Assembly: GCF_004345365.1 (NCBI RefSeq)
Contig: NZ_SLVF01000005.1
Coordinates: forward strand, 124,001 to 188,000
Direction of reading: 5' to 3'
Source of the DNA: Kribbella sp. VKM Ac-2568
GTDB lineage: Bacteria > Actinomycetota > Actinomycetes > Propionibacteriales > Kribbellaceae
DNA length: 64,000 nt
In this document: piece after piece, positions 1 through 64,000 of the stretch
Layout: every line of letters starts with the position of its first letter
Position numbering within the stretch: the stretch's first letter is position 1
Made by a program: the position numbers and the translations under genes
Notes under the pieces: generated by a model
What the model was told of the DNA's origin: nothing
Databases searched by the model: none
What the model saw: the letters and a program-made list of their open reading frames with translations, nothing else

Positions 1-555
1 GGCGACAGCTCCACCGTCGCCGTCGCCCGCTCCAACACCGGCTCGAACGACGCTGACGTGCTCTTCTACGCCAAGGGCAGCACCACCCCGACGTACGCCG
101 TCGACTTCCGCCGCAGCGACGTGCTCTGGCAGGGCACCCTGCTGGTGAACTCCACCGGCACCCGCGCCTGGGCCGTCACCTACGACGACGTCTACCAGAA
201 CACCCAACTGCTCCACTCCTTCGGCCCGTCCCACCCGCCGAAGGCTCCCACCACAGACATCAATATCAGCGCCCGCACAGGCTCCGGCAAGAACAAGAGC
301 ACCGCGTACGTCACGGTCACCTGGACCTCACCGATGTCCCGCCCGGGCAGCTCCACCAACCAGCAGTTCCTCCGCGTCTACGCCAGCACCGACGGCGCCA
401 CCGAACGCCTCATCGGCAACCCCGAACTCACCGCGACCGGCACCTACACCACCACCTACGCCCTCCCCCGAGGAACCACCACCCTGACCGCCCGCTACAC
501 AGACTTCGAAAACTGGTACCCCTCCGCCTCACCCACCACCAGCCTCACCCGATGA
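1..555 (+). CDS. 3' part of a secreted/surface protein (5' end outside window)
   Basis: The reading frame is open from base 1 to a TGA at 553-555, so this is the last ~184 residues of a longer protein. The visible part is rich in Thr, Ser, Tyr and Gly. Its first ~75 residues look like the last blade of a TolB/WD40-like beta-propeller (alternating strands ending in LLHSFGP), followed by a ~100-residue beta-sandwich domain of fibronectin-III or similar type. No membrane segment is visible at the C-terminus. The composition resembles the exoprotein at 3084, which also combines a propeller with FnIII domains, so an extracellular role is inferred. Function is not known. A GTG at 58 is only an internal codon. 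Confidence 0.75.
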   Translation, partial: GDSSTVAVARSNTGSNDADVLFYAKGSTTPTYAVDFRRSDVLWQGTLLVNSTGTRAWAVTYDDVYQNTQLLHSFGPSHPPKAPTTDINISARTGSGKNKSTAYVTVTWTSPMSRPGSSTNQQFLRVYASTDGATERLIGNPELTATGTYTTTYALPRGTTTLTARYTDFENWYPSASPTTSLTR

Positions 556-723
556 CGCGAACTCACCTCATCAGCCCGATTTAGAGTCAGCACGAAGCCT
601 GGCGTTCAGGGCTGGTTCGCCGGTGGGTGGTTACTGGTCACTCCCTGGTCATCAAACGGCCGCAGACGCGCCTACCGGGCATCGACGACGTGTCACGAGA
701 CAGTCGCCGAGGGTTCATGCGGG
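556..723. other. intergenic spacer upstream of the glycosyltransferase pair
   Basis: The 168-bp gap holds no plausible gene. A purine-rich GAGGG at about 709-713 sits 10 bases before the GTG at 724 and is the likely ribosome binding site. I see no clear terminator hairpin after the preceding stop. Confidence 0.4.
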
Positions 724-1866
724 GTGGGGAACCTCCGGAGTGTGCGCATAGTGCTGGTCGCCGAGTCCTTCCTGCCGCAGATCAATGGCGTCGCGAACAC
801 GGTTCGCCACGTCGCCGACCGGCTGCTGGCCCGCGGGCACCAGCTGCTGATCATTGCCGCCGGCCCCGGTCCGGACAGCTACCACGGCGTCCGGGTGCTC
901 CGGGCCCGGAGCTTCGGGATCCCTGGCTACAAAGAGTTCCCGGTCGGCCTGCCCGACCCCGCGATCGAACGGGCGATGGCCCACTTCAAGCCAGATCTCG
1001 TTCACCTGGCGTCTCCCTTCATCCTCGGGGCCTACGGCCTGCGCAGCGCGCGACGGCTCGGGCTGCCCACGGTCGCCGTCTTCCAGACGGATCTGGCCGG
1101 CTTCGCCCGGCAGTACCCCTGGTTCGCCAAGGCGGACCGCGGCGTACAGCGTTGGGTACGCCGGGTCCACTCGCGGGCGGATCGGACGCTCGCACCATCG
1201 TCGGCCTCGATGGCCCAGCTGATCCAGGCGGGTGTGCCACGCGTGCACCACTGGGGCCGCGGCGTGAACCTCGACCTCTTCGATCCGGCCAACCGCGACG
1301 AGCAGTGGCGCCGCGAGATCTCCCCCGGCGGCAAGCCGATCGTCGGGTACGTCGGCCGGCTCGCGGCGGAGAAGAAGGTACGGCGGCTCGCCGAGCTGAC
1401 GGAGCTCGACTGCCACGTGGTGGTCGTCGGCGACGGCCCGGACCGCGCGTCCCTGGAGAACTCCTTGCCCAAGGCCACCTTCCTCGGGATGCGCCGGGGC
1501 ACGGACCTGGCGTCGATCTTCGCCGGGCTGGACGTCTTCGTACACACCGGCGAGCACGAGACGTTCTGCCAGACCATCCAGGAGGCGCAGGCCTCCGGTG
1601 TCGCCACGGTGGGACCGGCCGCCGGCGGACCGCTCGACCTGATCCGTCCCGGCGACACCGGTCTGCTCTTCGAACCGGGACAGCCGGGCTCGCTGCGTCA
1701 GGTGGTCGAGCGTCTGCTGGACAGCCCGGCCGAACGCCAGGCGATCGCGAAGGCAGGACAGCGCAGGGTCCAGACGAGGACCTGGCCGGCGGTGGTCGAC
1801 GACCTGGTCGACCGGCACTACGCCGAGGTCCTGCTCGAGGTCGCGACCCTCCGACAGGCCGCCTGA
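724..1866 (+). CDS. GT4-family glycosyltransferase, MgtA-like alpha-mannosyltransferase
   Basis: 380 residues, the usual size for GT-B fold retaining transferases of family GT4. The N-terminus carries the AESFLPQINGV acceptor-side signature, and the middle carries VHLASPFILGAYGLR and FQTDLAGFARQYPWF. All are close to my memory of mycobacterial MgtA (Rv0557), which transfers mannose from GDP-mannose to a glucuronosyl-diacylglycerol acceptor. The donor-site EX7E pair is E279 and E287 in GEHETFCQTIQEA. The protein has no membrane span and probably acts on the cytoplasmic face. The GTG at 724 is favoured by GAGGG upstream; a second GTG at 742 is possible. The stop overlaps the next start (TGATG), so the two transferases form one operon and probably act in series on a glycolipid. 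The donor and acceptor are inferred. Confidence 0.85.
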   Translation: MGNLRSVRIVLVAESFLPQINGVANTVRHVADRLLARGHQLLIIAAGPGPDSYHGVRVLRARSFGIPGYKEFPVGLPDPAIERAMAHFKPDLVHLASPFILGAYGLRSARRLGLPTVAVFQTDLAGFARQYPWFAKADRGVQRWVRRVHSRADRTLAPSSASMAQLIQAGVPRVHHWGRGVNLDLFDPANRDEQWRREISPGGKPIVGYVGRLAAEKKVRRLAELTELDCHVVVVGDGPDRASLENSLPKATFLGMRRGTDLASIFAGLDVFVHTGEHETFCQTIQEAQASGVATVGPAAGGPLDLIRPGDTGLLFEPGQPGSLRQVVERLLDSPAERQAIAKAGQRRVQTRTWPAVVDDLVDRHYAEVLLEVATLRQAA

Positions 1867-2966
1867 TGCTCCGGATCGCGCAGCTGGCGAACTTCGTCGG
1901 CCCAACCTCCGGCGGGATGCGGACCGCGATCGAACACCTCGGCCAGGGGTACTGCGAGGCCGGCGCGGAGCGGATCCTCATCACTCCCGGTGAACGCGAC
2001 AGCGTGACCGAGACCGAAGCCGGCACGGTGGTCCGGATGAAGGCTCCCAAGGTCGGCGGCGGCTATCGCCTGATCACGGATCCGTGGCGGGTGATCGACG
2101 CACTGGAGCGCTTCCGGCCCACCACGGTGGAGATCTCGGACAAGTCGACTTTGTTGCCAGTGGCAAGGTGGGCGCGGAAGAACGAGATCGGCTCGGTCCT
2201 GTTCAGCCACGAGCGACTCGACGCGATGCTGTCCCTCCGCACTGGCCACCAGCTGGGTGTAGCCGCTGGCGTCGGAGCCCTCTATCGCCTGCTGAGCCGC
2301 ACGTACGACGCTGTGGTGGTCACCTCCCGCTACGCGGCGGCCGAGTTCGACGAGGTCACCACGCCGCTGGTCCGGATCCCGCTCGGCGTCGACCTGGACA
2401 CGTTCCACCCATCCCGAGCGACACCGGCCGACGACGGCATCCTCAAGCTCGTCCACGCGGGCAGGCTGTCCCGCGAGAAGAGCCCGCACCTGGCCGTCGC
2501 CACTGCCGCCGAGCTCCACTGGCGCGGTGTCCCGCTCCGGATGGACGTCTACGGATCGGGACCACACCTCGACGAACTCCTCGCGATCGCCGGCCGCGCT
2601 CCCATCGTCTTCCACGGGTACGTCGATGGCCGGGTCACCCTGGCTCGTCACCTGGCGGAGGCGGACATCGCCTTGTCGGTCTGCCCGGGCGAAACGTTCG
2701 GCCTCGCAGTACTGGAGGCGCTGGCGGCTGGGACACCGGTAGTCACGGCCGACACAGGTGGCGCCCGCGAACTCGTGGACGCGACCTGCGGCCGCTGGGC
2801 GCGCCCGACCCCCGCGGCGCTGGCGGACGCAGTACTGGAGCTGGCCGCTGTGCCGGGTCGCAGAGCCGCAGCCCGACATAGAGCTGAGCTCTACGACTGG
2901 GACTCCTGTGTGCAGCACATGCTCAAACTGCACACCCGCCTGGCCCGGGCCCACCTCGCTGCATAG
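1866..2966 (+). CDS. GT4-family glycosyltransferase, PimC-like
   Basis: 366 residues starting at an ATG that overlaps the upstream TGA by one base. The N-terminus (RIAQLANFVGPTSGGMRT, then a short ERILITPGE segment) strongly resembles PimC-type mannosyltransferases, as do FSHERLDAML and IPLGVDLDTFHP. The nucleotide-sugar site is visible as E276-x7-E284 in CPGETFGLAVLEALAAG. PimC adds a mannose to phosphatidylinositol mannosides in some mycobacteria. Here it is coupled to an MgtA-like enzyme, so a role in a mannosylated membrane lipid or lipoglycan is inferred. The open frame extends upstream to 627 in the same phase, but that extension lies within the first transferase and is not real. Confidence 0.85.
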   Translation: MLRIAQLANFVGPTSGGMRTAIEHLGQGYCEAGAERILITPGERDSVTETEAGTVVRMKAPKVGGGYRLITDPWRVIDALERFRPTTVEISDKSTLLPVARWARKNEIGSVLFSHERLDAMLSLRTGHQLGVAAGVGALYRLLSRTYDAVVVTSRYAAAEFDEVTTPLVRIPLGVDLDTFHPSRATPADDGILKLVHAGRLSREKSPHLAVATAAELHWRGVPLRMDVYGSGPHLDELLAIAGRAPIVFHGYVDGRVTLARHLAEADIALSVCPGETFGLAVLEALAAGTPVVTADTGGARELVDATCGRWARPTPAALADAVLELAAVPGRRAAARHRAELYDWDSCVQHMLKLHTRLARAHLAA

Positions 2967-3083
2967 ACCCCTTCGTTGCACAAAGCTGCAACAGATTTGC
3001 GGTGAGCTCGCGTTCCGCGATATGTCTTCCCTTCTCTTGCCGGTGCGTCGGGGTGCGCCGGAGTCCCCTGCCCTGGAGATTCA
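2967..3083 (+). promoter_or_regulatory. 5' region of the large exoprotein with a small inverted repeat
   Basis: The gap contains the inverted repeat GTTGCA (2975-2980), a 6-base spacer and TGCAAC (2987-2992). The position just downstream of the PimC-like stop could be operator or weak terminator. A GGAG at 3075-3078 is the ribosome binding site of the next gene. No clear -35/-10 pair was identified. Confidence 0.3.
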
Positions 3084-6000
3084 ATGCGCCGCGCCCGTAG
3101 GTCTGTCCTGTTCCGCTATAGCTTGGCCGCGGCTCTCGCAGCCCTCACCGTGCCGTTCATCGCCCACGCGGCCTTCGGCGACGAGGCCGTGGCCACACCG
3201 GTTGCCCAGGTGTTCCCAACCCGCCAGGGCATCGGCGTCGTCTGGGACGACATCGATGCCACCGGTTATCGCGTCGAGCGCAAGGACGCTGCCGACTGGC
3301 AGGACGTGAGCGGCACCCTCACCGCCTCGACAACCACCTGGATCGACGAGTCCATCGCCGCCGGAACCACTGCCGAGTACCGCGTCGTCGCAACCTCCGA
3401 CGCCAACCCCGCCACCAGTCCGGCGGTCACCGCCACTCGCGTCGCCGAAGCTCCGGCCATCGGCGACATCGACGTACTGGCACTCGACGCGAACCGCGGC
3501 GCCGGGTTCACCTGGCTCCAGGACGAAACCGCCGGCCCAGTTACGGCTTCGGCACCGGCTGACGGGTCCCGGACCCTTTCCGCCGGCTCGCTCAAGGTCA
3601 AGCTGCCGGCCTTCGTCGCCGGCCCGGGCATCTACAACCTGCCCCAGACTGCGGTCGCGCTGACCCAAGGCGACCGGACGTGCACCACGGACGGCGTACT
3701 CCGGGTCACAGCGGTCAGCTACACGCCGGACCAGCAACTCGAGACGCTCGCGGCGTCCCTGGGCGCCTGGTCGTGCGCGGGCTCCGCCATCACCGCGATG
3801 GTCGAGATCCGCTACCAGAGCGCGATCGGTTATCAAGCCCTCTCCGTGACACCGACCAAGCTGGACGCCGGCCGGGTCATGGTCGGAAGCTCCAAGGCCT
3901 TCGCGGTGACCTTGAAGAACACCGGCACTGAGCCCGTGCAGTTCGGCAACATGGCGTTCAGCGGTTCAGCATCGCCGGACTGGACGTTGTCCCGCGCTTG
4001 CGGCCTGCAATTGCCCGCCGGCGACTCCTGCACCGCGACGGTGACGTTCGAGCCACGGGAGGGACGGGACGACTACTGGGCCAGACTGGTGATCGGCGAC
4101 TCCACGGCCCTCCACCAGCACACAGTCGAGATGGTCGGCACGGGCACTTCGCTGCCCAAGGCCCCGCAGGTCTTCAACGTCATGTCCACCTACCGGGGTC
4201 TCACCTTGGTGTGGCAGACCTGGAAGTCCGCGGGCGGTACGCCGGTGCGCGGCTACTTCGTGCACCGCTACCTGGACGGTCAGGAGAAGACGCAGTGGGT
4301 CGACCCGGCCCCGGCCGGACAGGAATGGGTCTCGGTCGCGGATCCCTCGCCGAAGCCGGGGACGGAGTACGCGCTCTCGGTCGTCAACGAGATCGGGGAA
4401 GGCCCGACCGGGCCCCGGGTGAAGGCGACCCGCCCGGCAGCGCAGATCGCCCTGACCGACGGCAAGCCGGCTGAACTGCTGGCGGCCGGGTTGGCCGGCT
4501 ACGTCGTGCCTTTCGTGGACCCGCGCGGCTCCGCCCAGCCGAAGGAAGCTGTCACCAGCGCGCCGGACGGCGGTTCGCTCGCGTACGTGACGAGCAACTT
4601 CGACAAGATCCTGTGGACTCAGCGCGTGCAACCGAGCGAAGTCGGCGTACCGGTGAAGCTGTGGACGTCGCCGACCGGATCGCCCATCACCCACCTGTCC
4701 TGGTCCCCGGACGGTACGCGGATCGCCTTCCAGTCACCTGAGAACGGCACGCCCTGCGTCTACGTCATCGCCGCTACCGGTGGTACAGCTGAGAAGGTCG
4801 CCTGCGACCTGACCAGCCCGAGCTGGATGCCGGACGCGCAGACCCTGGTAGTCGTCGATCGCCGGCTCGAGGGCGACGACCGCTTCATCCGCATCCAGGC
4901 GAGACCGGGCGGCGCCAAGGTGGCGACCTTGCCGGCCGCGACGGCAGCCGCGGACGGCATGCCGGTCCGGGTCTCACCTGACGGCCGGCTGGTCGCGTTC
5001 GGCTCCGAGCGCAACGTCAAGCTCGTCGACTTCACATCGGACAAGGTGTCGTCCAGTCCGCCACTGGAGTCGACGGTCCGCTCGATCAGCTGGAATCCGG
5101 AGGGCGGCAGTCTGCTGGCACTGAGTGGCAACGATCAGATGTTCACCATCTACACCGACAGGGTGGACTGGAACCCGATCAAGCTGGCGAACAGCGACGT
5201 TCCAGGCCAGCGGCTGGACATGGCCTGGCAGCGGCTAGGGCCGACGATCGCGCCGACACCGGCCGTCGTGGGCCCTCGGGCCTCCATCGCCTTCGACGCC
5301 TCGGCTCTGCTGCCGGGTACGACGTTCACCTGCTCCGCCGGAGGAGCTACGCAGACCGCGTGCACTTCGCCGTACACCGCAACGGGCCTGCGTTCGGGAG
5401 AGAACACGGTGACCATCACCGCCACGGAGCCCGACGGCCGGGTGACCAAGGCGTTCCGGCTGCTCACCGCGGACGACACTGCGCCGGTGGCTCGGATGGT
5501 GGCGCCGACGTACCAGGGGTCGACGGCCGCGACGGCGACGCTGAAGGTGAGCGCCACGGACGCCAACGGAGTCGCGGCATACGACGTCCGGTACCGCAGG
5601 GCGTCGTTCGCCGGTCCTTACGGCGCCTACGTGCAGCCGTGGACGAACACCACCGCGACGTCGATGAACCTCTCGATCGCGGCCGGCTACGAGTACTGCG
5701 CCTCCGTTCGCGCGAAGGACAAGTTCGGCAACATCGGCCAGTGGAGTACGGACCGGTGCTTCTCGCGGCCGTTGGACGATCGGTCGATGACTACGGCGAC
5801 GACCGGGTGGACACGGGCGTCGTGGTCAGTGTTCTACTACGGGACTGCGACACAGACGACGGCGTACGGGAAGGCGCTGACCCGGACTGTGCAGGGGAAG
5901 CGGTTCTTCCTGGTCGCGACCCGCTGTTCGACCTGTGGTTCGGTCGCTGTGTATGCCGGCAGCAAGTACCTGACCACGATCAATCTCGCTGCGAGCACCA

Positions 6001-6125
6001 CCCAGCGCCAGGTGCTGATCGGGCTACCGGTGCAGAGCACGCTGTTCAGCGGCACCCTGACCTTCAGCACGCGGTCCACCGGCAAGCTCGTTCAGATCGA
6101 TGGCCTCGCAGTAGGTCGAACCTGA
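3084..6125 (+). CDS. large secreted multidomain protein (FnIII, ASH/Hydin-like, TolB-type propeller)
   Basis: 1013 residues. Residues 1-33 form a classical Sec signal peptide (basic MRRARR, hydrophobic core, AHA cleavage site). Approximate domain order: FnIII at 40-115; an uncharacterised beta region to 255; an ASPM/SPD-2/Hydin-like domain at 255-355 (KLDAGRVMVGSSKAFAVTLK, CTATVTFEP); a second FnIII at 356-450; and a TolB/WD40-like propeller at 485-720 with SWSPDGTRIAF, SPDGRLVAFG and SWNPEGGSLL blade motifs. A Ig-like segment with a CTSPYTATGL loop follows at 735-810, then a C-terminal FnIII-like and beta-sandwich region. There is no sortase signal or membrane anchor. It probably mediates binding or assembly outside the cell; no catalytic residues are visible. 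Start choice rests on GGAG 8 bases upstream and on the signal peptide. Confidence 0.8.
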   Translation: MRRARRSVLFRYSLAAALAALTVPFIAHAAFGDEAVATPVAQVFPTRQGIGVVWDDIDATGYRVERKDAADWQDVSGTLTASTTTWIDESIAAGTTAEYRVVATSDANPATSPAVTATRVAEAPAIGDIDVLALDANRGAGFTWLQDETAGPVTASAPADGSRTLSAGSLKVKLPAFVAGPGIYNLPQTAVALTQGDRTCTTDGVLRVTAVSYTPDQQLETLAASLGAWSCAGSAITAMVEIRYQSAIGYQALSVTPTKLDAGRVMVGSSKAFAVTLKNTGTEPVQFGNMAFSGSASPDWTLSRACGLQLPAGDSCTATVTFEPREGRDDYWARLVIGDSTALHQHTVEMVGTGTSLPKAPQVFNVMSTYRGLTLVWQTWKSAGGTPVRGYFVHRYLDGQEKTQWVDPAPAGQEWVSVADPSPKPGTEYALSVVNEIGEGPTGPRVKATRPAAQIALTDGKPAELLAAGLAGYVVPFVDPRGSAQPKEAVTSAPDGGSLAYVTSNFDKILWTQRVQPSEVGVPVKLWTSPTGSPITHLSWSPDGTRIAFQSPENGTPCVYVIAATGGTAEKVACDLTSPSWMPDAQTLVVVDRRLEGDDRFIRIQARPGGAKVATLPAATAAADGMPVRVSPDGRLVAFGSERNVKLVDFTSDKVSSSPPLESTVRSISWNPEGGSLLALSGNDQMFTIYTDRVDWNPIKLANSDVPGQRLDMAWQRLGPTIAPTPAVVGPRASIAFDASALLPGTTFTCSAGGATQTACTSPYTATGLRSGENTVTITATEPDGRVTKAFRLLTADDTAPVARMVAPTYQGSTAATATLKVSATDANGVAAYDVRYRRASFAGPYGAYVQPWTNTTATSMNLSIAAGYEYCASVRAKDKFGNIGQWSTDRCFSRPLDDRSMTTATTGWTRASWSVFYYGTATQTTAYGKALTRTVQGKRFFLVATRCSTCGSVAVYAGSKYLTTINLAASTTQRQVLIGLPVQSTLFSGTLTFSTRSTGKLVQIDGLAVGRT

Positions 6126-6133
6126 CCTGCGGT

Positions 6134-6163
6134 CGGACGCCCCGCCGTGCTGCGGGGCGTCCG
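6134..6163. terminator. bidirectional hairpin terminator
   Basis: A perfect 12-bp stem (CGGACGCCCCGC at 6134-6145 with its complement at 6152-6163) closes a 6-base loop. It sits between two convergent genes, nine bases after one stop and nine before the other. There is no T-tract, as is common for actinobacterial I-shaped terminators. Confidence 0.85.
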
Positions 6164-6171
6164 GACAGCGC

Positions 6172-6993
6172 TCAGGTCAGGTGGTCGTAGTCGCCGCGGG
6201 CCCAGGCCGCGTGGCGGTCGGCCGAGCGGCGGACGACGGCGCGGGCGTCGGTCGGGATCGAGGCGCCGAAGTTGCCGTAGAGGCGGTCGTAGGAGAACAC
6301 GTCCAGCGACTTGGCCACCCGGTCGACGACCGCGCCGGACAGCGGGATGCGGTTCGGGTAGCTGCGCATGAAGCTCACCGAGGTGCGGTCCGGGTTCGCG
6401 AAGATGGTGTCGCCGGCCAGGATCACTCCCTTGCCCTCGGCCCCGTCGGCCCAGTGCACCACCGCACTGCCCGGGAAGTGCCCGCCCGGCTGGATCAGGG
6501 TGATACCGGGCAGCAGGTCGAGCGTTCCCGACCAGGTCCGGATCACCGGGTCCTGCCGGGCCACCCATTCCTTGTCGGCCTCGGAGACGTAGACCGGGAC
6601 GTCACCCAGCCGGTGGCTCCACTCGACCTGGACGCCGTACATGTGCGGGTGGCTCGCGATGACCGCGGCCACGTCGCCCAGCTCGCGGACCCGGGCGACG
6701 GCGTCGTCGTCCAGGAAGCCGATCGGGTCCCAGAGCAGGTTCCCCTCGGGCGTGCGGACGATCATCGACTGCTGCCCGATGCCCGCGCCCGGCTCGGAGG
6801 TCACCCCGTGCAGGCCGGGCTCGACCTCCTTGAGCTTCACCTTGTACCCCGCCGCGGACAGCTCCTCCAGCGTGGTCCAGTGCTGGCCGTCGGCGGGTAC
6901 CCACTGCCGCTCGTCGGCGCAGATGGCACACACCTCGACCTGCTCCGAGTGCTCGACCGCGCAGGTCTCGCAGATCCAGAAACTCACTGTCAT
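6172..6993 (-). CDS. metallo-beta-lactamase-fold hydrolase with N-terminal zinc ribbon
   Basis: About 273 residues. The first ~35 residues carry two CxxC knuckles (CETC and CAIC), a rubredoxin/zinc-ribbon-like module. The MBL fold follows, with a divergent metal-binding motif: SHPHMYG replaces HxHxDH, but GGHFPGSAVVHW and LAGDTIF retain the expected third His and the Asp. The substrate is unknown; relatives are annotated only as MBL-fold hydrolases. The ATG at 6993 lies only two bases behind GGGGAGG, whereas the GTG two codons later (6987) has an 8-base spacing, so translation may really begin at 6987. It is convergent with the exoprotein and divergent from sdhC. Confidence 0.8.
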   Translation of the reverse strand: MTVSFWICETCAVEHSEQVEVCAICADERQWVPADGQHWTTLEELSAAGYKVKLKEVEPGLHGVTSEPGAGIGQQSMIVRTPEGNLLWDPIGFLDDDAVARVRELGDVAAVIASHPHMYGVQVEWSHRLGDVPVYVSEADKEWVARQDPVIRTWSGTLDLLPGITLIQPGGHFPGSAVVHWADGAEGKGVILAGDTIFANPDRTSVSFMRSYPNRIPLSGAVVDRVAKSLDVFSYDRLYGNFGASIPTDARAVVRRSADRHAAWARGDYDHLT

Positions 6994-7270
6994 CGCCTCC
7001 CCATTCGTGTCCTGGCTCACGCTAGGCCGCGAGAGGGGCGTCCGCCATGGTCCAATCGAGCACCGGGCCGGCAGGCCACTTCGACGGCTCGAGACCCCGC
7101 CGAGAGCGATGTCACACGGGAGCGGTCCAGAACGGGCGCGGAGCGGCGATAGCATCAAGAACGGCCTGGTTCCCTTCCGGGCCGAGCCGATCGCGGCCCC
7201 TTTGCTGACCTGACGCCCCGGAGTCGCCGCGCTCACCGGCTGAGGTCTGTCGTCCGATCGGAGGATCGGT
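6994..7270. promoter_or_regulatory. divergent intergenic region upstream of sdhCDAB
   Basis: 277 bp with no supported gene. It must hold the promoters of the MBL-fold gene (minus) and the sdh operon (plus). A GGAGG at 7260-7264 serves sdhC. I could not assign a convincing -35/-10 pair. Confidence 0.4.
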
Positions 7271-7660
7271 TTGCCCAGCAAGCCGCTGAAACTTTCCCCA
7301 GGGACCCTCTACCGCGGCCACGAGGGCATGTGGTCCTGGGTAGCGCACCGGATCACCGGCGTCGGGATCTTCTTCTTCCTCCTGGTGCACGTGCTGGACA
7401 CCGCCCTGGTGCGGGTCTCGCCGGAGGCCTACAACGAGGTCATCGGCACCTACAAGAACCCGATCGTCGGACTGATGGAGGTCGGGCTGGTCGGGGCGAT
7501 CCTGTTCCACGCCTTCAACGGCATCCGGCTGATCCTGGTGGATTTCTGGGCCAAGGGCCCGCGCAACCAGCGCAAGCTGATGATCGGCGTCGGCGTCGTC
7601 TGGGTGGTCCTGTTCGTGCCGTTCGTGATCCGGCATCTGACCCACGTGTTCGGAGGCTGA
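7271..7660 (+). CDS. sdhC: succinate dehydrogenase cytochrome b556 subunit
   Basis: 129 residues with three hydrophobic spans. The family signature WSWVAHRITGVG near residue 22 contains the Ser/Arg of the quinone site, and LFHAFNGIRLI supplies the heme-ligand His. It anchors the SdhAB dimer in the membrane and takes electrons to menaquinone. The start is a TTG at 7271, supported by GGAGG (7260-7264) at a 6-base spacing and by the family's usual N-terminus. It is the first gene of sdhCDAB, separated from sdhD by one base. Confidence 0.93.
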   Translation: MPSKPLKLSPGTLYRGHEGMWSWVAHRITGVGIFFFLLVHVLDTALVRVSPEAYNEVIGTYKNPIVGLMEVGLVGAILFHAFNGIRLILVDFWAKGPRNQRKLMIGVGVVWVVLFVPFVIRHLTHVFGG

Positions 7661-7661
7661 G

Positions 7662-8123
7662 ATGACGACTCCCGAGATCGCCCAGCCCCGGTCGTCCAGC
7701 CGGGCCCGCTCGCTCAAGGGCGGCGGCCGGAACCGGTCCGGCCAGACCAACTTCGAGCTGTACAGCTGGCTGTTCATGCGGCTGTCCGGACTCGCCCTGG
7801 TGGTGCTGGTGCTCGGCCACCTGTTCGTGAACCTGATGCTCGGCGGCGGCATCACCGCGCTCGACTTCGGCTTCGTGGCCGGCAAGTGGGCCAACCCGCT
7901 CTGGCAGGTCTGGGACCTGCTGATGCTGTGGCTGGCGATGCTGCACGGCACCAACGGCCTGCGCACGATCATCAACGACTACGCCGAGAAGGATCAGACC
8001 AGGTTCTGGCTGAAGAGCCTGTTGATCACCGCCTCGATCGTGATCGTCGTGCTCGGCACCCTGGTCATCTTCACCTTCGACCCCTGCCTCGACCCCAGCT
8101 CCACGCTGTCGGTCTGCAAGTAA
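7662..8123 (+). CDS. sdhD: succinate dehydrogenase hydrophobic membrane anchor subunit
   Basis: 153 residues. A basic, Ser-rich N-terminal tail of ~35 residues is followed by three membrane spans. The block LMLWLAMLHGTNGLRTII carries the His-x-x-Asn-Gly pattern typical of the second heme/quinone anchor. It pairs with SdhC. The ATG lies one base after the sdhC stop, and GGAGG just inside the sdhC end serves as the ribosome binding site, so the two are translationally coupled. Confidence 0.92.
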   Translation: MTTPEIAQPRSSSRARSLKGGGRNRSGQTNFELYSWLFMRLSGLALVVLVLGHLFVNLMLGGGITALDFGFVAGKWANPLWQVWDLLMLWLAMLHGTNGLRTIINDYAEKDQTRFWLKSLLITASIVIVVLGTLVIFTFDPCLDPSSTLSVCK

Positions 8124-8135
8124 GGACAGTTTCAG

Positions 8136-9878
8136 ATGCAGCGGCATCAGTACGACGTCGTGATCGTCGGCGCGGGTGGCGCGGGGATGCGCGCCGCCCT
8201 GGAGTCCAGCAAGCGGACCCGGACCGCGGTGCTCACCAAGCTCTACCCGACCCGGTCGCACACCGGCGCGGCCCAGGGCGGCATGTGCGCCGCGCTGGCC
8301 AACGTCGAGGAGGACAACTGGGAGTGGCACACCTTCGACACGGTCAAGGGTGGCGACTTCCTGGTCGACCAGGACGCGGCCGAGGTGATGTGCCGCGAGG
8401 CCGTCGACGCGGTGCTCGACCTGGAGAAGATGGGCCTGCCGTTCAACCGGACGGCCGAGGGCAAGATCGACCAGCGCTTCTTCGGCGGTCACACCCGCAA
8501 CCACGGTGAGGCCGTCGTCCGGCGGTCCTGCTTCGCGGCGGACCGGACCGGCCACATGATCCTGCAGACGCTCTACCAGCAGTGCATCAAGCAGAACGTC
8601 GAGTTCTTCAACGAGTTCTATGTGCTCGACCTGCTGATGGTCGGCGGTCGCGCGACCGGTGTGGTCGCCTACGAGCTGGCCACCGGCGAGCTGCACATCT
8701 TCTCGGCCAAGTCGATCGTGTTCGCCTCCGGCGGCTTCGGCAAGGTCTTCCGGACCACCTCGAACGCGCACACCCTGACCGGCGACGGGATGGGCATCGT
8801 CTGGCGCAAGGGCCTGCCGCTGGAGGACATGGAGTTCTTCCAGTTCCACCCGACCGGCCTGGCCGGGCTCGGCGTACTGCTGTCCGAGGCCGCTCGCGGT
8901 GAGGGCGGGATCCTGCGCAACAAGGACAACGAGCGCTTCATGGAGCGGTACGCGCCGACCGTGAAGGACCTCGCACCGCGCGACATGGTGGCCCGGGCGA
9001 TGGCGAACGAAGTACGCGAAGGCCGTGGCTGCGGCCCCGACGGCGCGTACGTGATGCTCGACCTGACCCACCTGGAGCCGGCCCACATCGACGCGAAGCT
9101 CCCGGACATCACCGAGTTCGCCCGCACCTACCTGGGTGTGGAGCCGTACACCGAGCAGATCCCGGTGTTCCCGACCGCGCACTACGCGATGGGCGGCATT
9201 CCGACCAACATCAAGGGCGAGGCGCTGGCGAACAACCAGGACGTCATCCCCGGCCTGTACGCCGCGGGCGAGGTCGCCTGCGTCTCCGTGCACGGCGCGA
9301 ACCGGCTGGGCACGAACTCGCTGCTCGACATCAACGTGTTCGGCCGCCGCGCCGGGATCGCCGCCGCGGAGTACGCCGAGACCGCCTCCTTCGAGGAGCT
9401 GCCCGACCAGCCGGAGACCTTCGTGGTCGACCTGATCGAGGGGATGCGGAACGCGACCGGCGACGAGCGGGTGGCGGCGATCCGCTCCGACCTGCAGGCC
9501 ACGATGGACCTGAACGCGCAGGTCTACCGGACCGAGGGCTCGCTCAAGCAGGCGCTGACCGACATCGAGGCGCTGAAGCTGCGCTTCGCGAACGTGGCCG
9601 TGCAGGACAAGGGCAAGCGGTTCAACACCGACCTGCTCGAAGCGGTCGAGCTAGGCTTCCTGATCGACCTGGCCGAGGTGCTGGTCGTCTCGGCGCTGGC
9701 CCGCAAGGAGTCCCGCGGCGGGCACTTCCGCGAGGACTACGACAAGCGCGACGACGTGAACTTCATGCGGCACACGATGGCCTACCGGTCGATCGATGCT
9801 GAGGGCAACGTGAATATCCGGCTCGATTACAAGCCGGTCGTCCAGACTCGCTACAAGCCGATGGAGCGGAAGTACTGA
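8136..9878 (+). CDS. sdhA: succinate dehydrogenase flavoprotein subunit
   Basis: 580 residues, the standard length. The FAD Rossmann motif is at the N-terminus (VVIVGAGGAGMRAALE). RSHTGAAQGG contains the His that covalently binds FAD, and FQFHPTG and ARDMVARAM belong to the dicarboxylate site. It oxidises succinate to fumarate in the TCA cycle and passes electrons to SdhB. It begins 12 bases after sdhD, and its stop overlaps the sdhB start (TGATG). Confidence 0.97.
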   Translation: MQRHQYDVVIVGAGGAGMRAALESSKRTRTAVLTKLYPTRSHTGAAQGGMCAALANVEEDNWEWHTFDTVKGGDFLVDQDAAEVMCREAVDAVLDLEKMGLPFNRTAEGKIDQRFFGGHTRNHGEAVVRRSCFAADRTGHMILQTLYQQCIKQNVEFFNEFYVLDLLMVGGRATGVVAYELATGELHIFSAKSIVFASGGFGKVFRTTSNAHTLTGDGMGIVWRKGLPLEDMEFFQFHPTGLAGLGVLLSEAARGEGGILRNKDNERFMERYAPTVKDLAPRDMVARAMANEVREGRGCGPDGAYVMLDLTHLEPAHIDAKLPDITEFARTYLGVEPYTEQIPVFPTAHYAMGGIPTNIKGEALANNQDVIPGLYAAGEVACVSVHGANRLGTNSLLDINVFGRRAGIAAAEYAETASFEELPDQPETFVVDLIEGMRNATGDERVAAIRSDLQATMDLNAQVYRTEGSLKQALTDIEALKLRFANVAVQDKGKRFNTDLLEAVELGFLIDLAEVLVVSALARKESRGGHFREDYDKRDDVNFMRHTMAYRSIDAEGNVNIRLDYKPVVQTRYKPMERKY

Positions 9879-10582
9879 TGGACGTCAAGGTCAAGATCCT
9901 TCGGTACAACCCCGAGGTCGTCGACGAGGCCGAGTGGAAGACCTACTCGGTCACCCTGCAGCCGACCGACCGGGTCCTCGACGCGCTGCACAAGATCAAG
10001 TGGGAGCAGGACGGCACGCTGACCTTCCGGCGCTCCTGCGGGCACGGGGTCTGCGGTTCGGACGCGATGCGGATCAACGGCCGCAACCGGCTCGCCTGCA
10101 AGACGCTGATCAAGGACCTGAACCCGGAGAAGGAGATCACCGTCGAGCCGATCAAGGGCCTGCCGGTGCTCAAGGACCTGGTCGTCGACATGGAGCCGTT
10201 CTTCGACGCGTACCGCTCGGTGATGCCGTTCCTGGTCACCAGCGGGCACGAGCCGACCCGGGAGCGGATCCAGTCGCAGGCCGACCGGGACCGCTTCGAC
10301 GACACCACCAAGTGCATCCTGTGCGCCGCCTGTACGACGTCCTGCCCGGTCTTCTGGTCCGACGGCCAGTACTTCGGCCCGCAGGCGATCGTCGGCGCCC
10401 ACCGGTTCATCTTCGACAGCCGCGACGAAGGCACCGAGCAGCGGCTGGAGATCCTGAACGACAAGGAGGGCGTCTGGCGCTGCCGGACCACCTTCAACTG
10501 CACCGAGGCCTGCCCGCGCGGCATCGAGGTCACCAAGGCCATCCAGGAGGTCAAGCGCGCCTTGATCTTCCGCCGCGTCTGA
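9878..10582 (+). CDS. sdhB: succinate dehydrogenase iron-sulfur subunit
   Basis: 234 residues. The [2Fe-2S] ligands are C54, C59, D62 and C74 (SCGHGVCGSDAM, with Asp in place of the third Cys, as in many actinobacterial SdhB). The [4Fe-4S] and [3Fe-4S] clusters come from CILCAACTTSCP and CRTTFNCTEACPRG. It links the flavin of SdhA to the membrane anchor. The start codon overlaps the sdhA stop. It is the last gene of the operon and is followed by a strong hairpin. Confidence 0.97.
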   Translation: MDVKVKILRYNPEVVDEAEWKTYSVTLQPTDRVLDALHKIKWEQDGTLTFRRSCGHGVCGSDAMRINGRNRLACKTLIKDLNPEKEITVEPIKGLPVLKDLVVDMEPFFDAYRSVMPFLVTSGHEPTRERIQSQADRDRFDDTTKCILCAACTTSCPVFWSDGQYFGPQAIVGAHRFIFDSRDEGTEQRLEILNDKEGVWRCRTTFNCTEACPRGIEVTKAIQEVKRALIFRRV

Positions 10583-10595
10583 TGCAACCGCTTTG

Positions 10596-10637
10596 CGTCC
10601 GAAGAACCGAGGGCTCTGACCCTCCGTTCTTCGGACG
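10596..10637 (+). terminator. sdh operon terminator
   Basis: An 18-bp stem with one mismatch (left arm 10596-10613, right arm 10620-10637) and a CTCTGA loop lies 14 bases after the sdhB stop. It also lies just past the 3' end of the convergent DUF2000 gene, so it can serve both strands. Confidence 0.9.
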
Positions 10638-10654
10638 TTGCGATTTGGGATGCG

Positions 10655-11089
10655 TCAAGGGTGCATCCGGGCGCCCTTGAGGGTTTTGTCGACGGCGTTC
10701 TTCGGGCCGTACACGGCGATGCCGACCAGGTCGAGCTCGTCGCGGGCGACGGCTCGCACGGCGGCGCGGTTGTCGCGGTCGTTGCCGGTGGCAAACAGAT
10801 CGTGGGTGAAGACGGAGTGCTCGAGCTCCCGGCTCAGCGCCCGCTGGTGGGCGACCGCCATGAACTCCTTCGACCCCTCGAACACCAGCACCGGCTGCCG
10901 GAACATCGGCAGGTACCGCGTCCCGTCGGCATCCTCGTACGGCTCACCTACCACCTCCGGCCGCGTCCCCGCGATCCCACTCACCAAGAACGCCGTCACA
11001 TTCAACCGCTGCCAACTCGCCAGGTCGTCCCGCAGCAGCACCGCGATCTTCGTGTCGAACCTGACCGGCCCGTCATTCTCGTTGTCCAC
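10655..11089 (-). CDS. DUF2000 family protein
   Basis: 144 residues. FDTKIAVLLRDDLASWQRLN and NVTAFLVSGIAG at the N-terminus, and the later NRAAVRAVARDELDLVGIAVYG block, are characteristic of DUF2000. This is a small cytosolic family with a peptidyl-tRNA-hydrolase-2-like fold and no established reaction. It is a single gene, convergent with sdhCDAB and divergent from the small membrane protein at 11164. No export signal is present. Confidence 0.75.
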   Translation of the reverse strand: MDNENDGPVRFDTKIAVLLRDDLASWQRLNVTAFLVSGIAGTRPEVVGEPYEDADGTRYLPMFRQPVLVFEGSKEFMAVAHQRALSRELEHSVFTHDLFATGNDRDNRAAVRAVARDELDLVGIAVYGPKNAVDKTLKGARMHP

Positions 11090-11163
11090 AACCCCAATCT
11101 GCCCCCGAACCCAGCCCCGGGTCTTGTACGTTCTAAACCACCCGCGGCCCCATACTGTCGCCC

Positions 11164-11460
11164 ATGGACTGGACGAAACTGCCGAAGCCCCGCCTCCTCG
11201 CCGCGGCCTACGTACTGGCTTTCCTGAGCTGGCTCGTCGGGGTGGTGGTGATCATCTACAGCCAGGCCACCGGAGCCGAAGGCACCCAGATGACCATCGG
11301 CATCATCCTGTTCGCCATCGGCCAGGCGATCATCACCGCCCTCGCCTTCGCCCTCCGCACGCCGACCACCAACCCCCGCGACGCTTTTCCCCGCGCCTGG
11401 AATCGCCTGAACCTCGGCCTCGAACTCCCCACCGCCCTCCACCTGATCCGCACCCGCTGA
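11164..11460 (+). CDS. small two-span membrane protein, unknown function
   Basis: 98 residues. Two hydrophobic segments (about residues 11-32 and 43-63) flank a short Gln/Thr-rich loop, and a Pro/Arg-rich cytoplasmic tail follows. I do not recognise the family. Codon use matches neighbouring genes (strong third-position GC), and the ATG is the only start that keeps the first span complete. The tail ends 56 bases before the convergent peptidase. Confidence 0.6.
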   Translation: MDWTKLPKPRLLAAAYVLAFLSWLVGVVVIIYSQATGAEGTQMTIGIILFAIGQAIITALAFALRTPTTNPRDAFPRAWNRLNLGLELPTALHLIRTR

Positions 11461-11516
11461 ACCAGCCCGGCATGGCCAGACAAGAACTGACATCGGCTTG
11501 AGGCGTCGACGCAAGC

Positions 11517-12353
11517 TCAGCAGTACGGCGGGTTGGTGGTGACCGCGGCGGCCACGCGGAGGTAGAGGTTGAAGATGCGGTAGAGGGTGGGCATCGGGCC
11601 GGTGAGCTCTACGGTGCGGTCGTCGCGTTTGGTGACGCCGGGGATGGCGATCAGGTGGGCGGGGACCGAGGCGGACTGCCAGCGGACGGCGAGGTGGTGG
11701 TCCTCGGCGGGGTCGGCGGCAGCGAGTGGCGCGACTGCGGCCAGGGCGTCCTCGGTGGTGGATTCGATGGCGGCGCGGGCCTCGAAGCCGGGGACCAGTT
11801 GGGCGGCGAAGCGATCCTTCGCGTGCTTGACCGGCACCGTGGCGATGAAGGGATCCCAGGCCACCGCCTCGTCGCAGGCGGCGTCGTCTCCGGTGAGGAG
11901 TGCGACCGGGACACCCAGCGCGGTGGCGGTCGCCTGGAAGAGGCCGATCTCGCCGGTCAGGCGGTCGTCCAGCCAGATGTCCTCGATCTCGTGGCCCATG
12001 AAGCTGTGGCTGAGCACCCCGAGCACGCCGGCACGCGCGTGGAATCCGACGCACAGGGCGGCGTCGTACTCGCGGGTGAGGCCCTCGATCATGCCCATCG
12101 GCTTCGGCCGGCCCTTGATCAGCAGGGCGCGATGGTCGAGCGCGTCGGGCAGGATGTTCCGCATCGGGCCGTGCGCGTCGTTCACCAGCACCGACTCTGC
12201 GCCGGCCGCGTAGGCGCCGCGGATCGCCGCGTTCACGTCCTCGGTCATCATCAGCCGGCCGCGCTCGTAGTCGCGGCCCCCTGGCTGGACGTCCTCCGCG
12301 TCGACCAGTCCGGTGATGCCCTCCATGTCCGCGCTGATGTAGACCTTCAACAC
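11517..12353 (-). CDS. M55 family D-aminopeptidase (DppA-like)
   Basis: 278 residues, typical of DppA. The zinc ligands can be placed: D9 and E11 in SADMEG, H61 in NDAHGPM, H105 in CVGFHARAG, and E135 in RLTGEIG. The B. subtilis enzyme releases N-terminal D-residues from D-Ala-containing peptides and forms a self-compartmentalising decamer, so recycling of peptidoglycan-derived D-peptides is likely. No dpp transporter genes are adjacent. It is divergent from an AraC regulator with a 60-bp gap, which suggests that the regulator may control it. Confidence 0.85.
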   Translation of the reverse strand: MLKVYISADMEGITGLVDAEDVQPGGRDYERGRLMMTEDVNAAIRGAYAAGAESVLVNDAHGPMRNILPDALDHRALLIKGRPKPMGMIEGLTREYDAALCVGFHARAGVLGVLSHSFMGHEIEDIWLDDRLTGEIGLFQATATALGVPVALLTGDDAACDEAVAWDPFIATVPVKHAKDRFAAQLVPGFEARAAIESTTEDALAAVAPLAAADPAEDHHLAVRWQSASVPAHLIAIPGVTKRDDRTVELTGPMPTLYRIFNLYLRVAAAVTTNPPYC

Positions 12354-12413
12354 TCCACCTTCCGTCCAGGACCCTAACCCTCATTCTGTCCGAGGCCGGG
12401 TACCGTCGATCAG

Positions 12414-13205
12414 GTGGACGGCACCGCGCAGCTCAGCGCCTGGCGGCCCGCACTGAGCGGAGTCGTCGAGGTACTGCACGCGTACTTCCCGTCCCACGCC
12501 TACCCGAGCCACACCCACGACGCGTGGACCGTGCTGATCGTGGACGAGGGCGCGGTGCAGTACGACCTCGATCACCGCGAGCACGGCCTGTCCCAGGCGC
12601 AGGTGTCCCTGCTACCGCCGAACGTGCCGCACGACGGCCGCTCGGTCCGTCCCGAGGGATTCCGCAAGCGCGTCCTCTACCTGGAACCCGACCGGCTGGG
12701 CGACGGCCTGATCGGCGCCGCGGTGGATCAGCCCGAGTTCGTGGATCCAGTCCTCCGTCACCGCATTCACCAGTTGCACGGCCTACTCGTCGACGGGCGG
12801 GAGAACTTCGAGGCGCAGAGCCGCCTGACGCTGATCGAGGAGCGTCTCAGCCAGCATTTGCGCCGCCAGGTCACCGATCCACCTGTACGCCGGGACGCGG
12901 GCGTGGCGGCCAGGTTGCGCGAGGTGCTCGACGGGCATCTGCCGACCGGGATCACCCTCGACGAGGCGTCGAAGCTCGTGCACGCGCATCCGGCACATCT
13001 GGTCCGCGCGTTCAGCCGGGAGTACGGGATGCCGCCGCACCGCTACCTGACCGGCCGGCGGGTCGACCTGGCCAGGCGGTACCTGCTGGCGGGGCGGCCA
13101 CCGGCGGAGGTCGCGGGCCTCGCCGGCTTCTACGACCAGTCGCACCTGAATCGGCACTTCCGCAAGATGCTCGGGGTCAGCCCGAGCCGCTTCGTCAGGC
13201 CTTGA
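12414..13205 (+). CDS. AraC family transcriptional regulator
   Basis: 263 residues. The N-terminal cupin-like AraC ligand domain contains the HxH-type SHAYPSHTHDAWTVLIVDEG stretch and LLPPNVPHDG. The C-terminal ~100 residues hold the double helix-turn-helix (AGFYDQSHLNRHFRKMLGVS is the conserved second HTH). The GTG at 12414 is preceded by a purine-poor region and could be leaderless. The position back-to-back with the DppA-like gene makes that gene a candidate target. The 3' end overlaps the convergent SCO4848-type gene by 11 bases. Confidence 0.85.
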   Translation: MDGTAQLSAWRPALSGVVEVLHAYFPSHAYPSHTHDAWTVLIVDEGAVQYDLDHREHGLSQAQVSLLPPNVPHDGRSVRPEGFRKRVLYLEPDRLGDGLIGAAVDQPEFVDPVLRHRIHQLHGLLVDGRENFEAQSRLTLIEERLSQHLRRQVTDPPVRRDAGVAARLREVLDGHLPTGITLDEASKLVHAHPAHLVRAFSREYGMPPHRYLTGRRVDLARRYLLAGRPPAEVAGLAGFYDQSHLNRHFRKMLGVSPSRFVRP

Positions 13206-13452
13206 CCTCTTCCGACCGATCACCTTGGCGGGACCGATCGGCCTGGGCCGCCTTGTAGCCGCGGACTCCCCAGGTACCGAGCAGGGCGGCGATCAGCAGG
13301 TTCACGACGATCAGCACCGTGTGCGCGACGTAGTACCCGGTGGGGCGTCCCGACGTACCGGCCAGGTTCTTGATGAAGGTCACGTAGGTGACGACGTTCC
13401 AGACGGCGATCCCGATCAGGACCAGGGCGTGCTTTCGCTCGAGCTTCACCAC
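13195..13452 (-). CDS. SCO4848-family small membrane protein
   Basis: 85 residues. Two or three hydrophobic segments and the block VWNVVTYVTFIKNLAGTSG followed by YYVAHTVLIVVNLLIAALLG match the actinobacterial SCO4848 family (function unknown). Two adjacent GTG codons (13452 and 13449) can start it; GGGGGA lies about 8 bases upstream. A longer open frame extends to 13869 but its N-terminal part is antisense to the LuxR gene and has no protein-like character. The charged C-terminal tail is cytoplasmic by inference. Confidence 0.7.
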   Translation of the reverse strand: MVKLERKHALVLIGIAVWNVVTYVTFIKNLAGTSGRPTGYYVAHTVLIVVNLLIAALLGTWGVRGYKAAQADRSRQGDRSEEVKA

Positions 13453-13508
13453 GCCATTGTCCCCCGGACGGCGTAGCGGGGCGGCCGCGCCCCAAGACTG
13501 GTCAAGTG

Positions 13509-16265
13509 TCAAGACCCGCCGCGGTCGACGGTGCGCAGGAGCTGGGTGCGGTTGGCCACGCCGAAGCGCCGGTACAGCCGGGTGAGCTGCGACTCGACCG
13601 CCTTGACGCTCAGGTAGAGGGCGGCGGCGATCTCGCGGTTGGTCGAGCCGTCGCGGACCATCGCGACGATCTGCAGCTCGTTGTCGGTCAGCTCGGACGG
13701 CTGCCGGCTCCGGCTCGGTACGTCGAGTCGCGCGAGCTCGGTCTCGGCCACCTCGCGCCAGGCGGGTGCTCCGAACGCCTCGAACTGCTCGATCGCGTCC
13801 AGGAACGCGGTCCGCGCCACCGACCGGCGACGGGCCTGCCGCGCCACCCGGCCCCGGGTCAGCTCGCACCGCGCGAGGTCGAGCGGGTAGACCCGGTCGC
13901 CCGCGCTGTTGATGGTCTTCTCCAGGAGCTCCAGCGCTGCGGTGGGATCCCCCTGCTTGGCGATCAGCAGCGCCTCTGAGCGAGCCAGGCCGACCCGGAT
14001 CACACCGCGGTCGAGGGTCTCCGCGCGCTCGCGGATCTCCGCGATCAGCGCCGCGGCGTCGTCCAGCCGCCCGGCGGCGACCAGCGCCTCCGCGTAGTCG
14101 GCGTGCCAGGGGATCACGGCCGGGTCGTACGGCATCGCGGCCTCGACCGACTCGGCGATCGCGTCGAACGCCTCGACGGCCCGCTGCGGGTCACCCGTCA
14201 GCACCCCGACCAGACCGACCGCGGCCAGCGCCGGGCCGGTCCACTCGTCGTTGCCGATCAGTCTGACGCCTTCCAGCGCCGCCTCGGCGAGTTCGCGCGC
14301 CATCGTCGCCGTCCCGCCGGCCCACTCCGCGCGGCTGGCGATCACCATGCCGACCTCGGGCTCGTCGCCCAGGTCCTGCATCAGCTGGTAGCACTCGTGA
14401 CCCGCGGCCAGGGCCTCCGCTCCGTGGCCGCTGCGCTCGTAGATAGCGGTCGCCGAGATCAGCACGGACGCCAGCCAGCGGATCGCGCCGCCGGCCCGGA
14501 CCTCCTCGACCAGCGAGCTGATCGAGGCGATCGCCTCGTCGGTCCGGCCGCGGAACAGCTCGCGCATCGCCGCCATCTGGCGCGCGTTGACCACCGTCTT
14601 GGTGAGCGGCAACCCGCCCGCGAGCTCGGCCGCCTGCTCCAGCAGGGCGTCCGAGGTCTGCTCGCCGCCACGGGCGATCTGGACCGAACTGGCCGCGCTC
14701 AACGCGTCCACGATGGCCTCGGTGTCACCGGACTTGCGGGCGAGCCCCTCGGCCACCCGGGCATCCTCCTGAGCCGCGTCGAGGCTGCGGTCGAAGTACG
14801 CGCTGTGGCTGCGCATGATCCGGACGCGCGCCTCGAGCCGGTCGTCGCCAGCCGCCGCCTCGAAGGCCTCAGCGAGCAACTCGATCCGGTGCTCCCGCTC
14901 GGGCCACGCGGCGTCCACCAGGAGCAGCAACGCGGACACCTTGGTGTCCGGACGAGTAGCAGCCTGTACTGCGAGGCGCGCCATCTCGGCAGACTCGACG
15001 AGGTGCCCGGCCGCAGCGGCTGCGTCTGCGGCGCTGGTCAGCCTCCGAGCCCGGTCGTCCCGGTCCTCGGTCGGCGTGCGCTCAGCCGCGAGTCGCCAGA
15101 GGGTCGCCGCTGCACCGAGCGCGCCACGGCCGCCCGCGACCACCGCTGCCTCCTCGATGGCAGTGGCGAGGTCTGCGTCCGCCTCCTGGGTCGCCAGAGC
15201 CCTGTGCGTCGCGTTCTCCACCGGCTCGTCCACCACCGCGGCCAGCTGGGCGTGAGCCTGCCGCCGAGCCGCAGACGTCGCCTCGGCGTACACGAACTCC
15301 CGGAGCAGCGGGTGGGAGAACCGCAGCCGCTCGGAGGAGACGTCGATCAGCCCGAGCGCCTCGGCCTCCGCCAGCTCGGCGTCCACCGGGCGGCCGAGCG
15401 ATTGCGCGAGCTGGGTGGTGGTCGGCCGCGGGGAGGTCGCAGCGTGCAGGAGCAACTCGTACGCGGCTGGGCTGAGGTCTGCCATCCGGTCGCCGAGCAG
15501 CGTCTTCAGCCGGCTCGACACCGGCAGCGGGTCGTTCGGCGAGACTCCCTGCGGGTGGCGCAGCACGGCCCGGCCCAGCTCCAGCGCCATGAACGGGTTC
15601 CCGGCGCTGGCGGTGAAGATCCGCCGCGCGGTACGCACCGGAAGCGGGCTGGACAACCTGTTGCGCAGCAGAGCCAGTACGTCGGGCTCGGCCAGGGGCG
15701 GGACTTCCAGCTGCAGCACCGGCTCCGGGCACGCCTCGGCCATCACCGGCAGGTCCCCATCCGCCACCTGTTCCGTGGCGAGCATGTGGACGCCTTCAGT
15801 CAACCGGCGCGCGCAGAAGGTCAGGACTTCCAGACTGGACGGGTCGACCCACTGGATGTCGTCCACCACGAGCAGCACCGGCCCGGACGCCGCCAGGCGC
15901 CGCAGTACGTGCAGCACGGCGAGGCGGACGGCCAGCTCGTCCCGCACGGTGTCCGGGGCGCTGGCCTTGAGCAGAGCGACCTCGAGCGGCTGACGGAGGT
16001 GGTCGGGCAGCACCTGCCAGGCGAGCTCGAGCTGGTTGGACAGGAGATCGAGGAGCGTGACATACGGCAGACCGGCCTCGCTCTGCGACGGCGCGGCGCT
16101 CAGGACCCGGCAACCGGCCCTGGTGCGCTCGGCGACCAGCGCCCGGCCGGCGGCGGACTTCCCGATCCCGGTCGGGCCGTAGAGCAGCACGCTGCCACTG
16201 GTCTCGAGCTGCTTCTTGGCACGCTCGACCAGTCCGGCGCGCCCGACCAGCTCGTCGTCAGTCAT
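13509..16265 (-). CDS. LuxR family regulator with AAA ATPase domain (LAL type)
   Basis: About 918 residues from the ATG at 16265, the usual size of large ATP-binding LuxR regulators. Walker A is GPTGIGKS (residues 30-37) and Walker B is VLLVVDD (130-136) followed by IQWVDPSS, an AAA_16/ORC-type NTPase. The central ~500 residues are an alpha-helical TPR-like array. The last ~60 residues form a LuxR HTH (LTDNELQIVAMVRDGSTNREI, with VKAVESQLTRLYRRFGV). Such proteins are ATP-dependent activators, often of carbohydrate or secondary-metabolite genes; the target is not evident here. GGGGAG 11 bases upstream supports the start, and an in-frame upstream ATG (16307) lacks support. Confidence 0.88.
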   Translation of the reverse strand: MTDDELVGRAGLVERAKKQLETSGSVLLYGPTGIGKSAAGRALVAERTRAGCRVLSAAPSQSEAGLPYVTLLDLLSNQLELAWQVLPDHLRQPLEVALLKASAPDTVRDELAVRLAVLHVLRRLAASGPVLLVVDDIQWVDPSSLEVLTFCARRLTEGVHMLATEQVADGDLPVMAEACPEPVLQLEVPPLAEPDVLALLRNRLSSPLPVRTARRIFTASAGNPFMALELGRAVLRHPQGVSPNDPLPVSSRLKTLLGDRMADLSPAAYELLLHAATSPRPTTTQLAQSLGRPVDAELAEAEALGLIDVSSERLRFSHPLLREFVYAEATSAARRQAHAQLAAVVDEPVENATHRALATQEADADLATAIEEAAVVAGGRGALGAAATLWRLAAERTPTEDRDDRARRLTSAADAAAAAGHLVESAEMARLAVQAATRPDTKVSALLLLVDAAWPEREHRIELLAEAFEAAAGDDRLEARVRIMRSHSAYFDRSLDAAQEDARVAEGLARKSGDTEAIVDALSAASSVQIARGGEQTSDALLEQAAELAGGLPLTKTVVNARQMAAMRELFRGRTDEAIASISSLVEEVRAGGAIRWLASVLISATAIYERSGHGAEALAAGHECYQLMQDLGDEPEVGMVIASRAEWAGGTATMARELAEAALEGVRLIGNDEWTGPALAAVGLVGVLTGDPQRAVEAFDAIAESVEAAMPYDPAVIPWHADYAEALVAAGRLDDAAALIAEIRERAETLDRGVIRVGLARSEALLIAKQGDPTAALELLEKTINSAGDRVYPLDLARCELTRGRVARQARRRSVARTAFLDAIEQFEAFGAPAWREVAETELARLDVPSRSRQPSELTDNELQIVAMVRDGSTNREIAAALYLSVKAVESQLTRLYRRFGVANRTQLLRTVDRGGS

Positions 16266-16457
16266 CGATCCACATTCTCCCCGAAGGTTTACCCTCGCTG
16301 ATATCACAGCCGAACGCCACCGGACACGGCGAGTGTCACATATCGACGGCCGTCCGCCACTGTCCCGTTACCCATCTGTTCACCTCGGTCATCGTGCGCC
16401 GAAGCCCGGCGTGTCGCCCGCAGGCACGCTGATTGCCCGTCCGCGCCACCCATCGGC

Positions 16458-17192
16458 TCAGGTGAGAAAGGCTCGGAGGAGGGCGGCGGTGCCGGCTAGA
16501 TGCTCGCCCATCACCCGGCGCGCCGCGGCCGGGTCGCCGGCCAGGATCGCCTCGACCACCGCCCGGTGCTGCTTGTCGGAGTGCACGATGTTGCGCTCGA
16601 GCAGCGGGATCGCGTCGAGCAGTGCGTTCAGGCGCATCCGGACGTCGGCGACGGCGGAGGTGAGCGACGGCGAGCCGCTCACCTCCGCGATGGCGAGGTG
16701 CAGCCGGGAGTCCATCCGGCGGTAGTCGGCGAGCTTGGCGGCGTCCGTGTCGGCCAGGGAGCGGCACAGGTGCTCGCGGTCGTCGGCGCTCAGCTTGCGG
16801 GAGGCCGCGGCCTCGGCGGCTCCCACCTCGAGCGCCGAGCGGAGCACCAGCGCGTCCTCGAGGCCGCCGCCCAGTTCACGGGCGAGTCGCTTGGGGCCGA
16901 CCCGCCGCGGCTTGGGCAACCGCTCGTTGACGAAGGTCCCGCCGTACCGGCCGCGGCGGGACTCGACGTACCCGGCCTCGGTGAGCGCGCGGATCGCCTC
17001 CCGGAGGGTGACCCGGGAAACGCTCAGACGGGCGGCCAGGTCGCGCTCGGACGGCAGCCGGTCGCCGGGCCTGACGACCCCGAGCTTGATTGCCTGGAGC
17101 AAGCGTTCGACGGTCTCCTCGAACGGGTTGCCGGCCCGGACCGGGCGGAACAACGCCTCGCCCGCCCGGATGCCGCCGTCCCGCTCGCTCAC
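16458..17192 (-). CDS. FadR-subfamily GntR regulator (FCD domain)
   Basis: 244 residues. The GntR winged helix occupies about residues 20-90 (RLPSERDLAARLSVSRVTLR then EAGYVESRRGRYGGTFV). The FCD helical effector domain follows, with DxxxH-type metal ligands (MDSRLHLAIAEVSG and DKQHRAVVEAI). FCD regulators of this kind often sit beside polyamine/GABA or organic-acid genes. Here the downstream neighbours are the remnants of a gamma-glutamyl-polyamine-type operon and an intact SDR, so it was probably that operon's repressor. It appears intact, although part of its presumed regulon is broken. Confidence 0.85.
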   Translation of the reverse strand: MSERDGGIRAGEALFRPVRAGNPFEETVERLLQAIKLGVVRPGDRLPSERDLAARLSVSRVTLREAIRALTEAGYVESRRGRYGGTFVNERLPKPRRVGPKRLARELGGGLEDALVLRSALEVGAAEAAASRKLSADDREHLCRSLADTDAAKLADYRRMDSRLHLAIAEVSGSPSLTSAVADVRMRLNALLDAIPLLERNIVHSDKQHRAVVEAILAGDPAAARRVMGEHLAGTAALLRAFLT

Positions 17193-17228
17193 CTACCCAC
17201 CTTCTCCTCCGCGGTCGTCTCCTCAGGT

Positions 17229-17336
17229 TAGGGCGTGTCTGGCAATTCCGTGCAGTCGCGAGCAGGTGCTCGGTGCGGTAGCGAGGTGCCGTGCCGAGTG
17301 CCGCGCAGCACGCAGGGAATTGTCAGACACGCCCTA
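17229..17336. mobile_element. 108-bp MITE-like element with 21-bp terminal inverted repeats
   Basis: The left end TAGGGCGTGTCTGGCAATTC(C) at 17229-17249 is repeated in inverse orientation at 17316-17336 with one mismatch (GGCAA versus GACAA). The ends include the TA dinucleotide, as expected for elements duplicating a TA target. The inner sequence is also quasi-palindromic (GCTCGGTGCGG versus its imperfect complement), so the entire element can fold into a long hairpin. It has no coding capacity. The ends resemble terminal repeats of IS5-type actinobacterial insertion sequences as I remember them; this family assignment is uncertain. It sits between the FadR-type gene and the SDR gene. Confidence 0.6.
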
Positions 17337-17371
17337 GGTCCTCCGGGCGTCAGAAGGAGGCCAAATCGGCG

Positions 17372-18154
17372 TCAGAGTGGCGTCACGTAGGCGGCCGAGA
17401 TACCACCGTCGACGAGGAAGGTGTTCGCGGTCATGAAGGACGAGTCGTCGGAGGCGAGGAACGCGACCGCGGCGGCGATCTCCTCCGGCTCGCCGAAGCG
17501 GCCGAGCGGCACGTGGACCAGCCGGCGCTCGGCCCGCTCCGGGTCTGAGGCGAAGAGTTCCTTGAGCAGCGGCGTGTTCACCGGGCCGGGGCACAGCGCG
17601 TTCACCCGGATCCCCTGCCGGGCGAACTCCACCCCTAGCTCGCGGCTCATCGCGAGCACGCCGCCCTTCGACGCGGAGTACGAGATCTGCGAGGTGGCCG
17701 CGCCCATCACGGCGACGAACGAGGCGGTGTTGATGATCGAGCCCTTGCCCTGGCGCTGCATGTACGGGATCGCCGCCTTGCAGCAGAAGTACACCGAGGT
17801 CAGGTTGACCTCCTGCACCTTGCGCCAGGCGTCCAGGCCGGTCTCCAGGATCGACCCGTCCTGCGGCGGCGAGATGCCGGCGTTGTTGAAGGCGATGCCG
17901 ACCGAGCCGAAGGTGTCGTAGGCCTGCCGGAACAGGTTGTTCACCTCGCTCTCACTCGTCACGTCGGTGGGGACGAACAGGCCGCCGACCTCGTCCGCGG
18001 CGGCCTTGCCCGCGGCCAGGTCGACGTCGCCGATGACGACCCGCGCGCCCTCGCCCGCCAGCCGCCGGACGCTGGCCAGGCCGATCCCGCCGGCTCCGCC
18101 TGTCACCACTGCGACCCGGCCTTCCAGCCTGTGCGCCTTGTAATCAGTCGTCAT
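17372..18154 (-). CDS. short-chain dehydrogenase/reductase (3-oxoacyl-ACP reductase-like)
   Basis: 260 residues, a classical SDR. The NAD(P) motif TGGAGGIG occupies residues 18-25, NNAG is at 90-93, and the catalytic triad is S145, Y159 and K163 (YSASK). D43 after the second strand suggests NAD preference (inference). In related actinobacteria such a gene accompanies the glutamine synthetase-like/PuuD-like/aldehyde dehydrogenase operon of polyamine or GABA breakdown. Here it is the only structural gene of that operon left intact. It begins 7 bases after the aldehyde dehydrogenase remnant stop, so it is now the distal gene of a broken transcription unit. Confidence 0.9.
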   Translation of the reverse strand: MTTDYKAHRLEGRVAVVTGGAGGIGLASVRRLAGEGARVVIGDVDLAAGKAAADEVGGLFVPTDVTSESEVNNLFRQAYDTFGSVGIAFNNAGISPPQDGSILETGLDAWRKVQEVNLTSVYFCCKAAIPYMQRQGKGSIINTASFVAVMGAATSQISYSASKGGVLAMSRELGVEFARQGIRVNALCPGPVNTPLLKELFASDPERAERRLVHVPLGRFGEPEEIAAAVAFLASDDSSFMTANTFLVDGGISAAYVTPL

Positions 18155-18160
18155 ACGGAT

Positions 18161-18613
18161 TCAGTCCTCCGTGGAGATGAAGATGTTCTTGGTCTCGCTG
18201 AACGCGTCCAGTCCGCATCGGGAAGTTCCAGGGCACGATGATGCCGACGACGCCGAGTGGTTCGTGCAGGGTGATATCGATGCCGCCGGCAACGGGTATC
18301 TGCTTGCCGAACTGCCGCTCGGAGCCGCCGAATAGTAGGTGAGCACGTCGCGGACGTTGCCCGCCTCCCAGCGCGCGTTGCCGAAGGTGTGACCGGCGTT
18401 CTCCACCTCCAGCACCGCGAGGTGGTCGAGGTCGGCGTCCACCGCGTCCGCGAACCGCCGCTGCAACCGGCCGCGATCCGCCGGGCTCACCTCACGCCAG
18501 GTCCGGAAGGCCTCGGCGGCACGGGCGATCGCCCGGCCCGTGTCCTCGACGGAGGCCAGCTCGAGGGTGTGGACCACCTTCTCCGTGGCGGGGTTGATGA
18601 CGTCGTGCGTCAC
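18161..18613 (-). pseudogene. aldehyde dehydrogenase remnant (frameshift plus large internal deletion)
   Basis: From the GTG at 18613 the first ~98 residues read as a normal aldehyde dehydrogenase N-terminus (INPATEKVVHTLELASVEDT, VLEVENAGHTFGNARWEAGN, YYSAAP). A shift of frame near 18320 then follows, and the next ~40 residues are ALDH-like only in the neighbouring frame (FGKQIPVAGGIDITLHEPLG, VGIIVPWNFPM). At about 18211-18220 the sequence jumps straight to the family's extreme C-terminus (LDAFSETKNIFIST). The ~300 residues in between, containing the catalytic Cys and Glu, are absent. The gene cannot make an active enzyme. It belonged to the operon with the PuuD-like gene upstream (GTGA overlap) and the SDR downstream. 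Confidence 0.88.
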
Positions 18614-19333
18614 CGGGTTGTTCTCCTTCTCGCGGCAGCCACCAGGGCGGTGAAGAGCCTGAGGTCGTCGGGGTTCTCCTCAGGGTGCCACTGCACACCG
18701 AGGGCGAAGTCGTGGCCGGCCACTTCCGCGGCTTCGACCGTTCCGTCAGCGGCTCGGGCCGTCACCCGCAGGTCCGGGGCGACGACGTCGACGGCCTGGT
18801 GGTGGTAGCAGTGCACGGTGGTTCGCTCGCCGAACAGCTTGCTGGTCAGGGAATCCGGCTCGATCTTCACGTCCGTCTGGCCGAACACCGCGGGCGACGG
18901 CCGGTGCTCGTCGTGCGCCACCGCATCCGGCAGGTGCTGCTGCAGGGTGCCGCCGAGGGTGACGTTGAGCATCTGGAGTCCGCGGCAGATCGCCAGCAGC
19001 GGCAGGTCCTGGTCGAGCGCCGACCGGATCAGGATCGCCTCGTGCTCGTCCCGCCCGGGCCGGGTGTCGACGGTCTCCGGGTGCGGCGGCGTCGTACGAG
19101 CCGGGGTCGACGTCGCAGCCACCGGCGATCACCAGGCCGTCGAGGATCTCCAGTACTGAAGGGTCGGTACCGATCGGTGGCAGCAGCAACGGCACGCCGC
19201 CGGCCGCGACCACGGAGTCGAGGTAGACGCGTGGAAGCAGCGACGCGTCCCGTTCCCAGACTCCCCAGATCGTCGGCTCGAGGTACGTGGTGATGCCGAT
19301 CCGCGGCAGTCGGTCAGAGGCGTTCGAAACCAC
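18610..19333 (-). pseudogene. gamma-glutamyl-GABA hydrolase-like (PuuD family) gene broken by a frameshift
   Basis: The GTG at 19333 opens a frame encoding LPRIGITTYLEPTIWGVWER, VYLDSVVAAGGVPLLLPPIG and GLVIAGGCDVDPGSYDA, the N-terminal half of a PuuD-like class I glutamine amidotransferase. Near 19085-19100 the coding sense moves to the other frame (HPETVDTRPGRDEHEAILIR, LPLLAICRGLQMLNVTLGGT, FALGVQWHPEENP), which carries the nucleophile Cys in AICRGLQ and the HPE of the triad. The two halves together cover a full-length protein, so a single indel separates them. The family cleaves gamma-glutamyl-GABA in putrescine use. An assembly error is possible, but both neighbours are also damaged. Confidence 0.82.
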
Positions 19334-19556
19334 GGATCCGCTCCCAGTCGGTGACGGCGGCGTCGTAGGCGTCCAGCTCCACCCGGGCCGCGTTGGCGTA
19401 GTGGTCGACCAGCTCGTCGCCGAACGCCTCGCGGGCGATGTTCGAGCCGCCGAACAACGCCGACGCCTCGCGCAGCGTGGTCGCGATCAGCGCGGCGACC
19501 GCGAGGTACGGGTTCACATCGCCGCCCGGCAAGCGGTTCTCCACCCGGAGGGAGTT
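19314..19556 (-). pseudogene. C-terminal stump of a glutamine synthetase-like (PuuA/GlnA-type) gene
   Basis: Only the final ~80 residues of a glutamine synthetase-family protein remain: SLRVENRLPGGDVNPYLAVA, then AREAFGDELVDHYANAARVE and TDWERIRGFERL. ENRLPGGDVNPY is the conserved ATP/glutamate-site block of gamma-glutamylpolyamine synthetase-like members. Upstream of about 19556 the homology stops abruptly and there is no start codon or catalytic N-terminal region; the sequence becomes the M16 gene's 5' region. The stop overlaps the PuuD-like start by 20 bases, showing the original operon order. A deletion removed about 80% of the gene. Confidence 0.82.
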
Positions 19557-19786
19557 TGCACGGTCAACTTGCCGGTGTTCACCACGGTCGCTACCCGAAG
19601 ATTCTATTGGTCTGCGGTCAGTCCATTGACGCAAGCGCCGGGCCGGATGTCAATCCGCTCCATCCCTGACAGCGGTGAAACCCTGACCGCACTGTCAAAA
19701 GCTGCAACTGTGGAAAAAGCGCGGCCCAGACCCTCGACTTCCGGCAAGATGGTGCGGCATTCGTCGAGAGCTGGGGGGATCCAGGC
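19557..19786 (+). promoter_or_regulatory. 5' region of the M16-like gene
   Basis: 230 bp between the glutamine synthetase breakpoint and the next start. No gene is supported. The stretch is less GC-rich than its surroundings (for example GAAGATTCTATTGG and GTCAAAAGCTGCAACTGTGG), consistent with a promoter. A run of six G at about 19773-19778 lies 8-9 bases before the ATG and may act as ribosome binding site. Confidence 0.35.
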
Positions 19787-21448
19787 ATGGGCAGCGACAA
19801 GCTGCGAACGACCGAGGTGGACGGTGTCCCGGTCTTCTGGGTGCCGGGGCAGGGAACGCTTCGGGCCAGTCTGTGGTTCCGGGCGGGCATGGTGGACGAG
19901 TCGCTGCCGACGCGCGGCTGGCTGCACCTGCTCGAACACCTGGCACTACACGGGCGGGACTCGATCCGGGCCCCTGTCAACGGTCACGTCAGCCTGCTGC
20001 ACTCGAGCTTCGACGTCGAGGGCGAGCCGGACGACGTGGTGGCCTTCCTGCGCGAGGTCTGCCGCTGGCTCACCACGCCGGACTTCTCGGAGCTGGAGCA
20101 TGAGCGCCGGGTGCTTCGGGCGGAGAGTTCGACGCGAGGTGGTGGCACGGTTGGGTCCCACCTGCTGTGGCGGTACGGCGCCCGCGGACCCGGCCTGGCG
20201 GGGTACGACGAACTAGGGCTGTACACGGCCGATGCCGACCGGCTGCGAGCGCTCGCCGGGTGGGCCTACGCCCAAGGCAACGCCGTGCTCGCACTCTCGG
20301 GGCCGCCACCGGCTGGGCTCGAGCTGCCGTTGCGTCCCGGCTCGCAAGACCTCCCCCTGCCGGCACGGCCGTGTGACCAGCCGATCCCTGCGGGCTTCGC
20401 CGGCCGCCCGAACGCGGTGGCGCTGTCCGGGACGGTGTCTCGGTCGTCCGCCGCGGCCGCCCTGCTGCGAGCGCTGGAGCGAGCCCTGCAGCGCGGTCTG
20501 CGGCACGACTCGGGTGTCGGTTATAGCGCCTGGTCCTCGTACGAGCTGGTCGACGCCGACCACGCGATGCTGACCACCGGCATGGACGTCATCCCCGAGG
20601 CTCTGCCGACCGTGGTGGCTGAGACCACCGCTGTGGTGCGCCGGCTGCGCGACCGGGGGCCGGACCCGGCGGAGCTGCGCGACGATCTCGAGCGGCAGAT
20701 TCGGCGATTCACGACCGAGCCGGCCGCGAACTGGCTGCCGTTCATGGCCGCACGCGACGTGCTGCTCGGCCGCCGGGCCACGACGGGCACCGACGAGCTG
20801 GCCGCCGAAACGGATGCAGTCACCGTCGCAGATGTCCAGCAGGCCGGGCGGAGCCTCTGGAACGACCTGCTGGTGTCCGTCGATCCCGTCGGCTCCGGTG
20901 ATCCCCAGCTGACCTGGCTGAACGGCCCGCCGGCATCGAAGCAGGTGGCGAGCGGACGCCAGTTCCGGCCCGTCGGCAGCCCGGTGACGAAGGGCGCGCT
21001 GGTCATCGGCCGGACCGCGGCTCACCTGCAGACCACGGGCGGCGAGACGGCGGCGGCGTACGACGAGCTGGCAGCAATGATCGCCTATCCGGACGGAGGC
21101 CGGCAGCTGATCCGCCGAGATGGCTACCAGGTGACCATCGAGCCGACGCTGTGGCGGCAGGGTCACGAGGCGGTGGCGCTGGTCGACTCGGCAGTACCTC
21201 GCCCACTCCACGTGCCGCTCCCCGAGCGGACGCCCGATCTGATCCCGCACATCTCGGTGACGCTCAAGCAGCGGCTGAGGTTCTGGCTGAACGACCCCGT
21301 GGCGCTGATGGCCGTCCTGGGCGTCTGTGCCGTCGCTCTGGCCCTGACGGAAGGGATGGGTCTCACCGAACTGCTGGGCAGGAGCCTCGTCGGCGGCGCC
21401 ATCCTTGGCGCCATCGCGTATGCCCGCCACCGCAGGAGCAGCCAATGA
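19787..21448 (+). CDS. membrane-anchored M16 family zinc peptidase-like protein
   Basis: 553 residues. The inverted zinc motif HxxEH of M16 (pitrilysin-type) peptidases is present as H47-L-L-E50-H51 in GWLHLLEHLALHG. E112 in RRVLRAESS is a candidate third ligand, but the spacing (~61 residues) is shorter than the usual ~75. A second M16-like lobe spans about 190-340. The C-terminal ~60 residues form two hydrophobic segments around a MGLTELLGRS loop, ending in the basic tail ARHRRSSQ. There is no signal peptide, so the catalytic lobes are predicted to be cytosolic and tail-anchored. This architecture is unusual. It precedes a DUF4034-like gene by 52 bases, probably as one operon. Confidence 0.75.
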   Translation: MGSDKLRTTEVDGVPVFWVPGQGTLRASLWFRAGMVDESLPTRGWLHLLEHLALHGRDSIRAPVNGHVSLLHSSFDVEGEPDDVVAFLREVCRWLTTPDFSELEHERRVLRAESSTRGGGTVGSHLLWRYGARGPGLAGYDELGLYTADADRLRALAGWAYAQGNAVLALSGPPPAGLELPLRPGSQDLPLPARPCDQPIPAGFAGRPNAVALSGTVSRSSAAAALLRALERALQRGLRHDSGVGYSAWSSYELVDADHAMLTTGMDVIPEALPTVVAETTAVVRRLRDRGPDPAELRDDLERQIRRFTTEPAANWLPFMAARDVLLGRRATTGTDELAAETDAVTVADVQQAGRSLWNDLLVSVDPVGSGDPQLTWLNGPPASKQVASGRQFRPVGSPVTKGALVIGRTAAHLQTTGGETAAAYDELAAMIAYPDGGRQLIRRDGYQVTIEPTLWRQGHEAVALVDSAVPRPLHVPLPERTPDLIPHISVTLKQRLRFWLNDPVALMAVLGVCAVALALTEGMGLTELLGRSLVGGAILGAIAYARHRRSSQ

Positions 21449-21500
21449 CCGCCCGGACCGTCGCATGCACAGCTCGCCTCGACCACGGAGGTACGCCCCG

Positions 21501-22451
21501 ATGAGGCTGCGACGCCGCACGACCGAGCCTATGCCGGAGATCGACCCCTTCATGGGCAATCCGACAGCCCGCATGCTGTGCGAAGCGCTGACAGAGCGGG
21601 ACTGGCCGATGGCCCGGGACATCCTGGTCCGTGCCGAGCACCCGGACGACAGGGCGTTCTTCCTCGAGGTCTGCGGATCCGCTCCCGGAGTACAGAACTG
21701 GATCGGGCACCTGGCGGCCGACGATCCACTGGCTCAACTGGTCCGTGGTTGTCACGCCGTCGCCTGGGCATGGCAGGCCCGCGGCGGCTACGGGGCGCAG
21801 TACACGCGCGACGAGCAGTTCAGGCTCTTCTTCGAACGGCTCCGGATCGCTGAGACCTGCCTTGACGACGTGATCGCGCGTACCCCGGACGAGGTCACGG
21901 CCTGGGCCTTCCTGGTGCGGACGGCCCGTGGACTACAGCTTCCGCTGGAGGACGGCGAGTTCCGCTTTCGCCAGGCGATCGAGCGGCACCCGACCAACGT
22001 GAAGGCCCATGGCGAGTGGATGCAAACGCTGTGCAAGAAGTGGTCCGGCAGCCACGAATGGATGCACCACTTCGCCCGGGACGCGGCCGCCCGCGGGTCG
22101 GACGGCAGCATGCTGCATTCGATGGTCGCGCTGGCTCACTTGGAGCAGATGATCGATCTCGAAGGAGCGGCGGCCGAGCAGTACATGGCTCGGGCGGACG
22201 TCCGGGCAGATCTGCGGACCGCCGCCGGTCTGTCCATCTGGCACCCAGCCGCGGAGTTCCGGCCGGGCTGGCCGGTGTATTTCAACATCTTCGCGGTGGC
22301 CTTCAGCCAGAGCGGCGACCTGCCCGCCGCCGCGTCGGTGTTCCAGCGGCTCGGGGACAACCTCACCGACTATCCCTGGGACTACCTGCCGGGTAACAAC
22401 GCGAAGTTGTTCTCGGCCGCCCGCGCTCAGGCTCTCGCTGTCACCCGCTAG
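21501..22451 (+). CDS. DUF4034/TPR-like protein of unknown function
   Basis: 316 residues, all alpha-helical in character: repeated aromatic-rich helices such as DWPMARDILVRAEHPDDRAF, TAWAFLVRTARGL and GEWMQTLCKKWSGSHEWMHH. It resembles actinobacterial DUF4034-type proteins, but I am not certain of the family. No signal peptide or membrane span is visible. The ATG at 21501 is chosen because GGAGGT lies 8 bases upstream; the frame's earlier ATG at 21405 lies within the M16 gene. Co-transcription with the M16-like gene suggests a partner or substrate relationship, which is an inference. Confidence 0.65.
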   Translation: MRLRRRTTEPMPEIDPFMGNPTARMLCEALTERDWPMARDILVRAEHPDDRAFFLEVCGSAPGVQNWIGHLAADDPLAQLVRGCHAVAWAWQARGGYGAQYTRDEQFRLFFERLRIAETCLDDVIARTPDEVTAWAFLVRTARGLQLPLEDGEFRFRQAIERHPTNVKAHGEWMQTLCKKWSGSHEWMHHFARDAAARGSDGSMLHSMVALAHLEQMIDLEGAAAEQYMARADVRADLRTAAGLSIWHPAAEFRPGWPVYFNIFAVAFSQSGDLPAAASVFQRLGDNLTDYPWDYLPGNNAKLFSAARAQALAVTR

Positions 22452-22569
22452 GCGCAGTACTGCCTTGGCACCTTTCGGACAGTAATCACCTTTTCACTTG
22501 GCGGAATCGCGCTCAAAATCGGCTGATCCGGCCGCCCGCCCAGCGGCCAATGAGTTCGAGGAGCGCGTT

Positions 22570-23511
22570 ATGCGATCTCTCATCACCCGTCCCCGCGTGG
22601 TCGCCGTGCTGCTGGCCGGCTCGGCGCTCGCGTTCAGTCCGCTCGGCGGCCAGGCCACCGCGAAGCTCCCGGTGGACCAGCTGAGCACTCCGTGCCTCAC
22701 CCCGGCGGAAGGTCCCTCCGCCCGTGGTGGACACGGCGCCGACACCCGTGAGATGTCGGTGGCGGAGCAGAAGGCGATCGACGCGCGGACCGCGCAACTG
22801 GTCGCCGCCAAGCAGGCCCGTGGCCTGGCGCCGAAGGCCGGCACACTCGCCGCCGCGAGTGTGCCCGTCTACATCCACGTGATGCGCAGCAGTTCCGGCG
22901 CCGGTGACGTGACCAGCACGCAGATCAGCCAGCAGATCGCCGAGCTGAACCAGGACTTCGCCGGCGGCGAGTCCTCGGCCGCGGCCAACACCGGCTTCAG
23001 CTTCTACCTGGCCGGCACCTACCGGTACAACAACAGCACCTGGCACCGCGACGGCCAGAGCACCACGTATCGCTCGCAGACCCGCAAGGGCGGCAAGAAC
23101 GCCCTGAACATCTGGCTGGTCGACTTCTCCTACCTCGGGATCGCTACTTTCCCGTGGGACTACGCGAGCAACCCGTCGATCGACGGCATCCGGGTGCAGT
23201 ACAGCTCGCTGCCGGGCGGTTCGGCCACCAACTTCAACCTCGGCAAGACCGCCTCGCACGAGGCCGGCCACTGGTTCGGGCTCTACCACACGTTCCAGGG
23301 CGGCTGCACGAGCACGAACGACTCGGTCGCCGACACCCCGGCCCAGAGCAGCGCCAGCAGCGGCTGCCCGACCGGCCGGGACTCCTGCTCCCTGGCCGGC
23401 GTGGACCCGATCCACAACTACATGGACTACTCCTACGACTCCTGCTACAACCAGTTCACCCCGGGCCAGAGCACCCGCATCAGCAACGCCTGGACCGCAT
23501 ACCGCGCGTGA
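22570..23511 (+). CDS. secreted M43-type zinc metalloprotease
   Basis: 313 residues. The Sec signal peptide (about 1-31, ending QATA) is followed by a ~65-residue Glu/Ala/Lys-rich propeptide. The catalytic domain carries the extended zinc motif H230-E231-x2-H234-x2-G-x2-H240 (HEAGHWFGLYH) and a Met-turn at M285 (IHNYMDYSYD), as in pappalysin/cytophagalysin (M43) peptidases. Four or more Cys near the active site probably form disulfides. It would act outside the cell, likely on proteins. The ATG has GAGGAG 6 bases upstream. It is a single gene ended by a hairpin. Confidence 0.9.
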   Translation: MRSLITRPRVVAVLLAGSALAFSPLGGQATAKLPVDQLSTPCLTPAEGPSARGGHGADTREMSVAEQKAIDARTAQLVAAKQARGLAPKAGTLAAASVPVYIHVMRSSSGAGDVTSTQISQQIAELNQDFAGGESSAAANTGFSFYLAGTYRYNNSTWHRDGQSTTYRSQTRKGGKNALNIWLVDFSYLGIATFPWDYASNPSIDGIRVQYSSLPGGSATNFNLGKTASHEAGHWFGLYHTFQGGCTSTNDSVADTPAQSSASSGCPTGRDSCSLAGVDPIHNYMDYSYDSCYNQFTPGQSTRISNAWTAYRA

Positions 23512-23555
23512 CTTCAGAGGCGTCCAAGCCGCTGCGGGGCCGGGCCGGGCGTCGG

Positions 23556-23581
23556 CTCCGGTGCCCGCCTGGGCGCCGGAG
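23556..23581 (+). terminator. terminator after the M43 protease
   Basis: An 11-bp stem with one G-T wobble (CTCCGGTGCCC at 23556-23566 with GGGCGCCGGAG at 23571-23581) and a GCCT tetraloop. A wider stem of 11 bp (CTGCGGGGCCG at 23532-23542 with its complement at 23595-23605) encloses it. That outer stem ends about 17 bases before the next ATG and could affect its leader. Confidence 0.75.
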
Positions 23582-23622
23582 ACGGCGTGCGGATCGGCCC
23601 CGCAGGGGCTAAAGTGCCCGCG

Positions 23623-24795
23623 ATGCGTGTCCTCCTGACGGCCTGCGCAACTGCGGGTGCCTCCTTGGCACTCGTGGCGGCTGGTCCGCTTGCGGCGACC
23701 GCCGCCGGCTCGGGCCCCCAGGGCCCGGTCGGCGGCGCACAGCTGACCACGGAGCCGACGGTTGTCGCTGACGGAGCGACGCCGCCGGCGGTGCAGGCGT
23801 CGGCGTACGTGGTGGCTGATATATCAACCGGCTCGATCCTGGCCGCCAAGGCTCCGCACGCCAAGCTCCGGCCTGCCAGCACGCTCAAGACGCTCACTGC
23901 CCTCGTCCTGCTGCCGAGGCTCAACAAGGCCGACAGGGTCATCGGCACCGACCAGGACGCCGGCATCGAGGGCAGCAAGGTCGGGGTCTACCCGGGCCTG
24001 CGCTACAGCGTGGACCTGCTCTTCCAGGGCATGTTCCTGGCGTCCGGGAACGATGCCGTGCACGCGCTCGCCGCGCACGACGAGGGCGGCGTACCGGCGA
24101 CCATCCAGCGGATGAACAAGAAGGCCGCGGAGATCGGCGCGCTCGACACCCACGTGACCGACCCGACCGGGCTGGACGCGGACGGGCAGTACTCCAGCGC
24201 GTACGACCTGGCTCTGTTCGCCAAGGCGGGACTCGGCCGGCCCGACTTCGCGAAGTACGCCGCGACGAAGTACACGAACTTCCCGCTCGCCAAGCAGGGC
24301 ACGTACCAGGTCGCCAACCAGAACAAACTGCTGTTCAACTACGACGGCGCGCTCGGCGTGAAGACCGGGTACACGACTCTGGCCCGCAACACCTTCATCG
24401 GCGCCGCGCGGCGCGACGGCCACACGCTGGTGGTCACCCTGATGAACGCCCCGCACGGCATCACCGAGGACGCCACCCAACTGCTCAACTGGGCGTTCAA
24501 GTCGTACGACGCGCTGACGCCGGTCGGGACGTTGGTAAAGCCGGTTGTCGCCGCGCCGAAGACAGCCGAAGGGAGCGGGCCGAACGTCTCCAAGAAGGCA
24601 CCCGTGGCTCCGCCGAGGCGCAGTCGCGCCGTACTGGCGTCAGGCGTCGCAGTACAGGCCATTGCTCTCCGGGTGCCGGATTGGGCCTACGCGGCGCCAC
24701 CGGTGCTCCTGCTCAGCCTGTTCCTGCGTCGCCCGCGAGCCCTCAAGCTCCGAGCCAAAGCAGCCCGAGCAGCCGCCCGAGGCCGCCGCCACTGA
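23623..24795 (+). CDS. D-alanyl-D-alanine carboxypeptidase (S11 family, DacA/DacC-like)
   Basis: 390 residues. Signal peptide at 1-28; then the serine acyl-enzyme motifs S86-T-L-K89, S141-G-N143 and K247-T-G249 in correct order. A Pro/Lys-rich linker (~300-330), a C-terminal hydrophobic span (~350-368) and a very basic tail follow, so the catalytic domain faces outward and the tail is cytoplasmic. It trims the terminal D-Ala from peptidoglycan stem peptides. The ATG at 23623 gives a compact signal peptide; a GTG at 23587 in frame would add a non-hydrophobic extension and lies within hairpin sequence. Confidence 0.9.
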   Translation: MRVLLTACATAGASLALVAAGPLAATAAGSGPQGPVGGAQLTTEPTVVADGATPPAVQASAYVVADISTGSILAAKAPHAKLRPASTLKTLTALVLLPRLNKADRVIGTDQDAGIEGSKVGVYPGLRYSVDLLFQGMFLASGNDAVHALAAHDEGGVPATIQRMNKKAAEIGALDTHVTDPTGLDADGQYSSAYDLALFAKAGLGRPDFAKYAATKYTNFPLAKQGTYQVANQNKLLFNYDGALGVKTGYTTLARNTFIGAARRDGHTLVVTLMNAPHGITEDATQLLNWAFKSYDALTPVGTLVKPVVAAPKTAEGSGPNVSKKAPVAPPRRSRAVLASGVAVQAIALRVPDWAYAAPPVLLLSLFLRRPRALKLRAKAARAAARGRRH

Positions 24796-24814
24796 TCCCC
24801 TGCTCCTGATGCGG

Positions 24815-25933
24815 CTACCTGCGCAACGAGCGAGTAGCACGGCCCAGTTGAACGAGCAGAGCGGTGGCTGTGGCGCCCAGGAGCGCTCCGGCCGCTACCG
24901 CGACGGTGTCAGCCTTGCGAGCCGGGATCGGAACCACCTTGTACTTCTTGCCGGGCGGGCCAGGGAGCAGTCCGTCGGGGTTGATCGGCTCGGAACCAGC
25001 GGAACGGGCAGCGTAAGGAGTGGCGGTCTCGGTTCGGAAGTGCATGGCGGCGCGGGCGGCTTCTTCGGCCTCGCCGGTGTGCCAGCGGTGGTCGAGGGTG
25101 GCCTCCTTGGCCCAGGCGGCGATCAGCATGATCACCCGGGTCATCAGGTAGATCCACACCAGCAGCGCCAGCGGCAGGGCCAGCGCCCCGTACGCCGCGT
25201 TGGTGCCTATCACGTGCTCGACGTAGCTGCTGCCCAGCTTCTGTGCCAGGAAGAAGACGACGCCACCGGCCAGTGCCGCGATCAGGGCGACCTTGCGCGG
25301 CAGGAGGATCCGTGGCAACGCGGTCTGCAGGTACAGGAACAGCACCGCGCCGGCCCCGATCCCGACCAGATCGCTGAGCACCTCCAGACCCCAGCTGGCG
25401 AACCAGGTGCCGTCGAGGCCCAGCCACCCGACCACCCGCTCCGACAGGCCGGTGAGGACCGAGGACGCGCCGGTGGCGATCAAGCCGATCAGCCCCAAGC
25501 CGATCAGCGCCCCGAGGTCCTCCCCCTTCCGCCTCACGATATTGCCGGGCTGGTCGTCCAGCTCGTGCATCGACCGGACCGAGGCGCGCAACGAGTCGAT
25601 CCAGCCGAGGCCGGTGAACAGCAGGGCGACACCCGAGATCAACCCGATGGTGCCGGCGTTGCTGATCAGCGCGTCCAGGTCGATCTTGTCGCCGATGCCG
25701 GGCAGGTTCTTCTGCAGCGCCACCTTGAGCTTCTCGACGGCTTCCTCGTCCAGCAGCTTGCCGATGACCGCCGCGGCCAGCGTGATCAGCGGGAACATCG
25801 ACAGGAAGGCGAAGAAGCTCGTTGCCCCGGCCAGCCGGTTGCCGCGCCGGTTGCCGTACCGGCTCCACGCGCGCCACAGCTGTGTCCGGCTGATGCGAGC
25901 CCAGATGGCCTTGGCCCGACCGATGATCCCCAT
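24815..25933 (-). CDS. YihY/BrkB family membrane protein
   Basis: 372 residues. About six membrane spans occupy residues 35-290, starting with RLAGATSFFAFLSMFPLITL, the hallmark of the YihY/virulence-factor BrkB (formerly 'RNase BN') family. ALPLALLVWIYLMTRVIMLI is the conserved late span. A hydrophilic ~60-residue segment and a seventh C-terminal hydrophobic stretch (VAVAAGALLGATATALLVQL) follow. The function in the family is uncertain; transport or flippase-like roles have been proposed. The ATG at 25933 has AGGAG four bases upstream, a slightly short spacing. It lies downstream of the 2H phosphoesterase on the same strand (28-bp gap). Confidence 0.85.
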   Translation of the reverse strand: MGIIGRAKAIWARISRTQLWRAWSRYGNRRGNRLAGATSFFAFLSMFPLITLAAAVIGKLLDEEAVEKLKVALQKNLPGIGDKIDLDALISNAGTIGLISGVALLFTGLGWIDSLRASVRSMHELDDQPGNIVRRKGEDLGALIGLGLIGLIATGASSVLTGLSERVVGWLGLDGTWFASWGLEVLSDLVGIGAGAVLFLYLQTALPRILLPRKVALIAALAGGVVFFLAQKLGSSYVEHVIGTNAAYGALALPLALLVWIYLMTRVIMLIAAWAKEATLDHRWHTGEAEEAARAAMHFRTETATPYAARSAGSEPINPDGLLPGPPGKKYKVVPIPARKADTVAVAAGALLGATATALLVQLGRATRSLRR

Positions 25934-25961
25934 GCGACTCCTGTACCCCGGGTGAAGAGAA

Positions 25962-26474
25962 CTACCCTGCCAGCGGGAACGACCGCTGCGGGCGCCACAC
26001 GCCGTCCGCGCCGTGCTCGTACCGGCTGAACGCGTCCACGTCGAAGGCACAGTCGTACTCCGACAGGGCGTCGTACGCGCGGTCCAGCGCCTCTTTCTCC
26101 AGGTCGTGCGCCACGGTCACGTGCGGGTGGTACGGGAAGCGCAGATCGACCTCCAACGGCCCGGACCGCACCTGCGACTGCAGCACCTCGCAGGACGAGA
26201 TCCCCTCGGCCAGCGGAACGAACACCACCGGCGAGATCGGCCGGAAGGTCGCCGTACCGCGCAGCCGGATCCGGAAGCTCGGGAACCGGGCGGCCACCGC
26301 GAGCAAGTGGTCGTCGATCGCCGCCAGGTCCTCGTCGGCCACCTCGGTCGGCGGCAGCAGCGTCACGTGGGTGGGGATCGACGAGGCCATCGGGTCGCCG
26401 AACTCGGCCCGGTACTTCTGCAACTCGCTGCCGTAGGGTTCCGCGATCGGGATCGCCACACCGATCGTCGCCAT
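25962..26474 (-). CDS. 2'-5' RNA ligase/2H phosphoesterase family protein
   Basis: 170 residues with the two HxT motifs of the 2H superfamily: H36-V-T38 (PTHVTLLPP) and H117-V-T119 (PYHPHVTVAHD). Family members hydrolyse or form 2',5' or cyclic phosphodiester bonds in small RNAs or nucleotides. The substrate here is unknown. It begins 7 bases after the trpS stop, so the pair is likely co-transcribed, an arrangement frequent in actinobacteria. Confidence 0.85.
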   Translation of the reverse strand: MATIGVAIPIAEPYGSELQKYRAEFGDPMASSIPTHVTLLPPTEVADEDLAAIDDHLLAVAARFPSFRIRLRGTATFRPISPVVFVPLAEGISSCEVLQSQVRSGPLEVDLRFPYHPHVTVAHDLEKEALDRAYDALSEYDCAFDVDAFSRYEHGADGVWRPQRSFPLAG

Positions 26475-26481
26475 CCGGGGC

Positions 26482-27989
<1,508 letters not shown>

Positions 27990-28105
27990 CACCCTCACTC
28001 CTACTTCGAGAGTACGGCGACCCGCCAGCGAGAGCGAGGGTTTATCACCCGGCCCTCCCCTACCATCCACACGCTGTGAACCACTCCGGACATAGGGTCG
28101 AAATC

Positions 28106-28651
28106 ATGAGCTCACGATCGGCGATCATCCTCCCGGGCGGCCAGTTCGGGCCGTTCGCCCCATTGCTGATGTTCGCCGCCGACGCGGCCGAACGACGCGG
28201 CGCGCAGCTGATGCCGGTGTGGTGGGACGAACCCGACCGCCCGTTCACGCTGACGCCGGACGAGCGGGGACCGTGGGTGCTCGACCAGCTCAAGCGGGCC
28301 GTCCCCGAGCCGTCGGAGAACGCCCTTCTGATCGGGAAGTCTCTCGGTACGCACGGCGCGCCGGTGGCTGCCGAGCGCGGCCTGCCTGCCGTCTGGTTGA
28401 CGCCGGTCCTGACCAGTGAATGGGTGGTCGACGCTCTCCGGCGAGCGACCGCGCCCTTCCTGCTGGTCGGCGGGACCGCCGACTCACTGTGGGATTCCGG
28501 GCTCGCGCGGGAGCTCACGCAGTACGTGCTGGAGGTGGAAGGAGCCGACCACGGAATGTATGTGCCGGGCCGGCTCGCGGCGTCGACCGCCGTACTGGGT
28601 GACGTGGCGACGGCGGTCGAGGACTTCCTGGACGAGGTGGTTTGGCCTTAG
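28106..28651 (+). CDS. small alpha/beta hydrolase-like protein
   Basis: 181 residues with an alpha/beta-hydrolase layout: an initial strand (SAIILPGGQFGPFAP), the nucleophile elbow GKSLGTHG (Ser), an acid strand (FLLVGGTADSLWD) and the catalytic His in VEGADHGMYV. It is a short member without a lid domain; substrate unknown. The ATG at 28106 is used; an upstream GTG at 28076 is also in frame. It is convergent with the substrate-binding protein gene at 28686. Confidence 0.7.
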   Translation: MSSRSAIILPGGQFGPFAPLLMFAADAAERRGAQLMPVWWDEPDRPFTLTPDERGPWVLDQLKRAVPEPSENALLIGKSLGTHGAPVAAERGLPAVWLTPVLTSEWVVDALRRATAPFLLVGGTADSLWDSGLARELTQYVLEVEGADHGMYVPGRLAASTAVLGDVATAVEDFLDEVVWP

Positions 28652-28685
28652 GACCATGGCTCGGAGGTGTGCAGCTGTCGTCGTC

Positions 28686-30035
28686 TCAGTCGCGGTGGTA
28701 CTTGGTGACGGCTTTGTCCTGCTTCACCTTGTCGGCGGCCGCCTCGATCCGCGCGGTCCACTCGCCGGCGCTGAGCCCACCCGCCAGGAACTGCCCGGTG
28801 ACATCGCCCGCCGCCTTACCGAGCTCGGGATACCAGTCGGCGAAGTACCAGGTGATGGTCTGATCCCCCGCGGCCGTCAGGAGATCCCGCGCCGAGCGCA
28901 GCGCAGTACTGATCTCCAGGCCGTCAGCCGCACCCCGTACTACGGTCAGCTGATTACTCTCGGCGGTCACCTGGGCCGCGACGTCCTTGGAGAGCATGGC
29001 GCGCAGGTACTCGAACCCGCCCGCGCGGTTCTTGGCCTTCTCCGGGACCAGCAGGGGCGCGGTGGGAGCGACGTGGAGTCCGCGCGGCAGCGCCGACGAG
29101 GTGTCGATCGGCGGGATCCCGAACACGGTCAGCCCGAAGTTCTGCGGGATGACCGCCTTCATCTCGTTCTCCAGCCAGTTACCGCAGGGCAGCAGGCCGG
29201 CCTTCGAGGTCATCAGCTTCGTCTGGGAACCGATGTGGTCCAGCTGCGAACTGCCCTGCGCGATCAGGCCGCGCTTGGTCAGCTCCCCGAACGCGGCGAT
29301 CGCCCGGGTGACGCTCTCGTCGCGCCAGGCGCCATCCTCTAGGTTGTCGATCCGCTTCACCACGTCGTGGCCGCCGGTCTTGGCAGCAAGGGTCAGCACG
29401 GCCTCGAACACGTAGTACGGATGCACTCCCGCATAGGTGAACGGGCCGACTCCGGCCGCCTTCATCTCGGTGCCGAGGGCAAGCAGTTCGGGCCAGGTGC
29501 GCGGCACGTCCCAGCTGTGCTTGTCGAACAGCCTGGTGGAATACCAGAAGCCGTAGACGGTGGCGATGTAGTTCAGCGCGCGCAGCGTCCCGTCGTACCG
29601 GCCGCCGTCGAGCATCCCCGGCAGCAGCGCGTCCTTCACCGGGCGCCCGGGGCTCTCCCACGATCCCGCATCCAGGAGCGGCTGCAGATCGGCCAGGTGG
29701 TTGTCGGCAACCAGGCGGTTGGTCGCCAACGCCTTGTCCCCGGTGTTCAGCACGACATCCGGCGGACTCCCCGCGGCGAACCGCGACTGCAGCAGATCCC
29801 TCAACTGCTTGGTCGGCGTCGCCGCCACATTCGCATGCGGATACTTCTTCCGGTACTGCGGCGCCGCGTACCCGCCGTACTCCTCGGAAACCACCACCTC
29901 GAGCGCCGCATCCCCGGAAACCCCGAACTGATTCTCCGGCGATGTAGTCGGCCCGGTCGCCTGCTCCTGACCAGAACACCCAGTCAGCAAAGCCCCCGCC
30001 AGAGCCCCCTGCAACACAGTCCGCCGTCTGAGCAC
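28686..30035 (-). CDS. second carbohydrate ABC transporter substrate-binding lipoprotein (NgcE-related)
   Basis: 449 residues. The N-terminus has twin arginines (LRRRTVLQGALAG) and a lipobox LLTGC, predicting a Tat- or Sec-exported lipoprotein. The body is a type-1 (CUT1) sugar-binding fold: PPDVVLNTGDKALATNR, NYIATVYGFWYST, LPCGNWLENEM and a RAMLSKDVAAQV block shared with the SBP at 32205. It is a paralogue of that protein and probably binds a related amino sugar or oligosaccharide. It is separated from the permease gene upstream by 284 bp of repeat-containing sequence and may have its own promoter. No permeases of its own are visible, so it may feed the NgcFG-like pair. Confidence 0.85.
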   Translation of the reverse strand: MLRRRTVLQGALAGALLTGCSGQEQATGPTTSPENQFGVSGDAALEVVVSEEYGGYAAPQYRKKYPHANVAATPTKQLRDLLQSRFAAGSPPDVVLNTGDKALATNRLVADNHLADLQPLLDAGSWESPGRPVKDALLPGMLDGGRYDGTLRALNYIATVYGFWYSTRLFDKHSWDVPRTWPELLALGTEMKAAGVGPFTYAGVHPYYVFEAVLTLAAKTGGHDVVKRIDNLEDGAWRDESVTRAIAAFGELTKRGLIAQGSSQLDHIGSQTKLMTSKAGLLPCGNWLENEMKAVIPQNFGLTVFGIPPIDTSSALPRGLHVAPTAPLLVPEKAKNRAGGFEYLRAMLSKDVAAQVTAESNQLTVVRGAADGLEISTALRSARDLLTAAGDQTITWYFADWYPELGKAAGDVTGQFLAGGLSAGEWTARIEAAADKVKQDKAVTKYHRD

Positions 30036-30319
30036 CCCCGCAGACTAGTACTCCCCCAGCCCACGCCACCCCGCCCACAGCATCCCCAACCGCAGCCGGC
30101 TGTTGCCCACCTCTGAGGGGTCAACCCCCAAGACGCCGGGTTGCCCGCCCAGAATCCGAGGGGGCAACCCGCCTTCTCAGGGGTTAACCCCCGAGAGGGC
30201 CCGCGTAGGGTGGAGACGCAGGAGAAGCGGCCGCCGGGTCGTGGATTTGCGTTCGCGGCAACCGCTTTCCCGGCCGCTCGGCGCGCGGTGCCCGGCTCTT
30301 GGCCGAGCTCACGTCTTGG
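30036..30319 (-). promoter_or_regulatory. intergenic region between the NgcG-like permease and the second SBP
   Basis: 284 bp without a supported gene. It contains the palindrome cluster at 30114-30198. The remaining parts are a Pro-codon-like C-rich stretch near the SBP start and GC-rich spacer near the permease stop. It must carry the SBP promoter or the processing site that separates it from the upstream operon. Confidence 0.4.
30114..30198. repeat. cluster of GGGGNNAACCCC palindromic repeats
   Basis: Three related units lie in 85 bp: TGAGGGGTCAACCCCC (about 30114-30129), CCGAGGGGGCAACCC (30156-30170) and CTCAGGGGTTAACCCCC (30176-30192). GGGTTGCCC at 30138-30146 is an inverse copy pairing with GGGCAACCC (30162-30170). 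Each unit is a near-perfect palindrome, so they look like tandem operators, though they may also form hairpins. They lie upstream of the minus-strand SBP gene. Confidence 0.6.
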
Positions 30320-31210
30320 CTACTTCACGCTTCCGGCGGCAACGGAGACCTGCAACTGACGCTGGAAGATGATGTAGACGACCAGAACCGGCGCCACAGT
30401 GATCACCACGGCCGCGAACAGGGCGCCGAAGTCCACCGCATAACCGGCTTGCGATGCGAACGAGGCCATGCCCTGCGAGAGCACGTAGTTGTTCGAGTCG
30501 GTGTTCAGGGCAACGGGTAGCAGGAACTGGTTCCACAACCCCAGGAAGTTGAAGATGGCGACCGACGCCATCCCCGGCCGCGCCATCGGCAACATCACCG
30601 AGAAGAACGAGCGCCACTCACCTGCCCCGTCGATCTGCGCCGCCTCGTACACCTCGCCCGGCAGCGCCTTGAAGAAGCTGTGCAGGAAGAAGACGGTGAA
30701 CGGCAGCGCGAACGCGACGTACGTGATGATCAGCCCTGGGAGGGTGTTGAGCAGCGCGAGGTTCTTCAGGACGAAGAACAGCGGCACGATCGCCAGGAAG
30801 ACCGGGAACGTCAGCCCAGCCAGCATGGAGTAGTAGATCAGCCGGTTGCCGCGGAACGAGAACCTGGCCAGCACGTACGCGCACATGGCACCCAGGATCA
30901 TCACCAGCACCAGCGCGGAGCCCACGACGACCACCGTGTTCGCGAAGTAGCGACCGATGCCGGCCGTCGTCCAGGCGCTGGCGTAGTTGCTGAATTGCAC
31001 TTTGCCCGGCAGCGACAGTGGGTTGCCCAGGATCTCCTGCGTCGTCTTGAACGAGGACAGCAGCGTCCACAGCAGCGGCAGGATCACCAACAGCGACCAC
31101 AGGATCAGCGCGATGTGGGCGGTCGTGGCAACGCGCTTGCCCTCCCGGGCCTGCTTGTCGGGCGCGCGGGACCCGGCGACGAATTCGGCCCGGTCGGCGG
31201 TGGTTGTCAT
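30320..31210 (-). CDS. carbohydrate ABC transporter permease (NgcG-like)
   Basis: 296 residues, six spans, CUT1/MalG type. The EAA loop that docks the ATPase reads EVYEAAQIDGAGEWRSFFSV, followed by MLPMARPG. In Streptomyces NgcG is one half of the GlcNAc/chitobiose permease. Its start overlaps the end of the NgcF-like gene by four bases. No ATP-binding gene is present in the locus, so an unlinked MsiK-type ATPase is expected (known for CUT1 systems in actinobacteria; inference here). Confidence 0.88.
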   Translation of the reverse strand: MTTTADRAEFVAGSRAPDKQAREGKRVATTAHIALILWSLLVILPLLWTLLSSFKTTQEILGNPLSLPGKVQFSNYASAWTTAGIGRYFANTVVVVGSALVLVMILGAMCAYVLARFSFRGNRLIYYSMLAGLTFPVFLAIVPLFFVLKNLALLNTLPGLIITYVAFALPFTVFFLHSFFKALPGEVYEAAQIDGAGEWRSFFSVMLPMARPGMASVAIFNFLGLWNQFLLPVALNTDSNNYVLSQGMASFASQAGYAVDFGALFAAVVITVAPVLVVYIIFQRQLQVSVAAGSVK

Positions 31211-32208
31211 CCGCGTACCTTCACCTTCCGCTCACGTCCGCCGGTCAGGGCGTTCACCAGGAAGACCAAGAACGCGAACAGCAGCGTCACTGTGGCCAGG
31301 ACCACGCCCATCGCCGTCGAGTAACCGAACTGCCCCTTGGTGAAGGCCGTGGTGAACAGTTGCTGGGGCATGACCAGCGTCGAGTTCTGCGGGCCGCCGC
31401 CGGGGTTCAGCGCCTGCATGTAGACGAAGGCGTCGAGGGCGGCGATGCCGAGATAGATGTACGCCGTCTGCACGTTGTCCCGGATCAGCGGCACCGTCAG
31501 GAACACCGCGGTACGGAACCGGCCGGCGCCGTCGATCCGGGCAGCCTCGAACACCTCGGGGTCGATGCCCCGGATGGCGGCGATGAACAGCACCATGTAG
31601 AAGCCGACGAAGCCCCAGATCATCACGAACATCGACACCGGCATCGCGGTCCGCGCGTCACCGAGCCACGCGTAGTTCTCGAACTGGTGGAGCCCGATCT
31701 TCGACAGTACCGCGTCCAGCAGGCCCGAGCCCGGCGTGAACACCTGGGCCCAGATCAGGCCGATCACGATCGCGGGGATCACGTACGGGAAGAACGAGAC
31801 GATCCGGTAGAAGCCGGAGTTGCGCAGTCCGCGGACGGTCCCGGTGCCCGAGCCGCCGATCGTCACCAGCGTGGCAAGGGTCAGCGCCAGCACGATCGTC
31901 ACGAACGGCACGACGATCGCGAGCTGGATGTTGTTGCGCACGGCCTTCAGGAAGATGTCGTCGTGGAACAGCTTGACGTAGTTGTCGAAGCCGACGAAGT
32001 TCATCCCCGAGCTGAACCCTGACCAGTCGGTCAGCGAGTAGTACAGCGCCTGCACGAACGGAGAGACCACGAAGATCACGAAGACCGCCAGCGGCAGGCC
32101 GAGGAACACGACCATGAAGCTGGCCCGGTCGAAGGTCAGCGGCCGGCGCCGCCGGGCGACGGACCGCTTGGGTCCGCCGCCCGGCACGCCATCTTGCGTC
32201 ACGGTCAC
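31207..32208 (-). CDS. carbohydrate ABC transporter permease (NgcF-like)
   Basis: 333 residues, six spans plus a basic cytoplasmic N-terminus (KRSVARRRRPLTF). The first large outside loop carries TDWSGFSSGMNFVGFDNYVK, typical of MalF-type CUT1 permeases. The EAA motif is EVFEAARIDGAGRFRTAVFL. It pairs with the NgcG-like permease and overlaps it; its own GTG start overlaps the stop of the upstream SBP by four bases. This tight overlap indicates a single SBP-permease-permease operon. Confidence 0.88.
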   Translation of the reverse strand: MTVTQDGVPGGGPKRSVARRRRPLTFDRASFMVVFLGLPLAVFVIFVVSPFVQALYYSLTDWSGFSSGMNFVGFDNYVKLFHDDIFLKAVRNNIQLAIVVPFVTIVLALTLATLVTIGGSGTGTVRGLRNSGFYRIVSFFPYVIPAIVIGLIWAQVFTPGSGLLDAVLSKIGLHQFENYAWLGDARTAMPVSMFVMIWGFVGFYMVLFIAAIRGIDPEVFEAARIDGAGRFRTAVFLTVPLIRDNVQTAYIYLGIAALDAFVYMQALNPGGGPQNSTLVMPQQLFTTAFTKGQFGYSTAMGVVLATVTLLFAFLVFLVNALTGGRERKVKVRG

Positions 32209-33623
32209 TTGGTAACCGGGATCTTCTTGACGGAGCTGTCGTTACGCACCTTGTCGGTGATCTGCTGCAGGCCCTTGGTGAGGTCGGCCGCGCCGATCTT
32301 GCCCGACAGGAACGAGTTCCAGACGACGAGCTGGTCGGTGTTCATGCCGTACAGGTCAACGAACTGGTAGTTGAAGACGTCGGTGCCGGCCGCGTCCAGC
32401 ATCTGCGCCTGCGACACCAGGGCGGACGAGCCGAACCCGTCCGCCGGCACCAGGCCCTTGACGATCGTCGGCGCCAGCCGCGTCTTGGCGAAGTTCGTCG
32501 CCGCGTCCTTGGACAGCATGGCCCGCAGGACTTCCTTGCCGCCGGCCACGTTCTTGGCCTTGGAGGGCACGACGAACGGCTCGCCGGCGCCGCTGCGCAG
32601 CGCGGCGTACGGCAACTTCGAGCCGGCGGTCAGCGTGGGCTCCGGGATGCCCTTCATGTCGAAGCCCGTCTTGGTGGCCTTCTTCATCTCGTTCTCGATC
32701 CAGGAACCCGAGGGGTACAGGACCGCCTGCTGATCGTTGCTCCACTTCGCCTGGGCGGCGGTGAACTGGGTGCCGGCGCCGCCGGGGACGAAGTAGCCGT
32801 TCTTGACCATGGTCTCCATGGCCTTGAAGACGCCCTGGATCTGCGGCTTCGACCAGCAGTCCGCCTCGAGGTTCTCCAGCGACAGCCGGACCTCGTCGCC
32901 ACCCTCCTTGATCGCCGAGTCGACGGCCAGGGTCTGGTAGTAGGTTGCGGCCTCCTTGCCCCAGACGAACAGGTACTTGCCCTTCGCCTTGGCCTTGGCG
33001 CCGAGGTCGAGTGCCTCGTCGTACGTCTTCGGCGGCGTCCACCCGTTCGCCTTGAAGAGGCTGTCGGAGTACCACAGGCCGTAGAGGGTGAGCACGTAGT
33101 TGATCGCGACGAACTTGTCGCCGAAGGTGCCGGGTGCCTTGACCCCCGCGTACAGCGTGTCGGCGATCTTCGTGCCCTCGAGGTTGTTGGCCTCGAAGAC
33201 GTCGTCCAGCGTCGCGAGCTGGTCGAGGATCGTGTTGAAGCCGATCGAGTTCGCACCGGAGTTGTCGATCAGGTCCGGCGGGTTGCCGCCGACGAAGCGC
33301 GGCTGCAGCTGCTGGGCGATCTGGGTGGACGGGGCGACCTTGACCGTCGAGCCCGCGTGCTTCTGCTGCACGATGTTGGCCGCGAACGTCACGTAGTCGT
33401 AGCCGTACCCACCGTTGAAGATCACGGCGTCAACGGTCGACTTGTCCGCCATGCCGAACGGGTTCTCCGCGGTCTTGTCGGCGCCGCCACCGCTGTTACC
33501 GCTGTCGTCGCTGCCGCTGCCGGCGCAGGCCGCGAGGAGCGTGCTGCCGCCGGTGGCCAGCAAGGTGCCGACCGCCGCGCGCTGCAGGAACAGCCGCCGC
33601 GACAGGTTGTTGGGAGTGGTCAT
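32205..33623 (-). CDS. ngcE: N-acetylglucosamine/diacetylchitobiose-binding lipoprotein (NgcE family)
   Basis: 472 residues. A twin-arginine signal (LSRRLFLQRAA) is followed by lipobox LLAAC, so it is a Tat-type lipoprotein held on the outer face of the membrane. Family features are the FGMADKSTVDAVIFNGGYGY N-terminal strand, NPPDLIDNSGANS, NYVLTLYGLWYS and LYPSGSWIENEMKKATKTG. NgcE-type proteins bind GlcNAc and chitobiose. The ATG at 33623 has GGAAGG 8 bases upstream; a TTG at 33650 is the alternative. It starts 23 bases after the SIS gene stop and overlaps the NgcF-like gene. Confidence 0.88.
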   Translation of the reverse strand: MTTPNNLSRRLFLQRAAVGTLLATGGSTLLAACAGSGSDDSGNSGGGADKTAENPFGMADKSTVDAVIFNGGYGYDYVTFAANIVQQKHAGSTVKVAPSTQIAQQLQPRFVGGNPPDLIDNSGANSIGFNTILDQLATLDDVFEANNLEGTKIADTLYAGVKAPGTFGDKFVAINYVLTLYGLWYSDSLFKANGWTPPKTYDEALDLGAKAKAKGKYLFVWGKEAATYYQTLAVDSAIKEGGDEVRLSLENLEADCWSKPQIQGVFKAMETMVKNGYFVPGGAGTQFTAAQAKWSNDQQAVLYPSGSWIENEMKKATKTGFDMKGIPEPTLTAGSKLPYAALRSGAGEPFVVPSKAKNVAGGKEVLRAMLSKDAATNFAKTRLAPTIVKGLVPADGFGSSALVSQAQMLDAAGTDVFNYQFVDLYGMNTDQLVVWNSFLSGKIGAADLTKGLQQITDKVRNDSSVKKIPVTK

Positions 33624-33646
33624 GGGTCCCGCCTTCCGAGAGTGTT

Positions 33647-34447
33647 TCAAGCAGTACGCCGGATCCGGCCGGCGTACTGTGCTTCAAGGGCGTGGTTGTG
33701 GTCGTCGCCGCCCGGGATGTTCGCGGACAGGTAGACCGGTGGGGTCTCGCCGGCCTCGGTCAGCCGGCGCAGAACCTCTGCGACCAGCATCTGCGCAATC
33801 AGGGCGGCAGTGATGGAGGACACGGCACAGACCTTGCCACCATCTGGCAGATCGAGCACGGAGTCGCCGTACGGAGCGTGGTTGTCGATCACCACGTCGG
33901 CGAAGTCGATCAACTTCTTGCCGGACGGGTGCCGCGAGTCCACCCCGCTGGTGTGCTGCAGCGAGGTGATCGCGATCAGGGGGTGGCCCTTCTCCTTCAC
34001 CACCGTGGCCAGCTCGACGATCGAGCCGTTCACGCCGGAGTTGGAGGCGATCACGAACAGGTCGCCCGGTCGGGCCGCGGACAGTTCGTAGAGCTTGCGG
34101 GAGTACGACGGGTCGCGTTCCAGCTCGCCGCCGCGGAGCAGCTCGGGCGATTCGCCGCCGAGCAGCACCAGATCGCGCAGCGCGATCCGGTTCGTCGCGA
34201 TCAGGCCGCCCGCGCGCCCGGCGATCTCCATCGCCAGCGCCTCGGAGTGGCCGGAACCGAAGGCCTGGATGACGCCGTTGGCGCGCAGTGAGTCGGTGAC
34301 GAGGTCGGCGGCCTTCTGGATCGGGCCGTCGATCTGCTCGGTCACGGCCGCCATGATCGGAGTGAGCGCGTGAACATACGCCTGCGCGCTGACAGCACTC
34401 CCGTCCCCGTTGGCGGCCTGGTTGCTGCCGTCTTCCGTGCTGGCCAT
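33647..34447 (-). CDS. SIS-domain sugar-phosphate protein (UPF0309/MurQ-like)
   Basis: 266 residues with one SIS domain: FGSGHSEALAMEIAGRAGG and LFVIASNSGVNGSIVELA are the phosphosugar-binding loops, and LQHTSGVDSRHPSGKKLIDF is characteristic of the UPF0309 group (as in SCO4393). SIS proteins isomerise, deaminate or cleave phosphorylated amino sugars or act as sensors. Next to a GlcNAc-type kinase and an NgcEFG-type transporter, a step on GlcNAc-6-P or MurNAc-6-P is the best inference. It is the first gene of the minus-strand operon, divergent from the kinase. Confidence 0.82.
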   Translation of the reverse strand: MASTEDGSNQAANGDGSAVSAQAYVHALTPIMAAVTEQIDGPIQKAADLVTDSLRANGVIQAFGSGHSEALAMEIAGRAGGLIATNRIALRDLVLLGGESPELLRGGELERDPSYSRKLYELSAARPGDLFVIASNSGVNGSIVELATVVKEKGHPLIAITSLQHTSGVDSRHPSGKKLIDFADVVIDNHAPYGDSVLDLPDGGKVCAVSSITAALIAQMLVAEVLRRLTEAGETPPVYLSANIPGGDDHNHALEAQYAGRIRRTA

Positions 34448-34656
34448 CAGAGGCCCCACCCCTCGACTAATGTGTTCGCCGCGACACACCTGGTGCCGAC
34501 AACTGCGCAAGTTTGCGGTTTGCTGGACAGAACTTTTCTCACCTGGCAGCTAAAGTCAAGGCTCATCTCACTCTCTCCTCCAGATCGGGACCGTTGCGTG
34601 ACCTTGTCTGTTGTTGTCCACGACTAGACACTTTTGAGCAGTTTGGAGCATCGCTT
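34448..34656. promoter_or_regulatory. divergent control region of the amino-sugar locus
   Basis: 209 bp between the SIS gene (minus) and the kinase (plus). It is AT-richer than the flanks. A minus-strand TTGACT (34559-34554) is a candidate -35 for the transporter operon. On the plus strand, a GACTAGAC core at about 34622-34629, flanked by TGTCT/AGACA, weakly resembles the DasR-responsive element (consensus core GTCTAGAC). GGAG at 34645-34648 is the kinase ribosome binding site. The DasR link is a guess. Confidence 0.4.
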
Positions 34657-35694
34657 ATGTCGGTCGAACGCCCGCTCGCGCAACCAAACGATCCAGTGGT
34701 CTTGATGCCAGCGGCCACACTGGTCCTGGGCGGCGACCTCGGCGGCACCTCCACCCGGATCGTGATCGCGGACCATGAGGGCAACGTAGTGGGTCGCGGG
34801 GCTGCCGCGGGCGGAAATCCGACCAGCCACCCCGCGAGTGCCGCGGCCAACTTCGGCCAGGCCATTCACCAGGCACTGGAAGGCCTCGACGCGAGTCTGG
34901 TGCGCACCGCGGTGATCGGCGCGGCCGGCGGCTCGGCGCTGTCCAACCCGGGCGTCCGGGCCCAGTTCGACGCCGCCTGGAGCGGCGCCGGCCTGGTCTG
35001 CAAGGCCGACTACATCGGCGACCTCGAGGTCGCTTTCGCCTCCGGTACGCCGGAGCCGGACGGCACCGTGCTGATCGCGGGTACCGGCAGCGCGGCCGGC
35101 CTGGTCCGCGACCACCGGCTGACCCGGACGGCCGACGGGCACGGCTGGCTGCTCGGTGACGACGGCTCGGGCTTCTGGCTCGGCCGCGAGGCAATGCGCA
35201 GTCTGTTGCGCGCTCTCGATCTCGGCGAGCCGCTCGGCGGGCTCGGCGAGGCCGTCGTGAACGCTGTGCTGCCGGACCGGGAAAAGGACGCCATGGCGGA
35301 GCGTGAGGGGTACGACCGGCTCCGTGACGACCTGATCCGCACGGTGAACGCACGTCCACCCGTGCTGCTGGCCGAGTTGGCCCGCACGGTCGTCGCGGCG
35401 TACGACCAGAACGACAAGACGGCACATGCCCTGGTGAAACGCGCAGCCGAACTGCTCACAGAGACGGTCAGCCGGCTCCGGACAACGTCGGACAACGGCC
35501 CGTTGGTGCTGGCCGGCAGTGTCGCGGGCGAATCGTCCCCGGTCGGCCGGTTGCTCCGGCAGAACATCCACGAACACTTCGACGGCGAGGTGCTGACCGC
35601 CCGCGACGGGGTGGGCGGAGCCACCTGGCTGGCCCTCGGCGTCCTCGACCCCGCGCTGGCCACCCGCTCCAACCACGCCCGCCTGGTCAGCTAG
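34657..35694 (+). CDS. BadF/BadG-type ATPase, probable N-acetylglucosamine kinase
   Basis: 345 residues of the ASKHA (acetate/sugar kinase-hsp70-actin) superfamily. The phosphate-1 loop is GGDLGGTSTRIVIADHEG, the catalytic Asp is expected in CKADYIGDLEVA, and LIAGTGSAAGLV is the phosphate-2 loop. GHGWLLGDDGSGFWLGREAM is diagnostic of GlcNAc kinases of the BadF/BcrA/NagK type. It would phosphorylate imported GlcNAc (or MurNAc/GlcN) at the expense of ATP. The ATG has TTGGAG 8 bases upstream. It is divergent from the SIS-NgcEFG operon and ends at a perfect palindrome. Confidence 0.86.
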   Translation: MSVERPLAQPNDPVVLMPAATLVLGGDLGGTSTRIVIADHEGNVVGRGAAAGGNPTSHPASAAANFGQAIHQALEGLDASLVRTAVIGAAGGSALSNPGVRAQFDAAWSGAGLVCKADYIGDLEVAFASGTPEPDGTVLIAGTGSAAGLVRDHRLTRTADGHGWLLGDDGSGFWLGREAMRSLLRALDLGEPLGGLGEAVVNAVLPDREKDAMAEREGYDRLRDDLIRTVNARPPVLLAELARTVVAAYDQNDKTAHALVKRAAELLTETVSRLRTTSDNGPLVLAGSVAGESSPVGRLLRQNIHEHFDGEVLTARDGVGGATWLALGVLDPALATRSNHARLVS

Positions 35695-35731
35695 TCAGTA
35701 CTACGTACGCGCGCGCGTACGTAGTACTGAC
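35694..35731. terminator. 38-nt perfect palindrome between convergent genes
   Basis: Left half GTCAGTACTACGTACGCGC (35694-35712) and its exact complement (35713-35731), no central loop required. With AGCT on each side (35689-35692 and 35732-35735) and one bulged A the stem extends to 23 bp. It starts at the last base of the kinase stop and ends 8 bases before the YCII-family stop. A bidirectional terminator is most likely. Confidence 0.8.
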
Positions 35732-35739
35732 AGCTCCGG

Positions 35740-36126
35740 CTACTCCTCGAGGACGGAGATCGGGCGGAGCTCCACCGAGACGAACTGGGCCTCGGGGATC
35801 CGGGCGGCGATCTCCTCGGCGCGTTCGGGGGACTCGACGTCCACGATGAACACGCCCGCGAGCTGTTCCTTGGCCTCGGAGTACGGGCCGTCGGTGGTGG
35901 CGCGAACGCCCTCGCGGACACGGATCACCTTGGTCTGGTGCGGCGCGGCCAGCGGCGCGGCGGCGACCAGTTCGCCGCGCTCGCTCAGCTCGGTGAGCAG
36001 CTTCTCCAGCTGGGCGGACAGCGCGTCCCGCGCGGACTTCGGGAGCTTGCGGCCCTCCTCGGTGTGCAGGAACGAGGGGTGGCCCCAGGTCACCGGGTTG
36101 CTGTGGATCAGTAGCAGATACTTCAC
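35740..36126 (-). CDS. YCII/DGPF domain protein
   Basis: 128 residues. MKYLLLIHSN at the N-terminus and TDGPYSEAKEQLAGVFIVDV in the middle are signatures of the DGPF/YCII family, small cytosolic dimeric alpha-beta barrels often linked to ECF sigma factors. No sigma-factor gene is adjacent here. Start is the GTG at 36126, with AAAGGAA 6-7 bases upstream. The gene's function is unknown. Confidence 0.82.
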   Translation of the reverse strand: MKYLLLIHSNPVTWGHPSFLHTEEGRKLPKSARDALSAQLEKLLTELSERGELVAAAPLAAPHQTKVIRVREGVRATTDGPYSEAKEQLAGVFIVDVESPERAEEIAARIPEAQFVSVELRPISVLEE

Positions 36127-36288
36127 GGCAGTTCCTTTCCGTCGGATGGATCTTCGCAGCAGAGGTCGGAGGGTGCCCGGACTTCTCGACATTTCGGAGA
36201 TCCGGCCGTCATCGCAAGAATGTCGACCGCCCGCGCCCCGGTCCGACGTACCGGCCGACAAGCTGATGCCGAACCTAAGGTGAGAGAT

Positions 36289-37128
36289 GTGAACGAGTCC
36301 GATCTGCAGCTGGCCGACGGCCGCACGCTGCACCTGTACGACACGCACCCAGGCGACGACGGCCGGCTCCCGGTGGTGTGGCACCACGGCACTCCCAACC
36401 TCGGCGCACCGCCCGCACCGCTCTTCGAGGCCTCCGACTGGCTGGGGATCCGCTGGGTGTCGTTCGACCGGCCCGGGTACGGCGGCTCCACGCCCGCGCC
36501 CGGCCGGACCATGTCATCGGTCGCGGGTGACGTGGCAGCGGTCGCCGACTCACTCGGGATCGACCGGTTCGCCGTCGTCGGCTACTCCGGCGGCGGCTCG
36601 TACGCCCTCGGCAATGCCGCTGCGCTCGGCGACCGGGTGGAGGCCGTGGTCAGCCTGGCCGGCATCGCACCGTACGACGCCGACGGGCTGGACTGGTTCG
36701 CCGGGATGGTCCCGTCGGGGGTTCTCGCGCTAGAGGCGGCGCTGCGGGGACGCGAGGCGAAGACGGTCCACGAGACCTCCGGGATCGAGTACGACCCGGA
36801 GTTCACCGCGGCCGATCTGGCCATGTTCGAGGGACCGTGGAGGTGGCTCGGCTCGGTCGCGGGACCGGCGCAGGACGCGGGACCGTACGGGCACATCGAC
36901 GACGACGTGTCCTACGTCCTCCCCTGGGGCTGCGACCCGACCTCGATCGCGGCACCGGTGCTGCTCGTGCACGGCGGCGAGGACGGCGTCATCCCGAGCA
37001 GCCACGGCGAGTGGCTCGCCGACCACCTACCGGACGCCGAACTGCGCCTGGATCCGGGCCTTGGGCACATCTCGGTACTGTCGTACGGGGAGGACGGCTT
37101 GGAGTGGATCCGCGAGCAGACCGGCTGA
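36289..37128 (+). CDS. alpha/beta hydrolase
   Basis: 279 residues. Oxyanion strand WHHGTPNLGAP, RPGYGGS loop, nucleophile elbow GYSGGGS, acid in LLVHGGEDGVIP, and His in DPGLGHISVL make a complete catalytic triad. The cap domain (about 145-215) is helical. The GTG at 36289 is supported by AAGG 8 bases upstream. The substrate is not predictable. Confidence 0.83.
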   Translation: MNESDLQLADGRTLHLYDTHPGDDGRLPVVWHHGTPNLGAPPAPLFEASDWLGIRWVSFDRPGYGGSTPAPGRTMSSVAGDVAAVADSLGIDRFAVVGYSGGGSYALGNAAALGDRVEAVVSLAGIAPYDADGLDWFAGMVPSGVLALEAALRGREAKTVHETSGIEYDPEFTAADLAMFEGPWRWLGSVAGPAQDAGPYGHIDDDVSYVLPWGCDPTSIAAPVLLVHGGEDGVIPSSHGEWLADHLPDAELRLDPGLGHISVLSYGEDGLEWIREQTG

Positions 37129-37153
37129 ACCACCGGTTGCATCGCCGAGTCCT

Positions 37154-37208
37154 GGGTACGGAGGTTCAGATGAGGCGATCAAGGGGTGTAATACGTGCTG
37201 GTGGCTGA
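37154..37208 (+). promoter_or_regulatory. kinase leader: 12-codon mini-ORF overlapping the first kinase start
   Basis: ATG at 37170 to TGA at 37206-37208 encodes MRRSRGVIRAGG. GGAGG ends five bases upstream (37160-37164), a strong ribosome binding site. The kinase GTG (37195) lies inside it in another frame. The 35-bp block 37154-37188 matches the block before the second kinase at 29 of 35 positions. Confidence 0.45.
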
Positions 37209-38751
37209 CAGGTACCAGCTGGGCGAGGTCCTCGGCCGCGGCGGGATGGGCGAGGTCTTCCGCGCTGTCGACGAGGTGCTCGGACGTCCGGTGGCAGTCA
37301 AGCTGCTGCGGCCCTTGGACCACGATCCGGCGGCGGCCGCCGAGCGGTTTCGCCGGGAGGCACGGGCCGCCGCGATCCTGAACGACACGCACGTCGTCGC
37401 CGTGTACGACTTCGGTCAGCACGGCGACCGCTCCTACCTGGTGATGGAACTGGTCGAAGGCCGCAGCGTCGCCGAGGAGCTGTCACAGACCGGGCCGCTT
37501 CCCCGCGATCGCGCGGTCGACATCATCGAACAGGCCGCCGCCGGGCTGGCCGCCGCTCACCGGCGGGACATCGTCCATCGCGACATCAAGCCCGGCAACC
37601 TGCTGCTCACGACCGACGGGACCGTGAAGATCGCGGACTTCGGGATCGCCCATCTGGCCGACGAAGGCGCCGCCACGCTGACGGTCACCGGGCAGATCAT
37701 CGGCAGCACCCATTACCTGGCCCCCGAGCGAGCGCAGGGCCGGCAGGCCGGCAAGCCGTCGGACATCTACGCACTCGGCTGCGTGCTCTACCAGCTCGTC
37801 GTCGGCCATCCGCCGTTCACGGCCGAACACCCGACGGCGATCCTCTACCAGCACGTCGACACCGAGCCGCCCCGCCCGAGCCACGTGCACCCTGAACTCG
37901 GCGGCCCGTTCGAGGCCGTGCTCCTCCGCATGCTCGCGAAGGATCCCGCGGCCCGGCCCACCGCCACCGAGATCGCCGCCGGCGCCCTCCGCGCCCCAGC
38001 CGGCACCGCGCCAACCGGCGCGGCAGGCGCAGCCGCTGCTGGACTGGCAGTGAGCGCCGCCACCCAAGAAAGCTCCCCTGCGACGCTTACCGACCTAGCT
38101 GTGCCAGCGGCTGCGGCTGTGGCTGCGGACCAGCTTGCAGGTGGCTCAGGTGGCTCAGCTGGTGAGGCCACAGACATCGCGGCTGCAGACGCCGCCGAAC
38201 CGACTCCGGACGCGGGTACGCCGACGGGCGCGCCTGCGCTGCTGAGTGGAGCGGGCCGGCGGAAACACATCTTGGTGGGGGCTGCGGCTTTGCTGGCAAC
38301 GGCCGCCGCGGTGGTCGCAGGAGTCCTGATCAACGGGGACGAGACGAAGCCTCCAGCGACGATCAACCTCGATCCCTCGCCGAGTGTCGCGCCGAGCACT
38401 CCGGGGCAGACCCCTAGGCCGACGGAGACCTCGACCAACCGGACGCAGCCGGGCGCGGTCAACCAGACGGAAAAGAGCACCCCGACCCGAAGCCCGTCCC
38501 AGCAGAGCACGCCAACGCCTGGCACCTCTCAGAGCGGCACACCCTCGACTGGTACCCCACCACCGGGCACCCAGTCGCCCAGCGCACCGACGCTAAGCAG
38601 CAACACACCCAGCGCGCCGACCCAAGGGACCCCCTCGACCAGCACCGCCTCTCCCCCGGACCCATCGCCGTCGAGCAGGCCGTCGACGAGTACCACCCCA
38701 GAGGACAACCGCCCCCCGGCTGCGAACGCCGCGGGTCCGGGCACTGACTGA
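37195..38751 (+). CDS. transmembrane serine/threonine protein kinase (PknB-type, no PASTA)
   Basis: 518 residues. Kinase domain about 7-270: glycine loop GRGGMGEVFRA, VAVK lysine, catalytic HRDIKPGN, DFG, and YLAPERAQG. An Ala/Gly-rich juxtamembrane stretch leads to one membrane span at about 357-379. The outside ~135 residues are low-complexity Pro/Thr/Ser (TPGTSQSGTPSTGTP), without PASTA repeats, perhaps glycosylated. The GTG at 37195 has AAGGGG 8 bases upstream. The next gene is a paralogue, so the pair arose by tandem duplication. Targets unknown. Confidence 0.92.
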   Translation: MLVADRYQLGEVLGRGGMGEVFRAVDEVLGRPVAVKLLRPLDHDPAAAAERFRREARAAAILNDTHVVAVYDFGQHGDRSYLVMELVEGRSVAEELSQTGPLPRDRAVDIIEQAAAGLAAAHRRDIVHRDIKPGNLLLTTDGTVKIADFGIAHLADEGAATLTVTGQIIGSTHYLAPERAQGRQAGKPSDIYALGCVLYQLVVGHPPFTAEHPTAILYQHVDTEPPRPSHVHPELGGPFEAVLLRMLAKDPAARPTATEIAAGALRAPAGTAPTGAAGAAAAGLAVSAATQESSPATLTDLAVPAAAAVAADQLAGGSGGSAGEATDIAAADAAEPTPDAGTPTGAPALLSGAGRRKHILVGAAALLATAAAVVAGVLINGDETKPPATINLDPSPSVAPSTPGQTPRPTETSTNRTQPGAVNQTEKSTPTRSPSQQSTPTPGTSQSGTPSTGTPPPGTQSPSAPTLSSNTPSAPTQGTPSTSTASPPDPSPSSRPSTSTTPEDNRPPAANAAGPGTD

Positions 38752-38791
38752 TTCGGCCGAGCGTCCCGGCCCGGTTACCCGTGTAGGCGGT

Positions 38792-38846
38792 GGGTACCGA
38801 AGTCCGGATGAGGCGATCAGGAGGTGCCACCCGTGCTCGTGGGTGA
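38792..38846 (+). promoter_or_regulatory. kinase leader: 12-codon mini-ORF overlapping the second kinase start
   Basis: ATG at 38808 to TGA at 38844-38846 encodes MRRSGGATRARG, the same length as the leader before the first kinase and matching it at seven of 12 residues. Its own ribosome site (GAAG) is weaker. GATGAGGCGATCA (38807-38819) is identical in both copies. Confidence 0.45.
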
Positions 38847-40086
38847 CAGGTATCGGCTCGGTGACCCGCTCGGGCGTGGCGGCATGGGCGAGGTGTACCG
38901 CGCCGTCGACCAGGTGCTCGACCGCCAGGTAGCGGTCAAGCTGATGCTCCCGGTCCGGAACACGCTTGCGGCAACGGAACGCTTCCAGCGTGAGGCTCGG
39001 GCGGCTGCGGCCCTGAGCGACCCGCACGTCGTCGCCGCCTTCGATTTCGGCAGCCACGGCGACGGCTTCTACCTCGCGATGGAACTGGTCGAGGGCCGCA
39101 CTGTCAGCCAGGAACTCAAGCGGTACGGACCGCTGCCAGCGGACCGCGCGGTCGACATCATCCGGCAGGCGGCGGCCGGGTTGGCGGCAGCTCATCGGGT
39201 CGGCATCGTGCACCGCGATATCAAGCCCGGCAACCTCCTGCTGGCCGACGACGGCACGGTGAAGGTCGCCGACTTCGGCATCGTGCGCTTCCTCGACGAC
39301 ACCACGACCACGCTGACAGCGACCGGCCAGATCGTCGGCACCAGCCACTACTTGTCGCCAGAACGCGCGCTCGGCAAGCCCGCCGAAGCGCCGTCAGACG
39401 TCTACGCACTGGGGTGCGTCCTGTACCAACTCGTCACCGGCCATCCACCCTTCCTGGCCGACGACCCGGCCTCGATCATGTACCAACACGTCGAGACCAC
39501 CGCAGTCCCACCCAGCGACCTCCGGTCCGAACTCTCGGACGAGTTCGACTCTTTCCTCTTCTGGCTACTAGCCAAGGACCCCACACAGCGCCCCACCGCA
39601 GCCCAGATCGCCAACGGCGCAAGGCCTCCAGTCACCGTCCACCCGACCGAGGCGGCAACCACGGAGTCCATCGCTCTGCCCTCCGAGGCCGACACTCAGC
39701 CTGTTGAAGCGCCACCTTTCGAGGTGTCTCGCCGGCCATCCCGGAAGCTCCTGGCGACCGCGACCGCGGGCGCGACAGTCGCACTCGCGATCGCCGCAAC
39801 TGTGGGAATCCTCCTCGACGCCAACACCCTCAAGGCTCCCGCCACCAGCAACCTCGGCCCCGACTCCAGCGCCACCACCCCCGCCCCCAAGCCGAGCACC
39901 CCCAAGACCACCACCCCCAAGGCGGCCCCAACGCCGTCCCAGACAGTGGCCGGAACCTCAGCAGCCCCACAGCCGACCGCCCGTTCCACCCAGCCCAGCA
40001 ACACCAGCAAGCCCACCAAGACCCCGCCAACCAAGGGCCCGAAGAAGCCGAAACCTTCAAAGCCGCCACACGGTGGGAAGCCTTGA
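38833..40086 (+). CDS. transmembrane serine/threonine protein kinase (paralogue of the preceding gene)
   Basis: 417 residues. Kinase motifs are intact: GRGGMGEVYRA, VAVK, HRDIKPGN, DFG, YLSPERALG. One membrane span at about 305-328 is followed by an outside tail of ~90 residues of Pro/Lys/Thr repeats (TPKTTTPKAAPTPSQ), ending KPSKPPHGGKP. GGAGG at 38820-38824 fits the GTG at 38833 (8-base spacing) better than the GTG at 38824, and this start also matches the first kinase's MLVADRY. The tail is basic, unlike the first kinase's, and could contact anionic wall polymers (inference). Confidence 0.92.
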   Translation: MLVGDRYRLGDPLGRGGMGEVYRAVDQVLDRQVAVKLMLPVRNTLAATERFQREARAAAALSDPHVVAAFDFGSHGDGFYLAMELVEGRTVSQELKRYGPLPADRAVDIIRQAAAGLAAAHRVGIVHRDIKPGNLLLADDGTVKVADFGIVRFLDDTTTTLTATGQIVGTSHYLSPERALGKPAEAPSDVYALGCVLYQLVTGHPPFLADDPASIMYQHVETTAVPPSDLRSELSDEFDSFLFWLLAKDPTQRPTAAQIANGARPPVTVHPTEAATTESIALPSEADTQPVEAPPFEVSRRPSRKLLATATAGATVALAIAATVGILLDANTLKAPATSNLGPDSSATTPAPKPSTPKTTTPKAAPTPSQTVAGTSAAPQPTARSTQPSNTSKPTKTPPTKGPKKPKPSKPPHGGKP

Positions 40087-40218
40087 CGGGCTTGTGGTTG
40101 GCGCACTTAGGGACCGTTGCCGTGGGTCAACCCTCGCGGACACGGGGTGTGCCTGGCTCGACCTAACTTCCCGCCGTCAAGGCGCGCTAGCCAACTGCCC
40201 GCACCACCCCTGCGACTC

Positions 40219-40282
40219 ATTCCAAGCAACAGCTTGACATCTGTCTAGCGTCGGGGTCATATTCCAAGCATGTCTTTGGAAT
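40219..40282 (+). promoter_or_regulatory. ArsR-gene promoter and palindromic operator spanning the start codon
   Basis: TTGACA at 40234-40239 and CATATT at 40258-40263 (18-bp spacing) form a -35/-10 pair, placing transcription start at or next to the ATG at 40270: a leaderless mRNA. The operator candidate ATTCCAA (40261-40267), 8 bases, TTGGAAT (40276-40282) overlaps the -10 box and the start codon. A further half-site ATTCCAAGC lies at 40219-40227, adjoining the -35 box. Confidence 0.65.
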
Positions 40283-40914
40283 CGGCGAATGATCCGCGTA
40301 GGCGGCGGTTGTTGGATGATCCGTTGGCTATTCGGGCGATGGCGCACCCGGTGCGGCTGGATCTGCAGGCCTTGCTGGGGAAGGAGGGGCCGTTGACCGC
40401 GGCTGACGCGGCGCGGCGGCTTGGGATCAGTCAGGCGTTGGCTTCTCATCACCTGCGGCAGCTCGCGAAGTACGACTTTGTGGAGCCGGCGCCGGGGAAG
40501 GACAACCGGGAGCGGCCCTGGCGCCTCGTTTCCACCTCGCAGTCGTGGCGGGACGCGAAGCTGAACCCCGAGGCAGCGGCTGCGGCCGACGTACTGGAGC
40601 AACTGCTGGCCGAGCGAGCCCTCGGCACCCTGGCGGACTGGCAGCAACGGCGTCCCGAAGAGGCCGAAGTCTGGCGGGAGAACGCCGGCATCGGGCACAC
40701 CGGGATCTACCTGACCGGCGACGAGTTGGCCGAGCTCGAGGAGCAGATCAGCGGACTGCTCCAGCGGTACGTCGACGAGCGGCCGATCGACGACAAGTCC
40801 ACCCGGCCGCCGGGCAGTCGCCTGGTCGACATCACCCGGATCGTCACCGTGTCGCCAGCGGACGAGCCCCTCGCCGTACAGCCGGAAGACGAGTCCGCCG
40901 AGGAGGAGAAGTGA
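40270..40914 (+). CDS. ArsR-type winged-helix regulator
   Basis: 214 residues. Winged helix at about 20-95: LAIRAMAHPVRLDLQALLGK, then AADAARRLGISQALASHHLR with recognition helix, and ERPWRLVSTSQSW wing. The C-terminal ~110 residues are helical and acidic; no metal-binding Cys pair typical of ArsR/SmtB is present, so it probably senses an organic ligand. It overlaps the MFS gene by four bases (GTGA) and likely represses both itself and the exporter through the palindrome over its own start codon. Confidence 0.86.
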   Translation: MSLESANDPRRRRLLDDPLAIRAMAHPVRLDLQALLGKEGPLTAADAARRLGISQALASHHLRQLAKYDFVEPAPGKDNRERPWRLVSTSQSWRDAKLNPEAAAAADVLEQLLAERALGTLADWQQRRPEEAEVWRENAGIGHTGIYLTGDELAELEEQISGLLQRYVDERPIDDKSTRPPGSRLVDITRIVTVSPADEPLAVQPEDESAEEEK

Positions 40915-42170
40915 AGAACCTCTGGGAGGTGCTGGCTCGTCAGCGGGACTACCGACTGGTGCTGAGCGCCGGGCTGATCTCGCTGACCGGGGACTGGATC
41001 CTGCGGATCGGGCTGGCGTACCACGTGTACGCGCTGACGGGTTCGACGCTGGCTTCAGGTGGTCTGCTGCTCGCGTCGTTCCTGCCGCTGGTGGTGCTCG
41101 GCTCGCTGGCGGGCGTGTTCGTCGACCGGTGGGACCGGCGGCGCACGATGATCTTCACCAACCTGGCACACGCGTTCGTCCTGTTGCCGCTGCTGGTGGT
41201 CCGCGACGACTCGACCATCTGGGTGATCTACCTGGTGGTGCTCGCACAAAGTTGCCTGCAGCAATTCTTCCGGCCGGCCGAGCAGTCGCTCGTGCCACTA
41301 CTGGTGGAACCACGGCAACTCGTCACAGCGAACGCGCTGAACAGCCAGACCAGCGATGTCGCCCGCCTGGTCGGTGCCGCGCTCGGCGGTGTCCTCGCAG
41401 CGATCGGCGGACTCCCCCTGCTCGCGCTGGTAGACGCCGCGACCTACCTGATAGCGATGGCACTGCTGATCGGCGTACGGCATCGCCCGGAGCGACTCCA
41501 ACTCGAACGTGCCGGCGGCCTGCGACCCGCAGTACTGAAGGTGAAAGCCGAATGGATAGAGGGACTCCGGATCTGCGTAGGCGGCCCGGCGATGCGACTG
41601 GTGTTCGTCTTCGGACTCGTCACCGGCGTCGGAGAAGGGGCCATGAGCACCTTGTTCGCGCCGTTCGTTTCCGCCGAGCTGGGCGGTGACGGTACGGCGT
41701 ACGGGCTGATCACGTCGTCGCAGGCGATCGGCGGGATCGTAGGCGGGCTGGTCGCGGCCGCTGTCGGCTCCCGGTTCTCGGCCGCGAAGATGTGGGGGTA
41801 CGGCGCGGTCGCGTTCGGGCTGATCGACCTGGCGATGTTCTGCTATCCCCTGTTCTGGAAGAGCCTGGCGCCCGCGTTCGTCTGCATGGTGCTGGTGGGG
41901 CTGCCTGGCGCGTTCCTGATCGCGGGGTCGATGACGGTGATCCAGCGGCTCACCGACGACGCCTCCCGCGGCCGGGTGTTCGGGGCTCTCTTCGCCGCCG
42001 AGGGAGTCGCGCTGCTGGTCGGTATCGCCGCCGCGGGTGTGCTCGGCGACGTCGTCGGCATCATCCCGGTGCTGGTCGTGCAGGGACTCGGCTTCGTTGC
42101 CGGCGGCATCGTCGTGCTCGGCCGGCTGCGGATCCTCGAGCCGGCCCCGGTCGAAGCCCTTACTCCGTGA
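40911..42170 (+). CDS. MFS transporter (MFS_3/drug-efflux type)
   Basis: 419 residues with about 12 spans. The A-motif-like loop between spans 2 and 3 reads GVFVDRWDRRRTM, and QQFFRPAEQSLVPLLVEPRQ with LVTANALNSQTSDVARLVG is the conserved region of the MFS_3 enterobactin/macrolide-efflux-like group. AGGAGG is four bases before the GTG. The overlap with the ArsR-type gene points to substrate-induced export of a small hydrophobic compound; the substrate is unknown. The 3' end overlaps the convergent CNNM gene by 11 bases. Confidence 0.88.
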   Translation: MKNLWEVLARQRDYRLVLSAGLISLTGDWILRIGLAYHVYALTGSTLASGGLLLASFLPLVVLGSLAGVFVDRWDRRRTMIFTNLAHAFVLLPLLVVRDDSTIWVIYLVVLAQSCLQQFFRPAEQSLVPLLVEPRQLVTANALNSQTSDVARLVGAALGGVLAAIGGLPLLALVDAATYLIAMALLIGVRHRPERLQLERAGGLRPAVLKVKAEWIEGLRICVGGPAMRLVFVFGLVTGVGEGAMSTLFAPFVSAELGGDGTAYGLITSSQAIGGIVGGLVAAAVGSRFSAAKMWGYGAVAFGLIDLAMFCYPLFWKSLAPAFVCMVLVGLPGAFLIAGSMTVIQRLTDDASRGRVFGALFAAEGVALLVGIAAAGVLGDVVGIIPVLVVQGLGFVAGGIVVLGRLRILEPAPVEALTP

Positions 42171-43488
42171 CGACGACCGTCCCCGCGGCAGTGTCCGGTA
42201 GCAGCTCGTCCGCGACCACCCGGTGCACCCGGACGCGCGCCACCCGGCGGCCGTCCATCTCGGTGACGGTCATCTTGTAGCCGTCGAACTGGGCCTCGTC
42301 GCCGACCGCGGGGACCCGGCCGAGCTGGGCGGCGATCCACCCGGCCACGGTCTCGTACGGGCCGTCCGGGAGCTCCACCCCGGTCTCGTCGGCGAAGTCG
42401 TCCAGGTTCAGCAGGCCGTCCACCTCGACATCGCCACTGCGCAACCGGGTCGTCTCGGCCGACTCCTCGTCGTACTCGTCCTTGATGTCACCGATCAGTT
42501 CCTCGACCAGGTCCTCGAGCGTCACGATGCCCGCGGTACCGCCGTACTCGTCCAGCACGATCGCGAGATGCGTACTGCGGCGGCGCATCTCGGTCAGCGT
42601 CGGCAGCAGCTTCGCGGTGTCGGGCAGCATCAGCACGTCGCGGGCCAGATCGCCGACCCGGACCGACCGAGAGGCGACCGCCGGGTCGAACAGGTCGCGG
42701 ACGTGTACGAACCCGACGATGTCGTCGGCCGACCCGTTCATCACCGGGTACCGCGAGTGCGGCCGCTCGGCCGCGAACTTCACCGCCTTGTACGCCGGCA
42801 TCTCGGCGTCGACGAAGTCCACCTCGGTCCGGGGCAGCATCAGCTCGCGGAGCTGGCGTCCACCGGCCTCGAACACGTCGTCCACGATCCGGCGCTCCTC
42901 CTCGCCGAGCGACTCGTGCGCCGAGACGATCTCGCGGAGCTCCTCGTCCGACATCACCTCGCGGTTCGCGTTCGGGTCACCGCCGAGCGCGCGGACCACC
43001 AGGTCGGTCGACCTGGACAGCAGCCAGATCACCGGCCGGGCGATCGAGGCGATCCGGTCCACCAGCGGGGCCAGGCCGAGCGCGAACGTCTCGGCCCGCT
43101 GCAGGGCGAGCCGCTTGGCCGCGAGTTCGCCGATCACGATCGACACGTAGGAGATCGCGATGGTGATCAGCACCAGGGCGACGGTGTTCGCCACGGACAC
43201 CGGCAGGCCGAGATCCTGCAGGTGCGGCGACAGCCCGTCGGCCAGCGTCGCACCACCGAAGGCGGCGGACAGGAAGCCCATCAGGGTCACGCCGATCTGC
43301 ACGGCGGACAGGAAGCGGTTCGGGTTGGCGGCGACCCGGGCGACGGTTTCACCGCGCCTGCCGCGCTGGGAGATCGACTTGAGCTGGCTTTCCCGCAGGG
43401 AGACCAGGGCCATCTCGGCCGCGGCGAAGACGCCACCGATCAGGACGAAGATGAAGATCAGGACGATGTTGAGCAGGGTCTCGTTCAT
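42160..43488 (-). CDS. CNNM/CorC (hemolysin C-like) membrane protein
   Basis: 442 residues in the order DUF21 transmembrane domain (about 1-190, beginning IVLIFIFVLIGGVFAAAEMA with LVSLRESQLKSISQRGRRG), two CBS domains (about 205-330, MLPRTEVDFVDAEMPAYKAV and IVLDEYGGTAGIVTLEDLVE) and a CorC_HlyC domain (345-430). The family includes Mg2+ transporters and related proteins. Start at 43488 chosen because DUF21 proteins begin just before the first span. Confidence 0.9.
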   Translation of the reverse strand: MNETLLNIVLIFIFVLIGGVFAAAEMALVSLRESQLKSISQRGRRGETVARVAANPNRFLSAVQIGVTLMGFLSAAFGGATLADGLSPHLQDLGLPVSVANTVALVLITIAISYVSIVIGELAAKRLALQRAETFALGLAPLVDRIASIARPVIWLLSRSTDLVVRALGGDPNANREVMSDEELREIVSAHESLGEEERRIVDDVFEAGGRQLRELMLPRTEVDFVDAEMPAYKAVKFAAERPHSRYPVMNGSADDIVGFVHVRDLFDPAVASRSVRVGDLARDVLMLPDTAKLLPTLTEMRRRSTHLAIVLDEYGGTAGIVTLEDLVEELIGDIKDEYDEESAETTRLRSGDVEVDGLLNLDDFADETGVELPDGPYETVAGWIAAQLGRVPAVGDEAQFDGYKMTVTEMDGRRVARVRVHRVVADELLPDTAAGTVVVTE

Positions 43489-43618
43489 GGCTGGGGGATT
43501 CCTAGCGCCCTCTCCTGGTCGGCGGGAGAGAGCGCGATGGTAGGGCGACGTCCATCGGTCCAGGGTAGCGGCGGCGGGCCTCACGGTGCATGTTCGAACT
43601 TGTTGGTTTACGATGATT

Positions 43619-43633
43619 CATGACCAAGTCATG
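43619..43633 (+). promoter_or_regulatory. palindromic operator candidate upstream of galTK
   Basis: CATGAC-CAA-GTCATG, perfect 6-bp arms with a 3-base spacer, 58 bases before the galT ATG. It lies in an AT-richer stretch (TTGTTGGTTTACGATGATTC) that looks like promoter. The DeoR-family gene at 45877 is the obvious candidate ligand. Confidence 0.45.
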
Positions 43634-43690
43634 GTCGGGGAGGCCGGCAGCGGCCCTCACCCGCAGCAAGTCGGACCAGGAAGCCGGACG

Positions 43691-44737
43691 ATGAACACAC
43701 CTCGAGGCGCCCGCCGGACGGACACCACCTTGTCCGACGGCCGGCAACTGATCTACTACGACCCCGCCGATACGCCGGTCCGGGTGCCCCTCGAGGACAC
43801 CCGCGGGCTGCCCGCGCCCAAGCCTCAGGTGGAACTGCGGACCGACCCGCTGACCGGTGACGTGATCACCTACGCGACGCACCGCAACACCCGGACCTAC
43901 CTGCCGCCGGCCGACCAGTGCCCGCTGTGCGCGACCAAGCCGGGCAACCCGACCGAGATCCCGGACCACGACTACAACGTGGCCGTGTTCGAGAACCGGT
44001 TCCCGTCGTTCGCCGGACCTGGCCGGGCCGAGGTGGTCTGCTTCACCAGCGACCACAACAAGTCGTTCACCGACCTCTCCCAGGGCGAGGCCCGGCTGGT
44101 GGTGGAGGCCTGGGCCGACCGCTCCGCCGAACTGCGTGCCCGCCCGGACGTGGAGCACGTGTTCCCGTTCGAGAACCGGGGCCGTGAGATCGGCGTGACG
44201 CTGAGCCACCCGCACGGGCAGATCTACGCCTACCCGTTCCTGCCGCCGCGGATGAACACCCTGCTGCTGCGGGCCCGCGAGCACCAGGAAGTTGCCGGAA
44301 GCAACCTCTTCGCCGACGTGCTGGCCGCGGAGCGCAAGGACGGCACCCGGATCATCGCGGAGAACGAGAACTGGACCGCGTTCGTGCCCGAGGCGGCCCG
44401 CTGGCCGGTCGAAGTACACCTCTATCCGCACCGGCAACTGGCCGGGATCGCGGACCTGAGCACCACCGAGCGCGACGACTTCGCCCAGCTCTACCTCGAC
44501 GTACTGCGCCGCTTCGACGGCCTGTACGGCGACCGGCTGCCCTACATCGCGGCCTGGCACGAGGCGCCGGTCCGGGTGGATCGGGAGCTGGGCTACCTGC
44601 ACCTCGAGCTGTTGTCGATCCGGCGGGCCGCGGACAAGATCAAGTATCTTGCCGGCTCGGAGTCCGGGATGGGCGCGTTCATTTCCGACACCAGGCCCGA
44701 GGACGTGGCCGAGACCCTGCGGAAGGTTGGTTCGTGA
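43691..44737 (+). CDS. galT: galactose-1-phosphate uridylyltransferase
   Basis: 348 residues, HIT superfamily. The active-site triad H173-P-H175 (SHPHGQIYAYPF) carries the uridylylated His; CPLC is a zinc pair; FENRFPSFAG and WHEAPVR are conserved substrate-site segments. It exchanges UMP between UDP-glucose and galactose-1-P in the Leloir pathway. The ATG at 43691 has AGGAAG 7 bases upstream; the upstream in-frame GTG at 43586 is not needed. The stop overlaps galK (GTGA). Confidence 0.94.
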   Translation: MNTPRGARRTDTTLSDGRQLIYYDPADTPVRVPLEDTRGLPAPKPQVELRTDPLTGDVITYATHRNTRTYLPPADQCPLCATKPGNPTEIPDHDYNVAVFENRFPSFAGPGRAEVVCFTSDHNKSFTDLSQGEARLVVEAWADRSAELRARPDVEHVFPFENRGREIGVTLSHPHGQIYAYPFLPPRMNTLLLRAREHQEVAGSNLFADVLAAERKDGTRIIAENENWTAFVPEAARWPVEVHLYPHRQLAGIADLSTTERDDFAQLYLDVLRRFDGLYGDRLPYIAAWHEAPVRVDRELGYLHLELLSIRRAADKIKYLAGSESGMGAFISDTRPEDVAETLRKVGS

Positions 44738-45864
44738 GCACGTTCGCGGAGGTCTTCGGCACCGCACCCGACGGGGTCTGGCGCGCACCCGGCCGGGTCA
44801 ACCTGATCGGCGAGCACACCGACTACAACGACGGCCTGGTGCTGCCGATCGCGCTGCCCAACCGGATCCAGGTGACCGCGTCGGCACGCACGGACGGCGT
44901 GATCGGCGTCGCTTCCTCCGGGCAGCCCGCTGTCATCGAGTTCGCGCTGGCCGACGTGTCGCCGGGGTCCGTGAAGGACTGGGCTGCCTATCCGGCCGGT
45001 GCCGCGTGGGTACTGCGAGAGGCGGGTTACGACATCGGCGGGGCGAACCTGCTGGTGGATTCGGATCTTCCTTCAGGCGCTGGCCTTTCGTCGTCGGCCG
45101 CGCTGCTGTGTGCGACGGCCGTCGCCCTGCTGGGCCTGCGGGACCTCGAGGTCGACCCGGCCGAGGTCGCCCGCCTCGCCCAGCGAGCGGAGAACCAGTA
45201 CGTCGGAGCGCCCGTCGGGTTGATGGATCAGATGGCCTCCATGTGCTGCACCGCCGGCCACGCCCTGTACTTCGACATCCGCGCGATGGCGACCGACCAG
45301 ATCCCCTTCGACCCCGAGGCCGAGGGGCTCAGCCTGCTCGTCGTCGACGTGAAGGCGCCGCACCGCCACGTGGACGGCGAGTACGCGGCCCGGCGCAAGA
45401 GTTGCGAACAGGCCGCGGCCGAACTCGGCGTACCGGCTCTGCGTTCGGTCGCCTTCGAGGACCTGGACGACGCGCTGGCCCGGCTGTCCGACGACGTCGT
45501 ACGCCGCCGCGTCCGCCACGTCGTCACCGAGATCCGCCGGGTCGAGGAGGCCGTCGCCCTGATGCGCGCCGGCCGGCTGCGCGAGGTCGGTCCCCTCTTC
45601 ACCGCCTCCCACGCCTCCCTCCGCGACGACTTCGAGATCACCGTCCCCGAACTCGACGTAGCCGTGGACACCGCCCTCGCCGCCGGCGCCCTGGGCGCCC
45701 GCATGACCGGCGGCGGCTTCGGCGGCTGCATCATCGCCCTGGTCGAAACCTCCGCGACCGCCTCCACCCTCACCGCCATCACCGAGGCCTTCGCCGCCCA
45801 CTCCTTCACCCCACCGGCCTCACTCTCGGCCACCCCCTCCCCCGGCGCCTCCCGCGTCTCCTGA
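44734..45864 (+). CDS. galK: galactokinase
   Basis: 376 residues, GHMP kinase. Motif 1 is RVNLIGEHTDYNDGLVLP (sugar site), motif 2 is DLPSGAGLSSSAALLCA (ATP phosphate loop), motif 3 is ARMTGGGFGGCIIA. It phosphorylates galactose at C1. Its GTG start overlaps the galT stop by four bases, so the two are coupled; no galE is adjacent. It is convergent with the DeoR-type gene and shares a hairpin with it. Confidence 0.95.
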   Translation: MSTFAEVFGTAPDGVWRAPGRVNLIGEHTDYNDGLVLPIALPNRIQVTASARTDGVIGVASSGQPAVIEFALADVSPGSVKDWAAYPAGAAWVLREAGYDIGGANLLVDSDLPSGAGLSSSAALLCATAVALLGLRDLEVDPAEVARLAQRAENQYVGAPVGLMDQMASMCCTAGHALYFDIRAMATDQIPFDPEAEGLSLLVVDVKAPHRHVDGEYAARRKSCEQAAAELGVPALRSVAFEDLDDALARLSDDVVRRRVRHVVTEIRRVEEAVALMRAGRLREVGPLFTASHASLRDDFEITVPELDVAVDTALAAGALGARMTGGGFGGCIIALVETSATASTLTAITEAFAAHSFTPPASLSATPSPGASRVS

Positions 45865-45883
45865 CGCGGGGTCCGGTCAGGAG
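45858..45883. terminator. bidirectional hairpin between galK and the DeoR-type gene
   Basis: CTCCTGAC (45858-45865) pairs perfectly with GTCAGGAG (45876-45883) around a GC-rich 10-base loop. The stem overlaps both stop codons. Eight base pairs is modest, so termination efficiency is uncertain. Confidence 0.55.
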
Positions 45884-46695
45884 GCGATGACGAGGTCGCA
45901 GCCGGTCTCTCGCATGGATTTGCGGGCGGCGGCGGGGAGGCCGGCATCGGTGACCACGACATCCAGGTCGGACCACGTGGCGAAGGTGCTGAGGCCTACG
46001 GTGCCCCACTTGGTGTGGTCGGCGACCAGGACCACCTCGCGGCTGGCGGCGATGAAGGCGCGGTTGGTCTCGGCTTCCATCAGGTTCGGGGTGCTGAGAC
46101 CGTGCTCGGCGTCCACGCCGTGGGCGCCGAGGAAGAGCATGTCGAGGTGGAGTGACTGCAGGGCCGCGGTCGCGATCGGGCCGACCAGGGCGTCCGACGG
46201 GGTACGGATACCGCCGATCAGGACCACCGTGCGGTCGGAGCGGCTGTTGCCGTGGAAGACGTCGGCGATGCGGGCCGAGTTCGTCACCACGGTCAGGTTC
46301 TCCACCCGGAGCAGTTGCCGGGCGAGTGCGTAGGTGGTCGTCCCGGCGCCGATGCCGATCGCGCTGTCCGGCTGGACCCGGCGGGCGGCCTCGGCGGCGA
46401 TCGCGTGCTTCGCCGAGGACTCCTGGGTGAGCTTGGCGTCGAAGCCGGGCTCGTGCGCGCTGCGCAGCCCGACCGAGGTGGCGCCGCCGTGCACCTTGTG
46501 CAGCAGGCCGCTGGAGTCCAGGGCGTCCAGGTCGCGGCGGATCGTCATGTCGGAGACGCCGAACCGCTCGACCAGCTCGGCGACCGTGATCGCGCCGCGG
46601 CTGTTGACCTCGGCAACGATGGTGGCCTGCCGCTGGGCGGCCAGCTGACCGCCCCGGCCACGGGAGGGCTCAGCGTTCGGTCCGGCTGTGTTCAC
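45877..46695 (-). CDS. DeoR/GlpR family transcriptional regulator
   Basis: 272 residues. N-terminal HTH at about 20-75 (RQATIVAEVNSRGAITVAEL, RFGVSDMTIRRDLDALDSSG, LLHKVHGGA) is the DeoR signature. The C-terminal DeoRC domain is a sugar-phosphate sensor (IGIGAGTTTYALARQL, LGAHGVDAEHGLSTPN, VVLVADHTKWG). It is the probable repressor of galTK, responding to a galactose-pathway phosphate ester (inference from context). Start is a GTG at 46695. Confidence 0.9.
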   Translation of the reverse strand: MNTAGPNAEPSRGRGGQLAAQRQATIVAEVNSRGAITVAELVERFGVSDMTIRRDLDALDSSGLLHKVHGGATSVGLRSAHEPGFDAKLTQESSAKHAIAAEAARRVQPDSAIGIGAGTTTYALARQLLRVENLTVVTNSARIADVFHGNSRSDRTVVLIGGIRTPSDALVGPIATAALQSLHLDMLFLGAHGVDAEHGLSTPNLMEAETNRAFIAASREVVLVADHTKWGTVGLSTFATWSDLDVVVTDAGLPAAARKSMRETGCDLVIAS

Positions 46696-46806
46696 ACTCG
46701 ACAGCCTAAGGTCTCAAGTGCCCTTTCGCAGTCCGATTGTGTTGATTCCTGTGCCCGTACCGCGAAATCTCGTTGCCGCGGGCGGCCCGGCTTGTCACGC
46801 TGAGGC

Positions 46807-47922
46807 ATGCGATTCCCCGAGGACGTCCCGGTACTGACCGACGGCACCGTGACACTGCGTGCGCACACCAGCGCGGACATCAAGCCGGCCTTCGACGTCT
46901 GCCAGGACCCGGTGATGCAGCAGTGGACCACCATCCCGGTGCCGTACGAATGGCAGCACGCCGAGCAGTACCTGACCGAGTTCATCCCGTCGGGCTGGCG
47001 GGACGGCAGTTCCTGGGGCTGGGCGATCGAGTACGACGGACGCTACGCCGGCACGATCGACCTGCGTCCGGGCGCGGGTGGCGTCGGCGAGATCGGGTTC
47101 GGGCTCGCACCGTGGGCCCGGGGCAACGGCGTGATGACCCGGGCGGTGAAGCTCACCCTCGGGTATGCCTTCGACCAGGGCTGGGAGCGCGTCATCTGGC
47201 GGGCGTACGTCGGTAACTGGGGATCCCGCCGGGTGGCCTGGAAGAGCGGCTTCCGCAACCTCGTGATGGTCCCCGCCCACGGGGTGGCGCGGGGCGTCCG
47301 CAAAGACGAGTGGATCGCCTCGATCACCCGCGACGATGATCCCGAGCCGCAGGGCCACTGGTGGTCGGTGCCGGTGCTCGAGGTCGACGGCGTGCGGTTG
47401 CGCGAGTTTCGCAGTACGGACGCGAAGCGGGTTGCCGAGGCGTGCAACGACGAACGGACCCAGGAGTGGCTCGTCGGGTTGCCGTCGCCGTACACGCTCG
47501 ACGACGCGGAGGGCTTCATCGAGAGCCGGCAGGAGATCCGCGCGAGCGGCGAGGGCGTGACGTGGGTGATCGTCGACCCGGACACCGACGAACTGCTCGG
47601 CAACGTGAGCGTCTTCGACCTGCGGAACCGGATCGACCAGACGATGGGCGAGATCGGCTACTGGGCACACCCGGACGCGCGCGGCCGCGGGGTGATGTCG
47701 AAGGCGGTCGGACTCGTGATCCGGCACGCCTTCACCCCCCTCGAGGACGGCGGGCTCGGCCGGCGGCGGCTGGTGCTGTTCGCTGCCGAGGGCAACACGG
47801 CCTCGAAGCACGTTGCCGAGGTCAACGGGTTCACCGAGTTCGGGGTCGAGCGGTCGGCCAGTCCGACCCGCGACGGCCGCTTCCTCGACACGCACGGCTT
47901 CGACCTGCTCCGCACCGACTGA
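46807..47922 (+). CDS. tandem GNAT N-acetyltransferase (two RimJ/RimL-type domains)
   Basis: 371 residues holding two GNAT domains of about 180 residues each. The first has GFGLAPWARGNGVMTRAVKL and GWERVIWRAYVGNWGSRRVA; the second has GYWAHPDARGRGVMSKAVGL and EGNTASKHVAEVNGF. Both contain the R/Q-x-x-G-x-G/A acetyl-CoA loop in the form ARGNGV and ARGRGV, so both may be active. RimJ/RimL-like enzymes acetylate protein N-termini or small amines; the substrate is unknown. The short spacing from the DeoR-type gene (111 bp, divergent) leaves room for a promoter. Confidence 0.87.
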   Translation: MRFPEDVPVLTDGTVTLRAHTSADIKPAFDVCQDPVMQQWTTIPVPYEWQHAEQYLTEFIPSGWRDGSSWGWAIEYDGRYAGTIDLRPGAGGVGEIGFGLAPWARGNGVMTRAVKLTLGYAFDQGWERVIWRAYVGNWGSRRVAWKSGFRNLVMVPAHGVARGVRKDEWIASITRDDDPEPQGHWWSVPVLEVDGVRLREFRSTDAKRVAEACNDERTQEWLVGLPSPYTLDDAEGFIESRQEIRASGEGVTWVIVDPDTDELLGNVSVFDLRNRIDQTMGEIGYWAHPDARGRGVMSKAVGLVIRHAFTPLEDGGLGRRRLVLFAAEGNTASKHVAEVNGFTEFGVERSASPTRDGRFLDTHGFDLLRTD

Positions 47923-47938
47923 CCCCGCCGCTCGCCAA

Positions 47939-47978
47939 CCGCCTGACCACCTGACCGCCTGCCGCCTGCCGCCTGCCC
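47939..47978. repeat. short CCGCCTG tandem repeat
   Basis: Five consecutive 7-8-base units (CCGCCTGA, CCACCTGA, CCGCCTG, CCGCCTG, CCGCCTG) lie 17 bases after the tandem GNAT stop. It is a slippage-prone simple repeat with no evident regulatory role. Confidence 0.6.
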
Positions 47979-48133
47979 GGACGCCGAGGGCGGCCGCGCG
48001 TCGGCCGATCTCCTGATTCGGGGCTGCCAACCGGGGCCTGGGAAGGTAACGAATCTGCGTTTCTGCGACCACTTGGTGACAGACGACACATCTTCCCCTC
48101 GCCGTGCGGCGTTCTGACTGGTTGAATCGTCGA

Positions 48134-48796
48134 GTGAGAGATCGTGAGGAACTCGTCCGCCGCTGGCAGGCCGGGTGGTCTGTATCGCGTGGCTGGACCA
48201 CTGTCGAGGATGACAACGACGGGATCTTGACCGTCCGTGCGGGCGAGGAGAACCGCGCGATGGAGTACGTCGTCCTGGACGCGGACGACAAACCCGAGCG
48301 GGTCGAGCGTGCCGCCGAGTTGGCCAAGGCCGCCGGCAGCGGCCGGGGCGCCGGCTGGGTGACGCTGGCCACCGACGACCGCGAGGCCCGGATCGAGCAG
48401 CTCGAGGACCTTGGTCTGGAGGTGCAGCGCGACCAGGACTGGCTGATGACGATCCAGCTGTCCGAGCAGCCCGCCCTGAAGCTGAACGAGCGCTACGCCC
48501 TGCACTCCGAGCTCGAGTCGGACCTGATCATCACCAGAGCCACCCTGCACGGCGGCGTGGTCTCCAGCGGCCGGATGGCGGTGGTCGGCGAGGACGCCGT
48601 CGCCGATCGGATCGAGACCGATCCGGCGCATCGCCGGCGCGGCCTCGGCAGCGCGGTGATGGCCTCGCTGGTCGAGACCGCGGCCGCTCAGGGCGCCAAG
48701 CGCGGCATCCTGATCGCCTCGATCGACGGCCTGCGCCTCTACCGCAGCCTCGGCTGGAAGGTCATCGCCGACATCGTGATCGCCCGGTCGGCCTGA
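48134..48796 (+). CDS. GNAT family N-acetyltransferase
   Basis: About 220 residues. The acetyl-CoA loop is TDPAHRRRGLGSAVMASLVE, followed by GILIASIDGLRLYRSLGWKV. The N-terminal ~115 residues are a divergent GNAT-like half. The GTG at 48134 is preceded by TTGAAT at 48122-48127, which could be a -10 box giving a leaderless message; no ribosome binding site is visible. A GTG at 48104 in frame is the alternative. The substrate is unknown. Confidence 0.75.
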   Translation: MRDREELVRRWQAGWSVSRGWTTVEDDNDGILTVRAGEENRAMEYVVLDADDKPERVERAAELAKAAGSGRGAGWVTLATDDREARIEQLEDLGLEVQRDQDWLMTIQLSEQPALKLNERYALHSELESDLIITRATLHGGVVSSGRMAVVGEDAVADRIETDPAHRRRGLGSAVMASLVETAAAQGAKRGILIASIDGLRLYRSLGWKVIADIVIARSA

Positions 48797-48820
48797 CCGC
48801 CGTCTTCGGCCTCACCGCCG

Positions 48821-49744
48821 TCATCGCCCGATCGGCCTGATCGCGGCGACGGTCGCCGCGAGCGCGTCCGCGGTCGGCACCGGTTCGATGCCGAAAGCCC
48901 TTTCGGCCTGCGAGGAATCGAGCACGAAGGGTCGCCGGAACTGGTACTGCAGTTCCCGGACCCCGCGCGCCTGCTTGTTCACCAACCCGCCGAGCCAGAG
49001 CACGGCCGGCGGCATCGACGACAACAGAGGAGCCTGTACTCCGGCGATCGCCGCGGCCTGGGTGGTCAGGTCGCGCAGGGAGGTCGGCGCCGGGCTGGGG
49101 ACGTGCCAGGTCCGCCCCCAGGCCGTCTCGTCGGAAGCGACCGCGACCAGGGTCCGGGCGACATCGGTCACGGCGGTCCAGCTGTGCGGCGCATCCAGAT
49201 CCGCCGGGACCAGCGTCCGTTTACCGGCCAGAACCCCGGGCAGTACGCCGACAGTGAAGAACGACACAGCGCCGGCCCCCAGGTAGTCCGATCCACGCAC
49301 CTCCGCAGTGCGGATCCGGCCCGCTTGGTGGGCTGCCAACGCGTCAGCCCAGAGCTTTGAGCGGACCCTGCCCTTGACCGAGTTCGGCCGCTCCGGATCG
49401 CTTTCCTTCATGGGTCCATCGGGCACGCCGTAGGAATACAGATTCCCGGTGGTGAGCAGTACCGCGCCGGTGGCCGCGGCGGTCTCGATCAACGACGCCC
49501 CGAGCGGTGGCCAGTCCACGGGCCAGCGGTCGTAGGCGGGACCACCGCAGCTGAACAGGGTGTCCGTGCCCTCGACGAGGGCGGTCAACGCCGACGGGTC
49601 CGACGCGTTCGCCCTCACCTTCTCGAGACCAGGCAGATCCGGGCCGTTTCCGCTCCGGGTGATCAGTCTCACCTGCTCACCGCGCTCCACCAGCAGTTGC
49701 GCCACCGCGGTACCGACCGGGCCTGAACCTACGACTGCTCGCAC
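48821..49744 (-). CDS. NAD-dependent epimerase/dehydratase family protein (atypical SDR)
   Basis: 307 residues. Rossmann motif GSGPVGTAVAQLL at residues 6-18 (a GxGxxG variant of the extended SDR glycine loop). TTGNLYSYGVP and a KGRVRSKLWADAL segment replace the usual YxxxK. The C-terminus carries HSWTAVTDVARTLV and TWHVPSPAPTSLR, common in NmrA/epimerase-like oxidoreductases. The loss of a clear YxxxK means catalysis is doubtful; reaction unknown. GTG start at 49744. Confidence 0.8.
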   Translation of the reverse strand: MRAVVGSGPVGTAVAQLLVERGEQVRLITRSGNGPDLPGLEKVRANASDPSALTALVEGTDTLFSCGGPAYDRWPVDWPPLGASLIETAAATGAVLLTTGNLYSYGVPDGPMKESDPERPNSVKGRVRSKLWADALAAHQAGRIRTAEVRGSDYLGAGAVSFFTVGVLPGVLAGKRTLVPADLDAPHSWTAVTDVARTLVAVASDETAWGRTWHVPSPAPTSLRDLTTQAAAIAGVQAPLLSSMPPAVLWLGGLVNKQARGVRELQYQFRRPFVLDSSQAERAFGIEPVPTADALAATVAAIRPIGR

Positions 49745-49944
49745 GGGGTCAACCTCTCGTTTGAGGTCTAGGACGGTACAGGGCTGCCGTTAAAGGTTCG
49801 TCAATGCGGGCGTGAGGAAGGCCGCAAGGGGTCGTGGTCGCTGCCGAGATCGGCTACGGTCCGTGCCGTGCCTTGGCGGCTGCCGCCGCGGCGCGGACTG
49901 GGGATCACGGGAAATCGACGGACGACGAGAGGCTCGCTGGTTCC

Positions 49945-50949
49945 ATGACCGACTCACCCAACGGCCGGAATCCCTTCTTCCCGGAGGAACCGGACAATTA
50001 CGGTCGGGGCGACTCGCAGTACCAACCGAACTACGAAACGCAGCATCAGCCGCCATATGACCCGCAGTACGACGCACAGCGCCGGGCGCAGTACGACCAG
50101 CAGTACGAGGACCAGCACGAACCGCAGTACGACGAGCCTTCGGTCGGGCGGCACGGGAGCAGGCGGCGTCGCCGCGGCGGCGTAGCGGCACCCATCCTGG
50201 GAGCACTGGCCGTACTCGCGCTGGTGGCCGGTGGCAGCTGGTACGTGACTCGCGACACGACCAGCCCGACCAGCCAGGACGAGCCGTTGACCGTCGCGAC
50301 CGACGACTCGTCGACCCCGACGGAAGAGCTGAGCACGCCGCCGGTCACTCCGAGCGAGACGCCCACCGGGACGCCGAGTGCGACTCCCTCGGCGACTCCG
50401 TCGAAGACACCGTCGAAGACCCCCAAGGCGACACCGAGCCGCACGACCACGGCACCGAGCCGCGAGGGCACGCGGTCGCCGCAGCCGAGCACGAAGCCCA
50501 CCACGAGCGGCACTCCGACCAAGAAGCCGACGAAGAAGCTGCCGGCGCCCAGCAGTGGCAGCGCGGAGGCCCAGGTGCTGCAGCTCACCAACCAGGAGCG
50601 TGCGAAGGCGGGCTGTGGACCGCTGCGGACCAACAGCGCGCTGACCAAGGCGGCCGAGGCGCACGCGTCGGACATGGTCGTGCACCACTACTTCGACCAC
50701 AACAGCCTGGACGGCCGCTCGCCGTTCGACCGGATGAAGGCGGCCGGCTTCAGCGGCGGCTCGATGGCCGAGAACATCGCTGTCGGCTACAAGACCGCGG
50801 GAGCCGTGGTGGAGGGCTGGATGAACAGCGAGGGCCACAGGAAGAACATCCTGAACTGCAGCTACACGATGATCGGGATCGGCTACGACAGCGGCCTGGT
50901 CAAGCCCGACTGGGGCAACGGCAGCTGGGTCCAGGACTTCGGCGGCTGA
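49945..50949 (+). CDS. CAP (SCP/PR1-like) domain protein, membrane-anchored
   Basis: 334 residues. A cytoplasmic N-terminus with repeated QYD/QYE units (DPQYDAQRRAQYDQQYEDQH) and a basic patch SRRRRRGG is followed by one span (about 75-97), then a ~110-residue Thr/Ser/Pro/Lys linker (TPSATPSATPSKTPSKTP). The CAP domain occupies the last ~125 residues with AEAHASDMVVHHYFDHNSLD, MAENIAVGY and WMNSEGHRKNIL, the complete His/Glu set. The domain would sit outside the membrane; bacterial CAP proteins are of uncertain activity. Start at 49945 (MTDSPNG) is echoed in the remnant downstream. Confidence 0.86.
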   Translation: MTDSPNGRNPFFPEEPDNYGRGDSQYQPNYETQHQPPYDPQYDAQRRAQYDQQYEDQHEPQYDEPSVGRHGSRRRRRGGVAAPILGALAVLALVAGGSWYVTRDTTSPTSQDEPLTVATDDSSTPTEELSTPPVTPSETPTGTPSATPSATPSKTPSKTPKATPSRTTTAPSREGTRSPQPSTKPTTSGTPTKKPTKKLPAPSSGSAEAQVLQLTNQERAKAGCGPLRTNSALTKAAEAHASDMVVHHYFDHNSLDGRSPFDRMKAAGFSGGSMAENIAVGYKTAGAVVEGWMNSEGHRKNILNCSYTMIGIGYDSGLVKPDWGNGSWVQDFGG

Positions 50950-51107
50950 GTCGAATCTTCGGTATTCGTTAAGACGATTCGCCGACCCGTAACGGTGACC
51001 TTTCACCTCGGTTAAAGTTCCTGTTCGGTAACCAGGGGGGCCTGGCAACGAACGTGCGGGAACGACGGATTTCCGGTACGACGAAACTGAAGAGGACTCG
51101 CCCACCC

Positions 51108-51248
51108 ATGACGGACTCGCCTACCCCTGGGCGGCACCGCAGCAGCAGGAAGGCACCCCGACGCAGAGGCCTGATCGGCCCGATCGTCAGTGCCTTGTCC
51201 ACCACGACCACCCCGACCGGTACGCCGATGCTCGGATCGGCGCGGTGA
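51108..51248 (+). pseudogene. remnant or mini-gene related to the CAP-protein N-terminus
   Basis: A 46-codon frame, MTDSPTPGRHRSSRKAPRRR then GLIGPIVSALSTTTTPTGTP. It repeats the layout of the CAP gene upstream: MTDSP start, basic cluster, the beginning of a hydrophobic segment (GLIGPIVSAL versus GVAAPILGAL), then directly a Thr/Pro linker (TTTTPTGTP). The rest of the span and the CAP domain are missing. It therefore looks like a copy collapsed by internal deletion; a translated short peptide cannot be excluded. Confidence 0.45.
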
Positions 51249-51297
51249 GGCGAAGGAGGCACGTCTTGGGGCCGACCGTGAAGGGAACACGCACGTA

Positions 51298-52167
51298 ATG
51301 TCAGAGCGAGGAGTCGGCGCCCGGCGCCGGCAAAGCAGGAGGGCAGCCCGTACCCCGTCGAGGGCGCGGCGCACCCTGGTGGCACTCGGCACCGTGGTGC
51401 TGGTGATCACCCCGATCTCCTGGATCCTGCTCCACGAACCACAAGCGGACCAGGCCGACGCGTCGGTCCCGTACGTCACCAGGGACGACGACACGTACAT
51501 CACGGCGTCGAACCAGCCGGTCGTGGCCACACCGACAGCTCCGGACTCGGCGAGCCCGACTGCGGTGCCGTCCACCCGTACGCCGAAGCCGTCCGCGCCG
51601 GTGACCCCGGGCGGTCCGTCGTCGACGAGTCCCACCGACGGACCGACGAGCGTCCCCACGGACGACCCGGGCACCGGCACGGAGCCGTCGACCCCGCCGA
51701 GCACCGGCACCACCGAGGACCCGGACCCGTCCGACCCGCCGACGACCAGCACGCCGTCCAGCACCCCGAAGCCGTCCACTCCGCCGTCGGCAGACAACGG
51801 CAGCATGAGCGGGGAAGAGGCGGAATTGTTCTCGCTGGTCGACGAGGCGCGGACGAGCAACGGATGCGCACCGCTGCGGCGGAACAGCAACCTGACCGGC
51901 AGCGCTCGCAACGATGCTGAGGGGCGAGCCGCCAGCGGGGACGTCTCCGAGACCGAGGCATCCAAGGCGGCTGCCGGCGGCGACGGGATGTCCGCGAAGA
52001 AGGCCTTTAACCGGCTGAAGTCGCAGAGCTCAGCGACCCTGTTCAACTGCGGGCTGGACGAGCTCGGCGTCGGCCGTGGCGACGCCTCCTACGAGGACGG
52101 CATTTTCTGTGGGCTGGGCCTCTGCAGCAAGAAGACGCGGGTCGCGTGGGTGGTCGACTTCAAGTAG
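51298..52167 (+). CDS. membrane-anchored protein with degenerate CAP-like domain
   Basis: 289 residues. Basic cytoplasmic start (ERGVGARRRQSRRAARTPSR), one span (about 26-46), Pro/Thr/Ser/Asp-rich linker to ~165, then a ~120-residue domain. The N-terminal CAP helices are recognisable (SLVDEARTSNGCAPLRRNSN, compare LTNQERAKAGCGPLRTNSAL in the neighbour). The ENI and GHRxNI motifs and the metal-ligand His residues are absent, and a Cys-rich C-terminus replaces them. It is probably a binding protein. ATG at 51298, with GGGA about 11 bases upstream. Confidence 0.75.
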   Translation: MSERGVGARRRQSRRAARTPSRARRTLVALGTVVLVITPISWILLHEPQADQADASVPYVTRDDDTYITASNQPVVATPTAPDSASPTAVPSTRTPKPSAPVTPGGPSSTSPTDGPTSVPTDDPGTGTEPSTPPSTGTTEDPDPSDPPTTSTPSSTPKPSTPPSADNGSMSGEEAELFSLVDEARTSNGCAPLRRNSNLTGSARNDAEGRAASGDVSETEASKAAAGGDGMSAKKAFNRLKSQSSATLFNCGLDELGVGRGDASYEDGIFCGLGLCSKKTRVAWVVDFK

Positions 52168-52320
52168 TGGTCGGGTGACTACCTGGCGAAGTACCGGACG
52201 GCGGCTCGGCGAGGTTCGGGCCGCCGTTCCGTCTTGTGGGTGGGACGATGGGGGAAGGTGCTTGAGTCGGCCTCCGGCGCGGGGTTAGCTTGAGCCTCCA
52301 CCCACTCTGCGGGAGGCCGG

Positions 52321-52581
52321 ATGTACGGCGAGCGAGACGATCTCGATGCTGCCCGGCCTGCGCTGTTCGGCATTCCGCCCGACGCGCTCGCCGACGAGCG
52401 GCCCGACCGCCGGCCCGAGGACGCCAAGCGGATGGGGTTGAGCCGTCACACCGAGGAAGGCGCGGTCGTGCACTTCGTCTCCAACCTCGACGGCGCCAAG
52501 CCCGGCCACAAGATGATGGCCTGGATCCTGCTGGTCACCTTCGCCACTCCGGCCCTGTACACGCTCTTCCTGCTGCTCTGA
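52321..52581 (+). CDS. small tail-anchored membrane protein, unknown function
   Basis: 86 residues. The N-terminal ~62 residues are polar and acidic/basic mixed; the C-terminal ~20 (MMAWILLVTFATPALYTLFL) form a membrane span. GGGAGG ends four bases before the ATG. I do not recognise the family. A hairpin follows, shared with icd. Confidence 0.65.
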   Translation: MYGERDDLDAARPALFGIPPDALADERPDRRPEDAKRMGLSRHTEEGAVVHFVSNLDGAKPGHKMMAWILLVTFATPALYTLFLLL

Positions 52582-52587
52582 AACGGC

Positions 52588-52625
52588 GACGGACCGCGAC
52601 CCCCTGGCGGGAGGCGCGGTCCGTC
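52588..52625. terminator. bidirectional terminator between the small membrane protein and icd
   Basis: GACGGACCGCG (52588-52598) pairs perfectly with CGCGGTCCGTC (52615-52625); the 16-base loop can itself form a small C/G stem. It lies seven bases after one stop and fifteen before the end of the convergent icd gene. Confidence 0.85.
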
Positions 52626-52639
52626 GTACGGGCCTGAGG

Positions 52640-53857
52640 TCAGCCGACCTTCTTCTGCAGGTTCTCGTCCAGCGCGGCCAGGAAGGCCTCGGTGGTGAGC
52701 CACTCCTGGTCCTTGCCGACCAGCAGCGCGAGGTCCTTGGTCATCCTCCCTTCCTCGACGGTCTCCACGCAGACCTGCTCGAGGGCCTCGGCGAAACCGA
52801 TCACCTCGGGGGTGTGGTCCAGCTTGCCGCGGTGCTTCAGGCCACCGGTCCAGGCGAAGATCGACGCGATCGGGTTGGTCGACGTCGGCTTGCCCTGCTG
52901 GTGCTGGCGGTAGTGCCGGGTGACGGTGCCGTGCGCGGCTTCGGCCTCGACGGTCCTGCCGTCCGGCGTCATCAGCACCGACGTCATCAGGCCGAGCGAG
53001 CCGAAGCCCTGGGCGACGGTGTCGGACTGCACGTCGCCGTCGTAGTTCTTGCAGGCCCAGACGTAGCCACCCTCCCACTTCATCGCGGACGCGACCATGT
53101 CGTCGATGAGCCGGTGCTCGTAAGTCAGCCCGTTCTGGTCGAACTCCTCCTTGAACTCCTCGTCGAAGATGCTCTGGAAGATGTGCTTGAAGGCACCGTC
53201 GTACGCCTTGAGGATGGTGTTCTTGGTGGACAGGTACACCGGGTAGTTGCGCTGCAGGCCGTACGAGAACGAGGCGCGCGCGAAGTCCTCGATGGACTTG
53301 TTGAAGTTGTACATGCCCATCGCCACGCCGCCGTCGGGGCCGTAGTTGGCGACCACGTGCCGGATCGGCTCCGAGCCGTCCTCGGGGGTGAAGGTGATGG
53401 TCAGCTCGCCGGCGCCGGGGACCTTGAAGTTGGTCGCCTTGTACTGGTCGCCGTGGGCGTGACGGCCGATGATGATCGGCTTGGTCCAGCTCGGGACGAG
53501 CCGCGGAATGTTCGAGATGATGATCGGCTCGCGGAACACCACACCGCCGAGGATGTTGCGGATGGTGCCGTTCGGGGAGACCCACATCTTCTTCAGGCCG
53601 AACTCCTCGACCCGCGCCTCGTCCGGCGTGATGGTCGCGCACTTGACGCCGGCGCCGTACCGCTTGATCGCGTTGGCCGCGTCGATGGTGACCTGGTCGT
53701 CGGTGGCGTCCCGGTGCTCGATGCCGAGGTCGTAGTACTCGAGGTCGACGTCGAGGTACGGGTGGATCAGGCGGTCCTTGATGAACTGCCAGATGATCCG
53801 GGTCATCTCGTCGCCGTCGAGCTCGACGACGGGGTTGGTCACCTTGATCTTGGCCAT
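52640..53857 (-). CDS. icd: NADP-dependent isocitrate dehydrogenase
   Basis: 405 residues, the homodimeric eukaryote-like type. Motifs: [16 protein letters not shown] at the N-terminus, [20 protein letters not shown] (isocitrate-binding Ser/Asn/Arg), [14 protein letters not shown], and [17 protein letters not shown] for NADP. It converts isocitrate to 2-oxoglutarate with NADPH formation. With sdhCDAB and mdh it gives this window three TCA steps, though they are not clustered. The promoter region carries two identical-type palindromes. Confidence 0.96.
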
Positions 53858-53886
53858 GGCGTGGGTCGTTCCCCTCAGTCAGATGT

Positions 53887-53922
53887 TTCTTGACATCAAG
53901 ATAGTTTTCTTGACGTCAAGAT
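53887..53922. promoter_or_regulatory. tandem TCTTGACNTCAAGA palindromes upstream of icd
   Basis: TCTTGACATCAAGA at 53888-53901 and TCTTGACGTCAAGA at 53908-53921 are 14-bp palindromes (the second perfect) exactly 20 bp apart, about two helical turns. They lie 31-64 bases upstream of the icd ATG and 23-56 bases from the end of the GlxA-like gene. A dimeric regulator binding cooperatively is likely; the regulator is not identified. Confidence 0.65.
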
Positions 53923-53943
53923 ATATCGCGCACCGGTCCGCTG

Positions 53944-54888
53944 TCACCTCGGGGTCTTGAAGTCCTGGCGATGCCGCTGCGGCGTAGTACCGAGGACCAG
54001 GTGGAAGTGATGCCTGAGGGCCGCGCTGGAGCCGAATCCGCTCTCCGTCGCGATCCGCTCGACCGGTTCATCGGTGGTCTCCAGCAGCAGCCTGGCCCGA
54101 TCCAGCCGCTGCCTGAGCAGCCACGCCTGACCGCTGCTGCCGGTGCGCTGGCGGAACTGTCTGGTGAACGTACGCCGGGACAACGCCACCGCCGCGGCCC
54201 ATTGGTTCAGCGAGACCGGCTGGTCCAGCCTCGACCGGGCCCACACCATCGCCCGCTCGATCACGTCGTCCGACGGATCCGGCGGCACCGGCACGGGGAT
54301 GTACTGCGCTTGCGAGCCGCTGCGGTGCGGGGCGACCACGATCGCGCGAGCCAGGCGCTCGGCCAACTCAACCCCGTGATGCGTGCGAACCAGGTGCAGA
54401 CAACAGTCGAGCGAAGCCGCCGTACCGGCCGAGGTGACGAGGTCGCCGAGGTCCGACCAGAGCACGTCCGCCCGGACCTTCACCTTCGGGTACTGCGCGG
54501 ACAGGCGATCCGCCCAGCGCCAGTGCGTCACCACCTCCCGACCATCGGCGATCCCGCTCGCCGCGACCAGGAACGCCCCGATACAAAGGCCGACCACCGT
54601 CGCGCCGCGTGCGTGGGCCTCTCGGATCGCCTCGACCAGCAGGCCGGACGGCTCGCGCTCGGGATCCCAGCTCGGCAGGATGACCAGGTCCGCGCGGCTC
54701 ATCACCTCGAGGCTGCGTTCGACGTACAGGTCGAAGCCGGCGTTCGTGGTGAGGCGGCCGGGCCGCTCGGCGCACACCTGTACGTCGTACTCGAGGTCGC
54801 CGCCGAGGCGGTCGCCGAGCACCAGGCAGGGCACGGAGAGGTGGAACGGGCTCATCCCGTCGAAGGCCAGCACGGCGACGGATCTCAT
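53944..54888 (-). CDS. GlxA/DJ-1-type AraC family transcriptional regulator
   Basis: 314 residues. The N-terminal DJ-1/PfpI-like domain (about 1-180) includes AVLAFDGMSPFHLSVPCLVL and GLCIGAFLVAASGI with the elbow Cys. The C-terminal AraC double HTH (about 215-310) has LNQWAAAVALSRRTFTRQFR and ESGFGSSAALRHHFHLVLG. GlxA regulators control metabolite and nitrogen genes; no target is evident. It is transcribed in the same direction as icd, upstream of it, with the palindromes in between. Confidence 0.88.
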   Translation of the reverse strand: MRSVAVLAFDGMSPFHLSVPCLVLGDRLGGDLEYDVQVCAERPGRLTTNAGFDLYVERSLEVMSRADLVILPSWDPEREPSGLLVEAIREAHARGATVVGLCIGAFLVAASGIADGREVVTHWRWADRLSAQYPKVKVRADVLWSDLGDLVTSAGTAASLDCCLHLVRTHHGVELAERLARAIVVAPHRSGSQAQYIPVPVPPDPSDDVIERAMVWARSRLDQPVSLNQWAAAVALSRRTFTRQFRQRTGSSGQAWLLRQRLDRARLLLETTDEPVERIATESGFGSSAALRHHFHLVLGTTPQRHRQDFKTPR

Positions 54889-54958
54889 GGCCCGATCTTA
54901 AGGAAGCATGTCCCTCGGGCCAATGGCTCGAGTGGCTTCCGCGATGCACGATGAAGGC

Positions 54959-55747
54959 ATGAAGATCACCCACGTGGGCGGACCGACCGCCCTGATCAGC
55001 CTCGGCAGCCTCGCCTTCCTGACGGATCCCGCGTTCGACGAGCCGCGCGAGTACCAGTTGCCCGGCCGCGTGATGAAGAAGCTCACCGGCCCTGCCGTGC
55101 AGCCCGCCGACCTCGGCCCGATCGACGCAGTCCTGCTCTCCCACGACCAGCACAAGGACAACCTCGACGACGCCGGCCGCGCCCTGCTGCCGTCGATCCC
55201 GCTGGTGCTGTCGACCCCCGCCGCGGCGTCCCGGCTGGATGGCGTCCGCGGCCTGGAGACCTGGGAGTCGATCGAACTCCCCCGCCCCGACGGCGGCACC
55301 CTGACAGTCACCAGCCTCCCCGCCCGCCACGGCCCCGAAGGAGCCGAACCCGTCCTCGGGGCCGTCACCGGCTTCCTCCTGAGCGGCACCGACCTGCCGA
55401 CTGTCTACGTCTCCGGCGACAACGCCTCGGTCGACCTGGTCGCTGAGATCGTCACCCGCCTCTCCGATGGCACAATCCCCGGCGTCGCGGCTCGCTCGGT
55501 CGACGTAGCCCTCCTCTTCGCCGGCGCCGCCCGCACCACGCTCCTGGATGGTGCCCCACTCACCCTCACCTCCGAGGCCGCAGCCGAAGCCACCCGCCTC
55601 CTCGCCCCCGCCGCCATAGTCCCCGTCCACACCGAAGGCTGGTCCCACTTCACCGAAGGCCCCGACCACCTCACCAAAACCTTCACCACCGCCCACCTGA
55701 CCGACCGCCTCCACGTACCAACCCCAGGCGCCCCGCTGACCTTCTAG
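54959..55747 (+). CDS. MBL-fold metallo-hydrolase (UlaG-like)
   Basis: 262 residues. Fold elements: ITHVGGPTALISLGSLAFLT, the metal motif LLSHDQHKDNLDD (a known HDxHxDN variant of HxHxDH), ARHGPEG, YVSGDNASVDLV and VPVHTEGWSHF. This is the UlaG/ 'L-ascorbate-6-P lactonase-like' clade; the substrate is unknown. The start is uncertain: 54959 (used), 54944 and 54908 are all ATG in frame and none has a convincing ribosome site. Confidence 0.8.
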   Translation: MKITHVGGPTALISLGSLAFLTDPAFDEPREYQLPGRVMKKLTGPAVQPADLGPIDAVLLSHDQHKDNLDDAGRALLPSIPLVLSTPAAASRLDGVRGLETWESIELPRPDGGTLTVTSLPARHGPEGAEPVLGAVTGFLLSGTDLPTVYVSGDNASVDLVAEIVTRLSDGTIPGVAARSVDVALLFAGAARTTLLDGAPLTLTSEAAAEATRLLAPAAIVPVHTEGWSHFTEGPDHLTKTFTTAHLTDRLHVPTPGAPLTF

Positions 55748-55927
55748 CCGCAGCCGACCAGGACGTTGCTGACGCTCCGCGACCTGTGCGCAACCAGCAT
55801 CCGGAAGGCTGGCCCGAGTTGTGGCAGCGGTGGTGGGGATGGCAGCAGCGGTGCTCCGGCAAGGTTGGTGAGTGATGGCGGTCCGCTGCACCACAGCCCG
55901 GGCCGCGCGCGACGCGGGTCGGCGTCC
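55748..55927. other. intergenic gap between convergent genes
   Basis: 180 bp with no supported coding potential and no strong hairpin beyond a CAATTGATTG motif at about 55928-55938 that overlaps the M1 stop region. Nothing else seen. Confidence 0.35.
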
Positions 55928-57313
55928 TCAATTGATTGAGTGGGTTGTCCAGAACTCGGTCAGGTCGATCGGGGTCGCGGCTTGGGCGGCGGTTTTGAAG
56001 GCTTCTGGGGTTGAGATTCCGTACCAGTGGGAGCTCGCGTAGGACTTCATGAAGGCTGCCATGGTGGGGCTGCCGATGAGGCGTTCCAGGTCGTGGAGCA
56101 TGCAGGCGCCGTAGAAATACACGTAAGCGCTCCAGCCGGGGCCGTGTTGCTGCCAGTAGCCCATGTTGCTGGTGATGGGGTGGTCGAGGTTGCCCGGCCA
56201 GCAGTTCTCCTGGGCGTCGCCCCAGTGGAGGTTGGAGGCGTAGACCGCGAAGGACTCGTCTAGCCACGGGTCGGCGTACTCGTTGTTGCCGATGATTCCG
56301 TACCACCACTGGTGCGCGAGCTCATGCACCACCGGGCCCTCTTCGTTGGGCGGGGCCACCAGCAGCACGAAGCCGGGGTACTCCATCCCGCTGAACGAAG
56401 CCCAGTTGTCGTTCAGCACCAGGTCGACCTCGCCGTACGGGTACTTCCCGAAGCGCGTGCCGAAGTCGTCGATCGCGGCGACGCCCTTCGTCCGAGCATC
56501 CGCGACGGCGCCGGGCGTGACCACCGACGTCCACCAGGTCCGCACCTTCACCCCGCCCGGCGAGGTCACCACGGACGACTGGAACGGCCCGGCGGCAAAG
56601 GCGAAGTCCCTTACCTGCTTGGCGATACTCACCGTCGAAACCTGCCTTCCCCGGCGCAGCGTGGACGTGAGCCCGGTCGCGGGCACCTGCAACGCGGCCG
56701 GATGGTCGAGCCGTACTGCGAAGTCGGCGGCGAGCGTGTAGTAGCTCTCCCCGATCCCGACATCGGGTTCGAGGTGCCAGCCGGCCTGGTCGCGAACTGC
56801 CAGCACAGGAAGGGCATTGCCGAAGAAGCTGTACGCGCCGGAGCGGCCGAACCGGTCCGCCCGATCCGGCGCCGTCATCGCCACGTCGAACGCGATCACC
56901 GCCCGCCCACCAGGAGCCAGCGGCTTGTTCAGCGTCACCTTCAGCGCGGTGCAGTTCACCGTCGGCGTCCCCGCGGTCCCACCTTCGAACCGGCTGACCT
57001 TGACGGCATTCGCACAGAGGTCCCACGCGTTTCCCCACAGCCGCAGATACACCTCCGGCAGCGCGGACTTCGAGGTGTTCGTGAACGAGATCCGCTCCCG
57101 CCCCGTCCACGTCCGCCCGCTCGCGTCACTCGCCAGCTTCACGTCGTACGCCGCCCGTCCGGGCGCTGGCGCCAGCCCCACCCCACCCTGGGGATTCCCG
57201 CGCTCGGCAGTTTCCTTGCCCACAGCAACTTTTGCGGCGGTGGCGGAGCTGGGCGGCGCGACGAACCCGAGCGGAAGGATCAGAGCGAGCAGGAGGACAA
57301 CGATGCGACGCAC
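55928..57313 (-). CDS. secreted M1 family zinc aminopeptidase-like protein
   Basis: 461 residues. Signal peptide 1-27 (LLLALILPLGFVAPPSSATA). The M1 N-terminal beta-sandwich follows, then the exopeptidase loop SGMEYPG (308-314) and zinc motif H330-E331-x2-H334 with third ligand E353 in WLDESFAVYA (HExxH-x18-E spacing correct). It is shorter than classical aminopeptidase N, lacking the C-terminal helical domain, as in other actinobacterial short M1 proteins. It acts outside the cell on peptides. Start is GTG 57313 with GGGGAG five bases upstream. Confidence 0.9.
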   Translation of the reverse strand: MRRIVVLLLALILPLGFVAPPSSATAAKVAVGKETAERGNPQGGVGLAPAPGRAAYDVKLASDASGRTWTGRERISFTNTSKSALPEVYLRLWGNAWDLCANAVKVSRFEGGTAGTPTVNCTALKVTLNKPLAPGGRAVIAFDVAMTAPDRADRFGRSGAYSFFGNALPVLAVRDQAGWHLEPDVGIGESYYTLAADFAVRLDHPAALQVPATGLTSTLRRGRQVSTVSIAKQVRDFAFAAGPFQSSVVTSPGGVKVRTWWTSVVTPGAVADARTKGVAAIDDFGTRFGKYPYGEVDLVLNDNWASFSGMEYPGFVLLVAPPNEEGPVVHELAHQWWYGIIGNNEYADPWLDESFAVYASNLHWGDAQENCWPGNLDHPITSNMGYWQQHGPGWSAYVYFYGACMLHDLERLIGSPTMAAFMKSYASSHWYGISTPEAFKTAAQAATPIDLTEFWTTHSIN

Positions 57314-57347
57314 GGCGACTCCCCAGAGGTCGGTGGAGTCTCGAAGA

Positions 57348-58211
57348 TTATCGGCTCGCGGGTGCGGGGTCAGGACCTTGCGGCAGCCATTCCTGCACCA
57401 AGATCTCATCGCCCACAGCGATCCGCCCCGACCTCAGCACCGCCGCCTTCATGCCGAAGCTGACGCCGCCGCCGTAGTCGGGCTGCCGCCGGTACTGCGC
57501 GAGGGTGCGCGTCGGCTCGGGTCCACTCTTCTCCCCCGTGGCCTGGTTCACCGTCGGTACTGCGCAGCGGATCGCGCGAGCGGCGTACCCGAACTCCACC
57601 TCGCCCGCGGACGCGCGCAGCACCTTGTCCTCGGTGTGCGGCTCGTTCCAGCCGGAGATGACGAGGTTCGGCCGGAAGCGGTTCATCGGGATGGGGTCGC
57701 CGCCGGTCTCCACGATCCGCTCGTTCAGGCCGTCCAGGGACGACAGGGAGGTGATCAGCAGCGCGTGCGCGTCGCCGAACCCGGTCTGCCCCTTGTGCAC
57801 GCCCCAGCCGGGCCGCTCGTGCTCGGGCGTCACCCGCACCAGCCCGGCGGGCTTCCCGATCCGCTCGGAGAACCACTCGTCCGCGGCCGGGTCCTGGACC
57901 ACGCCGGCGCCGAACCACTTGCCGAACAGGCTCACGTCGCGCCGCTTCCCGTCGTACGCGACTGGTACTTCGAGGTCGTCGGCACCGTTCGCGGACAGCC
58001 TGAGCGCCTCGCCGTCGCCGAGGACGGTGACACGCAGCGGGGCCATCGCGGGCACGCTGCGCTGGCTCAGGAAGGTGCCATCGGGCTCGACCAGCATGAA
58101 GCTCCGGTCGTGCAGCAGGCCGGTCGGTGTCACCTCGGCATGCTCGACGGACACCCCGGCGAGACCTTTCACCGGGTAGTAGGTCAGGGCAGCGACTCTG
58201 GCGACAGACAC
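57348..58211 (-). CDS. MOSC domain protein (YcbX-like)
   Basis: 287 residues. The MOSC N-terminal beta-barrel has YYPVKGLAGVSVEHAEVTPT and GLLHDRSFMLVEPDGTFLSQ; the MOSC core has MNRFRPNLVISG and IRCAVPTVN with the conserved Cys. Proteins of this kind carry sulfur or molybdenum cofactor in N-hydroxylated-compound reductases or related reactions. The [2Fe-2S] ferredoxin domain of YcbX is absent. The specific substrate is unknown. Confidence 0.85.
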   Translation of the reverse strand: MSVARVAALTYYPVKGLAGVSVEHAEVTPTGLLHDRSFMLVEPDGTFLSQRSVPAMAPLRVTVLGDGEALRLSANGADDLEVPVAYDGKRRDVSLFGKWFGAGVVQDPAADEWFSERIGKPAGLVRVTPEHERPGWGVHKGQTGFGDAHALLITSLSSLDGLNERIVETGGDPIPMNRFRPNLVISGWNEPHTEDKVLRASAGEVEFGYAARAIRCAVPTVNQATGEKSGPEPTRTLAQYRRQPDYGGGVSFGMKAAVLRSGRIAVGDEILVQEWLPQGPDPAPASR

Positions 58212-58300
58212 CCGGCAAAGCTACCCGGAGTCACCCCTGTCCCGCCCGCTCGCTGACCGAACCTGACCGCAGATTGTCCAGTTCTCCGGTCTCGAGCGCG

Positions 58301-59113
58301 CTATCTGCCGAACGTGCCGGACGGCGCGGCCGGGGACACGAAACCCTCGGAGTCGGTCAGCGGATTCGCCTTCCCGGCCAACTCGCCCAGCGGCATCACG
58401 TCGTACGGCGGTTGCGCGCGTCGCCCGGGCGCGACCAGATCGGGCACGGACCGCGGTGATGCCACCAGCACGACGTTGCCGAAACCCTTGCCACGCAGCA
58501 CCTTGCGCTCGGCGAGCACCACGCCGTCACCGACTCCGCTCAGCATGGTCGCGGCAACCCGCCGGACGAACGCGAGCCCGGCCGACCCGTCGATCAGGTT
58601 GAGCACGATGACCCCGCCGGGACGCAGTACGCGGGTGCACTGCAGGGCGAACTCGAGCGTGACCAGGTTCGCCGGGACCGCCTCGTGCACGAAGGCGTCG
58701 ACGATCACCAGGTCGACGGAGTCCTCGTAGATCTCGGCGATACCGGCCCGCCCGGTGACGCCGCGGACCTTGATCCCCGCCCGCTTCGGCAGCGGCAGGG
58801 TCTCCCGGACGAACTCGGTCAGGTCCTCGTCCGGTTCGAGCACGATCTGGCGGGACCTGGGCCGGGTGGTCGCGACGTACCGGGGCAGGGTGAGCCCGGC
58901 GCCGCCGATGTGGACCACGGAGACGGCCTGGCGTCGCGGGGCGAAGGCGTCGAGGACGTCGCCGATCCGGCGGACGTACTCGAAGGACAGGTGGGACGGG
59001 TCGGCCAGGTCGACCTGGGACTGCAGCGAGCCGTCGACACGCAGGACGAACGTGCCGTCCGCCTCGGCCTCGACCGTCGCCGTCCCGGTGGCGACCTTGC
59101 GCTCGATCATCAC
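58301..59113 (-). CDS. spermidine synthase-like SAM-binding protein
   Basis: 270 residues with a Rossmann methyltransferase fold: VVHIGGAGLTLPRYVA (glycine loop), VLEPDEDLTEFVRET (acidic ribose contact), IVDAFVHEAVPANL (equivalent of the catalytic D-x-x region) and VIVLNLIDGS. Spermidine synthase-like proteins without the N-terminal beta-barrel of SpeE are common in actinobacteria, and their true reaction is unknown. No speD gene is near. It lies alone between MOSC and GDPD genes. Confidence 0.8.
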   Translation of the reverse strand: MMIERKVATGTATVEAEADGTFVLRVDGSLQSQVDLADPSHLSFEYVRRIGDVLDAFAPRRQAVSVVHIGGAGLTLPRYVATTRPRSRQIVLEPDEDLTEFVRETLPLPKRAGIKVRGVTGRAGIAEIYEDSVDLVIVDAFVHEAVPANLVTLEFALQCTRVLRPGGVIVLNLIDGSAGLAFVRRVAATMLSGVGDGVVLAERKVLRGKGFGNVVLVASPRSVPDLVAPGRRAQPPYDVMPLGELAGKANPLTDSEGFVSPAAPSGTFGR

Positions 59114-59211
59114 CTCATCTAACCAGCCCGCCGGGCGGCGCCCTTCAGACCGCGCGGACAGCGAGCGCCGCCGGTCAGATACCTCCGATAGCGGCCGCTC
59201 TCAGATTGCCG

Positions 59212-60369
59212 TCAGCGGGCCTCGGCCTCCGCGGCCACGACGATGTCGGTGTTGTCGGAGAACAACCCGTCGATGCCCGCCTGCCGGTACGCCGCGATCT
59301 CGCCGAACAGGTTGCCGGACTCGGCGGCGACCGTGGAGCTGCGGAAGTTCACCGGCAGGAAGCTGTTCTCCACCCGGAACGTGTACGGGTGGACCACCAG
59401 CCCGGCCCGGTGCGCGTCCCGGACGAGCGCGGTCGGCGTGCCGAGCTTGCCGGTTGCGTCGACCGGGATGACCTGGTCCTTCGACGGACCCACCCCATCG
59501 GCGTACCGGGCGACGTCGCGAAGCCCGTTGGCGCTGACGATGTCGGCGTACGTCCGCTTGTCACCACTCGCCACAAAGTCGTACGGCGCGCCGGCGGAGC
59601 TGGTCAGCTGCACCAGCGGGACCCGGAGCTGCTTGTCCAGCGTCTTGAGGTTCGCCACCTCGAAGGACTGCACGAACACCTTCGCCTCCGGCCGATTCAG
59701 GCCGTTGCGGTTCAGCGTCTTCACCAGTTCCGGCTCGAGCGCGAGGCCCTGCTGCTGGAAGTACGTCGGGTGCTTGGTCTCCGGGTAGATGCCGATCGGC
59801 CGGTCGAGCTCGCGGGACAGCCGCTTGGTCAGGTCGATCACCTCTTGCAGGGTGGGGATCTGGTAGCGCCCGTCGAACACGGTGTTGTGCTGCCGGACCG
59901 CCGGGATCCGCTCCTTCGCGCGGAGCGTCTTGAGCTCCTTCAGGGTGAAGTCCTCGGTGAACCAGCCGGTCAGCGGTGAGCCGTCCAGCACCTTGGTCTT
60001 CTTCCGGGCGGCGAACTCCGGGTGCGCGGCGACGTCCGTGGTGCCACCGATCTCCGGCTCGTGCCGGGTGACGAGCACGTGGTCCTTCGTGGTGACCAGG
60101 TCCGGCTCGATGTAGTCGGCGCCCATCCGGGCGGCCAGCTCGTACGACGCCAGCGTGTGCTCGGGCCGGTAGCCCGAGGCGCCGCGATGCCCGACGATGA
60201 CGAAATCGTCGTGCTTGGCGGCGGTCCGGGAGCTCTGGGCGGAGGTCTGGGTAGCGGTCGGCTGGGCGGTGGTCTTGTCGGTCACCTGCGGCGCGAGGAC
60301 CGCGGCGCCCACGGCGAGGACCGTGGCGGTGATCGGGACGAACCGGCGGGGCAGCACCGTTCGCATCAT
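59212..60369 (-). CDS. secreted glycerophosphodiester phosphodiesterase (GDPD, GlpQ-type)
   Basis: 385 residues. Signal peptide about 1-35 (RRFVPITATVLAVGAAVLAP) with a Thr/Gln/Ser-rich stretch after it. The GDPD TIM-barrel has H61-R62 (VGHRGASGYRPEHT), E70, E88-P-D90 and H103 as the catalytic/metal set. It hydrolyses glycerophosphodiesters to glycerol-3-P and an alcohol, or teichoic acid polymers as some secreted members do. No glp transporter is next to it. Confidence 0.9.
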   Translation of the reverse strand: MMRTVLPRRFVPITATVLAVGAAVLAPQVTDKTTAQPTATQTSAQSSRTAAKHDDFVIVGHRGASGYRPEHTLASYELAARMGADYIEPDLVTTKDHVLVTRHEPEIGGTTDVAAHPEFAARKKTKVLDGSPLTGWFTEDFTLKELKTLRAKERIPAVRQHNTVFDGRYQIPTLQEVIDLTKRLSRELDRPIGIYPETKHPTYFQQQGLALEPELVKTLNRNGLNRPEAKVFVQSFEVANLKTLDKQLRVPLVQLTSSAGAPYDFVASGDKRTYADIVSANGLRDVARYADGVGPSKDQVIPVDATGKLGTPTALVRDAHRAGLVVHPYTFRVENSFLPVNFRSSTVAAESGNLFGEIAAYRQAGIDGLFSDNTDIVVAAEAEAR

Positions 60370-60669
60370 CGTGATTCTCCTTACAAGTCAGGGACTGTCC
60401 ACACCCTCAGCCGGTGCGGAGACAGTCCGGCGGCGTACCGGCGTCCAGCGGGTGAACGGCGGGCGGGAGGCCGGTGGTGGGTGAGCCTCAGGCGGGTGAA
60501 CGGACCGGACGGGAGGCCGGTGGTGGACGGGGTGGGCGGCGGGTGAACGGATCGGGCGGGAGGTCGGTGGGCTGGTGGTGCGGATCACCTGCCCCACCGT
60601 CGCTCAGCGGCACGGGACTTGCTAGCGTCCGAAGGAAGTCCGTCGATGAAACCTCTTGAGGAGCGTGTC
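60370..60669. promoter_or_regulatory. divergent region between GDPD and mdh with a tandem repeat
   Basis: 300 bp without a gene. It carries promoter(s) for both genes and the three-unit repeat listed separately. Near the mdh start, GAAGGAAG (60631-60638) serves a possible ATG at 60646 and GAGGAG (60658-60663) the preferred GTG at 60670. Confidence 0.45.
60448..60585. repeat. three imperfect tandem repeats of 44-47 bp
   Basis: Units start at 60448, 60492 and 60539, each with GCGGGTGAACGG followed by a CGGGAGG(C/T)CGGTGG block. Spacing 44 and 47 bp. The first two units are most alike. Located between the GDPD start and mdh. Confidence 0.7.
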
Positions 60670-61662
60670 GTGAGCACTACACCCGTGAAGGTCGCCGTCA
60701 CCGGCGCCGCCGGCCAGATCGGCTACAGCCTGCTGTTCCGCATCGCGAGCGGTGCGTTGCTCGGCCCGGACACGCCCGTGGAGCTCCGGCTGCTGGAGAT
60801 CACCCCGGCCCTGAAGGCGCTCGAGGGTGTCGTGATGGAGCTCGACGACTGCGCGTTCCCGACCCTGGCCGGGGTGGAGATCGGCGACGACCCGAACACC
60901 ATCTTCGACGGCGCGAACGTGGCCCTGCTGGTCGGCGCCCGCCCCCGGACCAAGGGGATGGAGCGCGGCGACCTGCTGGAGGCGAACGGCGCGATCTTCA
61001 CCGTCCAGGGCAAGGCGCTGAACGACCACGCGGCGGACGACATCCGGATCACCGTGACCGGCAACCCGGCCAACACCAACGCACTGATCGCCCGCAGCAA
61101 CGCCCCGGACATCCCGGCCGAGCGGTTCTCGGCGCTGACCCGGCTGGACCACAACCGCGCGCTGGCCCAGCTCGCGAAGAAGACCGGCACCCACGTGACC
61201 GACCTCAAGAAGCTGACGATCTGGGGCAACCACAGCGCCACGCAGTACCCCGACATCTTCCACGCGGAGGTGGCCGGCAAGAACGCCGCCGAGGTCGTCA
61301 ACGACCAGAACTGGCTGGAGAACGACTTCATCCCGACCGTGCAGAAGCGTGGCGCGGCGATCATCGAGGCCCGCGGCGCCTCCTCTGCCGCGTCTGCCGC
61401 GGCGGCGACCGTCGACCACGCGCGCGACTGGCTGCGCGGCTCGGCCGACGGCGACTGGCTGTCGATGGCGGTCGTCTCCGACGGCTCGTACGGCGTCCCG
61501 GAAGGGCTGATCTCCTCGTTCCCGGTGACCACCAAGGACGGGAACTACGAGATCGTCCAGGGCCTGGAGATCAACGACTTCTCCCGCGCCCGGATCGACG
61601 CCAGCACCCAGGAGCTCGGCGAGGAGCGCGACGCGGTCCAGGCGCTCGGCCTGCTCGGCTGA
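60670..61662 (+). CDS. mdh: malate dehydrogenase
   Basis: 330 residues from the GTG at 60670, the family's usual length. NAD motif [38 protein letters not shown] carries the substrate Arg; [12 protein letters not shown] and [18 protein letters not shown] contain catalytic Asn/His. It oxidises malate to oxaloacetate. GAGGAG lies six bases before this GTG. An ATG eight codons upstream (60646) also has a plausible site, but would add MKPLEERV, not usual in the family. Confidence 0.95.
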
Positions 61663-61677
61663 CCCGGTACCCAAAGG

Positions 61678-61705
61678 AACCCCCGGGGATCTCCCCGGGG
61701 GTTTT
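61678..61705 (+). terminator. intrinsic terminator of mdh
   Basis: An 11-bp stem (AACCCCCGGGG at 61678-61688 with its complement at 61693-61703), ATCT tetraloop, followed by TT(TT). It is a rare example in this window of a stem ending in a T-run. Confidence 0.93.
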
Positions 61706-61751
61706 CTGCTGCGTTGGGCGCCTCAGCAGGTGGTTGCTTAAGGCAATGGCG

Positions 61752-62024
61752 TCAGTTGGGGACGATCAGGCCGAGCAGGAGGATCGCGGCGCCCACGCCC
61801 AGCAGGAGCAAGGTGTCGAACATACGGCTGCGAACGTGCAGGAGACCGGCCGCGTTGTCGCTGAGGCCGGCCCGGAGCAGCGCGGCGAGCAGCACCCCGC
61901 CGGAGAAGATCAGTACTCCGTTGCGCCAGTCGTAGAAGGTGAGGATCACCAGGCCGACGGCGCACACCGCCACCGACAACGCCAGCGGCCACTCACCGCG
62001 CCGCTCGGCCTCGCCCGCCATCAC
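61752..62024 (-). CDS. DUF3017 family membrane protein
   Basis: 90 residues with three hydrophobic segments ([56 protein letters not shown]). DUF3017 proteins sit directly after folD in many actinobacteria. The start is GTG 62024 or ATG 62021; both overlap the folD stop, so translation is coupled. Function unknown. Confidence 0.82.
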
Positions 62025-62950
62025 CCGGCCTGGTCGGACTGAGCCACCGCGGACTGAGCCGCCGCGGACCGAGCAGCCGCGGACCGAGCAGCTTCGGCGG
62101 CCTCGACCACGTTGGTCAGCAGCATCGCCCGGGTCATCGGGCCGATCCCGCCCGGCATCGGCGCGATCCAGCTCGCCACCTCGCGGGCCGCGGCCTCGAT
62201 GTCGCCGACGGTCTTGCCCTCCGCGCTGCGGCTGATGCCGACGTCCAGCAGCACCGCGCCCGGCTTCACCATGTCGGCCGTGATCAGCCCCGCCGATCCG
62301 GCCGCCGCGATCACGATGTCACCGGTACGAACCACCGCGGCCAGGTCCCTGGTGCCGGTGTGGCACTGGGTCACGGTCGCGTTCTCGGACCGCCGGGTGA
62401 AGAGCAGCCCCATCGGGCGTCCTGCGGTGACACCCCGGCCGATGACGACCACATGCGCCCCGGCGATCGGTACGTCGTACCGGCGGAGGAGCTCCACGCA
62501 GCCCTTGGGGGTGCACGGCAGCGGGCCGTCCTGGCCGAGCACCAGCTTGCCGAGGCTGACCGGATGCAGGCCGTCGGCGTCCTTGGCCGGGTCGATCAGG
62601 CCGAGGATCTCGTTGGTGTCGACGTGCTTCGGCAGCGGCAGCTGGACGATGAAGCCGGTGCACGCCGGGTTCTCGTTGAGCTCGACGACCTTGGCCGCGA
62701 TCTCGTCCTGGGTGGCCTCGGCCGGCAGCTCGACCTCGATCGAGGCGATCCCGACGGCCGCGCAGTCGCGGTGCTTGCCGGCCACATACGCCCGGCTGCC
62801 CGGGTCATCGCCGACCAGGATGGTGCCCAGCCCGGGCACGACGCCCTGCTCGGCCAGTTTCGCCACCCGGACCGCGAGCTCGCTCTTGATCGCCGCCGCG
62901 GTCGCCTTGCCATCCAGAATCTGCGCCGTCACGAGGAAAGAGTCTGCCAT
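62021..62950 (-). CDS. folD: bifunctional methylenetetrahydrofolate dehydrogenase/cyclohydrolase
   Basis: 309 residues. Y55 and K59 in [13 protein letters not shown] are the catalytic pair. [16 protein letters not shown] and the NADP motif [13 protein letters not shown] follow. It interconverts 5,10-methylene- and 10-formyl-tetrahydrofolate. The C-terminal ~20 residues are an added Ala/Ser/Gln-rich tail made by 15-bp tandem repeats in DNA (about 62037-62100). It overlaps the methyltransferase gene by 22 bases and is coupled to DUF3017. Confidence 0.96.
62037..62100. repeat. 15-bp tandem repeats in the 3' end of folD
   Basis: About four copies of a CTGAGCCGCCGCGGA-like 15-mer encode the repeated [10 protein letters not shown] tail. 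The copies differ by single bases. They lie beyond the conserved enzyme core. Confidence 0.65.
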
Positions 62951-63702
62951 GCGCCGACCGGCCGTCGGGCACGTACCACCAGCGAGATGCCCGGCAACCC
63001 GCTCACCGGCAGATACCGCTCGCCGGCGATCACCGCACTGAGGAACATGTTCACGGCCGACGACATCTCGCTCAGATCACTGCCGGTACTGCGCTTGCGG
63101 CGCCAGGCGGCGATCGGCCGGAGCAACACGTTCCAGGACCGGATGTCCTCGATCTCCAGGCCGGCCGACTGGAGCAGCCGCACCAGCTCATCACGGTCGT
63201 AGCGGCGCACGTGGTCGACCGCCACGTCATGCGCGCTCCACAGCTTCATGTCGCACGGCACGGCGATCAGCGCGACGCCGCCGGGACGGAGGATCCGGAA
63301 GATCTCGGCGGCGGCGAGACCGTCGTCCGTCAGGTGCTCGAGAATGTCGTAGGCGACCACCAGGCCATGGGACTGGTCGGCCAGCGGCAGGCACCTGGCG
63401 TCGGCCCGGATCACGGGGATGCCGCGCTCATGGGCGACCTGTGCGCCCTCCTCGCCGTACTCCAGCGCGGTCGCGGACCACCCGTGGGCGCGCAGCACCC
63501 GCGTGTTACCCCCACCCGCGGCGCCGATGTCGAGTGCCTGGGACTGCCCGTCGCCCTCGGCGGCCATCGCCCTGAGCTGACGGGCGAGCAGCGCCCGGCG
63601 TTCGCGATACCACCAGTGCTTGTCCTCGACCGCGACCAGCTTGCGTATCTCAGTCCCTTCCACAGGGCGAACGCTACCGTCTCCGGCGTTCAACTCTTGC
63701 AC
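62929..63702 (-). CDS. class I SAM-dependent methyltransferase
   Basis: About 257 residues. Motif I is [19 protein letters not shown], with the acid strand [18 protein letters not shown] and motif [16 protein letters not shown], then [29 protein letters not shown] precedes the core, as in the small-molecule Methyltransf_11/25 group. The substrate is unknown. The GTG at 63702 is used; a GTG at 63663 is a good alternative. It overlaps folD by 22 bases, so a joint operon methyltransferase-folD-DUF3017 is likely. Confidence 0.83.
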
Positions 63703-63719
63703 GTGAGGTGAAGCACAGT

Positions 63720-63761
63720 CCTGACCGATCGGTTGATTCCTGGCCGATCGGTCAGGAATAT
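63720..63761 (+). promoter_or_regulatory. tandem TetR-type operators and promoter
   Basis: CCTGACCGATCGG (63720-63732) and CCGATCGGTCAGG (63744-63756) form a 13-bp perfect inverted repeat, and each half contains its own CCGATCGG palindrome, with centres 19 bp apart. TTGATT (63733-63738) and GAATAT (63756-63761) are a possible -35/-10 pair (17-bp spacing) inside it, which would start transcription about 7 bases later, near the ATG at 63769. Confidence 0.65.
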
Positions 63762-63768
63762 GGACGTC

Positions 63769-64000
63769 ATGGCGACCACCACACCTGTCCGGGAGCGCAC
63801 CCGGCGCGAGATCGTGCAGCAGGCGATGGTGCTGTTCCAGAGCAAGGGCTACAGCGCGACCTCCCTGCAGGACATCGCGACCGCCGCCGGCTGTTCCAAG
63901 GCCACCGTGCTCTATCACTTCAACGGCAAGCCCGCGGTGCTGTCCGCAGTACTGGAGCCGTCGCGAGCCGCTCTGGCCGAGTTGAACGCGGCGGCCGCCG
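63769..64000 (+). CDS. TetR family regulator (N-terminal part; continues past window)
   Basis: 77 codons visible. RERTRREIVQQAMVLFQSKG, YSATSLQDIATAAGCSKATV and LYHFNGKPAVLSAVLEPSRA make a complete TetR HTH. The ligand domain is cut by the window end. The palindromes immediately upstream are the probable autorepression sites; the divergent methyltransferase-folD operon starts 67 bases away and could be co-regulated. Confidence 0.88.
   Translation, partial: MATTTPVRERTRREIVQQAMVLFQSKGYSATSLQDIATAAGCSKATVLYHFNGKPAVLSAVLEPSRAALAELNAAAA

Follow-up and report, generated by a model that had tools for sequence, protein, structure and literature searches.

Out-of-frame mini-ORFs at the predicted mRNA 5' ends of two Kribbella Ser/Thr kinase genes, at the position where most sister genes are predicted to start leaderless

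Two neighboring kinase genes, K1 (GTG at 37195) and K2 (GTG at 38833), lie in the window, the whole 64,000-nucleotide stretch of Kribbella sp. VKM Ac-2568 DNA that was analyzed, and each overlaps a 12-codon mini-ORF. We consider it reasonably likely that the mini-ORF is a 5'-terminal upstream ORF of the leaderless type, the misframed counterpart of the start used by sister kinases, with a likely mild cis tuning of kinase translation. The genes are ordered abhydrolase, K1, K2 and ArsR-like regulator. The features, with position, strand and basis, are as follows.

36220-37128, forward strand: alpha/beta hydrolase (abhydrolase) gene directly 5' of K1, a synteny marker (Pfam Abhydrolase_1, E 1.6e-17; matched in 38/38 genomes, partial in G002).
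37135-37138, forward strand: GGTT, -35 element of the putative sigB/sigF-type promoter of K1, with a 15-nt spacer (sequence; genome pattern search).
37154-37159, forward strand: GGGTAC, -10 element of the K1 promoter (motif enrichment among 77 sister kinases).
37167-37169, forward strand: predicted K1 transcription start, 8-10 nt past the -10 hexamer (by comparison with the mapped S. coelicolor GGGTAC promoters of Table 2 in PMC8346170).
37170-37208, forward strand: mini-ORF 1, MRRSRGVIRAGG, in a different frame from K1 and beginning with the ATG that lies at the predicted mRNA 5' end (sequence).
37181-37187, forward strand: Shine-Dalgarno-like AAGGGGT of K1 (anti-SD duplex, -10.1 kcal/mol).
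37195-38751, forward strand: K1, Hanks-type Ser/Thr kinase, 518 aa (Pfam Pkinase, E 3.5e-53).
38773-38776, forward strand: GGTT, -35 element of the K2 promoter, with a 15-nt spacer (sequence; genome pattern search).
38792-38797, forward strand: GGGTAC, -10 element of the K2 promoter (sequence; motif enrichment among sisters).
38805-38807, forward strand: predicted K2 transcription start, 8-10 nt past the -10 hexamer (as for K1).
38808-38846, forward strand: mini-ORF 2, MRRSGGATRARG, out of frame with K2 (sequence).
38819-38825, forward strand: Shine-Dalgarno AGGAGGT of K2 (anti-SD duplex, -14.7 kcal/mol).
38833-40086, forward strand: K2, Hanks-type Ser/Thr kinase, 417 aa from GTG 38833 (Pfam Pkinase, E 2.1e-54).
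40270-40914, forward strand: ArsR-like HTH regulator gene, the downstream synteny marker (Pfam HTH_20, E 6.7e-11; matches in 35/38 genomes).

Mini-ORF 1 runs from ATG 37170 to TGA 37206-37208 and mini-ORF 2 from ATG 38808 to TGA 38844-38846. In both cases the kinase GTG is 25 nt past the mini-ORF ATG, the kinase reads in frame +1 relative to the mini-ORF, and the mini-ORF stop ends 14 nt inside the kinase. This arrangement, with a 12-codon mini-ORF beginning about 25 bases before each GTG and ending just inside, had been described in an earlier reading of the sequence only, and it is confirmed here, as is the identity between the two copies of a 13-bp block, GATGAGGCGATCA, at 37169-37181 and 38807-38819. 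An in-frame TAA stands two codons 5' of the K1 GTG. K2 has an alternative formal start, GTG 38824, but it is GTG 38833 that has AGGAGG before it at proper spacing. Both proteins are PknB-like and contain the protein kinase domain PF00069 (Pfam Pkinase); Pfam reported no PASTA domain in K1 or K2 at E 0.001. By eye, a long low-complexity tail rich in Ala, Pro, Thr and Ser surrounds one probable membrane segment in each (K1, 38040-38750; K2, 39640-40083).

Upstream of both kinases is GGTT-N15-GGGTAC, which has the -35, the -10 and the spacer of a SigB/SigF-type promoter, and from these elements we infer that the promoters are of the sigB/sigF type and depend on a sigma factor of that family. In the SigB-family promoters of S. 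coelicolor presented in PMC8346170, the first three G of the -10 element are almost invariant and the -35 reads GNNT/GTTT; the K1 and K2 elements resemble these GGGTAC and GNNT/GTTT sequences, the Kribbella sigma factor and start being predictions. Counting the printed letters of Table 2 in that paper, and treating the final base as the start, gives distances of 9, 8 and 10 bases for the GGGTAC promoters SCO3557p, SCO3167p and SCO5555p, and 3 to 11 for other -10 hexamers. The first base of the mini-ORF ATG is the 11th after GGGTAC, compared with published starts 8-10 nt after the hexamer (PMC8346170, Table 2), which would put the ATG within 1-3 nt of where the mRNA is predicted to begin. A leader of 1-3 nt may weaken leaderless initiation.

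Three genes in the genome lie above the curated SigBFG cut-off. The pattern GGTT-N14/17-GGGTAC-N8/10-RTG occurs 7 times in the genome and once in a reversed control; the seven places are K1, K2, two loci at which the RTG opens a frame of at least 150 codons (L261 and L264), and three others. L261 (G000:C2:744759-744796) is on the minus strand, and its GGTT-N-GGGTAC-N9/10-ATG leads straight into a frame with no stop for 150 codons or more; the product presumably resembles DUF1704 proteins, and L261 may be a further leaderless gene under the same sigma factor. The RTG frame of L264, though also open, seems to be so by chance.

The predicted promoter also bears on the ribosome-binding site that the sequence-only reading had assigned to mini-ORF 1. 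The GGAGG in question (37160-37164) directly adjoins the -10 GGGTAC and precedes the predicted transcript start, and it is not common to both genes, the second copy reading CGAAG there; the assignment is withdrawn.

We compared 38 Kribbella genomes, the source genome (G000) and 37 others of the genus. Kinase loci were gathered by DNA similarity to the K1 start, with a query that included the upstream motif, and by protein similarity to the N-terminal part of K2, a collection not driven by that motif; others were gathered as regions. All starts were aligned on the conserved xRY motif. This gave 116 distinct starts, of which 77 with strong similarity form the subfamily (bit scores from 153 upward; L168, at 143 bits, was included manually for its high rank in the protein search) and 39 with weaker similarity served as controls. 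In number, the subfamily equals the rows of the protein search with E up to 2.1e-47. In the 70 nt preceding the aligned codon, GGGTAC is found in 75 of the 77 sister kinases, against 2.6 GGGTAC expected in shuffles and 0/39 in the control kinases, and 1 more sister has GAGTAC. G(G/A/T)TT is found 14-17 nt before the hexamer in 38 of 76 genes (2.4 expected), the other 38 being without a simple -35. In a scan of genome contigs, the three closest relatives of K2 among the matches listed are all from Kribbella species, and among the best 80 matches listed, GGGTA was not found in the 110 nt before the start at the three closest non-Kribbella loci (Streptomyces, 55-58%). A partial search of the literature on Kribbella kinases found no title dealing with this arrangement.

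In 62 of the 77 sisters, an RTG placed 8-11 nt past the hexamer shares the kinase frame and is taken as the kinase start, and these 62 are predicted to have leaderless mRNAs. Most (44) have the short form RTG-x-x-x-x-R-Y, and 18 have N-terminal extensions; in these 18 sister genes the kinase N-terminus is probably 4-8 codons 5' of the usual sister start, a point that matters for annotation. The hexamer is present with no RTG at that place in 9/77, and 1/77 has no such hexamer. In the remaining 5/77, K1, K2, L039, L041 and L177, the RTG is out of frame. Four of these, K1, K2, L039 and L041, combine the out-of-frame RTG with a downstream SD-led kinase in frame +1, its inner start lying 22-25 nt past the 5' ATG. 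L039 (genome G003) has the 12-codon layout of K1 and K2, with the peptide MRRSGGTPDARC, and L041 (G009) has an 11-codon version, MRRKVGEHAGR. All four peptides share only MRR, and MRR (8) or MKR (1) is also how 9 of the 18 extended kinases begin, that is, the kinase's own N-terminus; the notion of a conserved leader peptide is thus not borne out.

In L177 (G007:C27), a GTG 8 nt past GGGTAC opens a 7-codon ORF, MSPVGRW, in the other frame; with its stop 2 nt before the ATG of the SD-led kinase, the geometry is tighter than that of K1 and K2. L026 (G037) and L078 (G014) are leadered sisters in which the kinase ATG is preceded by GATCGTCAGGAGGTGGCG, a sequence similar to GATCAGGAGGTGCC from the K2 mini-ORF leader, and in which TTG or TCG stands in place of the 5' ATG; they perhaps represent the state before or after the mini-ORF.

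From the 5' ATG to the aligned codon there are 37 nt in K1, K2 and L039, compared with 36 nt in the in-frame group with 12 residues. This one-base difference, together with a UGA followed by C or G, is what would be expected if a programmed +1 frameshift near the UGA joined the mini-ORF to the kinase and extended its N-terminus as in the in-frame sisters. We regard such a frameshift as highly improbable: all four genes have an in-frame RTG with an SD that is strong on average relative to the in-frame sisters, and K1 has the in-frame TAA two codons before its GTG. The RF2 frameshift site has an SD-like stimulator 3 nt before the UGA, and none is present at that distance here.

Synteny allows the same locus to be followed across the genus. 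A subfamily kinase directly follows the abhydrolase gene in 18 of the 38 genomes, and at this kinase the start is (i) preceded by the out-of-frame mini-ORF in 3/18 (G000, G003 and G009), (ii) extended in frame in 5/18 (G007, G010, G024, G028 and G030) and (iii) direct in 10/18 (G005, G008, G011, G014, G017, G020, G033, G035, G036 and G037). The 5' RTG is present in all 18 loci, so at one locus its frame relation to the kinase varies. In G003 the order is abhydrolase, kinase with 12-codon mini-ORF, ArsR; the ArsR-like gene had no match in 3 of the 18 genomes (G008, G028 and G036). The expectation that the mini-ORF would precede homologous kinases elsewhere therefore holds for G003 (12 codons) and G009 (11 codons) and fails at most of the syntenic loci, only 3 of the 18 genomes having it.

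The 13-bp block, GATGAGGCGATCA, is present 4 times in the 8,875,416-base (8.9 Mb) genome, with no kinase motif in 3 kb around the two copies outside K1 and K2. As a genus-wide element the block was rejected: GATGAGGCGATCANNNGGTG at no more than 1 mismatch is found in 3/38 genomes, the source genome included, and GGGTACN{8,10}ATGAGGCGATC likewise in 3/38, at kinases in G000 and G003 and, in G027, inside another reading frame without a kinase. We also weighed whether the block is conserved for a role other than translation, as DNA or as the first transcribed bases, with promoter escape or a regulator site as the reason. Its position coincides with the predicted start of transcription, and RTGAGGCGA, with the Arg codons AGG and CGA that we take to be uncommon in such genomes, recurs in several in-frame sisters. 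Set against these points, ATGAGGCGATC follows GGGTAC in only those 3/38 genomes and is absent from the 44 direct-start sisters with the same promoter, and GGGTAC-N8/11-ATGAGGCG is no commoner across the genus than in the reversed control (20 and 21 matches, respectively), which leaves conservation at the DNA level quite improbable. Most orthologous loci do not have the block, contrary to what the sequence-only reading needed, and the transcript start is predicted just upstream of the ATG, as that reading needed.

Going upstream from the kinase starts, K1 and K2 are similar as far as about the -35 GGTT, 60 nt away, and beyond it the similarity drops to background. Since the copies are homologous from about the -35 on, the equal mini-ORF lengths are not a second independent observation, and we rejected them as independent evidence. 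A recent tandem duplication as the source of the common block was not supported, because the AU test rejects a K1+K2 clade (p 4e-6). Third-position identity between K1 and K2 is 0.55 over the first 20 codons, no higher than in other 20-codon blocks (0.30-0.80).

Is the mini-ORF state kept by selection, or is it a neutral relic, in which the out-of-frame ATG is a by-product of a start-site change, occasionally translated and with no selected effect? The state is rare, occurring in only 3/18 abhydrolase-adjacent genomes and 4/77 subfamily genes (5 with L177), its peptides have nothing in common beyond MRR, and the RNA fold is not unusual, all of which would suit a relic. Leader conservation gives a divided answer. 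The K2 and G003 leaders are alike at 28/35 sites compared with 133/245 third codon positions (Fisher p=0.003), and at 19/20 in the core, though the kinases differ at a third of their residues, which argues against a relic. This constraint beyond third positions is seen for the K2/G003 pair only, one of the four pairs compared outside G009, as a relic would allow: in ungapped comparisons K1/K2 (25/35, p=0.067) and K1/G003 (20/35, p=0.57) are not clearly above third positions, and the G009 leader matches the others at 10-11/35 (K2/G009, p=0.997). Between K2 and the nearest kinase in the tree, L134, which starts in frame, 11/35 leader sites are alike, again ungapped.

The stop codon gives a further indication. 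TGA, formed by a T-ending codon before GA, stands at the mini-ORF stop site in 4/4 mini-ORF genes and 7/73 others (Fisher p 2.4e-4), or 2/2 and 7/73 when the discovery pair is removed (p about 0.013); the rows are related and these p values ignore relatedness, so that they are optimistic. Among the other genes with a GA codon at the site, TGA is found in 7/29. Without it, 3 of the 4 mini-ORFs have no stop in the next 200 codons. The position of the stop just inside the kinase may therefore be selected, and its placement in all four genes weighs against a relic.

The kinase tree points the same way. K1, K2 and L039 are in different parts of it, and besides the K1+K2 clade the AU test rejects K1+K2+L039 (p 1e-7; L041 was not put in). 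The mini-ORF layout is thus either an old feature that has persisted or one with several origins, and its being kept or regained in separate lineages is not what a relic predicts. The tree was rooted at the midpoint only, and the change between SD-led and leaderless starts may have run in either direction. Taking these points together, we judge a neutral relic somewhat unlikely.

At the inner kinase start, the SD energies of the four mini-ORF genes range from -10.1 to -14.7 kcal/mol, with a mean of -11.9. They resemble the leadered sisters in this (mean -10.8, n=10) and are lower than the in-frame extended sisters (mean -6.8, n=18) and the direct-start sisters (mean -7.1, n=44), a point in favor of the mini-ORF state being maintained. 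The ranges overlap, with 2/18 in-frame extended genes reaching -10.9 or better.

The sequence-only reading had proposed that ribosomes finishing the mini-ORF are coupled to the kinase by re-initiation, or that the leader peptide acts as a switch. In all 4 genes the stop lies near the start of the kinase, and terminating ribosomes would be left near the SD. However, the best spacing reported in PMC12548453 is -4 to +3 nt, and overlap is reported there to reduce coupling sharply, one study having seen no coupling at -25; the 14-nt overlap of K1 and K2 falls outside this range and is a poor geometry for classical coupling. The kinase also has its own SD, and the K1 and K2 leaders fold no better than shuffles (z -0.15 and +0.98, respectively), for which reason an RNA switch was rejected as well. 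With no peptide conserved, an attenuator or peptide switch fares no better, and we consider coupling or a switch improbable. The earlier interpretation as a whole is partly supported.

The 5'-terminal, misframed leaderless-type uORF remains our preferred account, and it would work as follows. A sigB/sigF-type promoter (GGTT-N15-GGGTAC) would drive both kinases, the transcript beginning about 1-3 nt before the mini-ORF ATG. An RTG at that place would normally, in the Kribbella subfamily, be the kinase's own leaderless start; in the K1, K2, G003 and G009 kinases the ATG at the 5' end is shifted by one base from the kinase frame. Ribosomes starting on it would make a peptide of 11-12 residues and stop just inside the kinase, and the kinase itself would start at the internal SD-led GTG/ATG 22-25 nt downstream. 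The start site would thus have shifted between leaderless and SD-led initiation, the mini-ORF being the out-of-frame alternative state. A ribosome on the 5' AUG would hinder, or stand by for, initiation 25 nt downstream; such competition or standby is plausible. We infer that the mini-ORF is translated and affects the kinase, the present effect being most likely a mild cis tuning of kinase translation, of a sign that is not predicted, rather than a function of the peptide.

The closest analogues are found in Escherichia coli. The mRNAs tested in PMC4965119 bound 70S ribosomes at their 5'-terminal AUG and 30S subunits at the start of the SD-led gene. The AUG of these 5'-uORFs lies 0-2 nt from the 5' end and is followed by a short ORF and an SD-led gene in another frame, an arrangement like the one predicted here. 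Removal of the upstream AUG over 13 E. coli genes had effects from +52% (mngR) to -93% (ptrB), several genes being little affected, and ptrB, the most affected, has a 5'UTR of 26 nt, close to the 26-28 nt predicted for K1 and K2; the uORFs of pcnB, xap and ptrB overlap the gene by 17, 26 and 34 nt (PMC4965119). The E. coli upstream AUGs were demonstrated by reporters and toeprints (PMC4965119), whereas the Kribbella AUGs are candidates from position, and in Kribbella, unlike the E. coli cases described there, an in-frame leaderless form exists in sisters at the same promoter position.

Mycobacteria offer a second likeness. The overlapping leaderless small ORFs among those presented by Shell et al. 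2015 (PMC4633059) have an RTG at the transcript start, a position only predicted here, and run into the annotated gene in another frame, as in K1 and K2. That class was defined by RNA-seq and ribosome profiling (PMC4633059), whereas the Kribbella mini-ORFs are candidates read from sequence. The class reported as enriched in mycobacteria in that paper is the RTGA-coupled one, to which the Kribbella mini-ORFs do not belong.

In a broader and rather unlikely version, a stress-sigma promoter with a fixed 5' RTG would have been kept across paralogous kinases while their starts moved among leaderless, extended leaderless and SD-led forms, and in the mini-ORF genes the 5' AUG would be a cis-acting switch turning kinase synthesis down or up through the balance of 70S-leaderless and 30S-SD initiation under stress. 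If the preferred account is true, leaderless, fused, SD-led and out-of-frame starts occur side by side in one family with one promoter type, the evolution of leaderless translation becomes testable, and the subfamily provides a natural series on the effect of a 5'-end AUG on an SD-led start 25 nt away in actinobacteria.

The kinase slot between the abhydrolase and ArsR genes is itself variable across the 38 genomes, with two kinase copies in the window genome. By eye, the two neighbors lie within about 215 bp of each other with no kinase in 8 genomes (G006, G015, G018, G019, G021, G022, G027 and G032), and in G012 and G026 a reverse-strand transporter-like ORF fills the gap between them.
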